A stretch of DNA of 64,000 nucleotides, taken from Tepidanaerobacteraceae bacterium. Lineage in GTDB: Bacteria > Bacillota > Thermosediminibacteria > Thermosediminibacterales > Tepidanaerobacteraceae. The position numbers and the translations under genes were made by a program. The notes beneath the pieces were generated by a model. That model was not told the DNA's origin. It made no database searches and saw only the letters and a program-made list of their open reading frames with translations. Positions within the stretch are counted from its first letter, which is position 1. Every line of letters begins with the position of its first letter. This document shows positions 1-64,000 of this stretch, one piece after another. Location of the stretch: contig JARRBK010000002.1 in assembly GCA_029982615.1 (NCBI GenBank), positions 23,637-87,636 of the forward strand, given 5' to 3'.

Positions 1-117
1 ACACCCTCCTTCTCATCTCGCCGAATCTTAAGGTCGGAGCTTCATGGATATAAAGCTTATTGCTCCTGTTGTTTACCTGATCCGTGCGGCAGGCAGCCCA
101 ATGGCACCACCCCTGCT
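1..117 (-). ncRNA. Candidate structured RNA or leader, truncated by the window edge
   Basis: Minus-strand sequence GGGGTGGTGCCATTGGGCTGCCTGCCGCACGGATCAGG... just downstream of a near-consensus promoter; several short complementary arms (GCAGG/CCTGC, GGAGC/GCTCC); no convincing ORF. Confidence 0.35.
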
Positions 118-146
118 ATTTTAGCATATGAATCATTTTGTGTCAA
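118..146 (-). promoter_or_regulatory. Sigma-A-type promoter TTGACA-N17-TAAAAT (TGC before -10)
   Basis: Minus strand TTGACA (146-141), 17-nt spacer, TAAAAT (123-118), preceded by TATGC. Confidence 0.6.
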
Positions 147-646
147 CGAGGGTTTGAACCTTTTGAGGAAGTAGTCTTGGGAAAATGCCAAACCAAAGTC
201 TTTAGAGGTTCTTTTGGGCCTTTGAGGTTCTCCCCTGCTTCTCTCGAAGATTCTTTATTTTTTATTTCTTTCATGGCCTTTTTAAAATCTATTATCTTTT
301 CGTTTTCGCTTTTATAATCATCATGGCATATATTTTGTTTTTCCATTTCAAATGACTCCTTAACAGCTTCAGCTGCTATCTTCTCGCTTCCTTTATCCGC
401 TATCCCGCACTCATGTATTGGAATATCCTCTGGCTGTGAAAACTGCAATGATATGGGCTTTTGAAGGGCATCCGCTTCACTGGGTGTATCTTTTTCATTG
501 AGTGTATCTTTTGTTTTTGAATGAATGCACATATTCTTATCCAGAAATATCGAAAGCCCTATAACGTTAGTCAACAGCAGCATATATATTAGCGTAGTTC
601 TTCCGGCACTTTTCGAGTCCATCATCACATCCTGAAAACTTGTCAT
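143..646 (-). CDS. Hypothetical protein with N-terminal transmembrane segment
   Basis: 167-aa ORF, SD GGGGG 7 nt before ATG; hydrophobic IYMLLLTNVIGLSIFL; no family recognised. Confidence 0.6.
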   Translation of the reverse strand: MTSFQDVMMDSKSAGRTTLIYMLLLTNVIGLSIFLDKNMCIHSKTKDTLNEKDTPSEADALQKPISLQFSQPEDIPIHECGIADKGSEKIAAEAVKESFEMEKQNICHDDYKSENEKIIDFKKAMKEIKNKESSREAGENLKGPKEPLKTLVWHFPKTTSSKGSNPR

Positions 647-922
647 TGAAAGACCCCCTATATAATTTTGCCGTCGGGCGGGCAGCGGTTAATGAAGGAT
701 TTACCGTTTCCCGCCGACTAAAATCTTATCTTAACTATATATATGATAAAAATGTTTTTTATGACACTCATTCTGCCAATATTAACACTATCAACACTAA
801 AAATATTATAAAAGCATCATGTAACGTATCTTGAGATAGAATCAAAGAAGACCCCTCCTTACCATATTTTATAATTAATTTTACACTTATAAAATATTCA
901 CCTATAAAAATTAAGTGCATAT

Positions 923-2272
923 TTACATAGTAACTGTCCCCTTATCAGTTTCAACCACTTTTAGTATCTGTTCTTCCAGCCCGTTTTCAGCATTTATATA
1001 TATTAAATATCGTTCTTCCTTCAATTCGCCGTCAACTTCATAACACAGTTTTTCCTTCAGCGCAGAATCGTGAATTAAAGCAAGCCTGATTCTTGTTACT
1101 TTTAAGTTTTTGTTTAATCTGTCTATAACTTGTTGTTTTGAAATTTTTATATTAGGATAACTTCTTTGACGGTGGAACGTTAGATAAGCTGTACTATCGA
1201 ATCCGACTACTTGACCGTTGTCCAACGCCACTTCTATCTTAACAAAGTCAGGGTACAGTAGTACTTGTTTATTTTTTGGAACAAAAGTTATGGTAATCGT
1301 TCCATCCTGAGTAAGGGAACCGGTGGCCTCCATATTATCATATCCCCTGGAACTAAGAAATGTTCTAGCTCGGTCCACTGCTTCTTTAAAACCAATTTTC
1401 TGCGCGCCGATTTGTCGAGTATTTAAATACCAGATAACGTGGCCGCCTTTTTCACTGATATCCATAACCACCTCAGGGTTATTTTCACCTTTACGTGTTA
1501 ATTCAACGCTGTAAGCCCGAATATTTCCCTTGGTTTTTCCGGCTATGCTGATATCATATTTATACTTGCCAGGGTTATCAACAAAATCTGCTGCCAAATT
1601 TATTGCCATAGTTTCTGTTATGGTTGAGCCCGTCAGGCCCATAGGTTTTACATTTTCCACATGGTCTGAAAAAGGGCCGTCATAAGTAATGGTGGGGACT
1701 TCATCCTTCAATTTCTGATCTATATTGGAAAATCTATCTGCCATAGCCTGAGGCAGTTTGTTCATTTTACCTAAAGCAAAGCCTCTGTTTTCCCATTTTA
1801 TCCTACCAGCAGCTACATCATCTTGCAGTTCCCTCAGCTTTTTACTCAAATCCTGAGAATATTTTTTAAAATCCTCTATCTTTTCCCATTCCTCAGGTGT
1901 AATTTTTTCGCCATTCACTATTTTTTTCGAAAGGCTGTATGAAAAATCCCCCAGCTGTGCAAAGAATTTCTGGCTATTCGTCATATCCCTTTGCCCCAGC
2001 GGAAGTTGAGATAGGCTTGTCCGGGCACCTTCCGCCTGGTGCCATATGGTTGTAAACGTCATTATTCGCTGGGCATCAGAGGAAGTCACCAGGCTTTTAG
2101 AAATAAGCAAATTTAAATTATTTACTTGGTCGATAAGGTCGAAAAATCCCCGCTGATATGAAGCTTCAAGGGCGTTTTCAGCCGAGTATGCTCTCTCTGA
2201 TATTGTCCAGAATCCAAAGATTATTCCTCCTGCCAGCAAAATACCGATAAGCCATAAATACGTTTTTTTCAA
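923..2272 (-). CDS. ypeB: Germination protein YpeB
   Basis: Sequence character of YpeB and position directly downstream of sleB. Confidence 0.92.
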   Translation of the reverse strand: MKKTYLWLIGILLAGGIIFGFWTISERAYSAENALEASYQRGFFDLIDQVNNLNLLISKSLVTSSDAQRIMTFTTIWHQAEGARTSLSQLPLGQRDMTNSQKFFAQLGDFSYSLSKKIVNGEKITPEEWEKIEDFKKYSQDLSKKLRELQDDVAAGRIKWENRGFALGKMNKLPQAMADRFSNIDQKLKDEVPTITYDGPFSDHVENVKPMGLTGSTITETMAINLAADFVDNPGKYKYDISIAGKTKGNIRAYSVELTRKGENNPEVVMDISEKGGHVIWYLNTRQIGAQKIGFKEAVDRARTFLSSRGYDNMEATGSLTQDGTITITFVPKNKQVLLYPDFVKIEVALDNGQVVGFDSTAYLTFHRQRSYPNIKISKQQVIDRLNKNLKVTRIRLALIHDSALKEKLCYEVDGELKEERYLIYINAENGLEEQILKVVETDKGTVTM

Positions 2273-2287
2273 ATTATCCCCTCCAAA

Positions 2288-2776
2288 CTATTTCCCAAAT
2301 ATATGTCGGCCTATCTGCGTCATCACGCGCCTGGTCCATATCCATGGATTCACCCATTTATACGGGTTCCAGAAATAAAGGCTTCCATAAGTGGGATCCC
2401 ATCCATTTAATGCTTCCCTCGCTGCATTGAAATTGCTTCGGCTGGGATATGTGGCCCATATTTGACCGTTGCTAACGGATTCAAACGCTCCAGGCTGGAA
2501 AATTACCCCTGCTATTGTGGGAGGAAATTTTGGGTGTTTTGCCCGATTTAAAATCACCGCCGCAACCCCCACCTGACCTAAGTACGGCTCCCCTCTTGCC
2601 TCACCTGACACTAGCCTCGCTAGAAGCATATAATCACCATTCCATGAAGAAACAGCATAATCTTCTGCTCTTGCCTGAGAAGCGTTGCTAGCAATATTTT
2701 TGTCGTATACTGCAAACATACCCATTGGAATCAAAACAACTAAAAAAATCAAAACAAACTTTTGCACTTTAGTCAA
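2288..2776 (-). CDS. sleB: Spore cortex-lytic / cell wall hydrolase SleB
   Basis: Hydrolase_2 motif LLARLVSGEARGEPYLGQVGVAAVILNRAKHPKFPPT; paired with ypeB. Confidence 0.92.
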   Translation of the reverse strand: MTKVQKFVLIFLVVLIPMGMFAVYDKNIASNASQARAEDYAVSSWNGDYMLLARLVSGEARGEPYLGQVGVAAVILNRAKHPKFPPTIAGVIFQPGAFESVSNGQIWATYPSRSNFNAAREALNGWDPTYGSLYFWNPYKWVNPWIWTRRVMTQIGRHIFGK

Positions 2777-2894
2777 TTTGAAACACCACCCTTGTTTTTT
2801 TTAGTTTATGATTTTTTCAGTTCATTATTCCAGCACCATTTAATGCCCTTTATTCATATAATATTTTAGAAACGCACTATAGGGAGGGGATTTT

Positions 2895-3074
2895 TTGAGC
2901 AAAAAAAATGGTAAAAAAAACCCCCAAAATAAAGCCAGGTCTAACCCCTATACACTTTTTCTTATACTAATACTCTTGATTAATTCCACTGAAAGCACTT
3001 GTATTTTTAAAAATAAAAAACTTTTTAATTCCAGGAGGGTAGAAAATGAAAATCCTGACACTGGCAGAAGATGA
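2895..3074 (+). CDS. Hydrophobic microprotein (LFLILIL family), TTG start, overlaps next ORF
   Basis: Own translation: MSKKNGKKNPQNKARSNPYTLFLILILLINSTEST...; SD AGGGAGGGG upstream; shares the core with ORFs at 3370, 4283 and 4412. Not in ORF track. Confidence 0.5.
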   Translation: MSKKNGKKNPQNKARSNPYTLFLILILLINSTESTCIFKNKKLFNSRRVENENPDTGRR

Positions 3075-3357
3075 TATGCAGATTTTAAAGGCTATAAAAC
3101 CTTTTTTGACCACCAAAGGCCAGGGAATTATTGATACATTCATTACTGTAATGAATATTTTTAGGCCATCAGAGCCGCAACAAAAAATAAACATCGATGC
3201 CCTCGCTGACTTTTTAACCATAATGAATGAAAGCTTTGAAAGCCAAAAACAATATACTGAAACGAACGAGACTGAAGAACAAAACGGCGCCCTGAAATCA
3301 CAAGACGTAGAAAATCTCTTGAATATCCTGGCTGACAAAAAGCTTTCCAAAGGATAA
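3046..3357 (+). CDS. Hypothetical 103-aa protein
   Basis: SD AGGAGGG before ATG; same strand as the following small genes. Confidence 0.65.
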   Translation: MKILTLAEDDMQILKAIKPFLTTKGQGIIDTFITVMNIFRPSEPQQKINIDALADFLTIMNESFESQKQYTETNETEEQNGALKSQDVENLLNILADKKLSKG

Positions 3358-3369
3358 GGAGGTGCAGAT

Positions 3370-3489
3370 ATGGGCAACAGAGCTGTATTTTCCCTTTTTC
3401 TGATACTTATTTTGATGTTATTTTCCGATAGCACTTTAACTAAAGAGGCTGACAAATTAAAAAAGGCTGAATCAGCAGATGCTTCATAA
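3370..3489 (+). CDS. Hydrophobic microprotein (LFLILIL family), 39 aa
   Basis: Own translation MGNRAVFSLFLILILMLFSDSTLTKEADKLKKAESADAS; SD AAGGAGGTG. Not in ORF track. Confidence 0.65.
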   Translation: MGNRAVFSLFLILILMLFSDSTLTKEADKLKKAESADAS

Positions 3490-3570
3490 CAATTTTAGGG
3501 CTAAATGCCCTAATTTTTGTTCATCATTCATCCATTGAAGACATATAAATAGTTACTGGAGGTGTAAAAT

Positions 3571-3864
3571 ATGTTTGGAGATATGGAAAAAATGGCTAAA
3601 ATTTTTCAGGACGAGATACTCCGTTTAAAAGAACAACTGAAAAATACTGTTTTTACAGAAAAATCTTGCGACAACCGTGTAACCGTCTCCATAAATGGTC
3701 TTGAAGAAGTAGTAAAAGTCAGCTTTAATGCTGATGAATTGCATCCTGAAATTAAGAATTATCTTGAAAGCTCAACCCTTGAAGCTACAAATAGGGCTCT
3801 TTTAAAAGTAAAAGAATATTTAAAACAGAAATTTTCCAATTACGACTTATTTGGAGGGATATAA
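3571..3864 (+). CDS. YbaB/EbfC-family nucleoid-associated-like protein (paralogue)
   Basis: VTVSINGLEEVVKVSFNADEL...LESSTLEATNRALLKVKEYLKQK follows the YbaB pattern; SD GGAGGTG. Confidence 0.7.
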   Translation: MFGDMEKMAKIFQDEILRLKEQLKNTVFTEKSCDNRVTVSINGLEEVVKVSFNADELHPEIKNYLESSTLEATNRALLKVKEYLKQKFSNYDLFGGI

Positions 3865-4233
3865 TTGGTTCAAAGCGACAACAACTCCAAAATCGACCTA
3901 CTGACGACAATTTTGGATGTCATCCACGGCAGACACAGCCAGAGTACAAATGAATTGGTGAGTTTATTGGCTTTAAGCAACCTGCTGGGAATAATAAGTT
4001 TTATAAATTCACAGGATATAAAATTCGATATGGGTTCTCCTTTAAAATCTGGCAATGCAGATTTGAAAGAAATGGCCATGAATCTTTTGAGTTCTATGGG
4101 CAGCGGCTCTTCCGACAAAAAAATAAATCCAACAATGCTTTTAAATATTTTGAAGACAATGTCATCAGGAGAAGGTTCCTCACCGGAAACGAAAAGTATA
4201 GAAAAAAGTGAAAATAAGCCGAAGAATAACTAA
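3865..4233 (+). CDS. Hypothetical 122-aa protein, TTG start
   Basis: Starts directly after the YbaB-like stop; SD GGAGGG; ends before a strong terminator. Confidence 0.65.
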   Translation: MVQSDNNSKIDLLTTILDVIHGRHSQSTNELVSLLALSNLLGIISFINSQDIKFDMGSPLKSGNADLKEMAMNLLSSMGSGSSDKKINPTMLLNILKTMSSGEGSSPETKSIEKSENKPKNN

Positions 4234-4237
4234 TAGC

Positions 4238-4267
4238 GAAGCCGTGCTTTAGCACGGCTTCATTTTT
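4238..4267 (+). terminator. Rho-independent terminator
   Basis: GAAGCCGTGC-TTTA-GCACGGCTTC then ATTTTT. Confidence 0.85.
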
Positions 4268-4282
4268 AAATCATCATATTTA

Positions 4283-4366
4283 TCAATCATCAGAGAAGAA
4301 CAGGAGAATCAATATTAAAAACAATGCAAATGCCATTCTGCTATCAAACCCACCAAATCCTCCCAT
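4283..4366 (-). CDS. Hydrophobic microprotein (LFLILIL family), 27 aa
   Basis: Own translation MGGFGGFDSRMAFALFLILILLFFSDD*; SD GGAGGG. Not in ORF track. Confidence 0.7.
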   Translation of the reverse strand: MGGFGGFDSRMAFALFLILILLFFSDD

Positions 4367-4411
4367 TTTAACCCTCCTTTCTTTTTTAATACCACCTATA
4401 TTCATATCAAC

Positions 4412-4492
4412 TCAATTGTCTCCGAAAAACAAGAGTATAAGTATTAAGAATAGTGCAAAAGCCATTCTGCCGCCATAGAACCCATCTGCCAT
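4412..4492 (-). CDS. Hydrophobic microprotein (LFLILIL family), 26 aa
   Basis: Own translation MADGFYGGRMAFALFLILILLFFGDN*; SD AAAGGAGG. Not in ORF track. Confidence 0.7.
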   Translation of the reverse strand: MADGFYGGRMAFALFLILILLFFGDN

Positions 4493-4603
4493 AATCTATA
4501 ACCTCCTTTGTCTTTAGCCTAATATAATATATGCTTTATATATGGAGGCGGTTACTGATTACCAAACCAAAAGCCTTCTGCATTAATCAAATCAAAAAAG
4601 CAC

Positions 4604-4649
4604 AAAAAAAGTCCGGGCCCATTTTTACAAAATTTTGCCCAGACTTTTT
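4604..4649 (-). terminator. Terminator downstream of rng
   Basis: Minus strand AAAAAGTCTGGGC...GCCCGGACTTTTTTT. Confidence 0.8.
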
Positions 4650-4657
4650 CATTATCA

Positions 4658-6355
4658 TCATATCAATCTAGCTCTCGCGTATGTCCGAAAGGTTTTATAT
4701 ATTTCGACCCGAACTTTTTCTCCCACAAGGTTTGCTCCTTCCTCCACATCAATGATGTAACCGTCGACCCGTGCAATACCGTCATTCGTATTTGAAATAT
4801 GGACCTCTTCTATAACCACATCCATAATCTGCCCTTCCCGCACTGGCATTGCCATGCTTTCAAGCTTGGCCTTGCTGCCCACGGCTTTTATTCTGATTTC
4901 TTCAGGATGAAGGCTGTCATTTCCTTTAATAAAAATATACTTTTCATATCGGCTCTCCATCTGCGAAAGGCGGTTGCCGCCGCTTCCAATTACTACTGAC
5001 GCCACTGAAGGATGGACTTCCAACAATACAGCTTCGCCCTTTCGTTCGCGAAACACCCTGACCAATTCCCTTTCCACTTTTTTTGCGACTGTATCTTCTG
5101 AAAGTATCCTTCCTCTGCCTTCACAGTACGGACAGGTTTTTTCAAGCACCTCGTCCAAGCTTTGGCGCACCTTTTTACGGGTAATCTCTACAAGGCCAAG
5201 TTGTGTCAAGCCGAGTATGTGAGCTCGTGTCCTGTCTTTCTTCAATTCTTCTTCCAGGGCGGAAAGCACCATTTTTTGATGTTCGGGTGATGTCATATCA
5301 ATAAAATCGACTATTATAATACCGCCAATGTCTCGCAACCTCAATTGCCTGGCTATTTCACGCGCTGCTTCAAGATTTGTCTTTAAAACCGTATCTTCCA
5401 GATTCACACTTCCTACGAACTTGCCTGTGTTGACATCTATTGCAGTTAATGCTTCCGTCCTGTCTATCACAATATACCCGCCACATTGAAGCCATACTTT
5501 GCGCTGCAAAGCCCTGTCAATCTTCGATTCGATATTAAAATATTCAAAAATTTCTTCCTGGCCCCTGTAAAATACGACCCTATCTTTTAATGCAGGCGAA
5601 AGCACTGACAGCATCTCTTGAACTCTTTCATACTCATATAAGCTGTTTATGTAAAACTTGCTGACTTCGGGAGTAAAGATGTCCCTTACCATTCTCGATA
5701 TTAGATTCATATCTTTATAAATAAGTTTCGGAGAAGAACACTTTTTTTGTCTTTGCAATATATCTTGCCATTGCCTCTTTAAAAAATCTATGTCGGCCTT
5801 CATCTCATCTTTTCCAATACCTTCAGCAACAGTCCTCACAATTACTCCCATACGAGCAGGCCTAATGCTTTCCGCCAAGGATTTGAGCCGGTTTCTCTCA
5901 TCATCTTTTTCTATGCGCCTCGAAATGCCAACATAGTCTACAGTGGGCATAAGCACCACATATCTACCGGGGATAGTGATATTTGTTGATACTCTCGCCC
6001 CCTTCGTGCCAATGGGTTCTTTTACAACCTGCACCAGTACATCTTGGCCAACTTTTAACATATCCTTAATAGATACTTTTTTTAAGCCTTCAATCAATTC
6101 TTCATCTTCAGGGCTCGACGGCTCAAAGTTGAAATTTATGTCGCCTGCGTATAAAAAAGCATTCTTGCCTAAGCCAATATCTATAAATGCAGCCTGCATC
6201 CCCGGCAAAACATTTGCTACTCTTCCTTTGTATATATTCCCCACGACTCGTTCATTATTGATTTTTTCCACATATATTTCTGAAAGTTCTCTCTCTTCCA
6301 GAACAGCCAGACGTATCTGGTCCCTGCTTACGTCAACAACAATCTCCCTCGACAT
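4658..6355 (-). CDS. rng: Ribonuclease E/G family (RNase G)
   Basis: S1 and RNase E/G signatures: RVANVLPGMQAAFIDIG, GGYIVIDRTEALTAIDVNTGKFVG, CPYCEGRG. Confidence 0.93.
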   Translation of the reverse strand: MSREIVVDVSRDQIRLAVLEERELSEIYVEKINNERVVGNIYKGRVANVLPGMQAAFIDIGLGKNAFLYAGDINFNFEPSSPEDEELIEGLKKVSIKDMLKVGQDVLVQVVKEPIGTKGARVSTNITIPGRYVVLMPTVDYVGISRRIEKDDERNRLKSLAESIRPARMGVIVRTVAEGIGKDEMKADIDFLKRQWQDILQRQKKCSSPKLIYKDMNLISRMVRDIFTPEVSKFYINSLYEYERVQEMLSVLSPALKDRVVFYRGQEEIFEYFNIESKIDRALQRKVWLQCGGYIVIDRTEALTAIDVNTGKFVGSVNLEDTVLKTNLEAAREIARQLRLRDIGGIIIVDFIDMTSPEHQKMVLSALEEELKKDRTRAHILGLTQLGLVEITRKKVRQSLDEVLEKTCPYCEGRGRILSEDTVAKKVERELVRVFRERKGEAVLLEVHPSVASVVIGSGGNRLSQMESRYEKYIFIKGNDSLHPEEIRIKAVGSKAKLESMAMPVREGQIMDVVIEEVHISNTNDGIARVDGYIIDVEEGANLVGEKVRVEIYKTFRTYARARLI

Positions 6356-6388
6356 GGATGTTCAGCTCCTCAAAATGGTAAAAATTTA

Positions 6389-7072
6389 TCATAATGGAGG
6401 TGTGGAATTCCCCTCCTTTATTAAATATAATTCCTCCCTGTGGATATGTTTTACTATCAATTCCTCCGAAAGATGTATACTCAATGCCTTTATTATCATA
6501 TCGGGCGACACGCTTTCCCGCTGGCCAGCAGCTATTGTCATCTTCAATAAAATCCCGCCGCCAGTTTTTGTCATTACTTTAATATTATAAATCATGGGCG
6601 CTATATTCACTTTCTTTATCCCTTTTTTGGTAACTTTTTCCATGTTTATCTCTTTCTTATTCACCAGTTCTTTCACCGCTGCCTCTATATATTCTTTTGG
6701 ATAATCACCCGCCAGCGAAACTGCATACAATGCAGCATTTATCTCTGAAAGGGCGAATTTTCCTTCAAAATCGCTTGCTTTTAAGGCCTTCAGCCCCTCC
6801 GGCAAACAAGAATTTAAGCGTCGCAAAACCTCCTGCACCGGAATATCTTCATAAAACTCCACATCCACATATTCACTGCTGCTGGTGACCCCAACGGATA
6901 GCGCCGGAGAAAATATTAATCTTGGATGTGGAGTAAATCCTTTTGAATATGCCAGCGGAAGTTTTGCTCTCCGGAACGCCCGCTCAAATGCTCGCATCAT
7001 ATCGAGATGGGAAATATATTTTACCGGCTCAGCCTTTTCGAATTTTATTCTGAGCTTCACAAAAGCCACCAC
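6389..7072 (-). CDS. DUF2344 / TIGR03936-type radical-SAM-associated protein
   Basis: LRIKFEKAEPVKYISHLDMMRAFERAFRRAKLPLAYSKGFTPHPR; overlaps the radical SAM gene. Confidence 0.88.
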   Translation of the reverse strand: MVAFVKLRIKFEKAEPVKYISHLDMMRAFERAFRRAKLPLAYSKGFTPHPRLIFSPALSVGVTSSSEYVDVEFYEDIPVQEVLRRLNSCLPEGLKALKASDFEGKFALSEINAALYAVSLAGDYPKEYIEAAVKELVNKKEINMEKVTKKGIKKVNIAPMIYNIKVMTKTGGGILLKMTIAAGQRESVSPDMIIKALSIHLSEELIVKHIHREELYLIKEGNSTPPL

Positions 7073-8909
7073 CCTTCAATCTAACTATACCGCAGGCATG
7101 GCACCGGTCAAATCTGCAATCCGGAGTGGTTATTCCCTTTTTGGATTTTTCGCGTTCCTTTAGCAGAAATGCTCTGTCAATGCCGGCATCGATTATTTCC
7201 CACGGGAACGATTCATCCAATTTTCTTTCCCTGTTTGCATAAAATTCTGGAGATATACCCGCCTCCTTAAAAGCATCCATCCATTTGTCAAAAGAAAAAA
7301 TGTCGTCCCATCCGTCAAACCTGCAACCCTTTTCATGGGCAAGCCTCAATACCTTCCCCAATCTTCTATCTCCTCTTGAAAAAACTGCTTCGAGAAAACT
7401 CAATCTCCCGTCGTGCCAGTTGTAGAAAATGTTTTTTGATTTCAATAACGATTTTAACAGTTGTTGCCGCCTTTTTATCTCTGCAATCGGAATCTGGGGT
7501 TCCCATTGAAAAGGCGTGAACGCTTTCGGTACAAATGTGGATGTGCTCACATTTACTCGTAATCCTCGGGCCGTACCTTTAACGCTCTTGTAAACGTCGA
7601 CCACTTCCATGGCCAGCTTTGCGATGCCTTCAATATCTTCATCGGTCTCCGTGGGAAGGCCAATCATAAAGTACAATTTTACTGAATTCCAGCCACATAA
7701 AAAGGCGTCTCTAACGGAAGACATAAGATCTTCTTCTGTTACTCCTTTGTTTATCACATCTCGCAACCTTTGCGTACCTGCTTCCGGTGCGAAGGTTAGA
7801 CCAGTTTTCTTTATTTCCTGAACCTTCTCTGCAAGTTGAAGAGAAAAAGCATCAATTCTGAGAGAGGGCAGCGAAAGACCTACATGGCAGTCTCGGAATT
7901 CATCGGTTAAGATTTCGGTAAGCTCTCTCAATGAGGAATAGTCGCTAGTACTCAATGATGCAAGGGAAACTTCCCCGTAACCGGTCTGCTCAACTATGTC
8001 TTTTGCGAGTTTAGCCAGCCGCCCTACAGATTTTTCCCTAACAGGCCTGTAAATCATACCCGCCTGACAAAACCGGCATCCGCGGGTGCAACCCCTGAAA
8101 ATCTCCAGCATAGCTCTATCATGTATAATATTCAAATAGGGAACAATAAATTTTGTAGGGTAATATATTTCTTCTAGATTTCTTATAACCCGTTTCCGAA
8201 CTTTATCAGGAATGCCACTTTTACGAGGTAAAATCTTATCTATGGTCCCATCATCATTATATGATACATCATACAATGATGGCACATAAACTCCGGGAAT
8301 GCGTGCAACCTGCTCAAGGAATTTTTCGCGCTTTTTTCCGTTTTCTTTTAAATTTTTGTAAAGGTCAACAATCTCTAATATGACCTCTTCAGCCTCTCCT
8401 ATAACAAAAAAATCTATAAAATCAGCTAGAGGTTCGGGATTATATGCGCATGGACCGCCTGCAATAATAAAAGGATGCCCATCACACCTGTCTTTTGATA
8501 AAATCGGGATACCCGAAAGCTCAAGCATATTTATTATATTCGTGTAACTCATTTCGTATTGAAGGGTAAAGCCCAAAAAATCGAATTCTTTTAAAGGAGT
8601 CCTGCTTTCAAGGCTGAAAAGCGGTATCCTATTTTGCCGCATGAGTTTTTCAAAATCTACCCATGGCGCAAAAACCCTCTCTGCATATACGTCTTCTTGC
8701 TCGTTGAGCAGGTGGTACAATATTTTGATGCCAAGATGTGACATTCCTACTTCGTAGACGTCTGGAAATGCCAGTGCAATATGAACTTTCATCCTCTCTA
8801 CCGGTTTATGGATGCTGTTGTATTCATTTCCTATATATCGGGTTGGTTTTGATACCTTCAACAAATTTTCTTCCAGCCATTGGTTTATTTCCAAAGTAAT
8901 GCCTCCCAA
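7029..8909 (-). CDS. B12-binding-domain radical SAM protein (TIGR03960-type)
   Basis: FRGCTRGCRFCQAGMIYRPVREKS radical SAM motif; long FPDVYEVGMSHLG N-terminus. Confidence 0.9.
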   Translation of the reverse strand: MGGITLEINQWLEENLLKVSKPTRYIGNEYNSIHKPVERMKVHIALAFPDVYEVGMSHLGIKILYHLLNEQEDVYAERVFAPWVDFEKLMRQNRIPLFSLESRTPLKEFDFLGFTLQYEMSYTNIINMLELSGIPILSKDRCDGHPFIIAGGPCAYNPEPLADFIDFFVIGEAEEVILEIVDLYKNLKENGKKREKFLEQVARIPGVYVPSLYDVSYNDDGTIDKILPRKSGIPDKVRKRVIRNLEEIYYPTKFIVPYLNIIHDRAMLEIFRGCTRGCRFCQAGMIYRPVREKSVGRLAKLAKDIVEQTGYGEVSLASLSTSDYSSLRELTEILTDEFRDCHVGLSLPSLRIDAFSLQLAEKVQEIKKTGLTFAPEAGTQRLRDVINKGVTEEDLMSSVRDAFLCGWNSVKLYFMIGLPTETDEDIEGIAKLAMEVVDVYKSVKGTARGLRVNVSTSTFVPKAFTPFQWEPQIPIAEIKRRQQLLKSLLKSKNIFYNWHDGRLSFLEAVFSRGDRRLGKVLRLAHEKGCRFDGWDDIFSFDKWMDAFKEAGISPEFYANRERKLDESFPWEIIDAGIDRAFLLKEREKSKKGITTPDCRFDRCHACGIVRLKGGGFCEAQNKIRKG

Positions 8910-8946
8910 AAAAAGTTTAGTACTTATTAATATTATGTGTTATTTA

Positions 8947-9825
8947 TTATATCAGGTCCCTTAACCTTATGTCCAATCCTTCCTGTACAATTTTGTCAAA
9001 TATTTCCGTTTCTGTCAAATGGTTTTTTATTTTCATATTACGATCTAGCAGGCAAACAATATAGTACTTATGCGGATCAAATTTATAAAGCAACTGCTTT
9101 GCCGTAGCACTTTCCACGGCCACAAGCAATTCTAGGGGTAAAAAACCTTTTTTGAACAGCATTTCTTTTTTTCGGGCGATGTTTTTTAAAAAAGCCAGAG
9201 GAGCTTCTTTTTCTTCTTTAAAGGCATAACTCCAGAGAAAAAAGCCTGCAATAACAAAGTTAAAAAAAAATCTGCCTTTAGACAAACCGACTGCAGCAAA
9301 AAGAAACATCACCAGCGCCAGAATTTTAGTTATTTTAGCAGCAATCCTTATTGCAGAAATATAATTCATATACTGTCTGAGCCATAAAACAAAAACCCTT
9401 CCGCCATCTAAAGGAAGGGCTGGCAGCATGTTAAAAAAGCCTATTATCAATTGATAGTGGATAAAATTTTTCACCGTTCTTAATATTGTTTCGCCCTGAT
9501 TCAATAAAAAATATGACAAGACAATCGATACAGCAAAATTAACCATGGGGCCCGCCAACACAGTGAGCATTTCTGCCTCTGGTGTTGCCTCATCTAAGTT
9601 GACTATTTTTATTCTCCCCCCAAAGGGTAATATCTCTATTCTATCCACCCTGAGCCCCAAGGATTGCGCCGCTGCTATATGCCCTATTTCATGGAACCCT
9701 AAGGCCATTATGGCAGCAATCAATTCGTACCATAATCCGGCCATTAGAGAGATTAAAATCAGCAATATAAAAAAAAAGTCAATCTTTACTTCCATTTCCA
9801 TAATTTTAACAGTCATATTCTTCAC
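8947..9825 (-). CDS. spoIVFB: M50 site-2 protease, SpoIVFB-like
   Basis: GFHEIGHIAAAQSLG (HExxH), LPALPLDGGRV; multiple TM segments. Confidence 0.85.
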   Translation of the reverse strand: MKNMTVKIMEMEVKIDFFFILLILISLMAGLWYELIAAIMALGFHEIGHIAAAQSLGLRVDRIEILPFGGRIKIVNLDEATPEAEMLTVLAGPMVNFAVSIVLSYFLLNQGETILRTVKNFIHYQLIIGFFNMLPALPLDGGRVFVLWLRQYMNYISAIRIAAKITKILALVMFLFAAVGLSKGRFFFNFVIAGFFLWSYAFKEEKEAPLAFLKNIARKKEMLFKKGFLPLELLVAVESATAKQLLYKFDPHKYYIVCLLDRNMKIKNHLTETEIFDKIVQEGLDIRLRDLI

Positions 9826-9831
9826 CTTAAA

Positions 9832-10485
9832 TCAAGGTATTTTTAGCCAATTTTCCGGGTCCTGATGAATGCCGTTTTTCAATACTTCAAAATGCAAATG
9901 GGGGGACTCTACCAGGCCCGTTTTCCCCACTGTCCCGATTATGTGCCCTTGTCTTATCTGTTCCTTCTGTTTCACGTATATATCTCTCAAATGACCATAT
10001 ACCGTTGTTAAATTGCCATTATGATTGATTTTTACAATACGGCCCAATTCCGAATCTTCCCCAATATATATCACCACTCCGTCAAGCACTGCTTTTACCG
10101 GAGTGCCTTCTTTTTGAGCTATATCAATGCCGTTGTGCATCTTTTCAACCTTTAAAATGGGATGCAACCTGTTGCCATATTTAGAAGTCACCTCACCGGA
10201 CACTGGCAAAATCATTGATGTGGAATTCATTTGTTCAAAAGCAGGAATGCTTTCCTTTAATTTTGAAATACCTTTGAGTGTTTCTGCCAGATCGCTGAAA
10301 TCGTATTTGTACTCAAAAACATAATAGTTAACCTTTAAAAGTGCTGACTTCGTAAAAGGGGTATCTACTTTTTTGAACAAAAGGACTATGATAAGTATTA
10401 ATATGCTTATCACCATTTTTTTCAAATCTATCCAACTTGTTGTTTTTGAATTTTGTTCATAATAATTGTAATACAACTTAAACAC
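9832..10485 (-). CDS. M23 peptidase, SpoIVFA-like
   Basis: TSKYGNRLHPILKVEKMHNGIDIA...HLHFEV; N-terminal TM; adjacent to spoIVFB. Confidence 0.8.
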   Translation of the reverse strand: MFKLYYNYYEQNSKTTSWIDLKKMVISILILIIVLLFKKVDTPFTKSALLKVNYYVFEYKYDFSDLAETLKGISKLKESIPAFEQMNSTSMILPVSGEVTSKYGNRLHPILKVEKMHNGIDIAQKEGTPVKAVLDGVVIYIGEDSELGRIVKINHNGNLTTVYGHLRDIYVKQKEQIRQGHIIGTVGKTGLVESPHLHFEVLKNGIHQDPENWLKIP

Positions 10486-10550
10486 CCTCGATTCTATTGG
10501 TACTATAAATCTATTTATATATATCTATTTTATTGAAAGCTCGTTTATTA

Positions 10551-10577
10551 CAAAAAAAAATGCTCTTTAAAGAGCAT
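10551..10577 (-). terminator. Terminator downstream of rodA
   Basis: ATGCTCTTTAAAGAGCAT followed by T-run on the minus strand. Confidence 0.85.
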
Positions 10578-10579
10578 CC

Positions 10580-11677
10580 CTAAAAAAGTATTTTTTGTCG
10601 CCTCATGCCCACGTTTAGCACAATACCCACCGATATCATATTCATTAAAAAAGAGCTCCCTCCATAACTCATAAAAGGTAGCGGTATCCCTGTTACTGGC
10701 ATTATGCCTAATGTCATGCCAATATTTACTAGTATCTGGAAAGTCCACATCGTTGCTATACCCACCACCATATAGGTTCCAAGCAAATCCCTAGCTTTAA
10801 GGGCAATCTGAATGGTTCGGTACAATAACAAAAAAAACAAAATCAGGAGCAACATTCCGCCTATAAATCCAAGTTCTTCCCCGAGCACAGCAAATATAAA
10901 ATCGGTATGCTGCTCCGGAATGAAATCCAGCTGGTTCTGCGTTCCGTGAAACAAACCTTTTCCCAATAGTCTTCCCGAGCCTATGGCAATCTTCGATTGA
11001 ATCACATGATAACCTGCCCCCAGAGGATCAAGGTTGGGGTTTAGAAAGACAATTATCCTTTTTTTCTGATAAGGCTTCAAAAAACGCCATACCAGCGGTA
11101 AACACAATATTCCGCTTCCTATTATGGCGCCAAAAAGCTTATAACTTATGCCCGCCACAAAGATCATTCCAAAAAGTATTGCCAGCAAGACCAAAGAAGT
11201 GCCAAGATCCGGCTGCTTCATTATAAGAATCAAAGGCAAACCTACATGTAAAAAAGCCAATGCTACATCCTTTATGTCGTTTAGAACTTTTTTCCTTTCC
11301 AGATACTTCGCCAGAGTTATAACTACGGCCAGTTTTGCAAATTCCGACGGTTGTAAACCGAATGAGCCTATCGGAATCCATCTTTGGGCCCCCATGCTTT
11401 CCCTGCCAATTATCATTACGGCTATCAACATGCACAAGTTTACGGCATAAATTACATTTGACCAATAGGCTATTGTATGGTAATCAATGGACATTATAAA
11501 AAACATGGCCAAAAGGCCAATACAAAACCACAAAAATTGCATTTTTGCATAATGAAAACTGCCGCCAGGAGAGGTGGCGTGAGTGGCGCTGCTAATTATC
11601 AATATGCTGAGTGTTGTTATTAACAGGATCAATATCAATATTGGATAATCGATATACTTCAATAATTTGCGGTTCAT
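10580..11677 (-). CDS. rodA: Rod-shape protein RodA (SEDS family)
   Basis: QPSEFAKLAVVITLAKYLE, PVTGIPLPFMSYGGSSFL; start revised to MNRKLLKY. Confidence 0.92.
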   Translation of the reverse strand: MNRKLLKYIDYPILILILLITTLSILIISSATHATSPGGSFHYAKMQFLWFCIGLLAMFFIMSIDYHTIAYWSNVIYAVNLCMLIAVMIIGRESMGAQRWIPIGSFGLQPSEFAKLAVVITLAKYLERKKVLNDIKDVALAFLHVGLPLILIMKQPDLGTSLVLLAILFGMIFVAGISYKLFGAIIGSGILCLPLVWRFLKPYQKKRIIVFLNPNLDPLGAGYHVIQSKIAIGSGRLLGKGLFHGTQNQLDFIPEQHTDFIFAVLGEELGFIGGMLLLILFFLLLYRTIQIALKARDLLGTYMVVGIATMWTFQILVNIGMTLGIMPVTGIPLPFMSYGGSSFLMNMISVGIVLNVGMRRQKILF

Positions 11678-11750
11678 ATATAATCCTCCCGAATACTCGA
11701 TGACCATTATATCATAAAATAACAGCAATCATAAGAATTCATTTTCTCTT

Positions 11751-13517
11751 TTAGGAAGGTATATTTTCCCAGTACACATCAATTTCATCGCCGTCTTTTA
11801 CAGGGCTTGCAAAACCGGCCTCGCATCCGTTTATTTTCATAACAATTTTACCAGACATGCTTTCAGGTTTAAAATCAATGATGTTAAAAATTTCACTTAA
11901 AATAATATCTTTTGGCTTTATGGTTATCGAGGCATTGTCAATTATGTCTTCTTCGGGAGAAGCAGACTTACCATTCATGATTATATCCGGATATAAGTCA
12001 AAATCCCGCCCGTTGATTTTAATTTTCATTTTATATTCATCGGAAATATAATCTGCTATTTTTGCCTTCCCGGGTTCTCCATCAACTGCTGGCTCAAATG
12101 TAATTATATCGCCATCGGAGATAATGGTGTCAAGCTCAGCCTTTTTACCGTTGACAATTATTTTTGCAGGTTTTGCCATTTTCCCCTTAACAACTTTTAT
12201 CTGGCCATTAATCTTAAATGTCAATGCCATACCCGGCAAGCCATAAACTGATGACGGAGCAATTCCTGCATGAAGCAGTGCCTTCAGCACTGTAGGCCTG
12301 TCCTGCCCAAGAAGATTCACCGTAACATCATTTACTTTTACATTAATAAAAGAAAGGGTGGTCCCTTCCAACGCGTTTACAGCAATCCCCAGCGGAGTCA
12401 CTGCAAACGGCCCCGAAAGTTCTTCTTCCCCCCTTATAAAAGTAATACTCTCCCTGGTTCTTATACCCACCCGTTCTTTCGGAAGGTCCAATTGAGACGC
12501 GATGCTTTCCATAAGGCCGGGCAACAAGCTGCCGCCCCCGACACATATCACCGCTGCCGGGGCTTTACCGTTTAAACTCATTATCTTGCGAGCAATTTCA
12601 GAAGACAGCTGATATATTGATGTTTTTATCGCATCAAGAATATCTTTTGCCCAAAGCTCATGGTTCTGACCTAAAATGTCCATAAAATTTACTGTTTTCA
12701 TAGTCTGGAGCTCTCGCTTTACCCGCTCACCCTCAGTAAAATCGAGAAGATACGTTTCACAAATCTTTTCGGTTATCTCATCACCGGCAAGAGGAACCAT
12801 ACCATAAGCAAAAATGCTTCCTTCTTTTGATATGGCAATGTCTGAGGTTCCCGCGCCGATATCCACCAAGGCTATATTGAGTTTCTTCATTCCGGGGAGG
12901 ATGACCACCGATCCAGCTGCTATCGGTTCCAGCGTTATGCTGTAAAGTTCAAGGTCACATCTTTTCAGGACAGTAAGCAAGCTTTCCACTACAGCCCTTG
13001 GAAGGAATGTGGCCACAATTTTCACTGAAATCGATCTTCCCTTTTGGCCTATAAGATTATCCAGCTCTTCATCTTCCAGATACCATTTTATAACGCTATA
13101 CCCTACACAATGATAATCCGAAAAAGATTCTGAAGGATTTCTTCCAGACAGTGATTTTATGGCATTGGTCAGAGCGTCGGCTTTCAATCTGTCAATATCC
13201 TGCCGGGTAATTTCCACAAAAGGCGATGTGTTTTTAACCGCCACTGCTTCTACAGTATAGAGAGCTCTGCCCGCAGCGGCTACAGCAGCTTTTTCCAGCT
13301 TTTTGCCTAATTTCTTCTCGAGAGTGCCCTTTATTGCCCTGACACTTTCTGCCACAGCCTCTATATCATGTATTTGCCCGTCATACATAGCCCTGCCTTT
13401 GTGTTCCAGGACATCATGTGCAATAACTTCATAGCCATTTTCATTTTTTCTAACCACCAAGCCCACTACTGTCCTGGTCCCAATATCCAGGGCGAATACC
13501 TCCTGTCCCGCCTTCAC
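11751..13517 (-). CDS. FtsA-like actin-fold protein with extra C-terminal repeat region
   Basis: FALDIGTRTVVGLVV, LVDIGAGTSDIAI, ICVGGGSLLPGL; about 155 extra residues with ThiS-like repeats. Confidence 0.8.
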   Translation of the reverse strand: MKAGQEVFALDIGTRTVVGLVVRKNENGYEVIAHDVLEHKGRAMYDGQIHDIEAVAESVRAIKGTLEKKLGKKLEKAAVAAAGRALYTVEAVAVKNTSPFVEITRQDIDRLKADALTNAIKSLSGRNPSESFSDYHCVGYSVIKWYLEDEELDNLIGQKGRSISVKIVATFLPRAVVESLLTVLKRCDLELYSITLEPIAAGSVVILPGMKKLNIALVDIGAGTSDIAISKEGSIFAYGMVPLAGDEITEKICETYLLDFTEGERVKRELQTMKTVNFMDILGQNHELWAKDILDAIKTSIYQLSSEIARKIMSLNGKAPAAVICVGGGSLLPGLMESIASQLDLPKERVGIRTRESITFIRGEEELSGPFAVTPLGIAVNALEGTTLSFINVKVNDVTVNLLGQDRPTVLKALLHAGIAPSSVYGLPGMALTFKINGQIKVVKGKMAKPAKIIVNGKKAELDTIISDGDIITFEPAVDGEPGKAKIADYISDEYKMKIKINGRDFDLYPDIIMNGKSASPEEDIIDNASITIKPKDIILSEIFNIIDFKPESMSGKIVMKINGCEAGFASPVKDGDEIDVYWENIPS

Positions 13518-13533
13518 GAAAAAATATCCTCCT

Positions 13534-13815
13534 TCAAATTTTAGCCAGGTGTTTCATCTTTCTTATAGGTATATTTGCTACCAAGGCTGGCACAGTTATT
13601 TCTTCATCTTTCTTCATTCGCGTGAGTTTAATTTCCATCCCGTCTTCTTCTATTTCCATGTAATCTGAAATAATGTTTATCAATTGGCTTTTGATCATTT
13701 CAAGAAATTTTGGCGAAACATTTGCTCTGTCGTGGACAAGTATCAAGCGCAGTCTTTCTTTAGCAATATCCTTACTGGAAACGTCTTCTCTGCCAAAAAT
13801 CTTCAAAAAGTCCAT
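13534..13815 (-). CDS. minE: Cell division topological specificity factor MinE
   Basis: SKDIAKERLRLILVHDRANVSP; next to minD. Confidence 0.95.
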   Translation of the reverse strand: MDFLKIFGREDVSSKDIAKERLRLILVHDRANVSPKFLEMIKSQLINIISDYMEIEEDGMEIKLTRMKKDEEITVPALVANIPIRKMKHLAKI

Positions 13816-14642
13816 TTAGCCCCATCCCCCTTTGCTGTACGGTTTTTTAATCCGAACAACATGCGAAGTTTATCCATAAAGGTCGGCTCAACCTCTTCCA
13901 AAGTCATCAAGGGAACTTCTTCTCCTTCGATGCGCCGAGTAATATTCCTGTAAGCCTGCCCCGCCCTCGATGATTCGTCGGCCACAGCAGGCTCCCCGCG
14001 ATTGGTGGACACAACTATCTTCTCATCTTCAGGAACTACCCCCAGCAATTCTATTGCAAGAATATCTATCATATCGTCTATGCTCATCATGTCCCCGCGT
14101 TTTACCATATCTGGCCTTATTCTGTTTATCAAAAGTTTGGGTTCTTCAAAACCCGACGCTTCCAACAAACCAACTATTCTGTCCGCATCCCTTACGGCAG
14201 ACACCTCTGGCGTCGTAACAATAATTGCTTTATCAGCTCCAGCTATAGCGTTTTTGAACCCCTGCTCTATTCCGGCAGGGCAGTCTATCAGCACATAATC
14301 AAACTCCTTGCGCAGTTCATCGCACAGCTTTTCCATTTGCTCAGGAGTTACAGCAGTTTTATCCTTGGTTTGAGCTGCAGGTAATAGATAAAGGTTTTCA
14401 AACCGCTTGTCCCTTATTAGCGCCTGCTTTAATCTACACAAACCATGGGTTACATCCACCAGATCATACACAATCCTGTTTTCCAATCCCATAACTACAT
14501 CTAGGTTTCTCAGGCCGATATCTGCATCCACCATAACAACCTTCCTTTGCTTGTACAGAGCAAGGCCTGTTCCTATGTTTGCGGTTGTAGTTGTTTTCCC
14601 AACGCCTCCCTTCCCCGAAGTAATTACCAATACTTGACTCAT
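13803..14642 (-). CDS. minD: Septum site-determining protein MinD
   Basis: ITSGKGGVGKTTTTANIGTGLA deviant Walker A. Confidence 0.97.
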   Translation of the reverse strand: MSQVLVITSGKGGVGKTTTTANIGTGLALYKQRKVVMVDADIGLRNLDVVMGLENRIVYDLVDVTHGLCRLKQALIRDKRFENLYLLPAAQTKDKTAVTPEQMEKLCDELRKEFDYVLIDCPAGIEQGFKNAIAGADKAIIVTTPEVSAVRDADRIVGLLEASGFEEPKLLINRIRPDMVKRGDMMSIDDMIDILAIELLGVVPEDEKIVVSTNRGEPAVADESSRAGQAYRNITRRIEGEEVPLMTLEEVEPTFMDKLRMLFGLKNRTAKGDGAKWTF

Positions 14643-15286
14643 TTGATCCCCTCCTGTTTTCGTTTTATGCTATTAAAATTTAATTGATAGTATGGCTCTA
14701 TTACAATGGTTTTATCTTTCAAACGCGCGACTTCCGGGAATCGCGGCACCTCCTGTTTTTCCTCAGGAGGTCTGGATATAACACCTGCAATGCGCAGTTG
14801 AGTCGGTTGAAGCCGAAAGGCTGCTACAATTGCAGAAATATCGCCATCTGCCCCCGCATGTGCCATGCCTCTCAATACTCCCATAACCAAAATATCTCCA
14901 CACGCTACAACCTCACTTCCCGGATTAACATCTCCCAGAATGACAACAGTCCCTTTGTAAGATATTTTCTGGCCTGACCTTATAGTCCTTTTTAAAAGTA
15001 ATATAGGGCTACGGTATTGTTCCGGAAATATGTAGCTTCTTGGATATGGCTGTTTTTTCAGGCTCATATTATAATTCTTCAGAAGCTGTTCAAGCTTCAT
15101 ATACTCTTCGTCGCTCAAAAAACCATTTTTTACCTTCACTCGCGCTGTTCCCCCAGCAAAAAAATCCTTACCGCTCTCCAGTTTTTCATATATGAAATTT
15201 TTTACCCTTTCAAAATCACCATATCTTTCAATTATTATAGTAATACCGTCCCGCGTGCCTTTTATAACAACCGGGTCTAGAGCCAT
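14639..15286 (-). CDS. minC: Septum site-determining protein MinC
   Basis: TIRSGQKISYKGTVVILGDVNPGSEVVACGDILVMGVLRGMAHAG. Confidence 0.95.
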   Translation of the reverse strand: MALDPVVIKGTRDGITIIIERYGDFERVKNFIYEKLESGKDFFAGGTARVKVKNGFLSDEEYMKLEQLLKNYNMSLKKQPYPRSYIFPEQYRSPILLLKRTIRSGQKISYKGTVVILGDVNPGSEVVACGDILVMGVLRGMAHAGADGDISAIVAAFRLQPTQLRIAGVISRPPEEKQEVPRFPEVARLKDKTIVIEPYYQLNFNSIKRKQEGIK

Positions 15287-15388
15287 AACGCTTCCCTCCA
15301 ACGCTTACATACCATAATTATTCTTCAAAAAATAGGTAAATCCTTCTTTTTATACGAAAAAAACCAGAATCTGTAAAGATCCCGGCTT

Positions 15389-17482
15389 TCACGGCTGTAT
15401 CAAGTAATCTTCACTATCGGAATTATCATTAAGATGAAAATACTCCTCCAATATTGCTTTCGCTACAGGGCCACATGTGCTTCCTCCTGATCCAGCCTGT
15501 TCTATAAAAACGCTTATAGCAATTTGTGGATCATCAAAAGGTGCGAAAGCCACAAACCAGCCGTGTGGAGTCTTTGAAGTATTCCATTGAGCCGTACCGG
15601 TCTTTCCACCTAACGGTATCGGGAATTTTGCAAATACCGAATACGCAGTACCTCCGGGTGAAACAACCCCTTTCATGCCCTTTTTTATAATTTCAAAGGT
15701 TTTGGCAGATACGTTTAATTTTCCGGCTACTTCCGGTTTCTTTTCTAGCACCACATTCCCATCAGCATCTACAATAGATTTAATTATATGGGGCTTCATC
15801 CAATACCCGTTGTTTGCAATTGCAGCAACATAGTCTGCAATCTGAAGCGGGGTATAGCTGTGATATCCCTGACCTATAGCAGCATCCAAAGTCTCTGCTG
15901 GATACCACTTTTTATCTTCCGGCCTTTTAAAAACACTGCTTTTATAATCTCTGCCAGCCACAGTCCCGGCTTTCTCCGCCGGTAGCTCAATCCCTGTCAG
16001 CTTCCCCAAACCGTACATTTTTGCATATTTTTCTATATTGTCTATGCCCAAGCGCCTTCCCATTTCATAGAAAAATATATTACACGATTGAGCCAAAGCC
16101 TTCACAATATTTACATTGCCATGTCCACCTGGCTTCCAATCTTTTTTTGGGGCAATGGTCCAATAAACGCCTGAACAGTGAATAATTTCGCTTTCCGTTG
16201 TTACTTTTTCTTCCAGTGCTGCTGTAGCGGTTACCATCTTAAACACCGAACCTGGAGGATACGTTTCGGATATAGCCGTATTGATCATTGGTCTAAGCGG
16301 ATTGTTGATAATGCTCTGCCATTCTTTTTGAGTAATTCCCCTAGCAAACATATTTGGGTCAAAATCCGGAATACTGACCATAGCCAAAACTTCGCCGGTT
16401 TTTACATTAAGGACCACCACAGCTCCCTTTTTTGCATTGGGAAAGGGATGGAATTTATCGGTCTGAAGTTTTATTAACTGTTCCCGCAAAGCGTTTTCTG
16501 CCACTTGCTGCAATCTGGCATCGATTGTGAGATAAACCGTGTCTCCGGGAACAGGAGGTTCTTCTCCCAAAACTTTTATGGGTTTGCCAGCGGAAGTTAC
16601 TTCTACCTGTTGTCCACCATCTTTCCCTTTTAAATATGGCTCCAGCTCTTTTTCAAGCCCCATTTTCCCCACTAAATCGCCAGGCCTGTATCCCTTATCC
16701 TTAAGTGATTTAAGCTCTTGTTGATTTATTTCTCCCACATACCCATATATATGCGAACCTATATTTCCGTATAAATAGTTGCGTATGGGCTCTACTTCTA
16801 TTACTACGCCCGGCAAACGTCTTTCCTCTATTTTTGAAACCGTCTGAAAATCCACATCGGTTTTTAAACGCACAGGCATGTATTTTTTATAACCCTGATC
16901 TCTTATTCTGTTTCTAAACGTGTCATAACAATATGTAACTAAAACCTGTGTTCCAGGCCTTAAATTAAGCTTTATCTTGCCGGTGGAAAAATCGATTTTC
17001 TCCGGCTTTATCTGTTTTCCAGAAGCTTTTTCGACCACTTTTACATCGTCTTCGTTTATTTTCCCGTCGCCATTCAAGTCCACAACCGGTATTTGGTTCA
17101 ATGTTAATTCTGAATTGGCATCCAGTTCATATGGTTCATCCGATACTTCTGTAAAAAGGGGGATGTTTAAAATTTGGCTTAATGTTTGAAAAACTTTCTC
17201 CTGTTCATCCGGCTTTGAGTTTACATTCATGTACGATACCGTAAAGCTGGGGCGGTTATTGACAAGTTCTCTACCGTACCTGTCTTTAAATACCCCTCGT
17301 GGAGCCGTTACAGGAATCAACCTTATCCGGTTTTCCTGAGCCAGCTTTTCATATTCGCTGCCTCTGACAATCTGAAGCATTGAAAGGCCGGCTGTCAAAA
17401 ACAAAAAAACACATGCCACTACAGCTGTAAAAACATATAATCGCCTTTCCAATTTTTTAATATCCACGGGTAATCCCCTCAA
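15389..17482 (-). CDS. mrdA: Penicillin-binding protein 2 with an EF-hand-like insertion
   Basis: YPPGSVFKMVTATAALE (SxxK), SCN, GGKTGTAQW; contains DLNGDGKINEDD. Confidence 0.93.
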   Translation of the reverse strand: MRGLPVDIKKLERRLYVFTAVVACVFLFLTAGLSMLQIVRGSEYEKLAQENRIRLIPVTAPRGVFKDRYGRELVNNRPSFTVSYMNVNSKPDEQEKVFQTLSQILNIPLFTEVSDEPYELDANSELTLNQIPVVDLNGDGKINEDDVKVVEKASGKQIKPEKIDFSTGKIKLNLRPGTQVLVTYCYDTFRNRIRDQGYKKYMPVRLKTDVDFQTVSKIEERRLPGVVIEVEPIRNYLYGNIGSHIYGYVGEINQQELKSLKDKGYRPGDLVGKMGLEKELEPYLKGKDGGQQVEVTSAGKPIKVLGEEPPVPGDTVYLTIDARLQQVAENALREQLIKLQTDKFHPFPNAKKGAVVVLNVKTGEVLAMVSIPDFDPNMFARGITQKEWQSIINNPLRPMINTAISETYPPGSVFKMVTATAALEEKVTTESEIIHCSGVYWTIAPKKDWKPGGHGNVNIVKALAQSCNIFFYEMGRRLGIDNIEKYAKMYGLGKLTGIELPAEKAGTVAGRDYKSSVFKRPEDKKWYPAETLDAAIGQGYHSYTPLQIADYVAAIANNGYWMKPHIIKSIVDADGNVVLEKKPEVAGKLNVSAKTFEIIKKGMKGVVSPGGTAYSVFAKFPIPLGGKTGTAQWNTSKTPHGWFVAFAPFDDPQIAISVFIEQAGSGGSTCGPVAKAILEEYFHLNDNSDSEDYLIQP

Positions 17483-17484
17483 AC

Positions 17485-17988
17485 TCAGTATTTCACGTTA
17501 AAGTAAAAATCGAAGAATTTTTCTATTTTTACTACTGCCATGTACACCAGCGGTGAAATGAGCATATTGGATAGCGCCGACGGCAGAACAATCGGGATGA
17601 AAAAATACCATGGTGGTCTTATCTGCCCAAAAATCAAGCTAAAGAAAATTAGAATAATATCATAAATCAGAGTCCCTAAAAAGGTAAAAATCATGGTTAA
17701 AAAAACCGGGCCCTTGAAAATATCCCTGGTAATATATCCCTGAATATATCCGCTTAAGAATTTTATGAGGGCGGCAAACCCCAACATTTTTCCGTATACT
17801 ATATCTTCCAAAATGCCGTTTATAAAGCCCATAAAAGCACCCATGTTTTCCCCTTTTACCATGGCCGTACACAAAGCAAACACCAGCGGCAAATCCGGTT
17901 TTACCCATCTAATTTTAAATAGTTCCATTACAGTCGACTGTAAGACAACCGTCGTGCACATAATTAAAACATACGCTATCATCCTCAA
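17485..17988 (-). CDS. mreD: Rod shape-determining protein MreD
   Basis: Hydrophobic protein between mreC and mrdA. Confidence 0.88.
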   Translation of the reverse strand: MRMIAYVLIMCTTVVLQSTVMELFKIRWVKPDLPLVFALCTAMVKGENMGAFMGFINGILEDIVYGKMLGFAALIKFLSGYIQGYITRDIFKGPVFLTMIFTFLGTLIYDIILIFFSLIFGQIRPPWYFFIPIVLPSALSNMLISPLVYMAVVKIEKFFDFYFNVKY

Positions 17989-18848
17989 GGATTCATGCCT
18001 CCCTGAGAGCCATTATGGTTTTTTATTACAAATACCTGTTCAAGTTTTTGAAAATCTACCTCGGGTTTTACTATGGCATATTGCATCAGGCCGTTAGTTT
18101 CTTTCTGCGCCTCCACTACTTCGCCTATAATAATTCCCTTCGGAATAAGCCCGCCCAATCCTGAAGATATTACCGTATCACCCTTAATAATATTTGCTTC
18201 CTGGGGTAGATATACCATTTTTATATATCCCATGGGGGCTGGTTCTATAGTGCCTTTTAATATGCCATTATCCCGGGTGCGCTCTATCATGGCACTGACA
18301 GAACACCTGTTGTCTGTAATGAGAATAACCTTTGAAAAATTTTTACCAGCACTCAATATATATCCTACCAAACCTTTATCGGTAATAACGGCCATATCCT
18401 TCTTTATGCCGCTTTCTTCTCCTTTGTCAATCAAAATTACATTAAACCAGTTCCCCGGTTCCCTTCCTATTACTTCTGCTGTTTCCAAGTCATATTGATA
18501 ATTTCGCTGTTTTAAACCCAGTAAACTTCTAAGATTTATATTTTCTTTCTGATATTCCAGGAATTTTTGTTTGTATTGTTCCAGCTCTGCAACTTGCTTC
18601 TTGAGCTCCTCGTTTTGCTTTTTCAGAGCAAGTATATCTGGAATGGTGCCCAAACTCTCTTTTATAGCAGCGGTCGCAGTGGATAATACTTTTTGTGCAG
18701 GGCTTAGTATGGTTATTACTGGCGATTCTAATCTGCTGAAAAAAGATTGATTCTTAGAGGTATAATTAATTGTAAATATCAGCAAAAATAATACAATTAC
18801 CAGAAGCCATAACCTTCTGCTTCTGAAAATGTTAAACAAACATACCAC
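17985..18848 (-). CDS. mreC: Rod shape-determining protein MreC
   Basis: Coiled coil then ITDKGLVGYILSAGKNFSKVILITDNRCSVSAMI; next to mreB. Confidence 0.95.
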   Translation of the reverse strand: MVCLFNIFRSRRLWLLVIVLFLLIFTINYTSKNQSFFSRLESPVITILSPAQKVLSTATAAIKESLGTIPDILALKKQNEELKKQVAELEQYKQKFLEYQKENINLRSLLGLKQRNYQYDLETAEVIGREPGNWFNVILIDKGEESGIKKDMAVITDKGLVGYILSAGKNFSKVILITDNRCSVSAMIERTRDNGILKGTIEPAPMGYIKMVYLPQEANIIKGDTVISSGLGGLIPKGIIIGEVVEAQKETNGLMQYAIVKPEVDFQKLEQVFVIKNHNGSQGGMNP

Positions 18849-18853
18849 GCCCT

Positions 18854-19888
18854 CTAACCCACTTTTTTAGGAGAAATAAGCGCCCTTCTCCACGTATCCA
18901 ATCCTTCTAACACTTTTCCGGTCCCGATAGCCACACAATCCAGCGGTTCTTCGGCAATATGCACCGGCATGCCTGTTTCCTTGCTCACTCTCTTATCCAA
19001 TCCTGACAGCAGGGACCCACCCCCTGCCAGTATTATGCCTCTATCCATAATATCTGCCGCCAGTTCGGGAGGAGTCTTTTCTAAAGTTACTTTTATGGCA
19101 TCAATAATACTATTGACGGGTTCAGCCAGGGCGGCCCTCACTTCCTCCGAAGTTACCGTAATGGTTTTGGGAAGGCCTGTTACAAGATCCCTGCCCCTTA
19201 CTTCAACGGATTCTTCTTTGTCCCCTTCTGAAGCAGAACCTATGGAAATCTTAATTTCTTCCGCAGTGCGCTCACCAATCATTAGATTATATTCTTTTTT
19301 AATGTAATATACAATGGATTCATCCATCTCATCCCCACCAATGCGGATGGATTTACTGGTAACTATACCGCCAAGGGAAATAATAGCAACTTCGGTAGTA
19401 CCGCCCCCTATGTCAACCACCATATTTCCGGTGGGTTCATTCACTTCGAGCCCGGCACCAATGGCGGCAGCCATCGGTTCCTCTATAAGATAAGCTTCTC
19501 TGGCACCTGCTTGGAGCGTTGCATCAATGACCGCTCTTTTTTCAACTTCGGTTACGCCAGAAGGAATTCCTACCACTACTCTAGGCTTAATAAAAGTCCT
19601 GCTGTTGAGCGCTCTTGAAATAAAATATTTTAACATGCTCTGAGTTGTGTCAAAATCCGCTATAACTCCGTCTTTCATGGGTCGAATGGCTATGATATTG
19701 CCAGGAGTACGACCTATCATTTGTTTTGCCTCGTCGCCTACAGCCAAAATTGCTCCTGTGTCTCTTTGAATGGCAACGACTGAAGGTTCCCTCAAAACTA
19801 TGCCCTTTCCCTTTACGTGAACTAATGTATTTGCAGTACCTAAATCTATTCCTAAATCTCTTGACAGCATGTTGAAAAAAGATACCAT
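18854..19888 (-). CDS. mreB: Rod shape-determining protein MreB
   Basis: [31 protein letters not shown]. Confidence 0.97.
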
Positions 19889-19927
19889 GAAAATATTTTC
19901 CCCTTTCCAGTCGCATCGCGTTTATAT

Positions 19928-20641
19928 TTATATTATTCCTTTTTCTCTCATACTAATATAAATCCCATTTCCTATTATAACATGATCTATTACATCGATT
20001 CCCAATAATTTGCCAGCATCCACCAATCTCTTTGTAATGGCCAGATCTTCACGGCTCGGAGTGGGATCTCCACTCGGATGGTTATGAACCAAAATTATAG
20101 AGGCGCTGCTTCTTCGTATAGCTGGTTTGAACACTTCACGGGGATGTACGATGGAAGAATTGAGGCTTCCCACAGATATTTCTTCTACCGAAATAACATG
20201 ATTTTTTATATTCAGCAATATAACTTTAAAATGCTCTTTTTCTAAGAATCTCATCTCTTCCATTAGCAAATGTTTTACATCAGCAGGTGTATTTATTATG
20301 ACAGGGTTTCGGCCTGAGTAAGATGAAATTCTGCGGCCCAGTTCTACAGCAGCTTTTATCTGAACAGACTTTGCAAGGCCTATGCCTCGTATCTTGGAAA
20401 GTTCTTCTATGCTGCAGTCAGCCACAAAAGCCAGCCCGGATTTTGTCCCATTCCCCTTTAATATTCTATGGGCCAGCATAAGAGCAGATTCAGAAGCTGT
20501 TCCAGTCCTTATCAAAACCGCCAACAATTCTGCATCGCTTAATACCTGCGCACCGTAACGCTCCATGCGTTCCCTCGGACGTTCTTCTTTGGGTAGATCT
20601 TTAATGGTCAAACTTTCCTCCACTTTATGATTTCCTCCCAA
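19928..20641 (-). CDS. radC: RadC family JAB-domain protein
   Basis: HNHPSGDPTPSREDLAITKRLVDAGKLLGI. Confidence 0.96.
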   Translation of the reverse strand: MGGNHKVEESLTIKDLPKEERPRERMERYGAQVLSDAELLAVLIRTGTASESALMLAHRILKGNGTKSGLAFVADCSIEELSKIRGIGLAKSVQIKAAVELGRRISSYSGRNPVIINTPADVKHLLMEEMRFLEKEHFKVILLNIKNHVISVEEISVGSLNSSIVHPREVFKPAIRRSSASIILVHNHPSGDPTPSREDLAITKRLVDAGKLLGIDVIDHVIIGNGIYISMREKGII

Positions 20642-20646
20642 AATAT

Positions 20647-21228
20647 TTAAAGTAATTCTATGCCAAATTTTAAAAGCATAGTGTTTAACTTAAATAGAGG
20701 CAGTCCTACAATATTATAATAACATCCTTCAATTTTCTCAATAAAAAGCGATCCCTTCCCCTGAATGCCATACGCCCCGGCTTTGTCAAAAGGTTCACCG
20801 GTATTAATATAATTTTTTATTTCTCTCGATGTAAGATTCTTAAACCTTACCCTGCTCTCTTCGTAATCCTTAATTTGCTTTCCCGACTCGGTATCGATAA
20901 GAGCCAAGCCTGTGTAAACATAATGCCATCGCCCGCTCAGAAGAGAAAGCATTTCTGCTGCCTGTTTACTGTCCTTGGGCTTCCCAAGAATTCGGCCATC
21001 TATGGCTACTATTGTGTCAGCACCCAGCACAAGGCTATCTTTATGCCGCATAGCCACGTTCATCGCTTTGCTTTCTGCCAGGTCTGCTGCAAGGATATGG
21101 GGCTGTGTGCTAGTGTCTATGTTTTCCTCCTCTGTGCTTGGCTCTACAGTAAAATCTATTCCGAGCTGAGATAAAAGAAATCTACGCCTAGGCGATGCTG
21201 ATGCGAGAATTAGCTTCTTGTTTATCAC
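20647..21228 (-). CDS. maf: Maf-like nucleotide pyrophosphatase
   Basis: LILASASPRRRFLLSQLGIDF, LGADTIVAIDGRILGKP. Confidence 0.96.
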   Translation of the reverse strand: MINKKLILASASPRRRFLLSQLGIDFTVEPSTEEENIDTSTQPHILAADLAESKAMNVAMRHKDSLVLGADTIVAIDGRILGKPKDSKQAAEMLSLLSGRWHYVYTGLALIDTESGKQIKDYEESRVRFKNLTSREIKNYINTGEPFDKAGAYGIQGKGSLFIEKIEGCYYNIVGLPLFKLNTMLLKFGIELL

Positions 21229-21244
21229 GTTTACCGCCTGCCTC

Positions 21245-21493
21245 CTACATGCGTTGATACAAAATTAGACCGACAATCAATCCTATTGCCGCCGCCAAGT
21301 TCAGCGTTATGTTAAAACCAAAAGTAATGGTTGCAATACCCAGATCTAGTGTTGCAGGTGAAAGGCCTATATTTTTCCCATACGCGAGAATCGGCAGATA
21401 TCGTTCAGTGATTTGTCCCAAAATGCCACCTATTATCATTCCAACCATTAAAATTATAATAAGCAATGTAGTACTACGATAACTTCGCCTCAT
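21245..21493 (-). CDS. DUF4321-like small membrane protein
   Basis: Two TM helices with GGILGQ...LDLGIATITFGFNITLNLA. Confidence 0.65.
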   Translation of the reverse strand: MRRSYRSTTLLIIILMVGMIIGGILGQITERYLPILAYGKNIGLSPATLDLGIATITFGFNITLNLAAAIGLIVGLILYQRM

Positions 21494-22028
21494 TCTTTAT
21501 TCTCTCCTTTCCCGGCAAATTGATTTTTAAAAGCGCAGCAAAAAGGTTTTTATATAAATAGGCAGCTGTAAAGCCTGTGAAAATACCGGTAAAAAGCCCA
21601 GTTACCATTAAAAACGGCAAATAAACATATAAGCCAAACGTTGAAAGCACAATGCATGCTACTGTTACCTGAGCAAAATTATGGGCAACCCCGCCGATAA
21701 TGCTAATACCTACCAGGCTAAAAACTTTCTTAAAATATTTATAAAACAATGCCATCATCAAAGTACTCAATATGGCTCCCGAGAGGCTATACAATAGACT
21801 CGCTGCAGAACCCGTCAGCCCAGCACCTATAAGGCACCTTAATATGTTTACCATCAAGCCTTCCTTTAAACCATATATCACTATGGCCAAAAGGGATATT
21901 ACATTGGCAAGGCCAAGCTTTGCACCGGGAATAGGAAAAGGAATTGGTATCATATTTTCTATGATATGAAGCACCAAACCACATGTCACAAGAAGGGAAA
22001 GAGATATCATTTTCCTGCGTTCTATCAA
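21474..22028 (-). CDS. Gx transporter / heptaprenyl diphosphate synthase component I family
   Basis: ENMIPIPFPIPGAKLGLANVISLLAI. Confidence 0.85.
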   Translation of the reverse strand: MIERRKMISLSLLVTCGLVLHIIENMIPIPFPIPGAKLGLANVISLLAIVIYGLKEGLMVNILRCLIGAGLTGSAASLLYSLSGAILSTLMMALFYKYFKKVFSLVGISIIGGVAHNFAQVTVACIVLSTFGLYVYLPFLMVTGLFTGIFTGFTAAYLYKNLFAALLKINLPGKERIKNEAKLS

Positions 22029-22053
22029 TAGTATTCATCCTTTATATTCCAGT

Positions 22054-22440
22054 TTAGAAACTCACGCCATCCAGCTGATCATTTGGAGTGCTCTCGCTTT
22101 GAATTTTAATCACGACCCTGTTAGGCAGGCATACTATCATTTGCCCGGGTCGGCTTATCCATCCCTGATGCATGCAATCTTTATCCGGGCACGGAGAATA
22201 AAGCATTCTCACCTTATCTCTATTTATTTCCACTATGCTTTCTCCCATGATTCCAGGGACTTTTAGCTGCAATATGGGACCGCCCTTGCCCAGGGATATC
22301 TTCTGAAAAAGACGACCGTTAATTTCTATAACAGCATATGTTCTTTCGCCGCCGAAAGTGTACATCTGAAAGCCTGTAAATATCAAAACTGCGCTGACGA
22401 TTATAAGCGCTATGAGTATCTTGTCTCCTTTTGTGAGCAT
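22054..22440 (-). CDS. NusG domain II-containing protein
   Basis: CPDKDCMHQGWISRPGQMIVCLPNRVVI. Confidence 0.85.
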   Translation of the reverse strand: MLTKGDKILIALIIVSAVLIFTGFQMYTFGGERTYAVIEINGRLFQKISLGKGGPILQLKVPGIMGESIVEINRDKVRMLYSPCPDKDCMHQGWISRPGQMIVCLPNRVVIKIQSESTPNDQLDGVSF

Positions 22441-22527
22441 CGAAATAACCCTGCCTGCTTTAATCTACACATAGTGTAACATTTTATTCCAATCAAAACA
22501 AGTGGAAAAATTGCCTAAGAAAAGTAT

Positions 22528-22571
22528 AAAAAAAGATTTTATGAAGCAATCTATAAAACTTCATAAAATCC
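22528..22571 (-). terminator. Terminator downstream of copZ-like gene
   Basis: GATTTTATGAAG...CTTCATAAAATC then TTTTTTT on the minus strand. Confidence 0.85.
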
Positions 22572-22603
22572 TGGTAAAGATTGTGGCTAAGATAAATTTA
22601 GAC

Positions 22604-22843
22604 TTATTCCTTAACATCATATCCTGCATCTTCAATGGCTTTTTTTATGTCATCCAGTTTTACTTTTGATGGATCAAAAGATACATCCACTTTACCATGG
22701 CTTACTTCGGCTTCCACTTTAAAAATACCAGGCAAAGCTCCCACTGAGGTCTCTACGGCTTTTTTACAATGGGCGCAGGACATGCCTTCCACCTTGAGCG
22801 TAATATCAGATCTGACCGACTCGTTGTTACAACAACTGCACAT
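22604..22843 (-). CDS. copZ: Heavy-metal-associated (CopZ-like) copper chaperone
   Basis: VEGMSCAHCKKAVETSV. Confidence 0.88.
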   Translation of the reverse strand: MCSCCNNESVRSDITLKVEGMSCAHCKKAVETSVGALPGIFKVEAEVSHGKVDVSFDPSKVKLDDIKKAIEDAGYDVKE

Positions 22844-22908
22844 TTTTCATTCCTCCAAACGTTTTAATATTGTGTTTAACAGCTCAGCTCTAAGTAAAGT
22901 TAAATTTA

Positions 22909-22927
22909 TATACTCTTTAGGGGTATA
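22909..22927. promoter_or_regulatory. CsoR-type operator candidate upstream of copZ
   Basis: TATACTC-N5-GGGTATA, same architecture as the site upstream of copA. Confidence 0.6.
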
Positions 22928-22968
22928 TTTATTTTAATTTAATTCTAAAAATAAGTCAAGCCGATTAA

Positions 22969-23021
22969 TGTTAACTTTATTATTATTTCTAGTTGACAAT
23001 TTGCCTGATCTGAGATATCAT
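22969..23021 (+). promoter_or_regulatory. Promoter TTGACA-N17-TATCAT overlapped by a BirA-type operator
   Basis: TGTTAAC (22969-22975) N16 GTTGACA (22992-22998); -35 at 22993-22998, -10 at 23016-23021; upstream of bioY. Confidence 0.65.
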
Positions 23022-23068
23022 TCTACTTGATTTCAGTCTAAATTACATTCAAAGGAGAGTAGATAATT

Positions 23069-23653
23069 ATGGGAAATCAAAATCAACCTTTCATTCAAAC
23101 CCGCGAAATTCCTTTTATAGGACTTTTCGCAGCCTTAACGGCAGTATTAAGTTACATTGAAATCCCGCTGCCAGTTGTACCGATAACAGCCCAGACTCTG
23201 GGAGTAATGCTGGCGGGAAGCTTGCTTTCCCCAATTCCTGCATTTCTCAGCATGGTTTTGTTTTTGCTTCTAGGAGTGATAGGCCTTCCCGTATATGCGG
23301 GCGGCGCCAGCGGCATAGGCACTATCTTCGGTCCCACAGGAGGCTTTCTGCTGAGCTGGCCGGTGGCGGTATTTGTGATGGCACATCTTATGAAAAGGTT
23401 CAAACCCAGCTTCAGGAATGTTTTTATAATTAACATCGTGGGTGGAATATTGGTTGTTTATGGTATAGGAGTACCGTATCTTGCCCGAATAGCTCATCTC
23501 AATTTTACTTCTGCGCTTACTGTCGGAGCATTGCCTTTTATACCGGGCGACTTGGCAAAAGCCTTTATTTCGACGACTGTCTCCCTTGCTATCAGAAAAG
23601 CAAACAAAAATTTCTTTGATGACTATAATCGCTGCGGCAAAAGTTATGAATAA
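23069..23653 (+). CDS. bioY: Biotin transporter BioY
   Basis: IPLPVVPITAQTLGVMLAG, GVIGLPVYAGGASGIGTIFGPTGGFLLSWP. Confidence 0.94.
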   Translation: MGNQNQPFIQTREIPFIGLFAALTAVLSYIEIPLPVVPITAQTLGVMLAGSLLSPIPAFLSMVLFLLLGVIGLPVYAGGASGIGTIFGPTGGFLLSWPVAVFVMAHLMKRFKPSFRNVFIINIVGGILVVYGIGVPYLARIAHLNFTSALTVGALPFIPGDLAKAFISTTVSLAIRKANKNFFDDYNRCGKSYE

Positions 23654-23673
23654 CAAGTTTTTGCCCCGGGCTA

Positions 23674-23702
23674 TTGCAAAAAATACATCCTAGGTATAAA
23701 AT
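23674..23702 (+). promoter_or_regulatory. Promoter candidate TTGCAA-N17-TAAAAT upstream of E1-like gene
   Basis: Hexamers with a 17-nt spacer. Confidence 0.4.
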
Positions 23703-23757
23703 AATGTAAAGTAAATCTATCTTTTTTATATATGTTTTTAAGAAGGGGGGAAGGTGA

Positions 23758-25221
23758 ATGATACTTCCCGCGGAAAAAAGTAACAGGTATTTGAGGCACA
23801 CAATAATGCCAGAAATTGGTGCTTCGGGCCAGACGAGGCTGCTGGAATCGCATATAGCTGTATTTGCCAGTTCAGCCCGCTGTGTGGCGCCTTTGCTGTA
23901 CTACTTGGTATCTTCCGGTTTAGGAAATATAAAATGTTTTATTGAAGGAATTGAAGGCATATCGCCCCTGGTGGAAAACTTGCGGGATTTAAATCCGGAT
24001 GTAAATATCATCGAAATGATTGAACTCTCAGATGCAGCGGAAGTATTTCATAATTGTTCTGGAAATACAGAAAAAAATACGTCTTGCCGTATAATTTTCG
24101 GTAATTACGATTTTATAAAAAATATTATTAAAAGTATAAACAATATAAACGATCGTTGCAAAACGCATTATGTTCCTACTATTATAGCCGCTGTAGAAAA
24201 CTGGCAGGGAATAATTCAGGCTGTCAAAAAACCCGAAAATACTTTTTTATTCAACAACACAGTTTCTGGGCATGCAATTATCTCAACAGCTCCCGCGAAC
24301 AAGCTGGCTGTGGGATATTTGTTCTCCTGCTGCCTTGCCGGTGCCCTTGCAGCCATTGAATCCATAAAACTGTGCCTTAATATAGGAAATTTCTTGGAAT
24401 GCCCGCTTTATTTTGATCTACTCACGATGAATTTTAAGAAGCTTAACGGCAATGACAATATCCCCAATGCACATCATCTTCCTTCTGAAGAAAAGCCGGA
24501 TGATATTCAAAACAAAATCCTTGACTCCAAGGTGCTCATCGTGGGCACCGGCGGTCTCGGCTCTCCTGCGGCTTACGCCCTATCTCTTTCCGGGGTGGGC
24601 AGTTTAGGATTGGTGGACAGCGACAGGGTGGAAATCAGCAACCTTAACCGTCAGATACTTCATTCCACTTCCCGCATAGGAACACCTAAAGTAAAATCTG
24701 CAGAAGTATTTATCCGAAAATTGAACCCTAACATAAATGTAATTACATACGAAACGCGCTTTACAAAATCCAATGCCATGCGAATAATAAGGGATTATGA
24801 TGTTATAATAGATGGAGTAGACAACCTCCCCACGCGATACCTTCTAAACGACTCGTGCTTTTTCGCTGAAAAAACGCTGGTCGAAGCCGGAGTGCTCAGG
24901 TTTGAAGGCCTGGGAATGACTTTGGTCCCCAAAAAAGGCCACTGTTACCGATGCATATTTCCCGAACCGCCGCCTGCCAACAGCATTCCGTCATGTTCAC
25001 AAGCCGGAATTCTTGGGCCTGTGCCCGGAGTGATGGGATTCATTGAAGCAGCAGAAGCCTTTAAATTGTTAGCTGGGATAGGTAAAACTTTACAGAGCCA
25101 GTTACTCATATTCGACGCATTAGACCTGGATTTTAGAATCACACAAGTTAAGCGAGATGAAAACTGTCCTCTTTGCGGCGAAATGCCTTCTATAAAAGAG
25201 CCTATAGAATATGAAATATAA
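23758..25221 (+). CDS. Tandem E1-like (ThiF/MoeB/HesA) protein: degenerate N-terminal domain plus intact C-terminal domain
   Basis: C-terminal half KVLIVGTGGLGSPAAYALSLSGVG...NLNRQILH...DGVDNLPTRYLLND...CYRC...CPLC; N-terminal half RYLRHTIMPEIGASGQTRLLESHIAVFASSARCVAPLLYYLVSSGLG lacks the nucleotide-binding glycines. Confidence 0.85.
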   Translation: MILPAEKSNRYLRHTIMPEIGASGQTRLLESHIAVFASSARCVAPLLYYLVSSGLGNIKCFIEGIEGISPLVENLRDLNPDVNIIEMIELSDAAEVFHNCSGNTEKNTSCRIIFGNYDFIKNIIKSINNINDRCKTHYVPTIIAAVENWQGIIQAVKKPENTFLFNNTVSGHAIISTAPANKLAVGYLFSCCLAGALAAIESIKLCLNIGNFLECPLYFDLLTMNFKKLNGNDNIPNAHHLPSEEKPDDIQNKILDSKVLIVGTGGLGSPAAYALSLSGVGSLGLVDSDRVEISNLNRQILHSTSRIGTPKVKSAEVFIRKLNPNINVITYETRFTKSNAMRIIRDYDVIIDGVDNLPTRYLLNDSCFFAEKTLVEAGVLRFEGLGMTLVPKKGHCYRCIFPEPPPANSIPSCSQAGILGPVPGVMGFIEAAEAFKLLAGIGKTLQSQLLIFDALDLDFRITQVKRDENCPLCGEMPSIKEPIEYEI

Positions 25222-25313
25222 AACCATTTAACGTCATTTACAGGCAGCGGTCTTTGATTTGCTTCACCTTTTAATAACCATTCGTTTTAATACTGTAAAA
25301 GGAGATGAGGTAA

Positions 25314-26255
25314 ATGAATAATAAATACAGCATTATCAATGATTCCATTCTCGATCTCATCGGTAAAACACCCATGGTAAAACTTTCCCGCCTTTCGCCG
25401 AAAGGAGGAGCCACCATTGTCGGAAAACTTGAGTCTTTCAATCCAGGCGGCAGTATCAAAGACCGAATAGCTCTTAATATGATAAACGATGCAGAGCAAA
25501 AGGGCATTTTAAAGCCGGGTTCCACGGTGATAGAGCCCACCAGCGGTAATACAGGAATAGGTCTTGCCATGGTTTGTGCAGTGAAAGGTTATAAACTTTT
25601 GCTAGTAATGCCGTCTTCCATGAGCGTAGAACGCAGGAAGCTTCTAAAATCTTACGGAGCCGATTTTGTTCTGACGCCTCCGGAGTTGGGAATGAAAGGT
25701 GCTGTTGATAAGGCGATGGAACTCGTAAGCCAGAACAAAGATTATTTTATGCCCCAGCAATTTGAAAACCCTGCAAACCCTGCAATACACGAAAAAACCA
25801 CTGCAATGGAAATTCTTGAACAGACCGGTGGCAAAATCAACGCCTTTGTAGCCGGAGTTGGAACCGGCGGAACTTTAACTGGGGTCGGCAGGGTTTTGAA
25901 AAAACAAATTCCGGGCATTAGAGTTATCGCTGTAGAACCTGCCGATTCTCCAGTGCTTTCCGGAGGAAGGCCGGGCTCTCACAAGATTCAGGGAATAGGG
26001 GCTGGTTTTGTACCTAAGGTTATGGATGTATCGTTGGTGGATGAAATAATTACCGTCGAAAGCGAAGATGCTTATGAGACAGTCCGGAAACTTGCCGTAG
26101 CAGAAGGCATACTGTCTGGTATATCCTCCGGCGCTGCGGTTTTCGCTGCACAAAAAGTTGCAAAAGCTTTTAAGCCCGGTGATACAGTAGTGGCGATACT
26201 GCCTGATACTGGTGAAAGATATTTGAGTGTAGATGGTTTATTCTTTGAAGAATGA
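25314..26255 (+). CDS. cysK: Cysteine synthase (O-acetylserine sulfhydrylase family)
   Basis: LIGKTPMVKLSRLSPK, FNPGGSIKDRIALNMI, EPTSGNTGIGLAMV. Confidence 0.95.
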   Translation: MNNKYSIINDSILDLIGKTPMVKLSRLSPKGGATIVGKLESFNPGGSIKDRIALNMINDAEQKGILKPGSTVIEPTSGNTGIGLAMVCAVKGYKLLLVMPSSMSVERRKLLKSYGADFVLTPPELGMKGAVDKAMELVSQNKDYFMPQQFENPANPAIHEKTTAMEILEQTGGKINAFVAGVGTGGTLTGVGRVLKKQIPGIRVIAVEPADSPVLSGGRPGSHKIQGIGAGFVPKVMDVSLVDEIITVESEDAYETVRKLAVAEGILSGISSGAAVFAAQKVAKAFKPGDTVVAILPDTGERYLSVDGLFFEE

Positions 26256-26257
26256 AG

Positions 26258-28249
26258 TTATGATGCCTCCTCACCGCCCTGGTTTGTTCCAAGAAACTGG
26301 CTGTTATAGAGGTCGGCATAAAATCCTCCTCTTGCCAGAAGTTCCTTATGGTTGCCTTGTTCTATGATTCTGCCATGATTCATTACTAGTATCAAATCTG
26401 CATCGCGGATTGTGGAGAGCCTGTGGGCAATCACAAAACTCGTCCTGCCTTTCATAAGATTTGACATGGCTTTTTGTATTAATATCTCTGTCCGCGTGTC
26501 AATATTGCTCGTAGCTTCATCAAGAATAAGCATTGGTGGATCGGCTAGTATTGCCCGCGCAATAGTCAAAAGTTGTTTCTGCCCCTGTGAAATATTTGAG
26601 GCTTCCTCATTGATAATAGTGTTATAACCCTCGGGAAGGGTTCTGATAAAGTGATCCGCGTGAGCCGCTTTTGCCGCGCGGATTACTTCTTCTTCTGTAG
26701 CATCTTCCCGTCCATAAGCAATATTATCCATTATTGAGCCATTAAAAAGCCAGGTATCCTGAAGCACCATACCAAACATCCTGCGCAAATCCCCTCTTTT
26801 TAAGTCTCTAATATCAATTCCGTCAATAGTAATTTTTCCCTTATTGACCTCATAAAAACGCATCAATAGGTTGACAAGCGTAGTTTTACCCGCGCCGGTC
26901 GGCCCCACAATAGCAACGGTTTGACCTGGTTTTACACAAATATTCAAATCCTCGATAAGAGGTACACCACGCTTATAACTAAAGCTAACATGCTCAAAGT
27001 TTACCTCTCCTTCTGGAAAATTAATAACGACTGCATCCTCCTTTTCTGGAATTTCCTCCACCTCATCCAGAACTTCGAAAACGCGTTCCGCTGAAGCAAC
27101 GGTGGATTGAATAATATTTGCAATATTAGCCGTCTGTACAATAGGCTGCGTGAACTGCCTCATATACTGTATAAACGCCTGAATATCTCCTATTTCTATT
27201 TTGCTTTTCGCCACCATGAAGCCGCCGACCACGCAGACGATAACATACCCAATATTGCTCACAAAATTCAGAGCCGGGAAAATAACTCCAGACATAAACT
27301 GAGCCTTCCAGCCGGCAGTAAAAAGTTTTTCGTTCACCTCTTTAAACTTTCTAATGGAATCCTCTTCATGTCCGAAGGCTTTTACCACTTTGTGACCGGT
27401 ATACATTTCCTCCACATGGCCATTCAATATTCCCAGCACCTTCTGTTGTTCCGCAAAAAACTTCTGCGAATTTTTGGCTATCATCGAAGTAATAAATGCA
27501 CTGGCAGGCAGAGTAAAAAGCGCAATCAACGTCATCAAGGGGCTTATTGAAAGCATCATTATCAATATGCCTATAATAGTAACCACAGAAGTTATCAATT
27601 GAGTTAAGCTCTGCTGCAATGTTGTGGCAATATTATCCATGTCGTTGGTCACACGGCTTAAAATTTCTCCATGAGTACGGGTATCAAAATACCTCAGCGG
27701 CAGCCGGTCAAGTTTTTCCTTAACATCGTTACGCATTTTGAACACGGTCTTCTGCGAAACATCCGCCATTATATAAGACATTAAAAAACTTAATAATGCA
27801 CTAATAACATACAATCCCACCAATAAAATCAATATACGGCCGATATAGGGAAAATCTATCCTCGGAACCGGCTGCCGTTTCAACTTTTCTATGAATGATG
27901 CTGGCATTTTCTTCTGGATCGCCAGCATCAACTGGTAATAGTACGTATATCTTGCGAGAATTCCTTCACCGAGCTTGGTGGTAGCCTTGCCCATTATTTT
28001 TGGGCCTGAAATCCCAAAAACCGTACTGGCAATCGCCAGTAAAAACACCGTTAAAAAACGAATTTTCTCGGGTTTTAAATATTCTATAAGGCGCATCAGC
28101 GTGCCTTTAAAATCTTTAGCCTTCTGGACCGGCATGCCGATTCCCGGCCCTCTGCCGAAATATCTTCCTGGCCTTGTAGCACCAGCCCGTAGACTGGATT
28201 GTCCAGATGACGGCATTTCATTTTCCGGTTCCCGCCTATTATCGCTCAT
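26258..28249 (-). CDS. ABC exporter, fused permease/ATPase
   Basis: GPTGAGKTTLVNLLMRFYEV Walker A; NISQGQKQLLTIARAIL. Confidence 0.95.
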   Translation of the reverse strand: MSDNRREPENEMPSSGQSSLRAGATRPGRYFGRGPGIGMPVQKAKDFKGTLMRLIEYLKPEKIRFLTVFLLAIASTVFGISGPKIMGKATTKLGEGILARYTYYYQLMLAIQKKMPASFIEKLKRQPVPRIDFPYIGRILILLVGLYVISALLSFLMSYIMADVSQKTVFKMRNDVKEKLDRLPLRYFDTRTHGEILSRVTNDMDNIATTLQQSLTQLITSVVTIIGILIMMLSISPLMTLIALFTLPASAFITSMIAKNSQKFFAEQQKVLGILNGHVEEMYTGHKVVKAFGHEEDSIRKFKEVNEKLFTAGWKAQFMSGVIFPALNFVSNIGYVIVCVVGGFMVAKSKIEIGDIQAFIQYMRQFTQPIVQTANIANIIQSTVASAERVFEVLDEVEEIPEKEDAVVINFPEGEVNFEHVSFSYKRGVPLIEDLNICVKPGQTVAIVGPTGAGKTTLVNLLMRFYEVNKGKITIDGIDIRDLKRGDLRRMFGMVLQDTWLFNGSIMDNIAYGREDATEEEVIRAAKAAHADHFIRTLPEGYNTIINEEASNISQGQKQLLTIARAILADPPMLILDEATSNIDTRTEILIQKAMSNLMKGRTSFVIAHRLSTIRDADLILVMNHGRIIEQGNHKELLARGGFYADLYNSQFLGTNQGGEEAS

Positions 28250-29973
28250 GCTGTTTCCTCCTCCGACAGCTGCGAGTAAACTAGCTCACGATAAACATCA
28301 CAGTTTTCCATAAGCGTTTTATGTTTCCCGACTCCTGCTACTTTCCCTTCATCCAAAACAACGATTTTGTCTGCATCCATTACCGTGCTGACGCGTTGCG
28401 TAACAATAATCAAAGTGGCATCTCTCGTTTCCCTTTTAAGGGCTGCCCGCAGGCGTGCATCCGTTTTATAGTCAAGTGCGGAAAAGCTTTCGTCAAAAAT
28501 GTAGATTTGCGGCTTTCTGACCAAAGCGCGTGCAATAGAAAGGCGCTGTTTTTGACCGCCCGATAAATTGGTGCCACCTTGAGAAACTTCAGCATTATAA
28601 CCTTCCTTCATATCACAAATAAATTCGCTGGCCTGAGCAACTTCAGCTGCATGCCTCACTTCTTCATCCGTAGCGTCTTTCTTGCCGTATCTAATGTTAT
28701 CAGCAATAGTGCCCGTAAAAAGAACGGGAGATTGAGGCACGAGAGCGATTCTGGCCCTTAATTCTTTTTGTTTCATATCCCTGACATCCACTCCATCTAT
28801 CATAACACTTCCGCTGTCTGCGTCATAAAAACGGGGAATAAGATTTACCAATGTGGATTTCCCAGAACCTGTGCCTCCAATAATTGCTGTCGTTTCACCT
28901 GGGTTTGCTGTAAAGGAAATATTGCTGAGAACTGGTTGCTCTGCTCCGGGATAACTAAACGTAACATTTTTAAATTCCACTAAACCCTTTTTTTCATCAG
29001 GCTTTTTAGGATGCTTTGGATCATTTATCTCTGGAGTCATATCAAGCACCTCGTTAATCCTCGCTGCAGAAGCCTGGGCCCGGGGAATCATAACAAACAT
29101 GATGGAAACCATAATCAGCGAAAACATTATCTGCATTGCATATTGAAGAAAAGCCATCATATCCCCCAATTCCAGTTTGCCTAGATCTATGCGCAGGCCG
29201 GCGAACCAAATGATTGAAACAGACGTCAAATTCATAAACAGCATCATCAACGGCTGTATAGCAGCCATTATTTTATTTGCCTTTATTGCAGTCTGCGTCA
29301 AATCACTGTTTGCTTCTATAAATCTTCTCTTCTCGCTATACTGCCGGTTAAATGCCCGGATCACTCGAATGCCTGTGAGATTTTCGCGAAGAATGAGATT
29401 CACTTTATCCAGCTTTTTCTGTAACGCCTGAAAAATGGGGACTATAATGCTTGCAAAAAAACCGATTACTGCCATGAGTATAGGCAGGACAACGGCCAAA
29501 ATTATAGTGAGCATTTTGTCTTTTGACATTGCCATTATTATGCCGCCGATACACATAATCGGCGCGTATATCATAAAGCGCATCATCATTACCAGTACCG
29601 TCTGAATTTGCATAATATCGTTTGTCGTCCTAGTAATCAGCGATGCAGTGCCGATTCTGTCAAACTCATGGAGAGAATAACTTTCCACTCTGGAAAAAAC
29701 CATGTTTCTAAGGTCTCTTCCGAAACCCACCGCAGTAATAGAGGATAACAAGCTTCCTAAAATAGCACATAAAGAGCTTGCCAATGCTACAAGAAGCATA
29801 TATTTACCGTATCTCAAAATATAAGATGTATTTCCTTTCATCATTCCGTTGTTTACAATATCCGACATTAAAGTCGGCAGGTAAAGCTCTGCCATAGCCT
29901 GGCCAAACATAAATATTAAAATAAATGTTATCAGCCCAATATAAGGTCTTAAAAATTTGAATAACTTCAACAT
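28246..29973 (-). CDS. ABC exporter, fused permease/ATPase (partner half)
   Basis: GGTGSGKSTLVNLIPRFYD; NLSGGQKQRLSIARALV; start revised to MLKLFKFLRP. Confidence 0.94.
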   Translation of the reverse strand: MLKLFKFLRPYIGLITFILIFMFGQAMAELYLPTLMSDIVNNGMMKGNTSYILRYGKYMLLVALASSLCAILGSLLSSITAVGFGRDLRNMVFSRVESYSLHEFDRIGTASLITRTTNDIMQIQTVLVMMMRFMIYAPIMCIGGIIMAMSKDKMLTIILAVVLPILMAVIGFFASIIVPIFQALQKKLDKVNLILRENLTGIRVIRAFNRQYSEKRRFIEANSDLTQTAIKANKIMAAIQPLMMLFMNLTSVSIIWFAGLRIDLGKLELGDMMAFLQYAMQIMFSLIMVSIMFVMIPRAQASAARINEVLDMTPEINDPKHPKKPDEKKGLVEFKNVTFSYPGAEQPVLSNISFTANPGETTAIIGGTGSGKSTLVNLIPRFYDADSGSVMIDGVDVRDMKQKELRARIALVPQSPVLFTGTIADNIRYGKKDATDEEVRHAAEVAQASEFICDMKEGYNAEVSQGGTNLSGGQKQRLSIARALVRKPQIYIFDESFSALDYKTDARLRAALKRETRDATLIIVTQRVSTVMDADKIVVLDEGKVAGVGKHKTLMENCDVYRELVYSQLSEEETA

Positions 29974-30032
29974 AATGTTTTTCTCATCCCCAGTCGGCAT
30001 AGCTGTCAGAAATATGCACAAAATCCATATGC

Positions 30033-30473
30033 TCAATTACACTTTTGTGATTCGAAAAGCTTTTTTATCGTTTTAAATCCTTCAATTATTTTATCTATTT
30101 CTTCTGGCGTTCCTTTACTGATAATATTGACAAGGCTTTCCTCCACTTTTTTATGAAAATCCTTGTGAATTTCTTCAAAATCCGAACATAAACTTACATA
30201 CACCACCCTCCTATCTTCGATGCTTCGTTCTCTTGTCACAATGCCCTGTTTCTCAAGCCTGTCGATAATGCCTGACACTGTACTGTTAGATAATCCCAAT
30301 CTGTCACTCAATTCACTTATCTTCATTTTCCCAAATTTGCTTAAAATCCCGATCACCATGCTCTGAGGCATGGTCAAACCCATACCTTCTACGCATTTAC
30401 CCATATGATGCCTGAAAAGCGTCATTACTTCTTTAAAAAGTCTCGCCACTTCCACACTTCGGTTTATATCCAC
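30033..30473 (-). CDS. MarR family transcriptional regulator
   Basis: ISELSDRLGLSNSTVSGIIDRLEKQGIVTRERSIEDRRVVYV. Confidence 0.93.
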   Translation of the reverse strand: MDINRSVEVARLFKEVMTLFRHHMGKCVEGMGLTMPQSMVIGILSKFGKMKISELSDRLGLSNSTVSGIIDRLEKQGIVTRERSIEDRRVVYVSLCSDFEEIHKDFHKKVEESLVNIISKGTPEEIDKIIEGFKTIKKLFESQKCN

Positions 30474-30495
30474 CAGTATTCACCTCTTTTGGTAA

Positions 30496-31614
30496 TTAAT
30501 ACACATTTACAAGCATCCTATCGAAAAGGCTTCCGACATTCGTGACGGCAACTTTTTCACCTACGCTAAGCCCTTTTAATACCTCTACTTCGCTATCATT
30601 TTTAAGCCCTACCGTCACAGGGCGTTTTAAAGCCATATCATTTTTAATTACATATACGTAACTTAAGCCGTTATTTTGAACAACCGCCGCTGCTGGCACG
30701 ACAACCCCTTCGGTGGAACTGATATTTATAGATGCATGCGCTGAAAGGCCAGCCTTCAGTTCTCCAGGGTTTTTAATGCTTATCTCCACAGGAAAATACT
30801 CGCCAGAACTTACCGCCATTGGACCTATTTGTTCAATTGTGCCCTCAAAAATATTGTTAGAAAATGCATCCACGGATACGTCTATTTTTTGACCTTTTCG
30901 CAACAACGGCACTGATTGCTGAGGCACAATCCCCTTCAGCTTTAACGTCGATATATCTGCTATAGTTAACAGCACAACGCCTGGAGATGCAATTTCACCG
31001 GGATTAATGTTGCGATTGGTAATTATACCACTTATGGGGCTGGTTATAATAGCATTGTCTAGTTGTACCTTTATATTGTTAATATTTGCTTTGGCAGTGT
31101 TAACGGATGCTTCTGCCTGTTTTTGTGCAGAACCTGCTGCGATTTCATACTGTTTTTTTGCAAGTTCAAGTTTGGTTGTGGCATCGTCCAATTGACTCTG
31201 AGAAGCAGCTGAAGATTCATAAAGGACTTTAATGCGTTCATATGCTTTTTGTGCTGCATCCAGATTTATTTTGGCCTGATCCGCTTGATCTTTTGCCGCC
31301 TGGACCGCTGCTTCAGCTGACTGCAATGCTGCTTGTGCCTGCTGAAGCTGAGCTTCCAAAGCTCTGGTATCCAACGTGATTAACGTATCTTTCGCTTTTA
31401 CCATACTGCCAACATCAAAATAGAGCCTTTCAACCTGCCCCGACATCTTGCTTGCTATATTTACAGTTTTTGCTGGAATTAAAACCCCTGTAACATTTAA
31501 AGTCGCCTGAAATTTATGTTTATCAGCCACCACAATCTTAACGCTCACTGTATTTTTGCTGTCTGCGGTCTTTTTGGAGCAACCGGATGAAACTAACATG
31601 AGTAAAGTTGCCAT
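30496..31614 (-). CDS. HlyD/MacA-type adaptor lipoprotein (N-terminus possibly frameshifted)
   Basis: Lipobox LVSSGC; biotinyl-lipoyl-like domain; natural start lies out of frame at 31647-31649. Confidence 0.85.
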   Translation of the reverse strand: MATLLMLVSSGCSKKTADSKNTVSVKIVVADKHKFQATLNVTGVLIPAKTVNIASKMSGQVERLYFDVGSMVKAKDTLITLDTRALEAQLQQAQAALQSAEAAVQAAKDQADQAKINLDAAQKAYERIKVLYESSAASQSQLDDATTKLELAKKQYEIAAGSAQKQAEASVNTAKANINNIKVQLDNAIITSPISGIITNRNINPGEIASPGVVLLTIADISTLKLKGIVPQQSVPLLRKGQKIDVSVDAFSNNIFEGTIEQIGPMAVSSGEYFPVEISIKNPGELKAGLSAHASINISSTEGVVVPAAAVVQNNGLSYVYVIKNDMALKRPVTVGLKNDSEVEVLKGLSVGEKVAVTNVGSLFDRMLVNVY

Positions 31615-31667
31615 TAAAAGCGCCAGAAAAATCCTTTGCTTTTTTTCATTCTTTCCACCCCGATTTA

Positions 31668-32366
31668 CTATTTGATATGAATTCTTACTGTGGCATTCAT
31701 GCCGGGCATTAATTTCAAATTGGATTCATTCACAATATTTATTCTTACAGGTATCAACTGCGTCACTTTAGAAAATTCGCCGCTGGTATTTAAAGTTGGA
31801 AACACAGAAAAAACTGATTCCGTTGCTTCTCCTATGTTATCCACAAAGCCAGTAAAATGTCTGCCAGGATAGGCATCAATTCCTATATCCACTTTCTGGC
31901 CCTGCTTTATTTTGAATATACTGGTTTCCTCGACATTTGCTTTTATATACATATTTGAAATATCTGCTATGGTCGCCAGCTCCATACCTGGAGACACCAC
32001 TTCACCCCTCATTACATCCGACTGAATGACTTTCCCATCAATAGGAGATTTAATATCTGCCTTTGAAATTATTGCATCAGCCGTAGAGCTCAACGCCTGA
32101 GAGTTAATAGCAGTGTTTGTGATAAGCGAACTTATGTCTAACTTTCCAAGTATCTGCCCTGCTTTAACATTATCTCCCACTTTTACATTCCACTCTGAAA
32201 TCTTTCCTGTAACCTCCGGAGTTACGGTAACCATATCGGCTGATACCTGTGCATTTTCTGTCGTAAAAAAGTGGCTTTCTTCATAAAAATAGTAAGACAA
32301 TCCAATGATACCCCCTGTCAAAACTACGATAGCCAATATAATTGTTGCTGTTTTCACTTTCTTCAT
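31668..32366 (-). CDS. HlyD-family membrane fusion protein
   Basis: N-terminal TM, GKISEWNVKVGDNVKAGQILGKLD; start revised to MKKVKT after SD GAGGGTGG. Confidence 0.88.
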   Translation of the reverse strand: MKKVKTATIILAIVVLTGGIIGLSYYFYEESHFFTTENAQVSADMVTVTPEVTGKISEWNVKVGDNVKAGQILGKLDISSLITNTAINSQALSSTADAIISKADIKSPIDGKVIQSDVMRGEVVSPGMELATIADISNMYIKANVEETSIFKIKQGQKVDIGIDAYPGRHFTGFVDNIGEATESVFSVFPTLNTSGEFSKVTQLIPVRINIVNESNLKLMPGMNATVRIHIK

Positions 32367-32667
32367 CTTATCGACCACCCTCTGTTAATTTTTTCAAGTT
32401 TAAAACGAAATTCTACACCAATCTAAAATAGGTACTTTTAAATTCATATGAACAGAAAGGCTTATTCCATGAAAATATTATTTCTTGTACTAATATTCCC
32501 TATGCTAATATTTATGATATTTATATTTCGCCTAAGAACTATTTGATATTATAATACCAAGTCATGCCTTATGTCAATATTATGGCAAGATTGCTGGAAC
32601 CGAAAAAAAAGCTTCGGCATAATATACTATTGAAAGAGGCTTCAATAATGCGATGGGAGGAATGCAT

Positions 32668-32838
32668 ATGAGCACTTTTGACGATATAAATAGAGATTAT
32701 CACATGGATTCAAAACTTGCTGAGGCTTATGTGCCCATGCAGATGTACGGCGAGATTTTTGATTTGAGGGCAGCACTTTGTCACGGGACTCTTTTCCCAG
32801 AGCTGTACAGACCCTATCCCAGAAGAACATCAGAATAA
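32668..32838 (+). CDS. cotJA: Spore coat protein CotJA
   Basis: LAEAYVPMQMYGEIFDLRAALCHGTLFPELYRPY; SD GGGAGG. Confidence 0.9.
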   Translation: MSTFDDINRDYHMDSKLAEAYVPMQMYGEIFDLRAALCHGTLFPELYRPYPRRTSE

Positions 32839-32858
32839 AAAAGATGGAGGTGAACAAT

Positions 32859-33122
32859 ATGCCGCTCAACACTCCCGGCAATATGATAGAAATGTTAAAA
32901 GAAATACAGGCAGTGGACTTTGGAGTATACGAACTTGCCCTTTTTCTGGATACTCATCCCGAAGACCGTCAGGCTTTGGATGAGCACAACAAGCTGGTTA
33001 GGAAATCTTATCAGCTAAAAACCGGCTATGAAGAAAAATACGGTCCTCTTCGGTTGGATTCCCTGTCCCAATATCCTTATCAATATGTAAAAGAACCATG
33101 GCCTTGGGAAATAGTATACTAG
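32859..33122 (+). CDS. cotJB: Spore coat protein CotJB
   Basis: MLKEIQAVDFGVYELALFLDTHPEDRQAL...WPWEIVY; SD GGAGGTG. Confidence 0.92.
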   Translation: MPLNTPGNMIEMLKEIQAVDFGVYELALFLDTHPEDRQALDEHNKLVRKSYQLKTGYEEKYGPLRLDSLSQYPYQYVKEPWPWEIVY

Positions 33123-33140
33123 TGAGGGGAGGGAAACCCA

Positions 33141-33713
33141 ATGTGGTACTACGAAAAAAAGCTGGAATACCCGGCCAATGTTTCCAGAACCGATATTACT
33201 ATGGCAAAATTCCTGTATGCACAATACGGCGGCCCTGATAGCGAACTTTCCGCTGCAGTAAGGTACCTTACTCAGCGCTACACGATGCCTATACCTCAGG
33301 CAAAAGCTGTTTTAACCGATATTGGGACCGAAGAGCTCGCCCACTGGGAAATCATAGGCACTTTAATATATAAACTCACCGAAGGTGCCACGCCGGAACA
33401 GCTTCGCAGAGCCGGCGTGGGCGACCACTATGCCCAACACGATAAAGCCCTCTATCCTCAAGGCGCATCCGGCGTTCCATGGACTGCCGCATATGTTCAG
33501 GCTACCGGAGACCCCATAGCCGACCTGCATGAAGACATGGCTGCTGAACAAAAGGCTCGCGCTGCCTATGAACGCCTAATAAATTTAACTGACGACGCCG
33601 GAGTAATAGCTACACTATCCTTCCTAAGGGAACGGGAAGTGGTGCACTTCCAGAGATTCGGAGAAACCCTTATGCTGGTTAGGGAACATATGATGAATAA
33701 ACACATATATTAA
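33141..33713 (+). CDS. cotJC: CotJC, manganese catalase-like spore coat protein
   Basis: MWYYEKKLEYPANVSRTDITMAKFLYAQYGGPDSELSAAVRYLTQRY. Confidence 0.94.
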   Translation: MWYYEKKLEYPANVSRTDITMAKFLYAQYGGPDSELSAAVRYLTQRYTMPIPQAKAVLTDIGTEELAHWEIIGTLIYKLTEGATPEQLRRAGVGDHYAQHDKALYPQGASGVPWTAAYVQATGDPIADLHEDMAAEQKARAAYERLINLTDDAGVIATLSFLREREVVHFQRFGETLMLVREHMMNKHIY

Positions 33714-33783
33714 GTAAAGGCAAAAAAAATAAGCAGAACTAACCTGCTGGATTTTAGGATAACACTTCAAGCAGATGCTGAAC

Positions 33784-33855
33784 GCCAGTTGTCAGGTGCG
33801 CGATTAAACACATTACCCTTAGCATTTTGTTTAATCAAGGCTTCTGACATCTGGC
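33784..33855. repeat. Imperfect palindrome between cotJC and copA
   Basis: GCCAGTTGTCAG...GATTAAACA / TGTTTAATC...CTGACATCTGGC; 11/12 and 9/9 pairing. Confidence 0.6.
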
Positions 33856-33891
33856 TTTTACAGGACTGGCAGACATACCATACCTTATTTT

Positions 33892-36297
33892 TCAGGTTTC
33901 GGGTTTAAACCTTCTGAGCCTCAGAGCATTGGTGACCACCGATACCGAACTGAATGCCATGGCACCTCCGGCTATGGCCGGGCTTAAAAAGCCCAGAGCA
34001 GCAAAGGGTATGCCTATTGCATTATAAATAAACGCCCAGAAAAGGTTTTGCTTTATATTCCTCATTGTGGCACGGCTCAGTTTTATGGCTGTAACTATTC
34101 CCCTCAGGTCACCGCTCATCAATGTGATATCAGCAGCCTCCATCGCCACATCGGTGCCGGTTCCTATCGCTATGCCCACATCTGCCGCAGCCAGAGCCGG
34201 GGCGTCATTGATGCCGTCACCCACCATCGCTGTGAGCTTGCCCTGTGCTTTTATTTTTTCCAGTTCTCGAGCTTTATTCTCCGGCAATACTTCAGCCAGG
34301 ACGTTTTCTATTCCAACCTGCCTTGCAATGGCACTGGCAGTCCGTTTATTGTCGCCGGTAATCATCCACACTTCAATACCCATTTTCTTCAGTTCATCTA
34401 TTGCCTCTTTGGAGTGTTCCTTCACGGTATCAGCCACAGCCACAATGCCTTCAATCCTCCCGTCGACGGCCATTATCATGGCAGTCTTTCCTTCATCTTC
34501 CAGTTTTGCCAGCAAGGTTTCAATGCCGTCAGTGAGAAGGTTTTGTCTTGCCATAAGCCGCCGGTTGCCAAAATATACATCTTTTCCCTGTATTTTTGAG
34601 TATATTCCATGCCCGGGTATGGCTTCAAAACTGTCAGGGTCGGGAATGTCTAAATTTTTCTCCTTTGCTTTGCCAACGATGGCTTCACCCAGAGGATGTT
34701 CGGAATTTTTCTCGGAAATGGCGGCAAAGGTTATGAGTTCTTCGGGTTTCATGTCTCCCAGAGATACTATATCGGTGACTTCGGGCTTTCCTCTGGTGAT
34801 GGTCCCGGTTTTATCAAGGACGATAGCTCTTATTTTATGGGCGCGCTCCAGATGTTCCCCGCCCTTTATCAGCACACCGTATTCCGCCCCCTTGCCGGTA
34901 CCCACCATGACCGAAGTAGGGGTAGCCAAACCCAGAGCGCAAGGGCACGCTATAACAAGGACTGAAACCGCATTGATAAGCCCTGCAGTAAAGTTGTCAA
35001 AGATGAGATACCATACTCCAAAAGAAACGGCTGCTATAACTATTACTGCCGGCACAAAAACTCCGGATATTTGATCTGCCAGTTTCTGTATAGGAGCCTT
35101 GGAACCTTGAGCTTCTTCCACCATCTTTATAATCTGAGCCAGGGCCGTATCCTTTCCCACCTTTCTAGCCTCAAGCTTAAAGCTGCCGGTCTTGTTCAAC
35201 GTTGCCCCCACCACTTCGTCTCCCGCTTTCTTCTCCACAGGAATGCTCTCCCCGGTTAGCATGGATTCATCCACTGATGAATACCCTTCTATTATCTTAC
35301 CGTCCACAGGTATTTTTTCCCCAGGTCTTACCACCACTATGTCTCCCACTTCTACTTCTTCTACCGGAATATCCATTTCCTGATTATTCCTTATTACCCG
35401 GGCAGTCTTGGCCTGCAAGCCCACCAGCTTTTTGATGGCCTCGGAAGTCCTGCCTTTGGCCAGGGCTTCCAAATACTTGCCAAGAGTGATTAGTGTAATA
35501 ATGACTCCAGACGCTTCAAAATACAGGTAATTATGAATCATTTCCACTGGCTGGGTAAACATATTATATAGGCTGTAGAAAAATGCTGCAGATGTGCCCA
35601 TGGCTATCAATACATCCATATTGGCAGTGCCATTTTTCAAGTTATGATAAGCACCGCGATAATATTTAAAACCAATGACAAACTGAACCGGGGCTGAAAG
35701 TGCTATTTGGAACCACGGATTATCGAAGACTCCTCCGGGTTTACCCATTATTCTCAAGATCATGGACATAACCAGCGGTGCCGAAAGTATGGCGGAAATA
35801 ACCACTAGCCGTCCCAGAGATTTTATTTCCCTATCCCGCTCCTTTTTTTCTTGGTCTTGCATTGCTTCGGTTTTTTCGTAGGCGTCATATCCTATATTGC
35901 GAACGGCTTTAATCAGATTTTTTATGTCTGTATCACTGCTGTTGTATTCTACTATGGCAGTCTCAGCAGCAAAATTCACTGAAGCATTATAAACTCCCAG
36001 CTGTTTTGCAAGGGTTCTTTCGATCCTTGCAGCACAAGAGGCACATGTCATATTCTTCAGCCCTAGCTCTGCTTTATCCAGCACCACGTCATATCCTACA
36101 TCTTTTATCTTCTGGATAAATTCATTAATAGCAACTTTGCTCGGATCGTATGTTATATTGGCTTTTTCGGTCGCAAAATTTACATTAACTTGCAAAACCC
36201 CTTGCATTCTTGATATAGCCTTTTCTATCCTAGCAGCGCAGGCGGTACAGGTCATACCCTTTATCCTGATTACTGTTTTTGACACCCCGTTCAGCAT
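33892..36297 (-). CDS. copA: Copper-translocating P-type ATPase with two HMA domains
   Basis: [49 protein letters not shown]. Confidence 0.96.
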
Positions 36298-36317
36298 GTC
36301 AAAGCCATCCTTTTGAT

Positions 36318-36336
36318 TATACCCCTATAGGGTATA
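36318..36336. promoter_or_regulatory. CsoR-type operator candidate upstream of copA
   Basis: TATACCC-CTATA-GGGTATA inverted repeat. Confidence 0.7.
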
Positions 36337-36351
36337 TATACCTTTAATTTA

Positions 36352-37245
36352 TCACCCCTTTGTTTTCTTGTCAAGCCGGTTTGTTTTGTTTCCATTTGCA
36401 TCCACAAGCGTTTTTATCCCTTCCCACGCATGATAAGAACTCCTTACAAGAGGACCTGCAGCAACATATTTAAACCCTAAATTATATCCTATTTCCTTAT
36501 ACCTTTCAAACTGTTCTGGGATTATATATTCGGCAACTTCTATGTGCTCTTTCGATGGCCTCAAGTACTGACCTATCGTCATCATGTCGCAGTTTACTTT
36601 TCTCAAGTCTTTCATGACATTAATGACTTCGTCCTCGGTTTCACCCAAGCCCACCATGATTCCCGATTTGGTATGAATATTTCCATCTAACTCTTTTACT
36701 CTCTTTAAAAGACTCAATGACCTCTCATAACTTGCCTGAGGCCGAACTTTCGGGTAAAGCCTCGGGACCGTCTCAACATTGTGGTTTATAATTTCTGGTC
36801 GAGCATTTACCACAGTCTTTATAGCCTCGTCTTCCCCCCTAAAGTCGGATACGAGTACTTCTACCGTAAGACTTGGTATTTTTTTTAGCTCGTCAATAGT
36901 CTTTGCAAAATGGGATGCACCGCCATCGGGTATATCGTCTCTAGTTACACACGTGACCACCACATGTTTTAACCCCAGTTTCTTCGCTGCCTCTGCCACT
37001 CTCTTCGGTTCACCCTCATCAAGCGGCTCCGGCCGGCCCTTGCTTACTGCACAGAACCTGCAGCTTCGGGTACAAATATTTCCCATTATCATAAATGTTG
37101 CTGTCTTTTTAGCAAAACATTCGCTGATATTGGGACAATCGGCGCTCTGGCATACGGTGTTTAAAGACATTTCTTTTAAAAAATCCTGCATTAGCTTTAG
37201 TTCTTTGTGAGAAATCTTTACCTTCAGCCATTCAGGCTTTTTCAT
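36352..37245 (-). CDS. lipA: Lipoyl synthase
   Basis: [36 protein letters not shown]. Confidence 0.97.
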
Positions 37246-37257
37246 TATGTATTCCTC

Positions 37258-37920
37258 CTATTCCAGATCTTTCAGTGTTATTTCCTCAATTTCAGCCTCA
37301 AATACCTCCTTGAATTTATCGACCATTCTATTTAGCACTTCCCCTATGCCGTCCTTCACTCCCAGCTTTTCCAGCGAAGTGACTCCATAATTCGTTATAC
37401 CGCACGGATTTATGAATTTAAAATAGTCCAGGTCAGTAGTTACATTAAAGGCTATACCATGCCATGTTATCCATCGGCTTATGGCCGCTCCTACGGCACA
37501 AATTTTTTCATCCCCTACCCATACTCCCCTGTATTTATCCTTCCTGCCGGCCTCAATTGCATAAACCGCTAAAAGCCTTATAATTACCTCTTCAAGCATA
37601 TAAACATAAAGATGCACGTCTTTCTTCCATTTGTTAAGGTTTAAAATGGGGTATGCCACAATCTGCCCCGGACCGTGAAATGTAATATTCCCTCCCCTTT
37701 CGGTGCGATATATTTTGGCCTTTTTTTCAAGTTCGTCAATCGATATCAATACGTTTTCAAAACCTCCGGCTCTCCCTACGGTGTATACAGGAGGGTGCTG
37801 CAAAGTAATCAATATTCCATCTGAAAAACCTTGACTTACCTTATCCCTAGCCTTAATCTGTATATCCCTGGCTTCCAGGTAAGGTGTCAAACCCAATCTC
37901 AATAGCTTAACATCATGCAA
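37258..37920 (-). CDS. lipB: Octanoyltransferase LipB
   Basis: RGGNITFHGPGQIVAYPILNL; next to lipA. Confidence 0.96.
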   Translation of the reverse strand: MHDVKLLRLGLTPYLEARDIQIKARDKVSQGFSDGILITLQHPPVYTVGRAGGFENVLISIDELEKKAKIYRTERGGNITFHGPGQIVAYPILNLNKWKKDVHLYVYMLEEVIIRLLAVYAIEAGRKDKYRGVWVGDEKICAVGAAISRWITWHGIAFNVTTDLDYFKFINPCGITNYGVTSLEKLGVKDGIGEVLNRMVDKFKEVFEAEIEEITLKDLE

Positions 37921-37971
37921 GTTTTACCATCTCCTAAAAAATAAATTTTTTTTGTTGCTTTTTTAGATTTT

Positions 37972-38020
37972 GGCTTGGTGTAAAAACCAAGTCCGTTGCC
38001 GAAGATGCCTGGCAAAAAAG
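37972..38020. repeat. Intergenic repeat copy A (upstream of hydE)
   Basis: AAGTCCGTTGCCGAAGATGCCTGGCAAAAAAG, matching copy B. Confidence 0.5.
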
Positions 38021-38290
38021 TAACTTGCGAATCAAAATTAGATTTGTATTGAAATAATAATTATTAATATTATATTGGTGTATTAAAAGTATATTTTAGA
38101 AACTCTTGAATTTAATATATTTTTACAGCAGGCTAAAGTCAAGTTATTTTATTTCTTTGCTTTAAAAAAGACCTTATTAAATATCGATGAGGTTTTATAA
38201 AAATATAAATAGCTTGAATGTAATTTAAATCTATGTTAAAGTTTAGTAGAAAGCGTTTTTGACCGTAGAGGTTTGTCAGGGGGTATTCAC

Positions 38291-39355
38291 GTGACCAAAA
38301 ACATATGGGAAAAAATAGATTCCGAGCAGGAACTTAACCACGAAGAACTTTGCAGCTTGCTGGCTATGGAAAATGCTGAACAGCTGGAACTTCTTTATCA
38401 AAAAGCGGATAAAATTAGAAAAAAATATGTGGGAGATGAAGTTCATCTCAGGGGATTAATAGAATTTTCCAATTACTGCAGAAACAACTGCCTGTATTGC
38501 GGCATTCGCCGGGATAATAAAAAGATAAAGCGCTACCGCATGCAAATCGATGAAATTTTGGATACAGCCATTCTGGCTGCAAACTTGGGCTATAAAACTG
38601 TGGTGTTGCAATCGGGCGAAGATATGTATTACACCACAGATAAGCTGGTGGAGCTTATAAGGTTTATTAAAAAGAATGCTGATGTAGCCATTACATTGAG
38701 TATAGGCGAGCGCTCTTATGAGGACTACGCACGTTTCTTTGAAGCCGGAGCAGATAGGTACCTCATAAGATTTGAAACTTCAAACCCAGAGCTTTATGCG
38801 AAACTTCACCCCGACTCAAGTTTTGAAAACCGCATGAAAATATTGAATTGGTTAAAACAAATAGGATATCAGACCGGTTCAGGGGTAATGATAGGACTTC
38901 CCGGACAAAGCATAGAAGATTTAGCCCGGGATATTTTAAAATTTAAGGAACTCGATCTCGACATGATAGGCGTTGGCCCATACATTTGTCATCCAGACAC
39001 ACCCCTGGCTGGAAATCCCAACGGTACCGCTGAGATGACTCTCAAAGTAATAGCATTGACAAGAATTGTTACCAAAAATACCCATATACCTGCCACTACA
39101 GCTCTTGCCACCCTCAGGCCTGCCGACGGCAGGGAAAAAGCTCTTAAAGCCGGAGCCAACGTGATTATGCCCAATGTATCCCCTATAAAATACCGCGAGT
39201 ATTATGAGCTTTACCCTAACAAAATATGTATCCGGGAAACCGAAAGACAGTGCAACGACTGCATCAAGAGGCGAATTTACTCTATAGGTCGGACCATAAG
39301 CAAAGGGTATGGACATTCTTTAAAGAAAAAAACAGATAATGCCATAGCTTTTTAA
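38291..39355 (+). CDS. hydE: [FeFe]-hydrogenase maturase HydE-like radical SAM protein
   Basis: IEFSNYCRNNCLYCGIRRDN; IGVGPYICHPDTPLAGN; GTG start after SD. Confidence 0.9.
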   Translation: MTKNIWEKIDSEQELNHEELCSLLAMENAEQLELLYQKADKIRKKYVGDEVHLRGLIEFSNYCRNNCLYCGIRRDNKKIKRYRMQIDEILDTAILAANLGYKTVVLQSGEDMYYTTDKLVELIRFIKKNADVAITLSIGERSYEDYARFFEAGADRYLIRFETSNPELYAKLHPDSSFENRMKILNWLKQIGYQTGSGVMIGLPGQSIEDLARDILKFKELDLDMIGVGPYICHPDTPLAGNPNGTAEMTLKVIALTRIVTKNTHIPATTALATLRPADGREKALKAGANVIMPNVSPIKYREYYELYPNKICIRETERQCNDCIKRRIYSIGRTISKGYGHSLKKKTDNAIAF

Positions 39356-39395
39356 GTATGTAAAAATGAATCTCCTTTTTCTTTTTAAAATATCA

Positions 39396-39465
39396 GGATT
39401 CGGGTATAAAAATTAAGTCCGCTGCCGGAGATGGCCCGGCAAGAAAGGACTTTTTACACCGGAAC
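39396..39465. repeat. Intergenic repeat copy B (downstream of hydE), long hairpin
   Basis: AAGTCCGCTGCCGGAGATGGCCCGGCAAGAAAGGACTT with outer pairing arms. Confidence 0.55.
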
Positions 39466-39501
39466 CATATCAATAATTTTTATAACTGATTTAAAAGTTT
39501 A

Positions 39502-39530
39502 AAAACCATTGGCTATACGCCAATGGTTTT
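39502..39530. terminator. Bidirectional terminator between hydE and the oxidoreductase
   Basis: AAAACCATTGGCTATACGCCAATGGTTTT. Confidence 0.85.
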
Positions 39531-39535
39531 AATCA

Positions 39536-40414
39536 CTAATCATATAATTTGAAAAGTGCCTGGGTTCCGCTGTTTTCCTCTCCTTTGGCAGCAAGCTTCT
39601 CATACAAAGACAGGGCAAGGGCAAGGCCCGGTAGTTCAAGTCCCATTTCTTTCGCCGATTCCAGAGCAATTTTCATATCCTTGATAAAGTGTTTTACATA
39701 AAAGCCAGGAGCAAAATCGCCTTTTATCATCCTTGGAGCCAGGTTACTCAACGACCAGCTGCCGGCCGCTCCGGATTCTATGCTCTTTAAAACCCTCAGA
39801 GGATCAAGCCCAGCTTTTTTAGCATACGCTATGGCTTCGCATACTCCTATCATTCCTGATGCAATGGCTATCTGGTTGCACATTTTTGTATACTGACCGG
39901 CACCCGGTCCCCCTTGAAGCACTATATTTTTACCCATAATCTCTAATATGGGCTTTACCGTTTCAAAAGCTTCCGGCTCTCCTCCAACCATTATGGATAA
40001 TCGTGCTTCCCTGGCACCGATATCCCCACCGGACACCGGTGCATCCATGGCATATAACCCTCTTGCCCGGGCTTCTTCGTAAATCCTTTTTGCCAACATT
40101 GGGCTGGATGTAGTCATATCTATAAGATAAGATCCCGGTTTTGCATGGTTTATTATTCCGTTTTCGCTCAAGTAAATTTCTTCCACGTCTTTGGGATATC
40201 CTATCATTGTTATTACAACATCAGTCCCTGCTGCTAATTCCGCTGCAGTATCCTTCCATACGGCTCCCTGTTTTATCAAATCCTCTGCTTTTGATTTTGT
40301 CCTGTTATAAACAAAAACTTTATAGCCTGCCTTGAGCAAGTTTGCTGCCATGCTCTTTCCCATTACCCCTGTGCCGATAAAGCCCAAAATAGTGGTATCT
40401 TTATTTAGTTTCAT
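39536..40414 (-). CDS. 3-hydroxyisobutyrate dehydrogenase-family NAD(P)-dependent oxidoreductase
   Basis: LGFIGTGVMGKSMAANLLKAGYKVFVYNRT; DAPVSGGDIGAREARLSIMVGG. Confidence 0.9.
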   Translation of the reverse strand: MKLNKDTTILGFIGTGVMGKSMAANLLKAGYKVFVYNRTKSKAEDLIKQGAVWKDTAAELAAGTDVVITMIGYPKDVEEIYLSENGIINHAKPGSYLIDMTTSSPMLAKRIYEEARARGLYAMDAPVSGGDIGAREARLSIMVGGEPEAFETVKPILEIMGKNIVLQGGPGAGQYTKMCNQIAIASGMIGVCEAIAYAKKAGLDPLRVLKSIESGAAGSWSLSNLAPRMIKGDFAPGFYVKHFIKDMKIALESAKEMGLELPGLALALSLYEKLAAKGEENSGTQALFKLYD

Positions 40415-40657
40415 TTTATTTTCTCCCATTTCTAAAATGATATGCATATTATTTTATTCTATAAATGAGCTAGATTTCCTTTTTTTACTTTAAATAAAAC
40501 ATTAGTTTGTAACTATTCAGCAGCTACTTGAGGCTGATGCAAGTGGTTTTTAGCGAGCGACTTGTGCAGCACCGGACACAGCACCCGGCGCAGTGAGGGT
40601 AACCGGACTGCGGCACGAAACTAGCGGCAGATAAAAGTCACATAAAGATGTCTCATT

Positions 40658-41665
40658 TTATGCTCGGACTTCTTGCCGCAAGAACAAAGTATACGCTACC
40701 GCAAAAATTATAAGGGTTGCTGCAACCAAACCTGTAAGATGCGGCCAGATGAGCAAAAGGCTTTGACCCAAGGGCAAATATCCCATTATTGCTCCAGATG
40801 CTTGTTCGGCCAGCACCGGCCCAAGCGTTCTAACGTCAGGGGAAAGTATCGTTACAGAAGCTTCACTGTACAAAGTAGACGGCGACAGACGTGCCAGGCC
40901 CTGTTTTAATTCGATATTATGCAGCTGGGTAATGGCCGGAGTTTGATCATTGACCGGAAACACGGCATCAGCCACCATTCCTGCCAGAAGTGGAACAAAA
41001 ATTGAAAACAACAGCCAAAGCGCTATGCCGCCAAGAGCCGAAGTAGCTGTCTGCCGAAAAACCAGAGAGAACAACATCGATAGAGCTAGCCAGAAAGCCA
41101 TATACACTATGCTTAAAACAAGGTATATCAAAAGCCTCAGAATTTCTTCTGCTGTAGGGCCCACGCCTGTCATTAATATTCCCATTCCAGCCACAAAACC
41201 GCCCAGTGCAAATGTCATAAAGGCCAATACCGCAAGCCTTGCCAGAAACTTGCCGTTAATAACATCATCGCGGTACAAAGGTTGGGACAACAATCTACTC
41301 ATCGTGCCCCGGTTCTGTTCCCCATTTATGGCATCAAATCCCATGGCTAGGCCCACTAAAGGGCCCAACAGGGATAAAAACCACGTAAATGGCGGTAAAG
41401 AATTCCCACCTATGGTAAATATTTTTACTAGGACGAATTCACTGTCTCCAGCTGAAGCCCCTGAAATGTTTTGAACTGCAGTATAGAATGAAACAGCACC
41501 GGTTATCATAATCAGAAAAAAAAGAATAAAAAACCGACTGCTGGATAACTGGTCAGCCAGCTCTTTTTTAAACACCGTTCCAAGATTCCCGCTGCTACGG
41601 CGCTTTGCCTTTTCTTCAACCTTTTTAGGTTTATCAATTATTACATTAGAGCTTGCTGATTCCAC
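40658..41665 (-). CDS. ABC transporter permease (ABC-2 type)
   Basis: Multi-[32 protein letters not shown]. Confidence 0.88.
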
Positions 41666-42611
41666 TTGGAGTCACCTCTTCTCCTTGAAAATACTGCCTG
41701 TAAATATCATCCAAGCTGTACTCCCTGATTCTCAAGTGGTACACTGCCATGCTGCGCGCAGCAAGCTCGGCGACAATACGCGGCGCCAGATTTTCGCCAT
41801 CCCCTTTTACAAGCAGCATATCGCCTTCCATTTCAGTCTCTGTAACTCCAGCCACCGATTTCACAACATCAGTCAGTCTTTCCTTGGGTTCTGCTTTAAT
41901 TTCAATCACGCTGCTCCCACTGGATAATCGCGCTGCCAGTTCTTTTATTTTACCTACTGCAATTAATTTTCCTTTAACAAAAATACCTACTCTATCGCAC
42001 ACCGACTGCACTTGAAAAAGCAGGTGTGATGAAATTATCACAGTTTTTCCTTCTTTTCTACCCATATCCTTTATCATATCCAGCAATTCTCTGGCTCCTT
42101 TTGGATCTAAACCCAGAGTGGGTTCATCGAGTATAACTATTTTCGGATCTTTCAAAAGCACATCTGCAATCCCTAGCCGCTGCCGCATACCTCTTGAGTA
42201 TTCCTTAACTTTTCTATCGGCCGATTCCGCCAAACCTACTTTCTCCAGTAAGCTTTGTATCCTGGCTTCCGCTTCATCGCCGCAAAAATGGTTCAACCAT
42301 GCTGTATAACGCAGATTTTCCCGACCGGTCATGTCATCATAAAACCCTATATTGTCCGGCATGTATCCTACTATTCTTTTTACTTCAAGAGCATCGCGCA
42401 ACGGGTCATATCCGTCCACCCGGAGGCTTCCTGAAGTGGGTTCTGTTAATCCCATCAGCATGAGTATAGTAGTGGTTTTCCCCGCTCCATTGGGGCCTAA
42501 AAGCCCAAAAATTTCTCCGCTGTTTATTGTTAGATTCAGGTGGTCTACAGCTATTATATCTCCATAAGTTTTTGTTAGCTCCACTGTCGTAATAATGCCG
42601 TTCTGTTCCAT
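41646..42611 (-). CDS. ABC transporter ATP-binding protein
   Basis: [60 protein letters not shown]. Confidence 0.95.
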
Positions 42612-42613
42612 GC

Positions 42614-43801
42614 CTATCGCCGCCCATACTTATTGAATGTCCATACAACCCATGCAATCACTCCAATTACCAGTACTACACCCACAATACCCCATAGAGT
42701 CGAAGTATGCACCGTTACCCGGATATCTGCACTGGCGGTAGTTTCTTTAGTGGAAGCGGTAATGTTTACCGCATAATCTCCAGCAATCGCTTTGGCATAA
42801 GGAGTTATAAAAGCGGTAACTTGCCTTTTTTCTCCGCTAGCGAGCCTATCTATGGTATCAGGTTCAAATGTCACCGACCAGTTGTCAGGCGCTTGGGCTG
42901 AAAAACTAATATTATTAAGATCGGCACTGCCCTTGTTTTCAATCTGTAAAGTCACCGCTCCTTTACGACCCGCAATAGTATCTGCATTCAAACGGCCCGA
43001 AGGAGTTGTCAAATTCAGTTTATATGTACCTGTTATTACTACTTCCAGATCGGTTTTTACAGCTTCATTCCCTGACACGGCAGCTATCGTAATACTGTAC
43101 TTCCCCGCCTTGACACCGTCTGGGGGTTGTACGTCCACATCAAGGTCCTGAGTCTTACCGCCCTCTAAACTCAAACTGGTTATCTGATTTTGCTGGTATG
43201 CCGGTTTGAAAGTAACCTGCCAACCTTCAGGAGCAGTGGCACCAAGGCTGTAGAAACGTCCATGGCCGCTATTATTGTATAAAGTGGCACGAAAACTGTA
43301 AGTAGCAGTATCAGGGCCGCTCAAAGATGGGTATTGTACTTCCAGTTTATCCCCTCCGCTGGCACCAGCTTTTATCTTAATATTTAGCATTAAATAATCA
43401 CGGCTTTTGTTATTAGCGGCTTCAACTTTTATATTATATGTTCCATCCTTTGCATTCTGCGGTACCTGAACCCTAAACTCTGCCTGAGCCGTATCGTTAG
43501 AGGGTATTATTACTTCATGAATTTCCATGCCATTGCCGAAAAATTGCCCGCTCCATCCCGCAGGCAGGGATACCACTTTTAAATTGACATAACCCAATGG
43601 CCCACTTATGGTGAGGGGAAAAGATAGATTACTTCCCGGCTGTGCTGTTATTCCCGGATAATTAGTGTATATCGTAAGATTCCCGGCTGCATTTGCCGTT
43701 GCTGCAGATAACACTGAAATAACAAAAAGTAATGAAAACAATAGGGGCAACACTTTTTTAAAAAGTTTTAAATTATAAAATCGCATAATCATTAAATTCA
43801 C
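42614..43801 (-). CDS. NEW3-domain-containing exported membrane protein
   Basis: Signal peptide, repeated Ig-like domains, C-terminal TM; next to ABC genes. Confidence 0.8.
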
Positions 43802-43920
43802 CCCTTTTATGTTTCTCTGTTGACCCTATTCCCATTTTCAGTTTAATGCAAAAATATATAAAAAGTATGATAAATTTGTGAAGTTTTTTTGATAAAATTA
43901 GATTACATGGTTATATTATG

Positions 43921-43950
43921 CAAAAAAACCGCCAATACAATGGCGGTTTA
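43921..43950 (-). terminator. Terminator of the ilv-leu operon
   Basis: ACCGCCATTGTATTGGCGGTTTTTTT on the minus strand. Confidence 0.88.
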
Positions 43951-45015
43951 AATATAATCTACAACGATATCTCCCATTTCAGCGGTGGAGACCAGCCTTC
44001 CCTTTCCGCTATATATGTCAGCAGTTCTATAGCCTCCATTCAGAGCTCTAGTTACTGCCTGCTTTATAGCGCTGGCAGCATCCGATGCTCCAAAAGAATA
44101 TTCCAACATCATGCTTGCTGACAGTATGCATGCGATGGGGTTTGCCCGACCGGAACCGGCAATATCTGGAGCTGACCCATGGGTTGGTTCATAAAGATAG
44201 GGTTGTTTATCCCCCAAGCTGGCTGATGGCAGCATGCCTATAGATCCGGTCAACACTGCTGATTCATCGCTGAGAATGTCTCCAAAGGTGTTTTCAGTTA
44301 GGATGACATCGAACTGGCCGGGGTTTATCACCATCTGCATGGAACAGTTGTCCACATACATGTGGAAAAGCTCGACATCGGGATATGCTGCTGCAACCTT
44401 TTCTACCACTTCACGCCATAGCCGGGAAGTTTCCAGGACATTAGCCTTATCCACCGAAGTTACACGTTTCCTTCTTTTTTGAGCGGCTTTAAAAGCTATA
44501 TGAGCCACTCTCTCAATTTCATGCTCAGTATATGTCATTGTGTCAAAGGCTCGGACTTTTCCTCCGCTTTCATCCCTGCCTTTGGGAGTGCCGAAATATA
44601 ATCCCCCCGTAAGTTCTCTCACGATCAGCAGGTCCAATTCCTCAACTATCTCCCGCTTTAGAGGAGAAGCGTCTATAAGGGGAGGAAACAATACAGCGGG
44701 ACGAAGATTGGCATAAAGTCCGAAGTGCTTCCTCAAGCCCAGAATGGCTCTTTCCGGCCGCAACCGGCTCTCCACGCCATCCCACTTGGGCCCTCCCACT
44801 GCTCCGAACAAAACAGCGTCACATTCCCCACACAGCTTTACAGTGGATTCGGGCAGCGGCATGCCATGAACATCTATGGCAGCGCCACCTGCAAGGCCTT
44901 CACGAAATTCAAATTCTAAGCCAAATTTTTTCTCTACTGCGCGGAGAACTTTTACAGCCTCAGCCATAACTTCAGGGCCAATGCCGTCTCCTGCCAGAAC
45001 AGCTATTTTATACAT
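43948..45015 (-). CDS. leuB: 3-isopropylmalate dehydrogenase
   Basis: [23 protein letters not shown]; start revised. Confidence 0.96.
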
Positions 45016-45508
45016 CGCGGTTTTCCGCCTTTCGAGCATAGTTTAGCAGGCCTCCTGCCTGGATTATGCCTTTAATAAAATCTGGAAAAGGCATGGCATT
45101 ATAAGAACTGCCTGAGGTAAGATTTTTTATAACTCCCTTATCTGTATCTATCTCCAGCTCATCTCCAGCTTTGACAAAATCCGCTGCTTCCTCGCATTCC
45201 ATAATGGGAAGGCCAATATTGATAGAATTCCTGTAGAAAATTCTAGCAAAAGACCGGGCGATGACGCAGCTTATCCCACATTCCTTTATGGCCAACGGTG
45301 CATGCTCCCGGGAACTGCCGCATCCGAAATTTTTCCCTGCGACAATGATGTCCCCCCGTTTAACCTTTTTTGAAAATCCCGGGCTTATATCCTCCATGCA
45401 GTGGAAAGCTAGTTCCTGCGGATCTGTGGTATTTAAATAACGTGCTGGAATGATGACGTCGGTGTCGATATTGTCCCCAAAAATCCATGCTCTTCCCCTG
45501 AATATCAT
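45008..45508 (-). CDS. leuD: 3-isopropylmalate dehydratase small subunit
   Basis: [19 protein letters not shown]. Confidence 0.96.
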
Positions 45509-46773
45509 GTGTCGACCACCTCCCCAGGATGAGTTATTTTCCCCTTTACGGCGGAAGCAGCTGCCACCGCAGGGTTAGCCAAATAAATTTCACTTTCAGG
45601 ATGCCCCATTCGACCAACAAAATTTCGGTTGGTGGTGGATACTGCCCTTTCTCCTTTGGCAAGTATACCCATGTATCCTCCCAGGCAGGGGCCACAGGTG
45701 GGTGTGCTAACAGCAGCGCCGGATTCTATGAATATTTCCATGATTCCTTCTCTTATCATCTGGCTGTAAACCTCCTGAGTGGCAGGAATGACTATCATTC
45801 TGACATAGGGGTGGACTTTATGTCCCCTGATAACCCGGGCAGCCTGGCGCATATCCTCTATTCTGCCGTTTGTGCAGGAGCCTATAACCACCTGATCTAT
45901 CGACACATCTGCCACCTCATACACGCTGACAGAGTTTTCCGGCAGGTGCGGGAGTGCCACTTGAGGCTCTATCTTGGATACATCATAGTCGATAATTTTG
46001 CAATATTTCGCGTCATCATCGCTTTTGAATATCTCGTAATCTCGCCTTGCCCTCGATTTTACATACTCAAGAGTTACTTCATCGGGCTCCATGATACCGT
46101 TTTTAGCGCCAGCCTCAATGGCCATGTTGCTCATGGTAAACCTTTCATCCATGGTGAGGTTCTTTAAAGCGTCTCCTGTAAATTCCATGGCTTTGTACAG
46201 TGCTCCGTCCACTCCTATATCTCCAATGGTGTAGAGGATGAGGTCTTTACCTGTAACCCATGGGTTTTTCTTACCGTGATAAACAAATTTTATGGTTTCG
46301 GGAACTTTGAACCAGCATTTTCCTGTCATCATCGCAAAAGCGAGGTCCGTGCTACCTACTCCTGTGGAAAATGCGCCCAGAGCTCCGTAGGTGCATGTGT
46401 GAGAGTCGGCCCCCACCACCAAATCGCCCGGCAGCACAATGCCCTGCTCGGGCAGCAGGGCATGCTCCACACCCATTCTTCCCACTTCGTAGTAATGTGT
46501 AATCTGCTGTTCTCTGGCAAAACTCCTCAATGTTTTACACAGTTCGGCAGACTTAATGTCTTTATTCGGTGCAAAATGATCAGGAATCAGCGCAACTTTC
46601 TTCCGATCGAAAACCTTTTTTGCGCCTGCTTTTTTAAATTCTTCTATGGCGACAGGGCCAGTGATGTCATTGGCCAGAGCCATATCAATATCAGCCATAA
46701 CGAGTTCTCCCGGCTCTACATACTCTTTATGGCAGTGCTTTGCCATTATCTTTTGAGTTATGGTCATGCCCAC
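45505..46773 (-). CDS. leuC: 3-isopropylmalate dehydratase large subunit
   Basis: [35 protein letters not shown] start after SD GGAGG preferred. Confidence 0.95.
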
Positions 46774-46786
46774 GGTACATACCTCC

Positions 46787-48304
46787 TCAGGAACCATTAC
46801 CGTTTACAAGGGTTTTGTTTAGTGCATTAATATATGCCAGCGCGCTGGCCTCTATGACATCCGTGCTCAAGCCTCTTCCTGTATGAGTTTTGCCATCTTT
46901 TTCTATTTTTACTATAACCTCACCCATGGCATCTTTGCCGCTGGAAACAGATTTTATAGAATAATCCACCAGCCTGCAATTTATATTACAAGCCCTTTCC
47001 AGTGCTTTGTAGGTGGCGTCGACGGGGCCATCGCCTGTTGCAGCTTCCTCTACACTTTTTTCTCCTATCCTTACCTTTACCGTAGCTGTGGATATTATTT
47101 TGTTTCCGCTGGAAGTCTGAAAACACTCCAATGTAATCAGCTGAGGGATTTTAAGAACCTGGTCCTCCACCAATGCTTCTATGTCTTTATCGGTTATTTC
47201 CTTTTTCTTATCCGCCAGATCCTTAAATCTTTCAAATGCTTTGTTTAATTCCTCTTCAGACAGCTCATATCCCATTTCTTTCAGCCTCTGGCTGAAAGCA
47301 TGTCTGCCGGAGAGTTTCCCCAGCACCAACCTGTTCGAGGAAAGCCCTATAGATTCCGGCGTCATAATTTCATAAGTGGATTTTTCCGAAAGCACACCGT
47401 GTTGATGGATGCCGGATTCGTGGGCAAAAGCATTGGCACCCACAATGGCTTTATTCGGCTGAACATATATGCCCGATAGAGTACTCACCAGTTTGCTGGT
47501 GCGGTAAATGTGTTTTGTGTCTATATTTAAATCCACATTATATATATCCCGGCGGGTGATTAGGGACATTACCACCTCTTCCAAAGCAGCATTGCCCGCC
47601 CGCTCACCCAAGCCGTTTACTGCACATTCTATCTGGTCGGCGCCGTTTTTCACCGCTGCCAGTGAATTGGCCACTGCCATGCCCAAATCATTGTGGCAAT
47701 GAACACTTACTTTTACCTTATCCATTTCAGGTATCTTTTCTCTCAGTGTCCTAACCAGAGCTCCAAACTCTTCCGGCATGGCATAGCCCACGGTGTCGGG
47801 GATATTTATAACTGTCGCCCCTGCGCGGATGGCTGCGGAAAACAGCTTGCACAGAAACTCTATTTCTGACCTGGAGGCATCTTCTGCCGAAAATTCCACG
47901 TCTTCCACATAGGACTTAGCCCTTTTTACTGCTTCCACCGCGGCTTCCAGCACCTGTTCAGGGGTCATTTTAAGCTTATATTTCATGTGAATTGGGGATG
48001 AGGCAATAAAAGTATGAATCCGGGGCCGCTCCGCCGCTTTTACGGCTTCTGCGGCCCTATCAATATCCTTAAAGTTTGCTCGAGCCAGGCCTGCTATCAC
48101 CGGTCCCTTTACATTCTCGGCTATTGTTTTCACAGCTTTGAAATCGCCGTTAGATGCTATGGGAAAACCTGCCTCTATGACATCGACCTGGAGTCTGGCT
48201 AGCTGTTTGGCTATTTCCAGCTTTTCTTGAGAATTCAGTGACACTCCCGGAGACTGCTCGCCATCTCTCAAGGTGGTATCGAAAATCTCAACTTTTCTTG
48301 ACAT
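46787..48304 (-). CDS. leuA: 2-isopropylmalate synthase
   Basis: [18 protein letters not shown]. Confidence 0.97.
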
Positions 48305-48408
48305 CTTATACGCCTCCTCTCCTGGAAAATTTGCATTTCCAATATTCCCATTTCAATTTCTCGCTCTCCTATATCTTATATTTTATTTCTATATTTTATT
48401 TCTATATT

Positions 48409-49918
<1,510 letters not shown>

Positions 49919-49922
<4 letters not shown>

Positions 49923-51583
49923 CCTCCTATCATCTCATTGATGGGTGAGCCGTTCAATACCATGGGGTATACATTCTCGTTAATATCCACAATGCATTCC
50001 AGCAAAAAGCATCCCTTTTCGCAAATGAGTTCATCTAGGGCACCATCCAACTCTTCCCTGCTGTCTATTCTTCTTGCTTTGATTCCATAACTTTCAGCCA
50101 GTTTAACAAAATCCGGCACAAAGCCAAAGTGCACCTGGCTGTATCGTTTTTCACAGTAAAATTCTTGAAGTTGCCTTACCAACCCCAATCCTCTATTGTT
50201 AAACAGAATCATCTTCAGTGAAAGGTTGTTTTCCACAGCGGTGGCTAACTCTGCCATGTTCATCTGAAAACTGCCGTCCCCGCAGATATTTATAACATTT
50301 TTATCTGGTTTTGCAAATTTGGCTCCTATGGCTGCTGGCAAACCGTAACCCATGGTGCCAAGCCCTCCCGAACTGATAAAAGTTCTGGGCTTTGTGAATT
50401 TATAGAGCTGAGCCACCCACATTTGGTGAGAACCGACTTCTGTGGTTATTATTGCATCACCACCTGTTTTTGCAGAGAGAGCTTCGATGACTTCCTGAGG
50501 GCACAATCTGCTTGTTCTGTCGTAGGAAATAGTTTTTTTCTTAAGCTCCGCTATGCGGCTATTCCATTCGGTAGGCTGTTTCGGATAAACTTCCTTCAGT
50601 ATTTCCGCAAGAACAAGCTTCACATCGCCAACGATAGGAATGTCTGGTTTTACATTTTTTCCTATTTCCGCCGGGTCTATATCGATATGGATTATTTTCG
50701 CGTTAGGAGCAAAACCTGCCACCCTTCCGGTCAAGCGATCCCCAAACCTGGCCCCTGCAGCTATAATCAGATCTGACTCCGTCACTGCAATATTCGCATA
50801 CGGCGTGCCGTGCATGCCCAGCATCCCAAGGGAAAGAGGGTGATCCTCCGGAAAAGCCCCAATGCCCATAAGCGATGTGGCTACCGGAATATGTGCCTTT
50901 TCCGCCAGTTTTAGGAGCTCTTCTTCTGCTCCGGCGGAATTCACTCCCCCTCCAGCGCATATAACGGGCCGTTGTGCTTTGTTAATTGCCTCCGCTGCCC
51001 TTGAAATCTGAAGCGGGTGGCCGTTGGTCTTAGGCTTATATCCACGAAGTACCACCTGCTCGGGGTATTTGAACTCTATCCTGGTCTCTGCCACATCTTT
51101 GGGCAGATCTATCAGCACAGGCCCGGGTCTGCCCGTTGAAGCTATATAAAAAGCTTCTTTTACGATACGCGGAACATCCTCCGCTTTTTTTACCAGGTAA
51201 TTGTGCTTTGTAAAAGGTGCCGTGGCACCCGTTATATCCACTTCCTGAAAAACATCGCGGCCTATAAGGCTGGTGGCGACTTGACCGGTTATGGCAACAA
51301 TGGGAACTGAATCCATATAAGCAGTTGCAATTCCGGTCACAAGATTCGTAGCACCGGGGCCGGAAGTGGCCATGCATACGCCCACCTTTCGGGATACCCT
51401 GGCGTAACCGCTTGCAGCATGGGCTGCCGCTTGCTCGGACCGCGTGAGGATATGTTTTATTTTCTTTGAATGAAACAGCGAGTCATACACAGGTAGAATG
51501 GCTCCACCGGGATAGCCAAACACTACGCTTACCCCTTCTATCTCCAGCGACCTTATCAGTGCTTCTGCCGAACTTATTTCCAT
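49919..51583 (-). CDS. ilvB: Acetolactate synthase large subunit
   Basis: [34 protein letters not shown]. Confidence 0.97.
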
Positions 51584-51601
51584 CTTTCCACCTCGCTTTT
51601 A

Positions 51602-52123
51602 TATTTATATTTATTTTAATAAAAATAAACCCCCTCGCCCTGAGAAATAATATTCTCAGGGACGAGGGGGAACAAGCCCCGTGGTACCACCCTGCTTTGC
51701 CCTGCCTTACGGCTCGAGCCTCAGGAAGTAGGTTAAACTACTTCAGCTTTAACGCTTAAAAGCGGCACCGGACTACTCCCATTTCATCCGGGCTGTTCAG
51801 GAGCGAGCGTAAAACGGCAACCTTCGGCCGGCTTTCACCTGCCCCGGCTCTCTTTTTCTCCGGTTTTCCGTTTTCCTCTCCGTCATCACATTTTTGGGTA
51901 TAAAAAATCCAGCAGCACTATATTATAGGAACCTGCAGCTGGAGCTTTTTGCTCGCGGTGCACTAATGCTAAAACTGCATTATACAGTTCGGTCACCAAA
52001 CACCTTATTACCTGGCCCTCAGGAATGCTTCCTATAATCAACGGCTATATCAATTAATATTGCACAGCGAAAAGAGAGCATCATAACAATTAAAAGCAGC
52101 CCCACCTTCCGCTCGTTTTATTG
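51602..52123 (-). promoter_or_regulatory. T-box leader of the ilv-leu operon, probable Leu (CUC) specifier
   Basis: Core AGGGTGGTACCACGG (51693-51679), terminator hairpin 51624-51670, AGGTGAAAGCC loop, candidate CTC specifier at 51807-51805. Confidence 0.88.
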
Positions 52124-52129
52124 ATATGT

Positions 52130-52159
52130 ATTTTATCATCAGTTTTTGAATTATGTCAA
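52130..52159 (-). promoter_or_regulatory. Promoter of the T-box transcript
   Basis: TTGACA (52159-52154) N18 TAAAAT (52135-52130). Confidence 0.6.
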
Positions 52160-52298
52160 TACTCTAGATGTTAATTTTTTGTTAATATAAAAACCTTTAT
52201 GGTTGTCATAAAACATTCAACGCTCACAGAAACGGCATTTTTAACCAAATTTACAAATTAAGCTTTTTAAGATTTTACAAACTCACACAATTAATCAA

Positions 52299-53720
52299 TT
52301 AATTATATGTTTCATCTATGATATACACTCTTATCAAATTAGTGGTACCAGTAACATTCACAGGTACTCCTGCAGTTATTACCACCTTGTCCCCCTTTTG
52401 TACAATTCTGGATTTCAAAGCCCCTTTTACCGCTTCTTTAAACATTTCGTCCGTTGAACGAGTATCCTTAACCTGCAGCGGCCAAACGCCTCTTACAATC
52501 TGCAGAGTCTTAATAACTTTTTCTCTTGGAGTTACAGCAATTATTGGAATTTCAGGCCGAAATTTGGCCACTGCTCTTGCCGTATGCCCTGATTTCGTGG
52601 ATGTTATAATCGCCTTTACCCCCAGGTCGTAAGCAATTGAACAAGAGGCGTGGCTGATGGCATCGGTTACAGTTTTTATGACTTTCGGCTCCTTGTATCT
52701 CCTAAAATGTATTGAATCTTCGGCTTTCTTTGCTATTTTAACCATCGTCTTTACCGTTTCCACAGGATAACTGCCGGCAGCAGTCTCTCCTGAAAGCATG
52801 ATGGCATCGGTGCCGTCAAAAATAGCATTGGCTACATCGGTAGTTTCAGCCCTTGTAGGCCTGGGGTTGCGCATCATCGAGTCCAGCATCTGGGTTGCAG
52901 TTACCACAGGTTTTCCCGCTTCATTGCACTTCGCAATAATATCCTTCTGAATAAGAGGTATTTCTTCCACAGGAATCTCGACACCCAGGTCTCCGCGGGC
53001 TATCATCACTCCGTCAGCAGCATCGATTATTTCATCTATGTTATTGACCCCTTCTCGGTTTTCAATTTTAGCTATAATTTGAACGTCTTCAGCACCATTT
53101 TCTTCCAATATCTTTCTAATTTCCAAAACATCCGAAGCTTTCCTGATAAAAGAGGCTGCCACAAAATCTATACCCATTCGTATTCCGAACAGAATATCTT
53201 CCACGTCTTTTTGAGTAACGGCCGGTTGGGGAATGGATTTGTTGGGGATGTTGACGCCCTTTTTGTCGCTGATTTCGCCTCCGTTTACCACCCTGCACAA
53301 CACTTCGCGTTCTCCGGATTCTTTTACTTCGAGTTCAATAAGGCCGTCCGCCACCAGAATTTTGTCGCCCTTTTCCACATATTTGTATAAATCTTTGTAA
53401 GTTACAAAAACGCGTTCCTCGTTCCCCTCTACAGGTACCATAGACAGGGCAAAGTCCTGCCCTTCTTTTAACACTGCTTTTTTTTTGGCAAAAGTGCCCA
53501 CCCTTATTTCGGGCCCTCTTGTATCCAGCATGAGAGCCACATTTGCTTTCAATTCTCTGGCCGCTTCCCTCAGGTTAATAATTCTTCTCGTATGCTCATC
53601 ATAGGTTCCATGAGAAAAGTTCAGGCGTGCTATGTTCATCCCTGCTGATATCAATCTGGATATAACATCTTTGCTTTCACTAGCTGGCCCGAGGGTACAT
53701 ATTATTTTGGTTTTTAGCAT
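52299..53720 (-). CDS. pyk: Pyruvate kinase
   Basis: TKIICTLGPASESKDVISRLI; VTATQMLDSMMRNPRPTRAE. Confidence 0.96.
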   Translation of the reverse strand: MLKTKIICTLGPASESKDVISRLISAGMNIARLNFSHGTYDEHTRRIINLREAARELKANVALMLDTRGPEIRVGTFAKKKAVLKEGQDFALSMVPVEGNEERVFVTYKDLYKYVEKGDKILVADGLIELEVKESGEREVLCRVVNGGEISDKKGVNIPNKSIPQPAVTQKDVEDILFGIRMGIDFVAASFIRKASDVLEIRKILEENGAEDVQIIAKIENREGVNNIDEIIDAADGVMIARGDLGVEIPVEEIPLIQKDIIAKCNEAGKPVVTATQMLDSMMRNPRPTRAETTDVANAIFDGTDAIMLSGETAAGSYPVETVKTMVKIAKKAEDSIHFRRYKEPKVIKTVTDAISHASCSIAYDLGVKAIITSTKSGHTARAVAKFRPEIPIIAVTPREKVIKTLQIVRGVWPLQVKDTRSTDEMFKEAVKGALKSRIVQKGDKVVITAGVPVNVTGTTNLIRVYIIDETYN

Positions 53721-53736
53721 AAAAGCGACACTCCCT

Positions 53737-54711
<975 letters not shown>

Positions 54712-54906
54712 TTATAAATTATTTTCAAAAATTATCTTTTGTGCTTCTTGAGCTTCAGATTCCGGCACCAGTATTTCTATGCAGCATCCGTGTTTTTTGC
54801 TGCGCATTGCCTCTCTCGTATTAACCAGAATGCCTTCAGACTTTAAAACCTGTTCCACTTTTTTCGCCGCCTCTTTATCTGTGGCCATATAGATAACAGT
54901 CCACAC
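54712..54906 (-). CDS. Small DUF2007-like conserved protein
   Basis: 64 aa, in line between dnaE and pfkA. Confidence 0.55.
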   Translation of the reverse strand: MWTVIYMATDKEAAKKVEQVLKSEGILVNTREAMRSKKHGCCIEILVPESEAQEAQKIIFENNL

Positions 54907-54911
54907 GAAAT

Positions 54912-57900
54912 TTAAGCCTCCTTTTTAAGTATAATCGACCCATCACTGCTATAAATAAAATCAGAACCCCATAAGTCATGAAGAAGTTTAAAACCGTCCT
55001 TCGAAAGGTTTACACCGGATTTTAATAAAAAACTTCTGTCTTCCTGCGGGAAATAAACCATAACCCTAGTTCTGCCCGGATGGGAACTAATGAAGTTTTT
55101 TAAGCTTTTTAGATTTTGTTTTGTATCTTTAATACAGAATATCAATAAATCCTTCTTATCTTCTTGTTTGCCAACTTCCTTCAGAGAAGTGATTTCGTCG
55201 GCAATAATCTTCGGTGTTTCGTCCTCTTTGAAATTCACCCTTCCTCTAATTATGACTTTTGAATCAACCCTAATAAGCTCGCGATATTTGTCATATATCT
55301 GCGGAAACACGAGAATCTCCATCGCACCCGTCAGGTCTTCCAGGGTTATAAAAGCCATTATTCTTTCACTTTTTGTAGTTTTTGTTTTAACCTCTGTAAT
55401 GATACCTCCCACCACTACTTGAAGATTGTCTTCGCAATCCTCCTCATATAAATTTTTACTACAAAATGTCGTTGTGTTCAAGAGCTGTTTTTCAAATTCT
55501 CTAAGAGGGTGGCCGCTGATATAAAGCCCCAGCATTTCTTTTTCCATGGCCAGCAGCTGGCTTTCCGGATATTCTGGTATGTCAGGCAGGGGGTTGGATT
55601 CATTAGGAGAATCTATAATTTCAAACAATGATAACTGGTTTTTCATGTTTTTCCCCTGTTTTGCAGCTTCTGTCAATACTTCCTCATAAATATTCATAAG
55701 CTGCGACCTGCGGGCTCCCAGGGAATCCATAGCTCCACTTTTTATCAAACTCTCTACCGTCTTCTTGTTGAGCACCCCAGAAACCCTTTCAACAAAATCC
55801 CACAGATTTTTATACCTGCCTCCCCTTTTCCTTTCTTCTATAATTGCTTTAGCTACCCCCTGGCCCACGTTTTTCACGGCTGTAAGGCCAAATCTAATCT
55901 TGTTGCCTATGACAGTAAAGGTATCAAAACTTTCATTTATGTCCGGAGGCAGTACCTCAATGTCCATATGGCGGCATTCATTAACATAAAAAGCTATTTT
56001 GTCGCTGTTGTCCATTACGCTTGTAAGTAAAGCTGCCATAAATTCCACCGGGAAATTGGCTTTAAGATATGCTGTTTGATAAGCAATCACAGCGTACGCT
56101 GCGGTATGGGCCTTGTTGAAACCGTATCCTGCAAAATAAGAAATATCATCGAAAATTTTTGCAGCTGTATCTCGGTCTATATTATTATATTTCATACAAC
56201 CTTCAATAAAAATAGCCCTCTGTGCCGTCATAATATCATGCTGCTTTTTGCCCATGGCTTTTCTAAGAATGTCCGCCTGGGCCAATGAAAAGCCTGCTAA
56301 GTCTTGGGCGATTTTCATCGCTTGTTCCTGATACAATATAATGCCATAAGTTTCAGAAAGAATGGGTTTCAGAAGCGGATGGAGGTATTTTATGGGTTTT
56401 ATACCGTTCTTACTTTTTATAAAGTCCTCTGCCGCCCCACTGCCCAAGGGCCCTGGCCGATAAAGCCCTATTACAGCTATGATGTCTTCGAAAACACTCG
56501 GTTTAAGTTCCTTTAACAGATTTTGCATACCGCTGCTTTCCAGTTGGAATACTCCTGCAGTATTGCCTTCACTCAACATATCATATACTTTTTTATCGTC
56601 CAGCGGTAGCGCATCAATGTCAATCTCTATCTTCCGCGTATGGCGAATTATATTTAAAGCGTCCCTTATAACCGTTAAAGTTCTCAGCCCCAAAAAATCC
56701 ATTTTTAAGAGGCCCAGTTCTTCCAGTGTAGTCATGGTATACTGAGTTGCCACATTGGAATCGCCTATTTTGTGCAGCGGTACATGTTCCACCAGCGGGT
56801 CTTTTGATATCACCACTCCAGCGGCATGCGTGGATGCGTGCCTGGGAAAACCCTCCAGAGCCCTTGCTATGTCTATAAGCTTTCTGACCCTATCCTTTTC
56901 TATATATAATTTTTTCAACTCCGGATTAAGCGAAAGTGCATTATCAATCGTTATGCCCAATTCCATTGGGACCATTTTGGCAATAGCATCCACTTCACCA
57001 TAGGGATAACCCAGCACTCGTCCCACATCTCTGATGGCGCCTCTAGCAGCCATGGTGCCGAAGGTCACTATCTGAGCCACTTTGTCCTTGCCATATTTTC
57101 TCACTACATAATCTATTACTTCTTGCCGCCTTTCATAGCAAAAATCCACATCTATATCCGGCATGGTAACCCTTTCCGGATTTAAAAACCGCTCAAAAAG
57201 AAGGTTGTATTTCAAGGGATCGATATTTGTAATGTGAAGGCAGTATGCCACCAGGCTGCCAGCCGCAGACCCTCTGCCCGGGCCTACCATGATATTGTTT
57301 TTTCTTGCAAAATTTATAAAATCCCACACTATTAGGAAATAACTGGAATAGCCCATTTTTTTAATGGTATTCAGTTCATATTCAAGCCTTGCTCTAATTT
57401 CCGGAGTGATATTGGAATAGCGCTCCGCCAATCCTTGAAAGCATAATTTTTCAAGATACTCGTCCTGGGTGTAACCGTCTGGCACTTCATAAGACGGAAG
57501 GTGCAGGGTGTTAAAATCCAATTCAACATTGCACCTTTCAGCGATTTGAAGAGTGTTGTCCAGCGCTTCAGGTATATACGAAAAAAGATTTTCCATTTCT
57601 TCAGCGGATTTGAGATAAAACTCATCTGTAGCAAATTTCAACCTGGTCTTATCTTCTACTGTTTTGCCTGTCTGAATGCACAAAAGAGCATCATGCACCG
57701 GGGCATCCTGTTTTAAAATATAATGGACATCATTGGTAGCTACCAGCGGGATACCGGTTTCACGACTGAGAGATATCAAAGCTTTGTTAATCTTCTTTTG
57801 TTCTAATATGCCGTGGTCTTGAAGTTCAAAATAAAAATTGTCTGTACCAAATATCTCCCTAAATTCCAGGGCTTTCTGCCGCGCTCTTTCATATTCGCCC

Positions 57901-58355
57901 GCCATAAGAAGCATCGGAATTTCTCCAGCCAAACATGCGCTGAGGGCTATTAATCCCTCGCTGTATTGCCTGAGCACATGCATGTCCACTCTGGGCTTGT
58001 AATAAAAACCCTCTATAAATCCCAGCGAAACAATCTTCATTAAATTTTTGTACCCTTTAATATCCTTTGCCAGCAACACCAAATGATATTGCTCGTCATC
58101 TATTCCCGGCTGGTTGTCTTGCATGGTGCGCTTTGCCATATATACCTCACAACCAATAATGGGCTTTATACCGTAAGATTTCATAGTTTTATAAAACTCT
58201 ATTACTCCATACATTGCGCCGTGATCAGTGATTGCAGCGCTTTTGGCGCCCAATTCAACTAGACGCTTCGCCAGGCGGTCAATTTTGCATGCTCCGTCGA
58301 GAAGGCTGTAATTTGTGTGCACATGAAGATGGACAAAATCCTTCACTTTTTTCAC
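54912..58355 (-). CDS. dnaE: DNA polymerase III subunit alpha (DnaE)
   Basis: PHP domain FVHLHVHTNYSLLDGACKID; PDIDVDFCYERRQEVIDYV. Confidence 0.97.
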   Translation of the reverse strand: MKKVKDFVHLHVHTNYSLLDGACKIDRLAKRLVELGAKSAAITDHGAMYGVIEFYKTMKSYGIKPIIGCEVYMAKRTMQDNQPGIDDEQYHLVLLAKDIKGYKNLMKIVSLGFIEGFYYKPRVDMHVLRQYSEGLIALSACLAGEIPMLLMAGEYERARQKALEFREIFGTDNFYFELQDHGILEQKKINKALISLSRETGIPLVATNDVHYILKQDAPVHDALLCIQTGKTVEDKTRLKFATDEFYLKSAEEMENLFSYIPEALDNTLQIAERCNVELDFNTLHLPSYEVPDGYTQDEYLEKLCFQGLAERYSNITPEIRARLEYELNTIKKMGYSSYFLIVWDFINFARKNNIMVGPGRGSAAGSLVAYCLHITNIDPLKYNLLFERFLNPERVTMPDIDVDFCYERRQEVIDYVVRKYGKDKVAQIVTFGTMAARGAIRDVGRVLGYPYGEVDAIAKMVPMELGITIDNALSLNPELKKLYIEKDRVRKLIDIARALEGFPRHASTHAAGVVISKDPLVEHVPLHKIGDSNVATQYTMTTLEELGLLKMDFLGLRTLTVIRDALNIIRHTRKIEIDIDALPLDDKKVYDMLSEGNTAGVFQLESSGMQNLLKELKPSVFEDIIAVIGLYRPGPLGSGAAEDFIKSKNGIKPIKYLHPLLKPILSETYGIILYQEQAMKIAQDLAGFSLAQADILRKAMGKKQHDIMTAQRAIFIEGCMKYNNIDRDTAAKIFDDISYFAGYGFNKAHTAAYAVIAYQTAYLKANFPVEFMAALLTSVMDNSDKIAFYVNECRHMDIEVLPPDINESFDTFTVIGNKIRFGLTAVKNVGQGVAKAIIEERKRGGRYKNLWDFVERVSGVLNKKTVESLIKSGAMDSLGARRSQLMNIYEEVLTEAAKQGKNMKNQLSLFEIIDSPNESNPLPDIPEYPESQLLAMEKEMLGLYISGHPLREFEKQLLNTTTFCSKNLYEEDCEDNLQVVVGGIITEVKTKTTKSERIMAFITLEDLTGAMEILVFPQIYDKYRELIRVDSKVIIRGRVNFKEDETPKIIADEITSLKEVGKQEDKKDLLIFCIKDTKQNLKSLKNFISSHPGRTRVMVYFPQEDRSFLLKSGVNLSKDGFKLLHDLWGSDFIYSSDGSIILKKEA

Positions 58356-59681
58356 CTACCTATCGATCACCTTTACGGAAACCAAAGCCTTTGCTACCAA
58401 TTTATTCCTATGGTATACATTTACTTCAGCTTTGCCGGACTTCCTGCCCATATCGATTATCTCCGCTTTCACTTCAATTTCTTCTTCCAACTCTACCGGT
58501 TTGGAGAAATACACTGTAAAGCTGTCAAGTACAGTTTCCATGCGCTTTTGGCTCCTGAAAGCTTCAAAACCAGCATTGGTCATTACCGTCATTAGGGCGC
58601 CGCAGCTGGCAACGCCATATGGATTCAACATTATGGGCCCGGTTTTGCCCTTCATCTTAACGCCTTTTTCTGTTTTGCTCAATGAAAAACGACTCATAAT
58701 TATTCCATCGACGGTTTCTCCTATCTGTGGCTGAAAGCTCAGGTTTTGTAAAGCTTTTATGGCATCCTGCCGGGTTATTACGCCGATCAGCTTTTTATCC
58801 TCCACCACCGGAATAAGTTCAATCCCTTCCCATACCATAACATGGGCCGCATGAGCTACCGGAGTATCCCGGCCTACTACGATAGGATTTTTGCTCATGA
58901 CATCCTTTATTAGAACATCATCATCCAAGCCGGCAATGTCATTCGTAGTGGCTATCCCCACCACTCTTTTTGCTTCATCCACCACCGGAAACTTACTGTG
59001 GTGGGTTAGCTTCAGCAGCCTGCGCCAATCTCCCACCGTTGCGTCCATCTCTAGATAATCCGGATCCTTCACCATGGCATCTTTTACCCTTATTACATCC
59101 TTCCTCACCAAAAGTTTATACAAGGCTCTATTTATAAAGGTGGCTACCGTAAAGGTGTCATAAGAAGAAGAAATTACCGGCATGCTTACCCTGTCCGCCA
59201 GTTTTATTACTTCCTCATCCACTTCAAAGCCTCCTGTTACAAGCACTGCTGCTCCCATGTTCAGCGCCAGCATTTGGGCATCTTTTCTGTTGCCTACGAT
59301 AAGCAGGCTTTCAGGCTCAATATATTTTGCCATTTCTTTTACTTCCATGGCGCCTATAAGGAACTTGTTCAGAGGCTTGTGAAGTCCGGATCTGCCCCCC
59401 AGTATGCTGCCTTCAACAATATTCACCACTTCCGCAAAAGTAAGTTTTTCAATAGCTTCATCAGTTTTTTTTTCGATACGCACCGTGCCTATGCGAGGCA
59501 TTGTGCAGACAAAACCCTCCAACTGTGCATCTTTAATAGCCCTATAGGCGGTACCTTCGCTCACCTCAAGCTCCTGAGCCAGCTGCCTTACAGAAATTCT
59601 CGAACCAACTTTTAGATTTTTAATGTAATTTATTAACTGTTCATGTTTTGTCATGGCTTCGCCCGCCTGCATCGTAGACAC
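58356..59681 (-). CDS. YtoI-like DRTGG/CBS/hotdog protein with N-terminal HTH
   Basis: ISVRQLAQELEVSEGTAYRAIKDAQ, two CBS-like segments, C-terminal hotdog-type region. Confidence 0.88.
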   Translation of the reverse strand: MSTMQAGEAMTKHEQLINYIKNLKVGSRISVRQLAQELEVSEGTAYRAIKDAQLEGFVCTMPRIGTVRIEKKTDEAIEKLTFAEVVNIVEGSILGGRSGLHKPLNKFLIGAMEVKEMAKYIEPESLLIVGNRKDAQMLALNMGAAVLVTGGFEVDEEVIKLADRVSMPVISSSYDTFTVATFINRALYKLLVRKDVIRVKDAMVKDPDYLEMDATVGDWRRLLKLTHHSKFPVVDEAKRVVGIATTNDIAGLDDDVLIKDVMSKNPIVVGRDTPVAHAAHVMVWEGIELIPVVEDKKLIGVITRQDAIKALQNLSFQPQIGETVDGIIMSRFSLSKTEKGVKMKGKTGPIMLNPYGVASCGALMTVMTNAGFEAFRSQKRMETVLDSFTVYFSKPVELEEEIEVKAEIIDMGRKSGKAEVNVYHRNKLVAKALVSVKVIDR

Positions 59682-59820
59682 ACTCCCCTATTTTCTCCGT
59701 AAACGTTATTGCTGGCATGCCTCTATTTTCCCAGGCCCGTTGGGCAATGCCTCGGCTTATCATATCCTCTTGTAACATCCCTTTAGAAAATGAGATGCTC
59801 CCATAAAATATTATACCTAA

Positions 59821-59851
59821 TTTAAAAGCTACCGTCACGGTAGCTTTTAAA
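59821..59851 (-). terminator. Terminator abutting the HPr stop codon
   Basis: Perfect 14-bp stem TTTAAAAGCTACCG-TGA-CGGTAGCTTTTAAA. Confidence 0.75.
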
Positions 59852-60118
59852 TTATTCTTCCCCAAATTTGCTTTCTATTAATTCAATCAGTTTCTCTACA
59901 GCTTCTCTTTCATCGTCTCCATCAGCCGATAACATTATCTCAGTTCCCTGACTCACGGCAAGAGACATTACACCCATTATGCTCTTGGCGTTGACCTTCT
60001 TGCCTTCTTTTTCGATATAAATTTCCGATTTGAATTTGTTAGCAGTCTGTACAAATAATGCTGCCGGCCTTGCATGTAAACCGGTTTTGTTTTTAACTAC
60101 CACACTTTTTTCATACAT
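59852..60118 (-). CDS. HPr-family phosphocarrier
   Basis: NKTGLHARPAALFVQTANKF (His15), AKSIMGVMSLAV (Ser46). Confidence 0.95.
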   Translation of the reverse strand: MYEKSVVVKNKTGLHARPAALFVQTANKFKSEIYIEKEGKKVNAKSIMGVMSLAVSQGTEIMLSADGDDEREAVEKLIELIESKFGEE

Positions 60119-61076
60119 GCTGTTTTTCTCCTTTCATCGACAGTAATTTTTCTGCAATATCTTCTATTTTTTTTAATCTATAACTCACTCCGGACTTGCC
60201 CAAAACAGGGCTCATCATTTGCCCCAACTCCTTCAGGCACAAATCCGGAAACTTGAGTCTAAGTTCTGCCACCTGTTTCAAATTAGGCGGCAAATTATCA
60301 AAGAGTTTTTGTTGCTTAAGAAATTTTATGCATTTTATCTGCCTCAGCGCTGCTTCAATAGTCTTGTTTAAATTAGCTGTTTCGCAATTTACTGCGCGGT
60401 TTACACTGTTTCTCATTTCTTTCATAACTCTAATATCTTCGAATTTTAACAGGCTGTTATGAGCACCCATTATTCCGAGAAGTTCAGCTATGTTATTGCC
60501 GTCCTTCAAATATACCATATGGCTGTTTTTTCTTTCCATCAAGCCTGCTTTTAAGCCGAAGCTGCTGATTATCCGGGAAAGAGCAGAAGCATGCCTTTTC
60601 CCAGTAGTAACGAATTCCATATGGTATGGTCCCTTTGGGTCGCTAATCGACCCGCCCCCGAGAAACGCGCCCCTCAAATATGCTCTGCGGCAGCACCGCC
60701 TTTTTATCAGCATCGGGCTTATTGAACTTTTTAAACTCATCCTTTTTTCATTCTCGCTCAAAATCCCAATGTCTTTAAGCAAATCACGGGCTTCTTCCAG
60801 ATTTACCGATATTATATACATAATATGATTTTTAAAAAAATTGTTCTTGCTCGTCGCCACCTCCACGCGCGACTTCACTCGTTTTTTTAGTAATTTAAAG
60901 ACTTTTCTGGCAGTGGAAGCATGTTCAGTCTGGACCTGCAGCGTTGCTTTGCCGGGCCCGCCTGCAATCTTTATGCTTCCTGCCATCCGAACTAAAGCTG
61001 CCAGTTCTGCCCTTTGACAGCACGGATTCGACGCAAGTCGCGCGAGCTCCTCCTTTACTTCATAAGAAAAAGACAT
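60111..61076 (-). CDS. whiA: DNA-binding protein WhiA
   Basis: SFSYEVKEELARL...RRCCRRAYLRGAFLGGGSISDP; LCLKELGQMMSPVLGKSGVSYRLKKIE. Confidence 0.96.
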   Translation of the reverse strand: MSFSYEVKEELARLASNPCCQRAELAALVRMAGSIKIAGGPGKATLQVQTEHASTARKVFKLLKKRVKSRVEVATSKNNFFKNHIMYIISVNLEEARDLLKDIGILSENEKRMSLKSSISPMLIKRRCCRRAYLRGAFLGGGSISDPKGPYHMEFVTTGKRHASALSRIISSFGLKAGLMERKNSHMVYLKDGNNIAELLGIMGAHNSLLKFEDIRVMKEMRNSVNRAVNCETANLNKTIEAALRQIKCIKFLKQQKLFDNLPPNLKQVAELRLKFPDLCLKELGQMMSPVLGKSGVSYRLKKIEDIAEKLLSMKGEKQHV

Positions 61077-61171
61077 TGTGCCACCTGCTTTAACTTTATT
61101 GTTATTCTACAAAAAAAACAAAAAACCTTCTTACACGAAAAAATATTTTTCACGGATGCAAGCAATAAATT

Positions 61172-62122
61172 CTATGTTCTTATAATCTCCATGACTATCC
61201 GCGCCAGTTTTTCCGGGCTGTGGCGCACTACATCAGTATAATTCAAAATATCCGCTTCTACAACATTATAACCCATTTTTCGTATTTTTTCACTATCGCA
61301 AATAACAGGTGCCGCCCCATCCGCATAGTACCGGTGCAGCAATTCCTCTGGAATTTTTCCAGTATTCACCACAACATACTCCAGTAAATCGCTTTTTGAG
61401 TGGTCGACGATAGCCTTTACATGGTCACAAGCCGAATAACCGGTGGTTTCGCCGGGCTGAGTCATAATATTTACCACATATATTTTCTTTGCCCTGGATT
61501 CTGTAATGCAATTTACCATGCCTTTCACGAGCAGGTTAGGTATGACGCTTGTATAAAGGCTCCCAGGGCCAAGTATCACAGCATCGGCTTTTTCCAGCGC
61601 CTCCAGAGCCTCATCCAAAGGCTTTGCATCTTCGGGTTTAATCCGGATGCGCTTGATTTTCCGGATGGGTTGAGGTATATTTGATTCACCTCGGGCAGTG
61701 GTTCCGTCACAGTATTCGGCTTCGAGGATTACATCTTCCAGTGTGGAAGGTAGCACCCTGCCCCTTACTGCAAGAACCTTGCTGGACTCTTTTATAGCCA
61801 GTTCAAAATCGCCCAGCATTTCCGTCATAGCAGCAAGAAAAATATTTCCAAAGCTGTGACCCTTAAATGAGCCAGCAGTAAAACGATATTGAAAAAGGTT
61901 TTCCATCAGCGGTTCCGTATCCGCCAGCGCCAATAGGCAGTTCCTTATATCCCCTGGAGGTGGAATTTTCAATTCATCCCGAATTATTCCGGAGCTTCCG
62001 CCATCATCTGCTACAGTTACAATGGCTGTTATATTAGATGTATATTTCTTAAGTCCCCTGAGGAGATTTGGAAGCCCTGTGCCACCGCCTATACATACAA
62101 CGTTAGGATTCACTGGATTCAC
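61172..62122 (-). CDS. yvcK: YvcK/GlmR gluconeogenesis factor family
   Basis: VVCIGGGTGLPNLLRGLKKYTSNITAIVTVADDGGSSG. Confidence 0.96.
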   Translation of the reverse strand: MNPVNPNVVCIGGGTGLPNLLRGLKKYTSNITAIVTVADDGGSSGIIRDELKIPPPGDIRNCLLALADTEPLMENLFQYRFTAGSFKGHSFGNIFLAAMTEMLGDFELAIKESSKVLAVRGRVLPSTLEDVILEAEYCDGTTARGESNIPQPIRKIKRIRIKPEDAKPLDEALEALEKADAVILGPGSLYTSVIPNLLVKGMVNCITESRAKKIYVVNIMTQPGETTGYSACDHVKAIVDHSKSDLLEYVVVNTGKIPEELLHRYYADGAAPVICDSEKIRKMGYNVVEADILNYTDVVRHSPEKLARIVMEIIRT

Positions 62123-62999
62123 TCATTTCACCTCGATCTTTATTGATATCCCTGTGGTCCACTATTACTTTATGATGTGCAGATTTAAGCCTTGCAGAAA
62201 GTTCATTGGCTACGGCTATTGACCTGTGCCGACCGCCTGTGCAGCCTATAGCAATGACAAGTTGTGATTTCCCTTCCTTTATATAATGAGGAATCAGAAA
62301 TTCAATCAAATCGTTCAACTTATCCATAAACTGCCTGCTCTCCGGCCATTTCATCACATAATCCCTTACTTCAGGGTCCTCTCCTGAAAGGGGCCTAAGT
62401 TTATCCACATAATATGGATTGGGCATAAATCTCACGTCAAAAACCAGGTCTGCATCGATGGGAATACCCTGTTTGAAGCCGAAAGATACTATATTTATCA
62501 CCAGCGCTTCTTCTTTTCCCGATTCTATAAAATTCCTGACTATTTCTTCCTTCAATTGGCCCGGCGTCTTATAAGAAGTGTCAATTATGCAATCCGCTTC
62601 CTGCTTCAACTTTATCATTTTTTTGCGCTCGGATGCTATACCTTCAATAATACGGCCTTCAGGCGCCAGCGGGTGGCGGCGCCGGCTTTCCTTGAATCTT
62701 TTGATGAGGACCTCGTCCGAAGCCTCCAAAAAAAGAATTTTATATGAATATCCGGTGTCGCGCATGATTTTCAGGCTTTCAAAAAGACTGTCGAAAAAAT
62801 CTCTACCTCTTATATCTATTACCAGGGCAATTTTGTTTATCCTCTTCCTGCTCTCCTTGCAAAGTTCGGCAAAAGTGGGTATCAATGCTGGCGGTAAATT
62901 ATCCACACAAAAATAGCCGTGGTCTTCAAACACTTTCAATGCCAGAGTGCGTCCAGCACCGGAAAGTCCGGTGATTATTATAAATTTTATGTCTTTCAT
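62103..62999 (-). CDS. rapZ: RNase adapter RapZ / YvcJ
   Basis: IITGLSGAGRTLALKVFEDHGYFCVDNLPPAL; IGCTGGRHRSIAVANEL. Confidence 0.97.
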   Translation of the reverse strand: MKDIKFIIITGLSGAGRTLALKVFEDHGYFCVDNLPPALIPTFAELCKESRKRINKIALVIDIRGRDFFDSLFESLKIMRDTGYSYKILFLEASDEVLIKRFKESRRRHPLAPEGRIIEGIASERKKMIKLKQEADCIIDTSYKTPGQLKEEIVRNFIESGKEEALVINIVSFGFKQGIPIDADLVFDVRFMPNPYYVDKLRPLSGEDPEVRDYVMKWPESRQFMDKLNDLIEFLIPHYIKEGKSQLVIAIGCTGGRHRSIAVANELSARLKSAHHKVIVDHRDINKDRGEMSESSES

Positions 63000-63029
63000 T
63001 ATAATATCACACCCCCTCTTTTCGAAATT

Positions 63030-63809
63030 CTACGAATGAAGGTCGATGTTCGAAAGATTTATGATGGTCATCTCGGGAACTCTTGTGGCGTTTATGATAT
63101 CGTCCTCGGTCAGGCCGGCCTTCTCTGCAATCTCAAGCCCCCTCTTAAAATTTCCCACATCCGAGGGCTTATGGGCATCACTGCCTATAGCAAATTTAAC
63201 ACCATATTTTTTTGCTATTCTTACGTACTCCTCCGTCATGTATCCATGCCCTGCGTTTATTTCCAGGGCAGTACCGCATTGCGCCGCAATTTGTGCAAGT
63301 GCTGCGGTATCCACTGGCAGATGAAGACCAGGATGGGTCACAATGGCTATTTTGTGATTTTTCACTGCTCTTATCAAGGCTTTAGTATTACGGTCTGTCA
63401 CTTTTGTTCTAAGCCATTGTATTCGCCATTGCAGCATGTTTTCGATCATCAGGTAGTAAGCATTCTTTAAGCTCCGAGCCCATACCAAGGGATGAAGGCC
63501 TACCATGACATAATCAAGCTTTGATAGAATTTTATCAGAAACATCCAAATCTCCGTCGAGGCTGATAATGTTGGCTTCGCAACCCAGCAATATGCGAATC
63601 CCGGCAAAATTCGACTTTAAAATTTCTACTTCTTCCCTCATCCTTTCAAAGTCATCAGGAGCAGTGCCTACACCAATATTGGCTGGGCCGTGTTCCGATA
63701 TGCCAATGACCGATAACCCCTTTTTTGCTGCAACTTCCACATTTTGCCTTATTGTGCCCGTACCATGGCTGTATTTTGTATGCGTATGAAAGTCAGCCCA
63801 TAACTTCAT
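63030..63809 (-). CDS. PHP-domain phosphoesterase (YcdX-like)
   Basis: DFHTHTKYSHGTGTIRQNVEVAAKKGLSVIGISEHGP. Confidence 0.92.
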   Translation of the reverse strand: MKLWADFHTHTKYSHGTGTIRQNVEVAAKKGLSVIGISEHGPANIGVGTAPDDFERMREEVEILKSNFAGIRILLGCEANIISLDGDLDVSDKILSKLDYVMVGLHPLVWARSLKNAYYLMIENMLQWRIQWLRTKVTDRNTKALIRAVKNHKIAIVTHPGLHLPVDTAALAQIAAQCGTALEINAGHGYMTEEYVRIAKKYGVKFAIGSDAHKPSDVGNFKRGLEIAEKAGLTEDDIINATRVPEMTIINLSNIDLHS

Positions 63810-64000
63810 TAGATTCCTCCTTTAATTGGGAACATCCCTCCGCCTTCTCCAGTTTCCTGCCCCAGAAAAGTCCTGCGGTAAAAAGTCAAGTACCTAAAAA
63901 CAACAAAATGGAAATTATTTAGCTCACTTTTTGTAAAAAAGCCAATACTTAACTAACCCAGTTTTATCCACCAAAAACTGGAAATTGCTGAAGGATATTG

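Follow-up and report, generated by a model that had tools for sequence, protein, structure and literature searches.

SpoVM, a membrane-associated product of the mother cell of about 26 aa, resembles the micropeptides described below in these respects, but it is a single-copy amphipathic helix made earlier, whereas the micropeptide core is uniformly hydrophobic and present in many copies; the two are set apart here by description. Closer still are the YjcZ peptides (PF09680, YjcZ_2; TIGR01732), which are tiny, have a Gly-rich N-terminus and one hydrophobic stretch, and occur in multiple copies in spore-formers. YjcZ belongs to the sigma-K regulon of B. subtilis (PMC517825). A further described system is the CotJA-CotJB-CotJC coat operon, and in C. 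difficile cotJB2-cotD was found to be sigma-K-dependent (PMC3789822).

Little is known about the spore coats of anaerobes, and hydrophobic peptides of 25-40 residues tend to escape both the usual gene callers and tryptic proteomics. Here, we describe four micropeptide genes from a bacterium of the family Tepidanaerobacteraceae, found in a window of 64 kb (the whole stretch of DNA that was analysed). On sequence grounds they belong to a single large family, as yet uncatalogued, whose members are rather probably structural peptides of the spore envelope that seek membranes and are made late in the mother cell. In kind they are similar to YjcZ, and one of the types would anchor a module of partner proteins. 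The locus comprises the following features:

923-2272, minus strand: ypeB (TIGR02889, E=6e-124)
2288-2776, minus strand: sleB, a cell wall hydrolase gene divergent from the type B gene (PF07486, E=3e-34; TIGR02869, E=2.1e-54, under the curated cut-off)
2895-3074, plus strand: type B micropeptide gene, TTG start, 59 aa, containing ...SNPYTLFLILILLINST...
3046-3357, plus strand: orf3046, conserved, 103 aa, LLKAIKPFMSxKGQExLD ... DVENLLN (15 relatives aligned)
3370-3489, plus strand: type C micropeptide gene, ATG start, 39 aa, MGNRAVFSLFLILILMLFSDS plus a polar tail
3495-3513, plus strand: terminator-like hairpin closing the B-orf3046-C unit (pattern scan)
3571-3864, plus strand: YbaB/EbfC-like paralogue (PF02575, E=1.3e-13; TIGR00103 above cut-off)
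3865-4233, plus strand: orf3865, conserved, 122 aa, SLLALSNLLGIISFLN ... DKKINPAxLLNLMK (17 relatives aligned)
4237-4262, both strands: strong bidirectional terminator serving orf3865 (plus) and A1 (minus), with a GC-rich stem of 10-11 bp (pattern scan)
4283-4366, minus strand: type A1 micropeptide gene, ATG at 4366, stop at 4283, 27 aa, MGGFGGFDSRMAFALFLILILLFFSDD
4412-4492, minus strand: type A2 micropeptide gene, ATG at 4492, stop at 4412, 26 aa, MADGFYGGRMAFALFLILILLFFGDN

On the plus strand the order is thus B, orf3046, C, the hairpin, the YbaB-like gene and orf3865, and the bidirectional terminator parts these genes from the convergent A2-A1 pair, in which A1 lies 45 bp downstream of A2. 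Three peptide types can be distinguished: type A on the minus strand (A1 and A2), type B at 2895, which has a basic tail and NPYTLFLILILLINS and whose gene shares 29 nt with the one that follows, and type C at 3370, which consists of NRAVFSLFLILILMLFSDS followed by a polar tail. Each of the four reading frames is preceded by a good Shine-Dalgarno (SD) sequence (GGGAGGGG, AAGGAGGTG, AAGGAGGG and AAAGGAGGTT for the starts at 2895, 3370, 4366 and 4492, respectively), although start codons were picked partly on SD score. For the gene ending at 4283 a longer in-frame ATG exists at 4405, but the start that gives 27 aa is the more probable one in view of its conservation and its SD. All four SD-preceded frames reported by an earlier, sequence-only reading of this DNA were recovered at these positions. 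The Gly-rich N-terminus that it attributed to the peptides holds for the two minus-strand peptides only, and the N-terminus of the peptide at 2895 is basic and polar instead.

The string LFLILIL occurs four times in the six-frame translation of the window, every time within 2801-4600, and was absent from all 60 Markov-shuffled windows (mean 0.00). In relatives, which were gathered via ypeB and peptide searches, the frames, SDs and gene order are kept across Tepidanaerobacteraceae and Thermosediminibacteraceae. The arrangement of type B, orf3046 and (with the YbaB-like gene) orf3865 is retained in genomes of families f1 and f2 with few exceptions (G012 and contig breaks). In f1 this B-orf3046-orf3865 unit faces one to three tandem type A genes beside rng, found in nearly all genomes of that family; in f2 most of the type A copies occupy other sites of the genome. 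Type C is confined to genera g1 and g5.

Comparison with the congener G001 shows for A1 identity in 27/27 residues with 10 synonymous and no non-synonymous changes, and for A2 12 synonymous changes and one non-synonymous; A2 and its SD are conserved in G001, G005 and G009. The type B core NP(Y/F)xLFLILILLxxS is kept in 12 relatives, and type C shows a dN/dS of 0.14-0.38 with a conserved core. In types B and C the constraint resides mostly in the core. The conserved SD-preceded frames in f1 and f2 and the ratios of synonymous to non-synonymous changes (10:0 in A1, 12:1 in A2) therefore support the conclusion that the four genes are protein-coding and under purifying selection. The sequence-only reading had made its case depend on conservation of these frames and SDs in related genomes and had named dN/dS across orthologues as a check; frames and SDs are indeed conserved with synteny, and dN/dS is very low. 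Its preference for duplication and selection over chance is likewise borne out by the absence of LFLILIL from shuffles, by the very low dN/dS and by the phylum-wide occurrence of the family in multiple copies. Many short ORFs do arise in AT-rich regions, but the idea that these are merely chance hydrophobic ORFs of an AT-rich stretch has a vanishingly small probability and is already refuted by the shuffled windows, the codon-level conservation and the homologues across the phylum.

Among the neighbours, orf3046 and orf3865 match no family in Pfam or NCBIfam. Their structure models, built from 5-6 sequences and too weak for a fold search, are of low confidence (orf3046 helical, mean pLDDT 74, pTM 0.42; orf3865 pLDDT 59), and homology between the two proteins was rejected (hhalign just 6.7%). 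The product of 3571-3864 belongs recognisably to YbaB/EbfC (PF02575), but in contrast with the usual members it appears to be a diverged paralogue in a sporulation-type cluster and not in a housekeeping position. Downstream of ypeB, an ORF of 167 aa at 143-646 on the minus strand is probably membrane-anchored and has no family match; a weak homologue (26%) occupies the same place in G007 (L091:6790-7245).

A family profile was built from 44 peptides. With it the family was detected in 112/399 sampled genomes of the phylum (E up to 0.01), with up to 12 copies per genome, and the view that the four genes form one family, to be found by searching spore-formers for the shared core, was thereby sustained. 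The peptides have a median length of 31 aa and on average 3.8 Gly before the core, type B being devoid of the Gly-rich end. No family of Pfam, NCBIfam or PHROGs matches them, and a literature search for the motif returned nothing apparently relevant; the family is uncatalogued in the sense that it is absent from these three databases and from the papers searched. As a check of specificity, a degenerate DNA pattern was run over one genome per species (85,462 species). Among the matches listed, contigs of other phyla contain no SD-preceded, profile-matching ORF; the exceptions are a MAG that bears the label Deltaproteobacteria (L277, L319) and a small number of borderline matches with poor SD. 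Since this pattern itself demanded FLILIL, it was left out of the figures for core conservation given below.

The distribution follows that of sporulation genes. SpoIVA is present in 335/399 sampled genomes and the micropeptide family in 107/335 of those; because it is not universal in spore-formers, the core sporulation programme does not include the peptides. When only genomes at least 90% complete are considered, the family occurs in 98/306 with SpoIVA and in 2/50 without, and strong matches (E up to 1e-5) in 77/306 and 0/50, respectively (Fisher p=3e-6, phylogeny ignored). This supports a family probably confined to spore-formers among the near-complete sampled genomes. In G012, a genome of the same family as the window (genus g6, 99% complete), YpeB, SpoIVA and the micropeptides are all absent, while its congeners G006 and G010 have all three; apparently G012 is a recent asporogenous lineage.

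Consensus expressions for sigma-E, sigma-K, sigma-G, sigma-F and sigma-A promoters were set before scanning. The sigma-K expression AC-N14-17-CATANNNTA was found in 30% of the micropeptide upstream regions, in 1.1% of other genes of the same loci and in 0.7% of shuffles. Among full two-part motifs enrichment was seen for sigma-K only; those of sigma-E, sigma-G, sigma-F and sigma-A were rejected as unenriched (0-2% of upstreams). The refined two-block matrix reads GTAAC(A/C)-N-CATANNATR with a spacing of AC-N16/17-CATA. With one taxonomic family left out at a time, it recovered 82/123 of the micropeptide genes, while among the other genes about 16/471 (~3%) were picked up. By operon position, promoters were found for 82/95 lead micropeptide genes and 6/28 followers, a split that fits operon logic. 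The held-out matrix largely fails in families f117, f128 and f110 (1/11 genes). Sigma-K and sigma-E promoters have a common -10 region and differ at position 4 of the -35 region, which is C in the former and T in the latter (PMC517825, Eichenberger et al.). The sites described here show AC-N16/17-CATANNNTA with C, not T, in the -35 region; position 4 is C in 98% of them.

At 11 bits the matrix is unspecific over the whole window (22 matches versus 18.8 in shuffles), so only sites of at least 17 bits or conserved in position were accepted. They include the following, listed together with the operon downstream of one of them:

2832-2864, plus strand: weaker sigma-K-type promoter, AC-N18-CATATAATA, 12.5 bits, for the type B - orf3046 - type C operon
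4524-4555, minus strand: sigma-K-type promoter GTAACCGC-N13-GCATATATTAT (AC-N17-CATATATTA), 31 bp upstream of the A2 start, for the A2-A1 pair
32596-32627, plus strand: sigma-K-type site 25 bp upstream of cotJA-cotJB-cotJC, 17.2 bits, second best of the window
32653-33713, plus strand: cotJA-cotJB-cotJC-like coat operon (CotJA PF11007, CotJB PF12652, Mn_catalase PF05067)

The matrix was built without the sequence of the window, and the element at 4524-4555 is the top match of all 64 kb (21.0 bits); elements of this kind also precede type A genes of relatives (L063-L073, L076). At the position equivalent to 2832-2864, AC-N17/18-CATATAATA or a close variant is present in relatives of f1 and f2, and its -10 region is the CATATAAT box of the sigK P2 promoter of C. 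difficile (PMC3789822). The cotJ site is an unplanned, independent positive control for the matrix. A further site of 17.0 bits (33683-33713) overlaps the end of cotJC. Taken together, these promoters suggest that sigma-K RNA polymerase would transcribe the micropeptide genes late in the mother cell. A link to sporulation, already proposed from the letters of the DNA, is probable in view of the co-occurrence with SpoIVA and the sigma-K-type promoters.

The most conserved feature of the peptides is their core. In the 123 peptides of the profile search the columns of FLILILL are occupied as F100 L99 I94 L100 I91 L100 L99 (percent), values that are somewhat inflated since a profile search favours conserved residues, and FxxFLILILL is present in 123/129 peptides examined. 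Val can take the place of Ile in its two columns but Leu cannot, and the columns of Leu are nearly invariant. Generic hydrophobic segments usually swap L, I, V and F freely; because the core is invariant by comparison, we infer that FLILILL may constitute a specific packing interface. Charge counts are nearly neutral before the core and acidic after it, which weakly favours an orientation with the N-terminus inside. Insertion of the peptides into a membrane is not certain because a hydrophobic stretch of 14-15 residues is short for a bilayer-spanning helix. An ORF with two cores occurs in G027, and the two-core ORF at L081:3840-4034 (minus strand; NPFSLFLIFVLLVFSGD and NPFQMFLILVLLVQS) suggests a putative internal duplication.

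Tiny hydrophobic peptides in many copies behind late mother-cell promoters of sigma-K type might also be membrane-active and make the membrane of the mother cell permeable as sporulation ends, a holin-like aid to lysis. This is quite unlikely, as the invariance of FLILILL goes beyond what pore formation by generic hydrophobicity needs, a soluble conserved domain is fused to some of the peptides, no holin or other PHROGs match was obtained save one borderline spanin match (E=0.089), and no amidase operon is co-localised except the divergent sleB. In outline, small hydrophobic peptides encoded in tandem look like type I toxins. Nevertheless, that the peptides are type I toxins from toxin-antitoxin pairs, or serve in phage lysis, is extremely improbable given the deep syntenic conservation, the sigma-K-type promoters and the lack of a PHROGs match. 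No antisense RNA antitoxin was detected by Rfam, which covers known RNA families, within positions 1-7000 of the window, and an origin from toxin-antitoxin systems or phages was thus rejected as being without Rfam or PHROGs support.

The partner genes recur beyond the families of the locus itself. An orf3046-like gene adjoins type B in f1, f2, f26 and f84, and core and orf3046-like domain are joined in one protein in f33, f39, G136 and a Thermincola MAG. In f26, f84, f33, f7 and f39 a module recurs in varying combinations: (sleB), a NAL1/trypsin-like protease, type B, orf3046-like, YbaB-like and orf3865-like genes, and type A copies. Many other copies are solitary, some near cotJC and others near gerA. 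In several families of the phylum, the protein families of orf3046 and orf3865 are found together with the micropeptides and a YbaB-like paralogue, and the protease gene repeatedly turns up in the neighbourhood of the module (10 genomes; L157:6529-7536, L170, L178, L179, L185 and others). Genomes of f26 have two orf3046-like domains within one protein, and in a Bacillota MAG (L300:3194-4892, plus strand) successive ORFs with orf3046-like domains are followed by an orf3865-like gene.

SleB and YpeB are forespore products in B. subtilis. From the adjacency or fusion of type B to orf3046-like domains in most lineages, and from the frequent position of the module near sleB, one could conclude that the peptides are only anchors or small regulators of specific proteins (orf3046-like, YbaB-like, orf3865, or SleB/YpeB) and form no structural layer. 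We regard this as rather unlikely, since many type A copies are solitary or in tandem and distant from such partners, with up to 12 per genome, and SleB/YpeB are made in another compartment.

The preferred reading, peptides of the spore envelope, would operate as follows. The lead gene of each cluster would be transcribed by sigma-K RNA polymerase late in the mother cell. Each peptide would insert or pack via its hydrophobic stretch of 14-15 residues so that its N-terminus, Gly-rich or polar, faces the mother cell, and copies would associate with each other through the invariant FLILILL face. In this way they may form or seal a layer of the maturing envelope that is hydrophobic or associated with a membrane, and to this layer type B, adjoining or fused to an orf3046-like domain, would anchor the soluble partner module (orf3046, YbaB-like, orf3865). 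Self-association and envelope location are deduced from conservation, copy number and promoter class only and are meant as predictions. A bolder and more tentative extension is that FLILILL might be the self-assembly motif of a phylum-wide sigma-K-driven class, which in the spores of anaerobes would form a hydrophobic sheet or fibre, or a layer of sealed membrane, with partners carried by fusion or adjacency. Carriers of the family include Moorella thermoacetica; according to a spore proteome paper on this species (PMC8745062), its spores exceed those of all other known food-spoilage microorganisms in heat resistance, and in the portion of that paper available to us such peptides are not mentioned. 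This multi-copy family, carried by more than 100 genomes, is now furnished with a profile, a syntenic anchor and a promoter signature, and orf3046 and orf3865, two unnamed protein families, would become tied to late mother-cell development.

How does this family compare with the known systems? It shares with CotJA-CotJB-CotJC the type of promoter, detected by the same matrix in the window, and a cotJC-like gene is found no more than about 1 kb away from some of the solitary micropeptides (L132, L186, L079, L087), but there is no relation in sequence, CotJC being a catalase-like enzyme and CotJA and CotJB soluble coat proteins. With YjcZ it shares size, Gly-rich N-terminus (type B excepted) and multi-copy habit. 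Its core differs: instead of the YjcZ core FALIVVLFILLIIVG, which was sought in the family and not found, 123/129 peptides have FxxFLILILL, which is shorter, continues as FxxFLILILLxxG(D), often with an acidic end, and comes with operon partners of its own. The sequence-only reading had spoken of a loose resemblance to YjcZ with a different core, and it is this resemblance that endures, the profile match being no better than column-permuted controls.

The peptides agree with YjcZ in size, in the Gly-rich N-terminus, in having one hydrophobic stretch, in occurring as multiple copies and in sigma-K timing (PMC517825). Together with an hhalign value of 91.5% against the extended family set, this could suggest highly diverged true members of YjcZ (PF09680/TIGR01732). 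We consider this unlikely, because 8/100 column-permuted YjcZ alignments match as well or better, and the core is shorter with a different invariant FLILILL. The curated PF09680/TIGR01732 profiles do not match the peptides of the window at E up to 10 or the 44 family members at E up to 1. Moreover, PF09680 is present in 9/399 genomes, none of them among the 112 with micropeptides (p=0.067 for this non-overlap alone). Homology with YjcZ was rejected on the permuted controls, the lack of a curated match and the disjoint genomes. If the self-assembly reading is true, the family would have arrived independently at whatever the YjcZ peptides of Bacilli accomplish. That peptides of YjcZ type have a counterpart beyond Bacilli thus becomes a proposal open to testing, and the best reading of the comparison is a putative clostridial counterpart of YjcZ in function, for which homology is not supported.

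Follow-up and report, generated by a model that had tools for sequence, protein, structure and literature searches.

The 487-codon single open reading frame at positions 23758–25221 (+ strand) of the window, the 64,000-nucleotide stretch of DNA analysed here, encodes two E1-like domains with complementary sets of active-site residues, and we consider it probable that the product works as a single-chain, obligately asymmetric MoeB-type E1 that charges MoaD/ThiS-like carriers for the pterin cofactor of aldehyde:ferredoxin oxidoreductases (AORs). In the mechanism that we propose, the N-terminal domain would be an E1 fold without catalytic activity that provides the dimer interface in cis and lends Arg13 in trans to the ATP site of its C-terminal partner, which would hold the complete cis site (Gly266, Arg298, Lys311, and Asp355) together with the zinc cysteines, giving one adenylation site per molecule. 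The Gly-Gly C terminus of the carriers would be adenylated at this site, and the adenylated carriers would then take up sulfur for the tungsten/molybdenum pterin cofactor of the AORs. The most likely origin of the protein is a tandem duplication of a MoeB gene, with complementary losses in the two copies and then their fusion, presumably in that order.

The first-pass annotation had described two E1-like repeats in the protein, a description borne out by the ThiF and NCBIfam profiles, which match each half, and by a direct BLASTP match between the halves (E = 9e-5). The chain is divided as follows:

23758..24438, + strand: inactive (pseudo) E1 domain, the N-half, residues 1–227 (ThiF, UbaA, and MoeB profiles)
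24439..24498, + strand: inter-domain linker, residues 228–247 (alignment and domain boundaries)
24499..25218, + strand: active MoeB/ThiF-type adenylation domain, the C-half, residues 248–487 (Pfam ThiF, 3.3e-74)

Against Pfam ThiF the whole protein scores 278.5 bits (curated cut-off 28.1), and each half also passes alone, the N-half at 1.8e-8. NCBIfam models of the MoeB/UbaA type match the N-half at 8e-16, 5e-14, and 1e-11, with UbaA (4.7e-14, residues 3–232) and MoeB (1.4e-11) spanning nearly all of it. For the C-half, the best solved relatives in the PDB are E. coli ThiF (2e-47) and MoeB (3e-46). The NCBIfam subfamily model PRK05690 is passed (270.7 bits, cut-off 266 bits), and the MoeB equivalog cut-offs are missed (TIGR02355, 206 versus 376.6 bits; PRK08762, 358 versus 449 bits); the ThiF score, the cis site, and two CxxC pairs together suggest that the protein belongs among the MoeB/ThiF-type E1s. 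No further Pfam domain was found, and the 487 residues leave no space for a catalytic-Cys or a ubiquitin-fold domain. In relatives, the aligned linkers are roughly 12–35 residues long. No RNA element reached the gathering threshold around the gene (positions 20000–30000 of the window).

For the residue comparison, 28 N-halves, 28 C-halves, and 16 plain MoeBs were aligned, with residue equivalences taken from alignments to Uba4 and MoeB chains. The adenylation site of Uba4 takes Gly45, Arg77, Lys90, and Asp134 from one subunit and Arg18 from the other, and the R18A mutation strongly reduces adenylation (PMC7527816). In the fusion, these residues are distributed over the two halves:

23785..23796, + strand: RYLR motif with Arg10 and Arg13, both conserved in all 28 N-halves and all 16 plain MoeBs, missing from all 28 C-halves
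24544..24561, + strand: GTGGLG nucleotide loop, residues 263–268, with Gly263, Gly265, Gly266, and Gly268 each in 28/28 C-halves
24649..24651, + strand: Arg298 (Uba4 Arg77, MoeB Arg73), in 28/28 C-halves and 0/28 N-halves
24688..24690, + strand: Lys311 (Uba4 Lys90, MoeB Lys86), in 28/28 C-halves, a gap in 28/28 N-halves
24820..24822, + strand: Asp355 (Uba4 Asp134, MoeB Asp130), in 28/28 C-halves, Asp in 3/28 N-halves
24943..24954, + strand: first CxxC pair, Cys396 and Cys399, zinc site, in 27/28 C-halves, with a gap in the other row
24994..24996, + strand: Cys413, at the crossover-loop Cys position of MoeB/ThiF, in 26/28 C-halves
25165..25176, + strand: second CxxC pair, Cys470 and Cys473, zinc site, in 27/28 C-halves, absent from all N-halves

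Arg13 aligns with Uba4 Arg18 and with Arg14 of E. coli MoeB; all 28 C-halves have a deletion of the segment that would bear it, and the N-terminal RYxRQ helix is missing there. Gly266 corresponds to Uba4 Gly45, and a Gly stands at this position in 1/28 N-halves. The loss is thus reciprocal: the N-halves keep the trans Arg and have lost almost all of the nucleotide site, and the C-halves show the reverse. The motifs listed earlier for the C-half (GTGGLGS, NLNRQ, DGVDN, and two CxxC pairs) are all present. The companion statement, that the N-half has lost its motifs, holds for the nucleotide-site and Cys motifs but not for RYxRH, which the N-half keeps and the C-half lacks. Given the reciprocal loss, we predict an obligate pseudo-dimer whose single active site draws on residues of both halves. 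Such a split is what would be expected of an obligate asymmetric dimer and would be hard to explain by decay; a symmetric homodimer with two equivalent sites is not predicted, the site appearing to be kept by one of the two linked domains.

The AlphaFold model, computed with 27 family members in the alignment, has a pLDDT of 84.9 and a pTM of 0.90 (16 sequences gave a weaker model, pLDDT 72.5). In Foldseek, the model matches single chains of UBA1, UBA6, and UBA7 across ∼600 columns with TMq 0.58–0.65 at a large rmsd of 7–12 Å, and single-domain ThiF/MoeB with TMq 0.43–0.44. The predicted fold is that of an E1 pseudo-dimer, and profiles and model both point to an inactive and an active adenylation domain arranged in this way; the proposal that the N-half is an E1 fold, which could have failed here, withstood both the profiles and the AlphaFold/Foldseek comparison. 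It should be noted that residues 1–15, including Arg13, have low pLDDT (about 45–53), so that the predicted contact between Arg13 and the ATP site rests on homology.

The fusion is present in about 34 Bacillota genomes (the exact number depends on overlaps between genome sets) and is not a local accident. In a search of relatives, 16 genomes from two families of the window's order have the full-length fusion, and six genomes of the window's own family lack it. A GTDB scan with the N-half adds Thermosediminibacter, Thermovorax, Fervidicola, Geosporobacter, Sedimentibacter, Sporomusa, Acetobacterium, and several assembled genomes. Among 399 evenly drawn genomes of the phylum, 15 carry the fusion, with scores above 142 bits as against at most 88 bits for plain MoeBs. 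In the phylogeny, each half forms a single clade (all N-halves, support 100/99; 27 fused N-halves, 100/100; 27 fused C-halves, 100/100), and a single origin of the fusion is therefore favoured. The halves are separate genes with a 4 bp overlap and the same division of motifs in one genome (G025), whose position relative to the fused C-halves has a support of 72/70; this two-gene form may be a pre-fusion stage or a product of fission. In close pairs, dN/dS is 0.2–0.4 for the N-half and 0.06–0.12 for the C-half; the N-half is thus under purifying selection, less strongly constrained than the C-half. The possibility, raised in the first-pass annotation, of a fusion unique to this genome and decaying is rejected in view of the conservation across genomes and the dN/dS values.

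What the enzyme would do is suggested by its surroundings and by the genes that accompany it. Its immediate neighbours in the window are:

23069..23653, + strand: BioY-like membrane protein, upstream (named from sequence alone)
25314..26255, + strand: cysteine-synthase-like PLP enzyme of the cysK type, downstream (Pfam PALP, 6.4e-84)

The BioY-like neighbour is common to most fusion loci of both families, and we claim no role for it in the system. The cysK-type gene lies on the same strand 92 bp past the fusion's stop codon and is found in the same place in 14 of 16 fusion loci; in the window's genome, the fusion gene adjoins cysK and not a carrier gene. All four carrier genes of this genome adjoin AOR genes. 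Three of the four are confirmed as ThiS-family by Pfam, and the fourth (C55:7658-7849) is a genome search match whose translation ends in Gly-Gly. In another genome (G385), an AOR gene cluster ends with the fusion. AOR genes occur in 14/16 fusion genomes and in G025 as against 0/6 relatives without the fusion, and MoaC in 13/16 fusion genomes and in G025 as against 0/6; the two fusion genomes without AOR matches (G004 and G021) are incomplete drafts. Few independent gains and losses underlie this co-occurrence, which is support rather than proof. The context thus points to activation of MoaD-type carriers for the tungsten/molybdenum cofactor. In G005, an AOR gene is split over two frames (L164 4223-5954), which points to a frameshift, a recoded stop, or an error in the sequence.

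A search of the window's genome (assembly 68.5% complete) gave no ThiF-family gene besides the fusion, and in four nearly complete genomes of the order (G013, G014, G015, and G018) no second ThiF-family E1 was found. For Thermococcus kodakarensis, it has been proposed that one MoeB-type E1 serves several carriers and AORs (PMC11323500). Outside the window's order, several fusion genomes hold other ThiF-family E1s, and the fusion's job there may therefore differ. MoaE was not found in any of 23 genomes (22 of the order and G025), most of which have MoaC, MoaD-like carriers, and AORs; the missing MoaE agrees with what has been remarked of acetogens (PMC5039349). A thiamine route was also considered and rejected: the ThiG profile gives weak partial matches in every genome, with or without the fusion, and no ThiG was recognised. 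Two further E1 arrangements were observed. G016 and G017 have a second ThiF-type gene (L170 6307-10159), which in G016 adjoins a MoaD-like carrier, a radical-SAM-like gene, and an AOR, and G033 has a 625-residue ThiS-E1-rhodanese fusion (L054 6974-8851).

In distant relatives, an IscU/NifU_N protein is encoded directly before the fusion gene (six loci) or fused to the fusion's N terminus (five loci), and in all of these adjacent and fused forms the first cluster-ligand Cys is replaced by Asp (NxxDGD):

L103 3628-3996: Asp-type IscU adjacent to the fusion
L105 3616-4029: Asp-type IscU adjacent to the fusion
L107 3633-4004: Asp-type IscU adjacent to the fusion
L108 3605-3973: Asp-type IscU adjacent to the fusion
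L110 3600-3968: Asp-type IscU adjacent to the fusion
L111 59-427: Asp-type IscU adjacent to the fusion
L113, L114, L115, L116, and L147: Asp-type IscU fused at the N terminus of the fusion

Five Thermosediminibacteraceae genomes (L179-L183) encode an Asp-type IscU away from the E1 gene, and four of the five (G013, G015, G016, and G019) also have a Cys-type IscU beside iscS-like and mnmA-like genes. The Asp-type IscU may hand sulfur to the carrier.

The downstream cysK gene suggests another reading, in which a carrier charged by the fusion supplies sulfur to the neighbouring cysteine synthase in a cysteine/sulfide pathway like CysO-CysM-Mec. Operons of E1, JAB, and cysteine-synthase genes offer a parallel (Iyer et al., 2006; PMC1779556), cysteine-synthase-like genes stand near the fusion in other Bacillota loci as well, and the adjacent or fused IscU-like gene of the distant relatives would fit such a pathway. 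The cysK locus, however, has no carrier gene, the carriers adjoin AORs instead, and it is AOR and MoaC that track the fusion. Moreover, 13 of 14 genomes have no JAB/Mec-type protease above the Pfam cut-off (the exception being one match in G019), and the weak JAB matches are RadC-sized reading frames at the radC locus. On this evidence we regard the cysteine/sulfide pathway as unlikely.

Still less likely is an E1 of a ubiquitin-like protein-conjugation system whose pseudo-domain recruits a conjugation partner. The order of inactive and active domains, as in UBA1 and BilD, and the Foldseek matches to UBA1 would favour it, but the protein offers neither a catalytic-Cys nor a ubiquitin-fold domain, no E2-like gene was recognised in the neighbourhoods, and the PADLOC E1-E2 and BilD models match just the generic adenylation region of the C-half. 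That the N-half is a decaying, functionless remnant of a duplication is the least probable reading, and very improbable in our judgement: the N-half does evolve faster than the C-half and has lost all nucleotide-site motifs, but its dN/dS is well below 1, its frames are open over their full length, the 28 N-half rows share 12 invariant columns that include Arg10 and Arg13, and the C-half has deleted the very Arg segment required for working alone.

The fusion family bears on the unanswered question of how the asymmetric E1 of ubiquitin signalling evolved from a symmetric ancestor of the MoeB type. It appears to be a parallel run of this change within simple metabolism, of which living genomes still offer the homodimeric, the split, and the fused form, and the ranking of the profiles suggests that the fusion arose independently of UBA1 and BilD. 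We lean, by a little, toward the broader claim that Bacillota possess a single-chain active/dead E1 in a sulfur-carrier pathway, independent of the eukaryotic and Bil enzymes, with its two-gene stage extant and an IscU-like sulfur scaffold joined to it in a derived lineage; if so, one could reconstruct and test how a symmetric MoeB homodimer turned into an asymmetric E1. The family is also a lead on the unexplained missing MoaE in many tungsten- or molybdenum-using anaerobes. We found no description of a tandem ThiF or of a NifU-MoeB fusion in the open-access literature, and the MoeB-type setting in metabolism, the form with two separate genes, the clean complementarity of the losses, and the IscU/NifU-like association appear to be undescribed.

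Bacterial E1s that pair an inactive with an active domain are already known: BilD of the Bil antiphage system has an N-terminal inactive and a C-terminal active adenylation domain (PMC11354881). The fusion has the same domain order but, unlike BilD, no inserted Cys domain and no defence operon: the BilD model covers just residues 245–379 of 487 (E = 1.8e-9), leaving the N-half unmatched, and the neighbours are BioY-like and cysteine-synthase genes in place of bilABCD. Membership of a BilD or E1-E2 defence system was rejected, since only the generic adenylation region of the C-half matches. The archaeal SAMP-activating E1 UbaA is among the strongest profile matches for both halves; UbaA, unlike the fusion, is single-domain, and the fusion scores 310 bits against a UbaA cut-off of 450. 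With E. coli MoeB/ThiF and Uba4, the fusion has in common the full cis site and zinc cysteines of the C-half and a trans Arg predicted to come from a neighbouring domain. Those homodimers have two symmetric sites, whereas the fusion has one chain with one predicted site, an active half from which the Arg helix is deleted, and no rhodanese domain.

With UBA1, UBA6, and UBA7, and with SAE1-UBA2 and NAE1-UBA3, the fusion shares an inactive followed by an active adenylation domain in a predicted pseudo-dimer. In UBA1-type E1s as, by prediction, in the fusion, an Arg of the inactive half reaches the ATP site. The inactive domain of human UBA1 contains Arg57. This Arg stands with Arg515 at the ATP site (PMC12355090). 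The parallel with eukaryotic E1s drawn in the first-pass annotation is thus upheld by the profiles, the reciprocal loss in 28/28 sequences, the AlphaFold/Foldseek results, and the spread over ∼34 genomes. Unlike the UBA1-type enzymes, the fusion is closest in sequence to MoeB/UbaA and lies in a sulfur-carrier context; what it shares with ubiquitin E1s is the adenylation pseudo-dimer alone, and not the catalytic-cysteine half-domains or the ubiquitin-fold domain.
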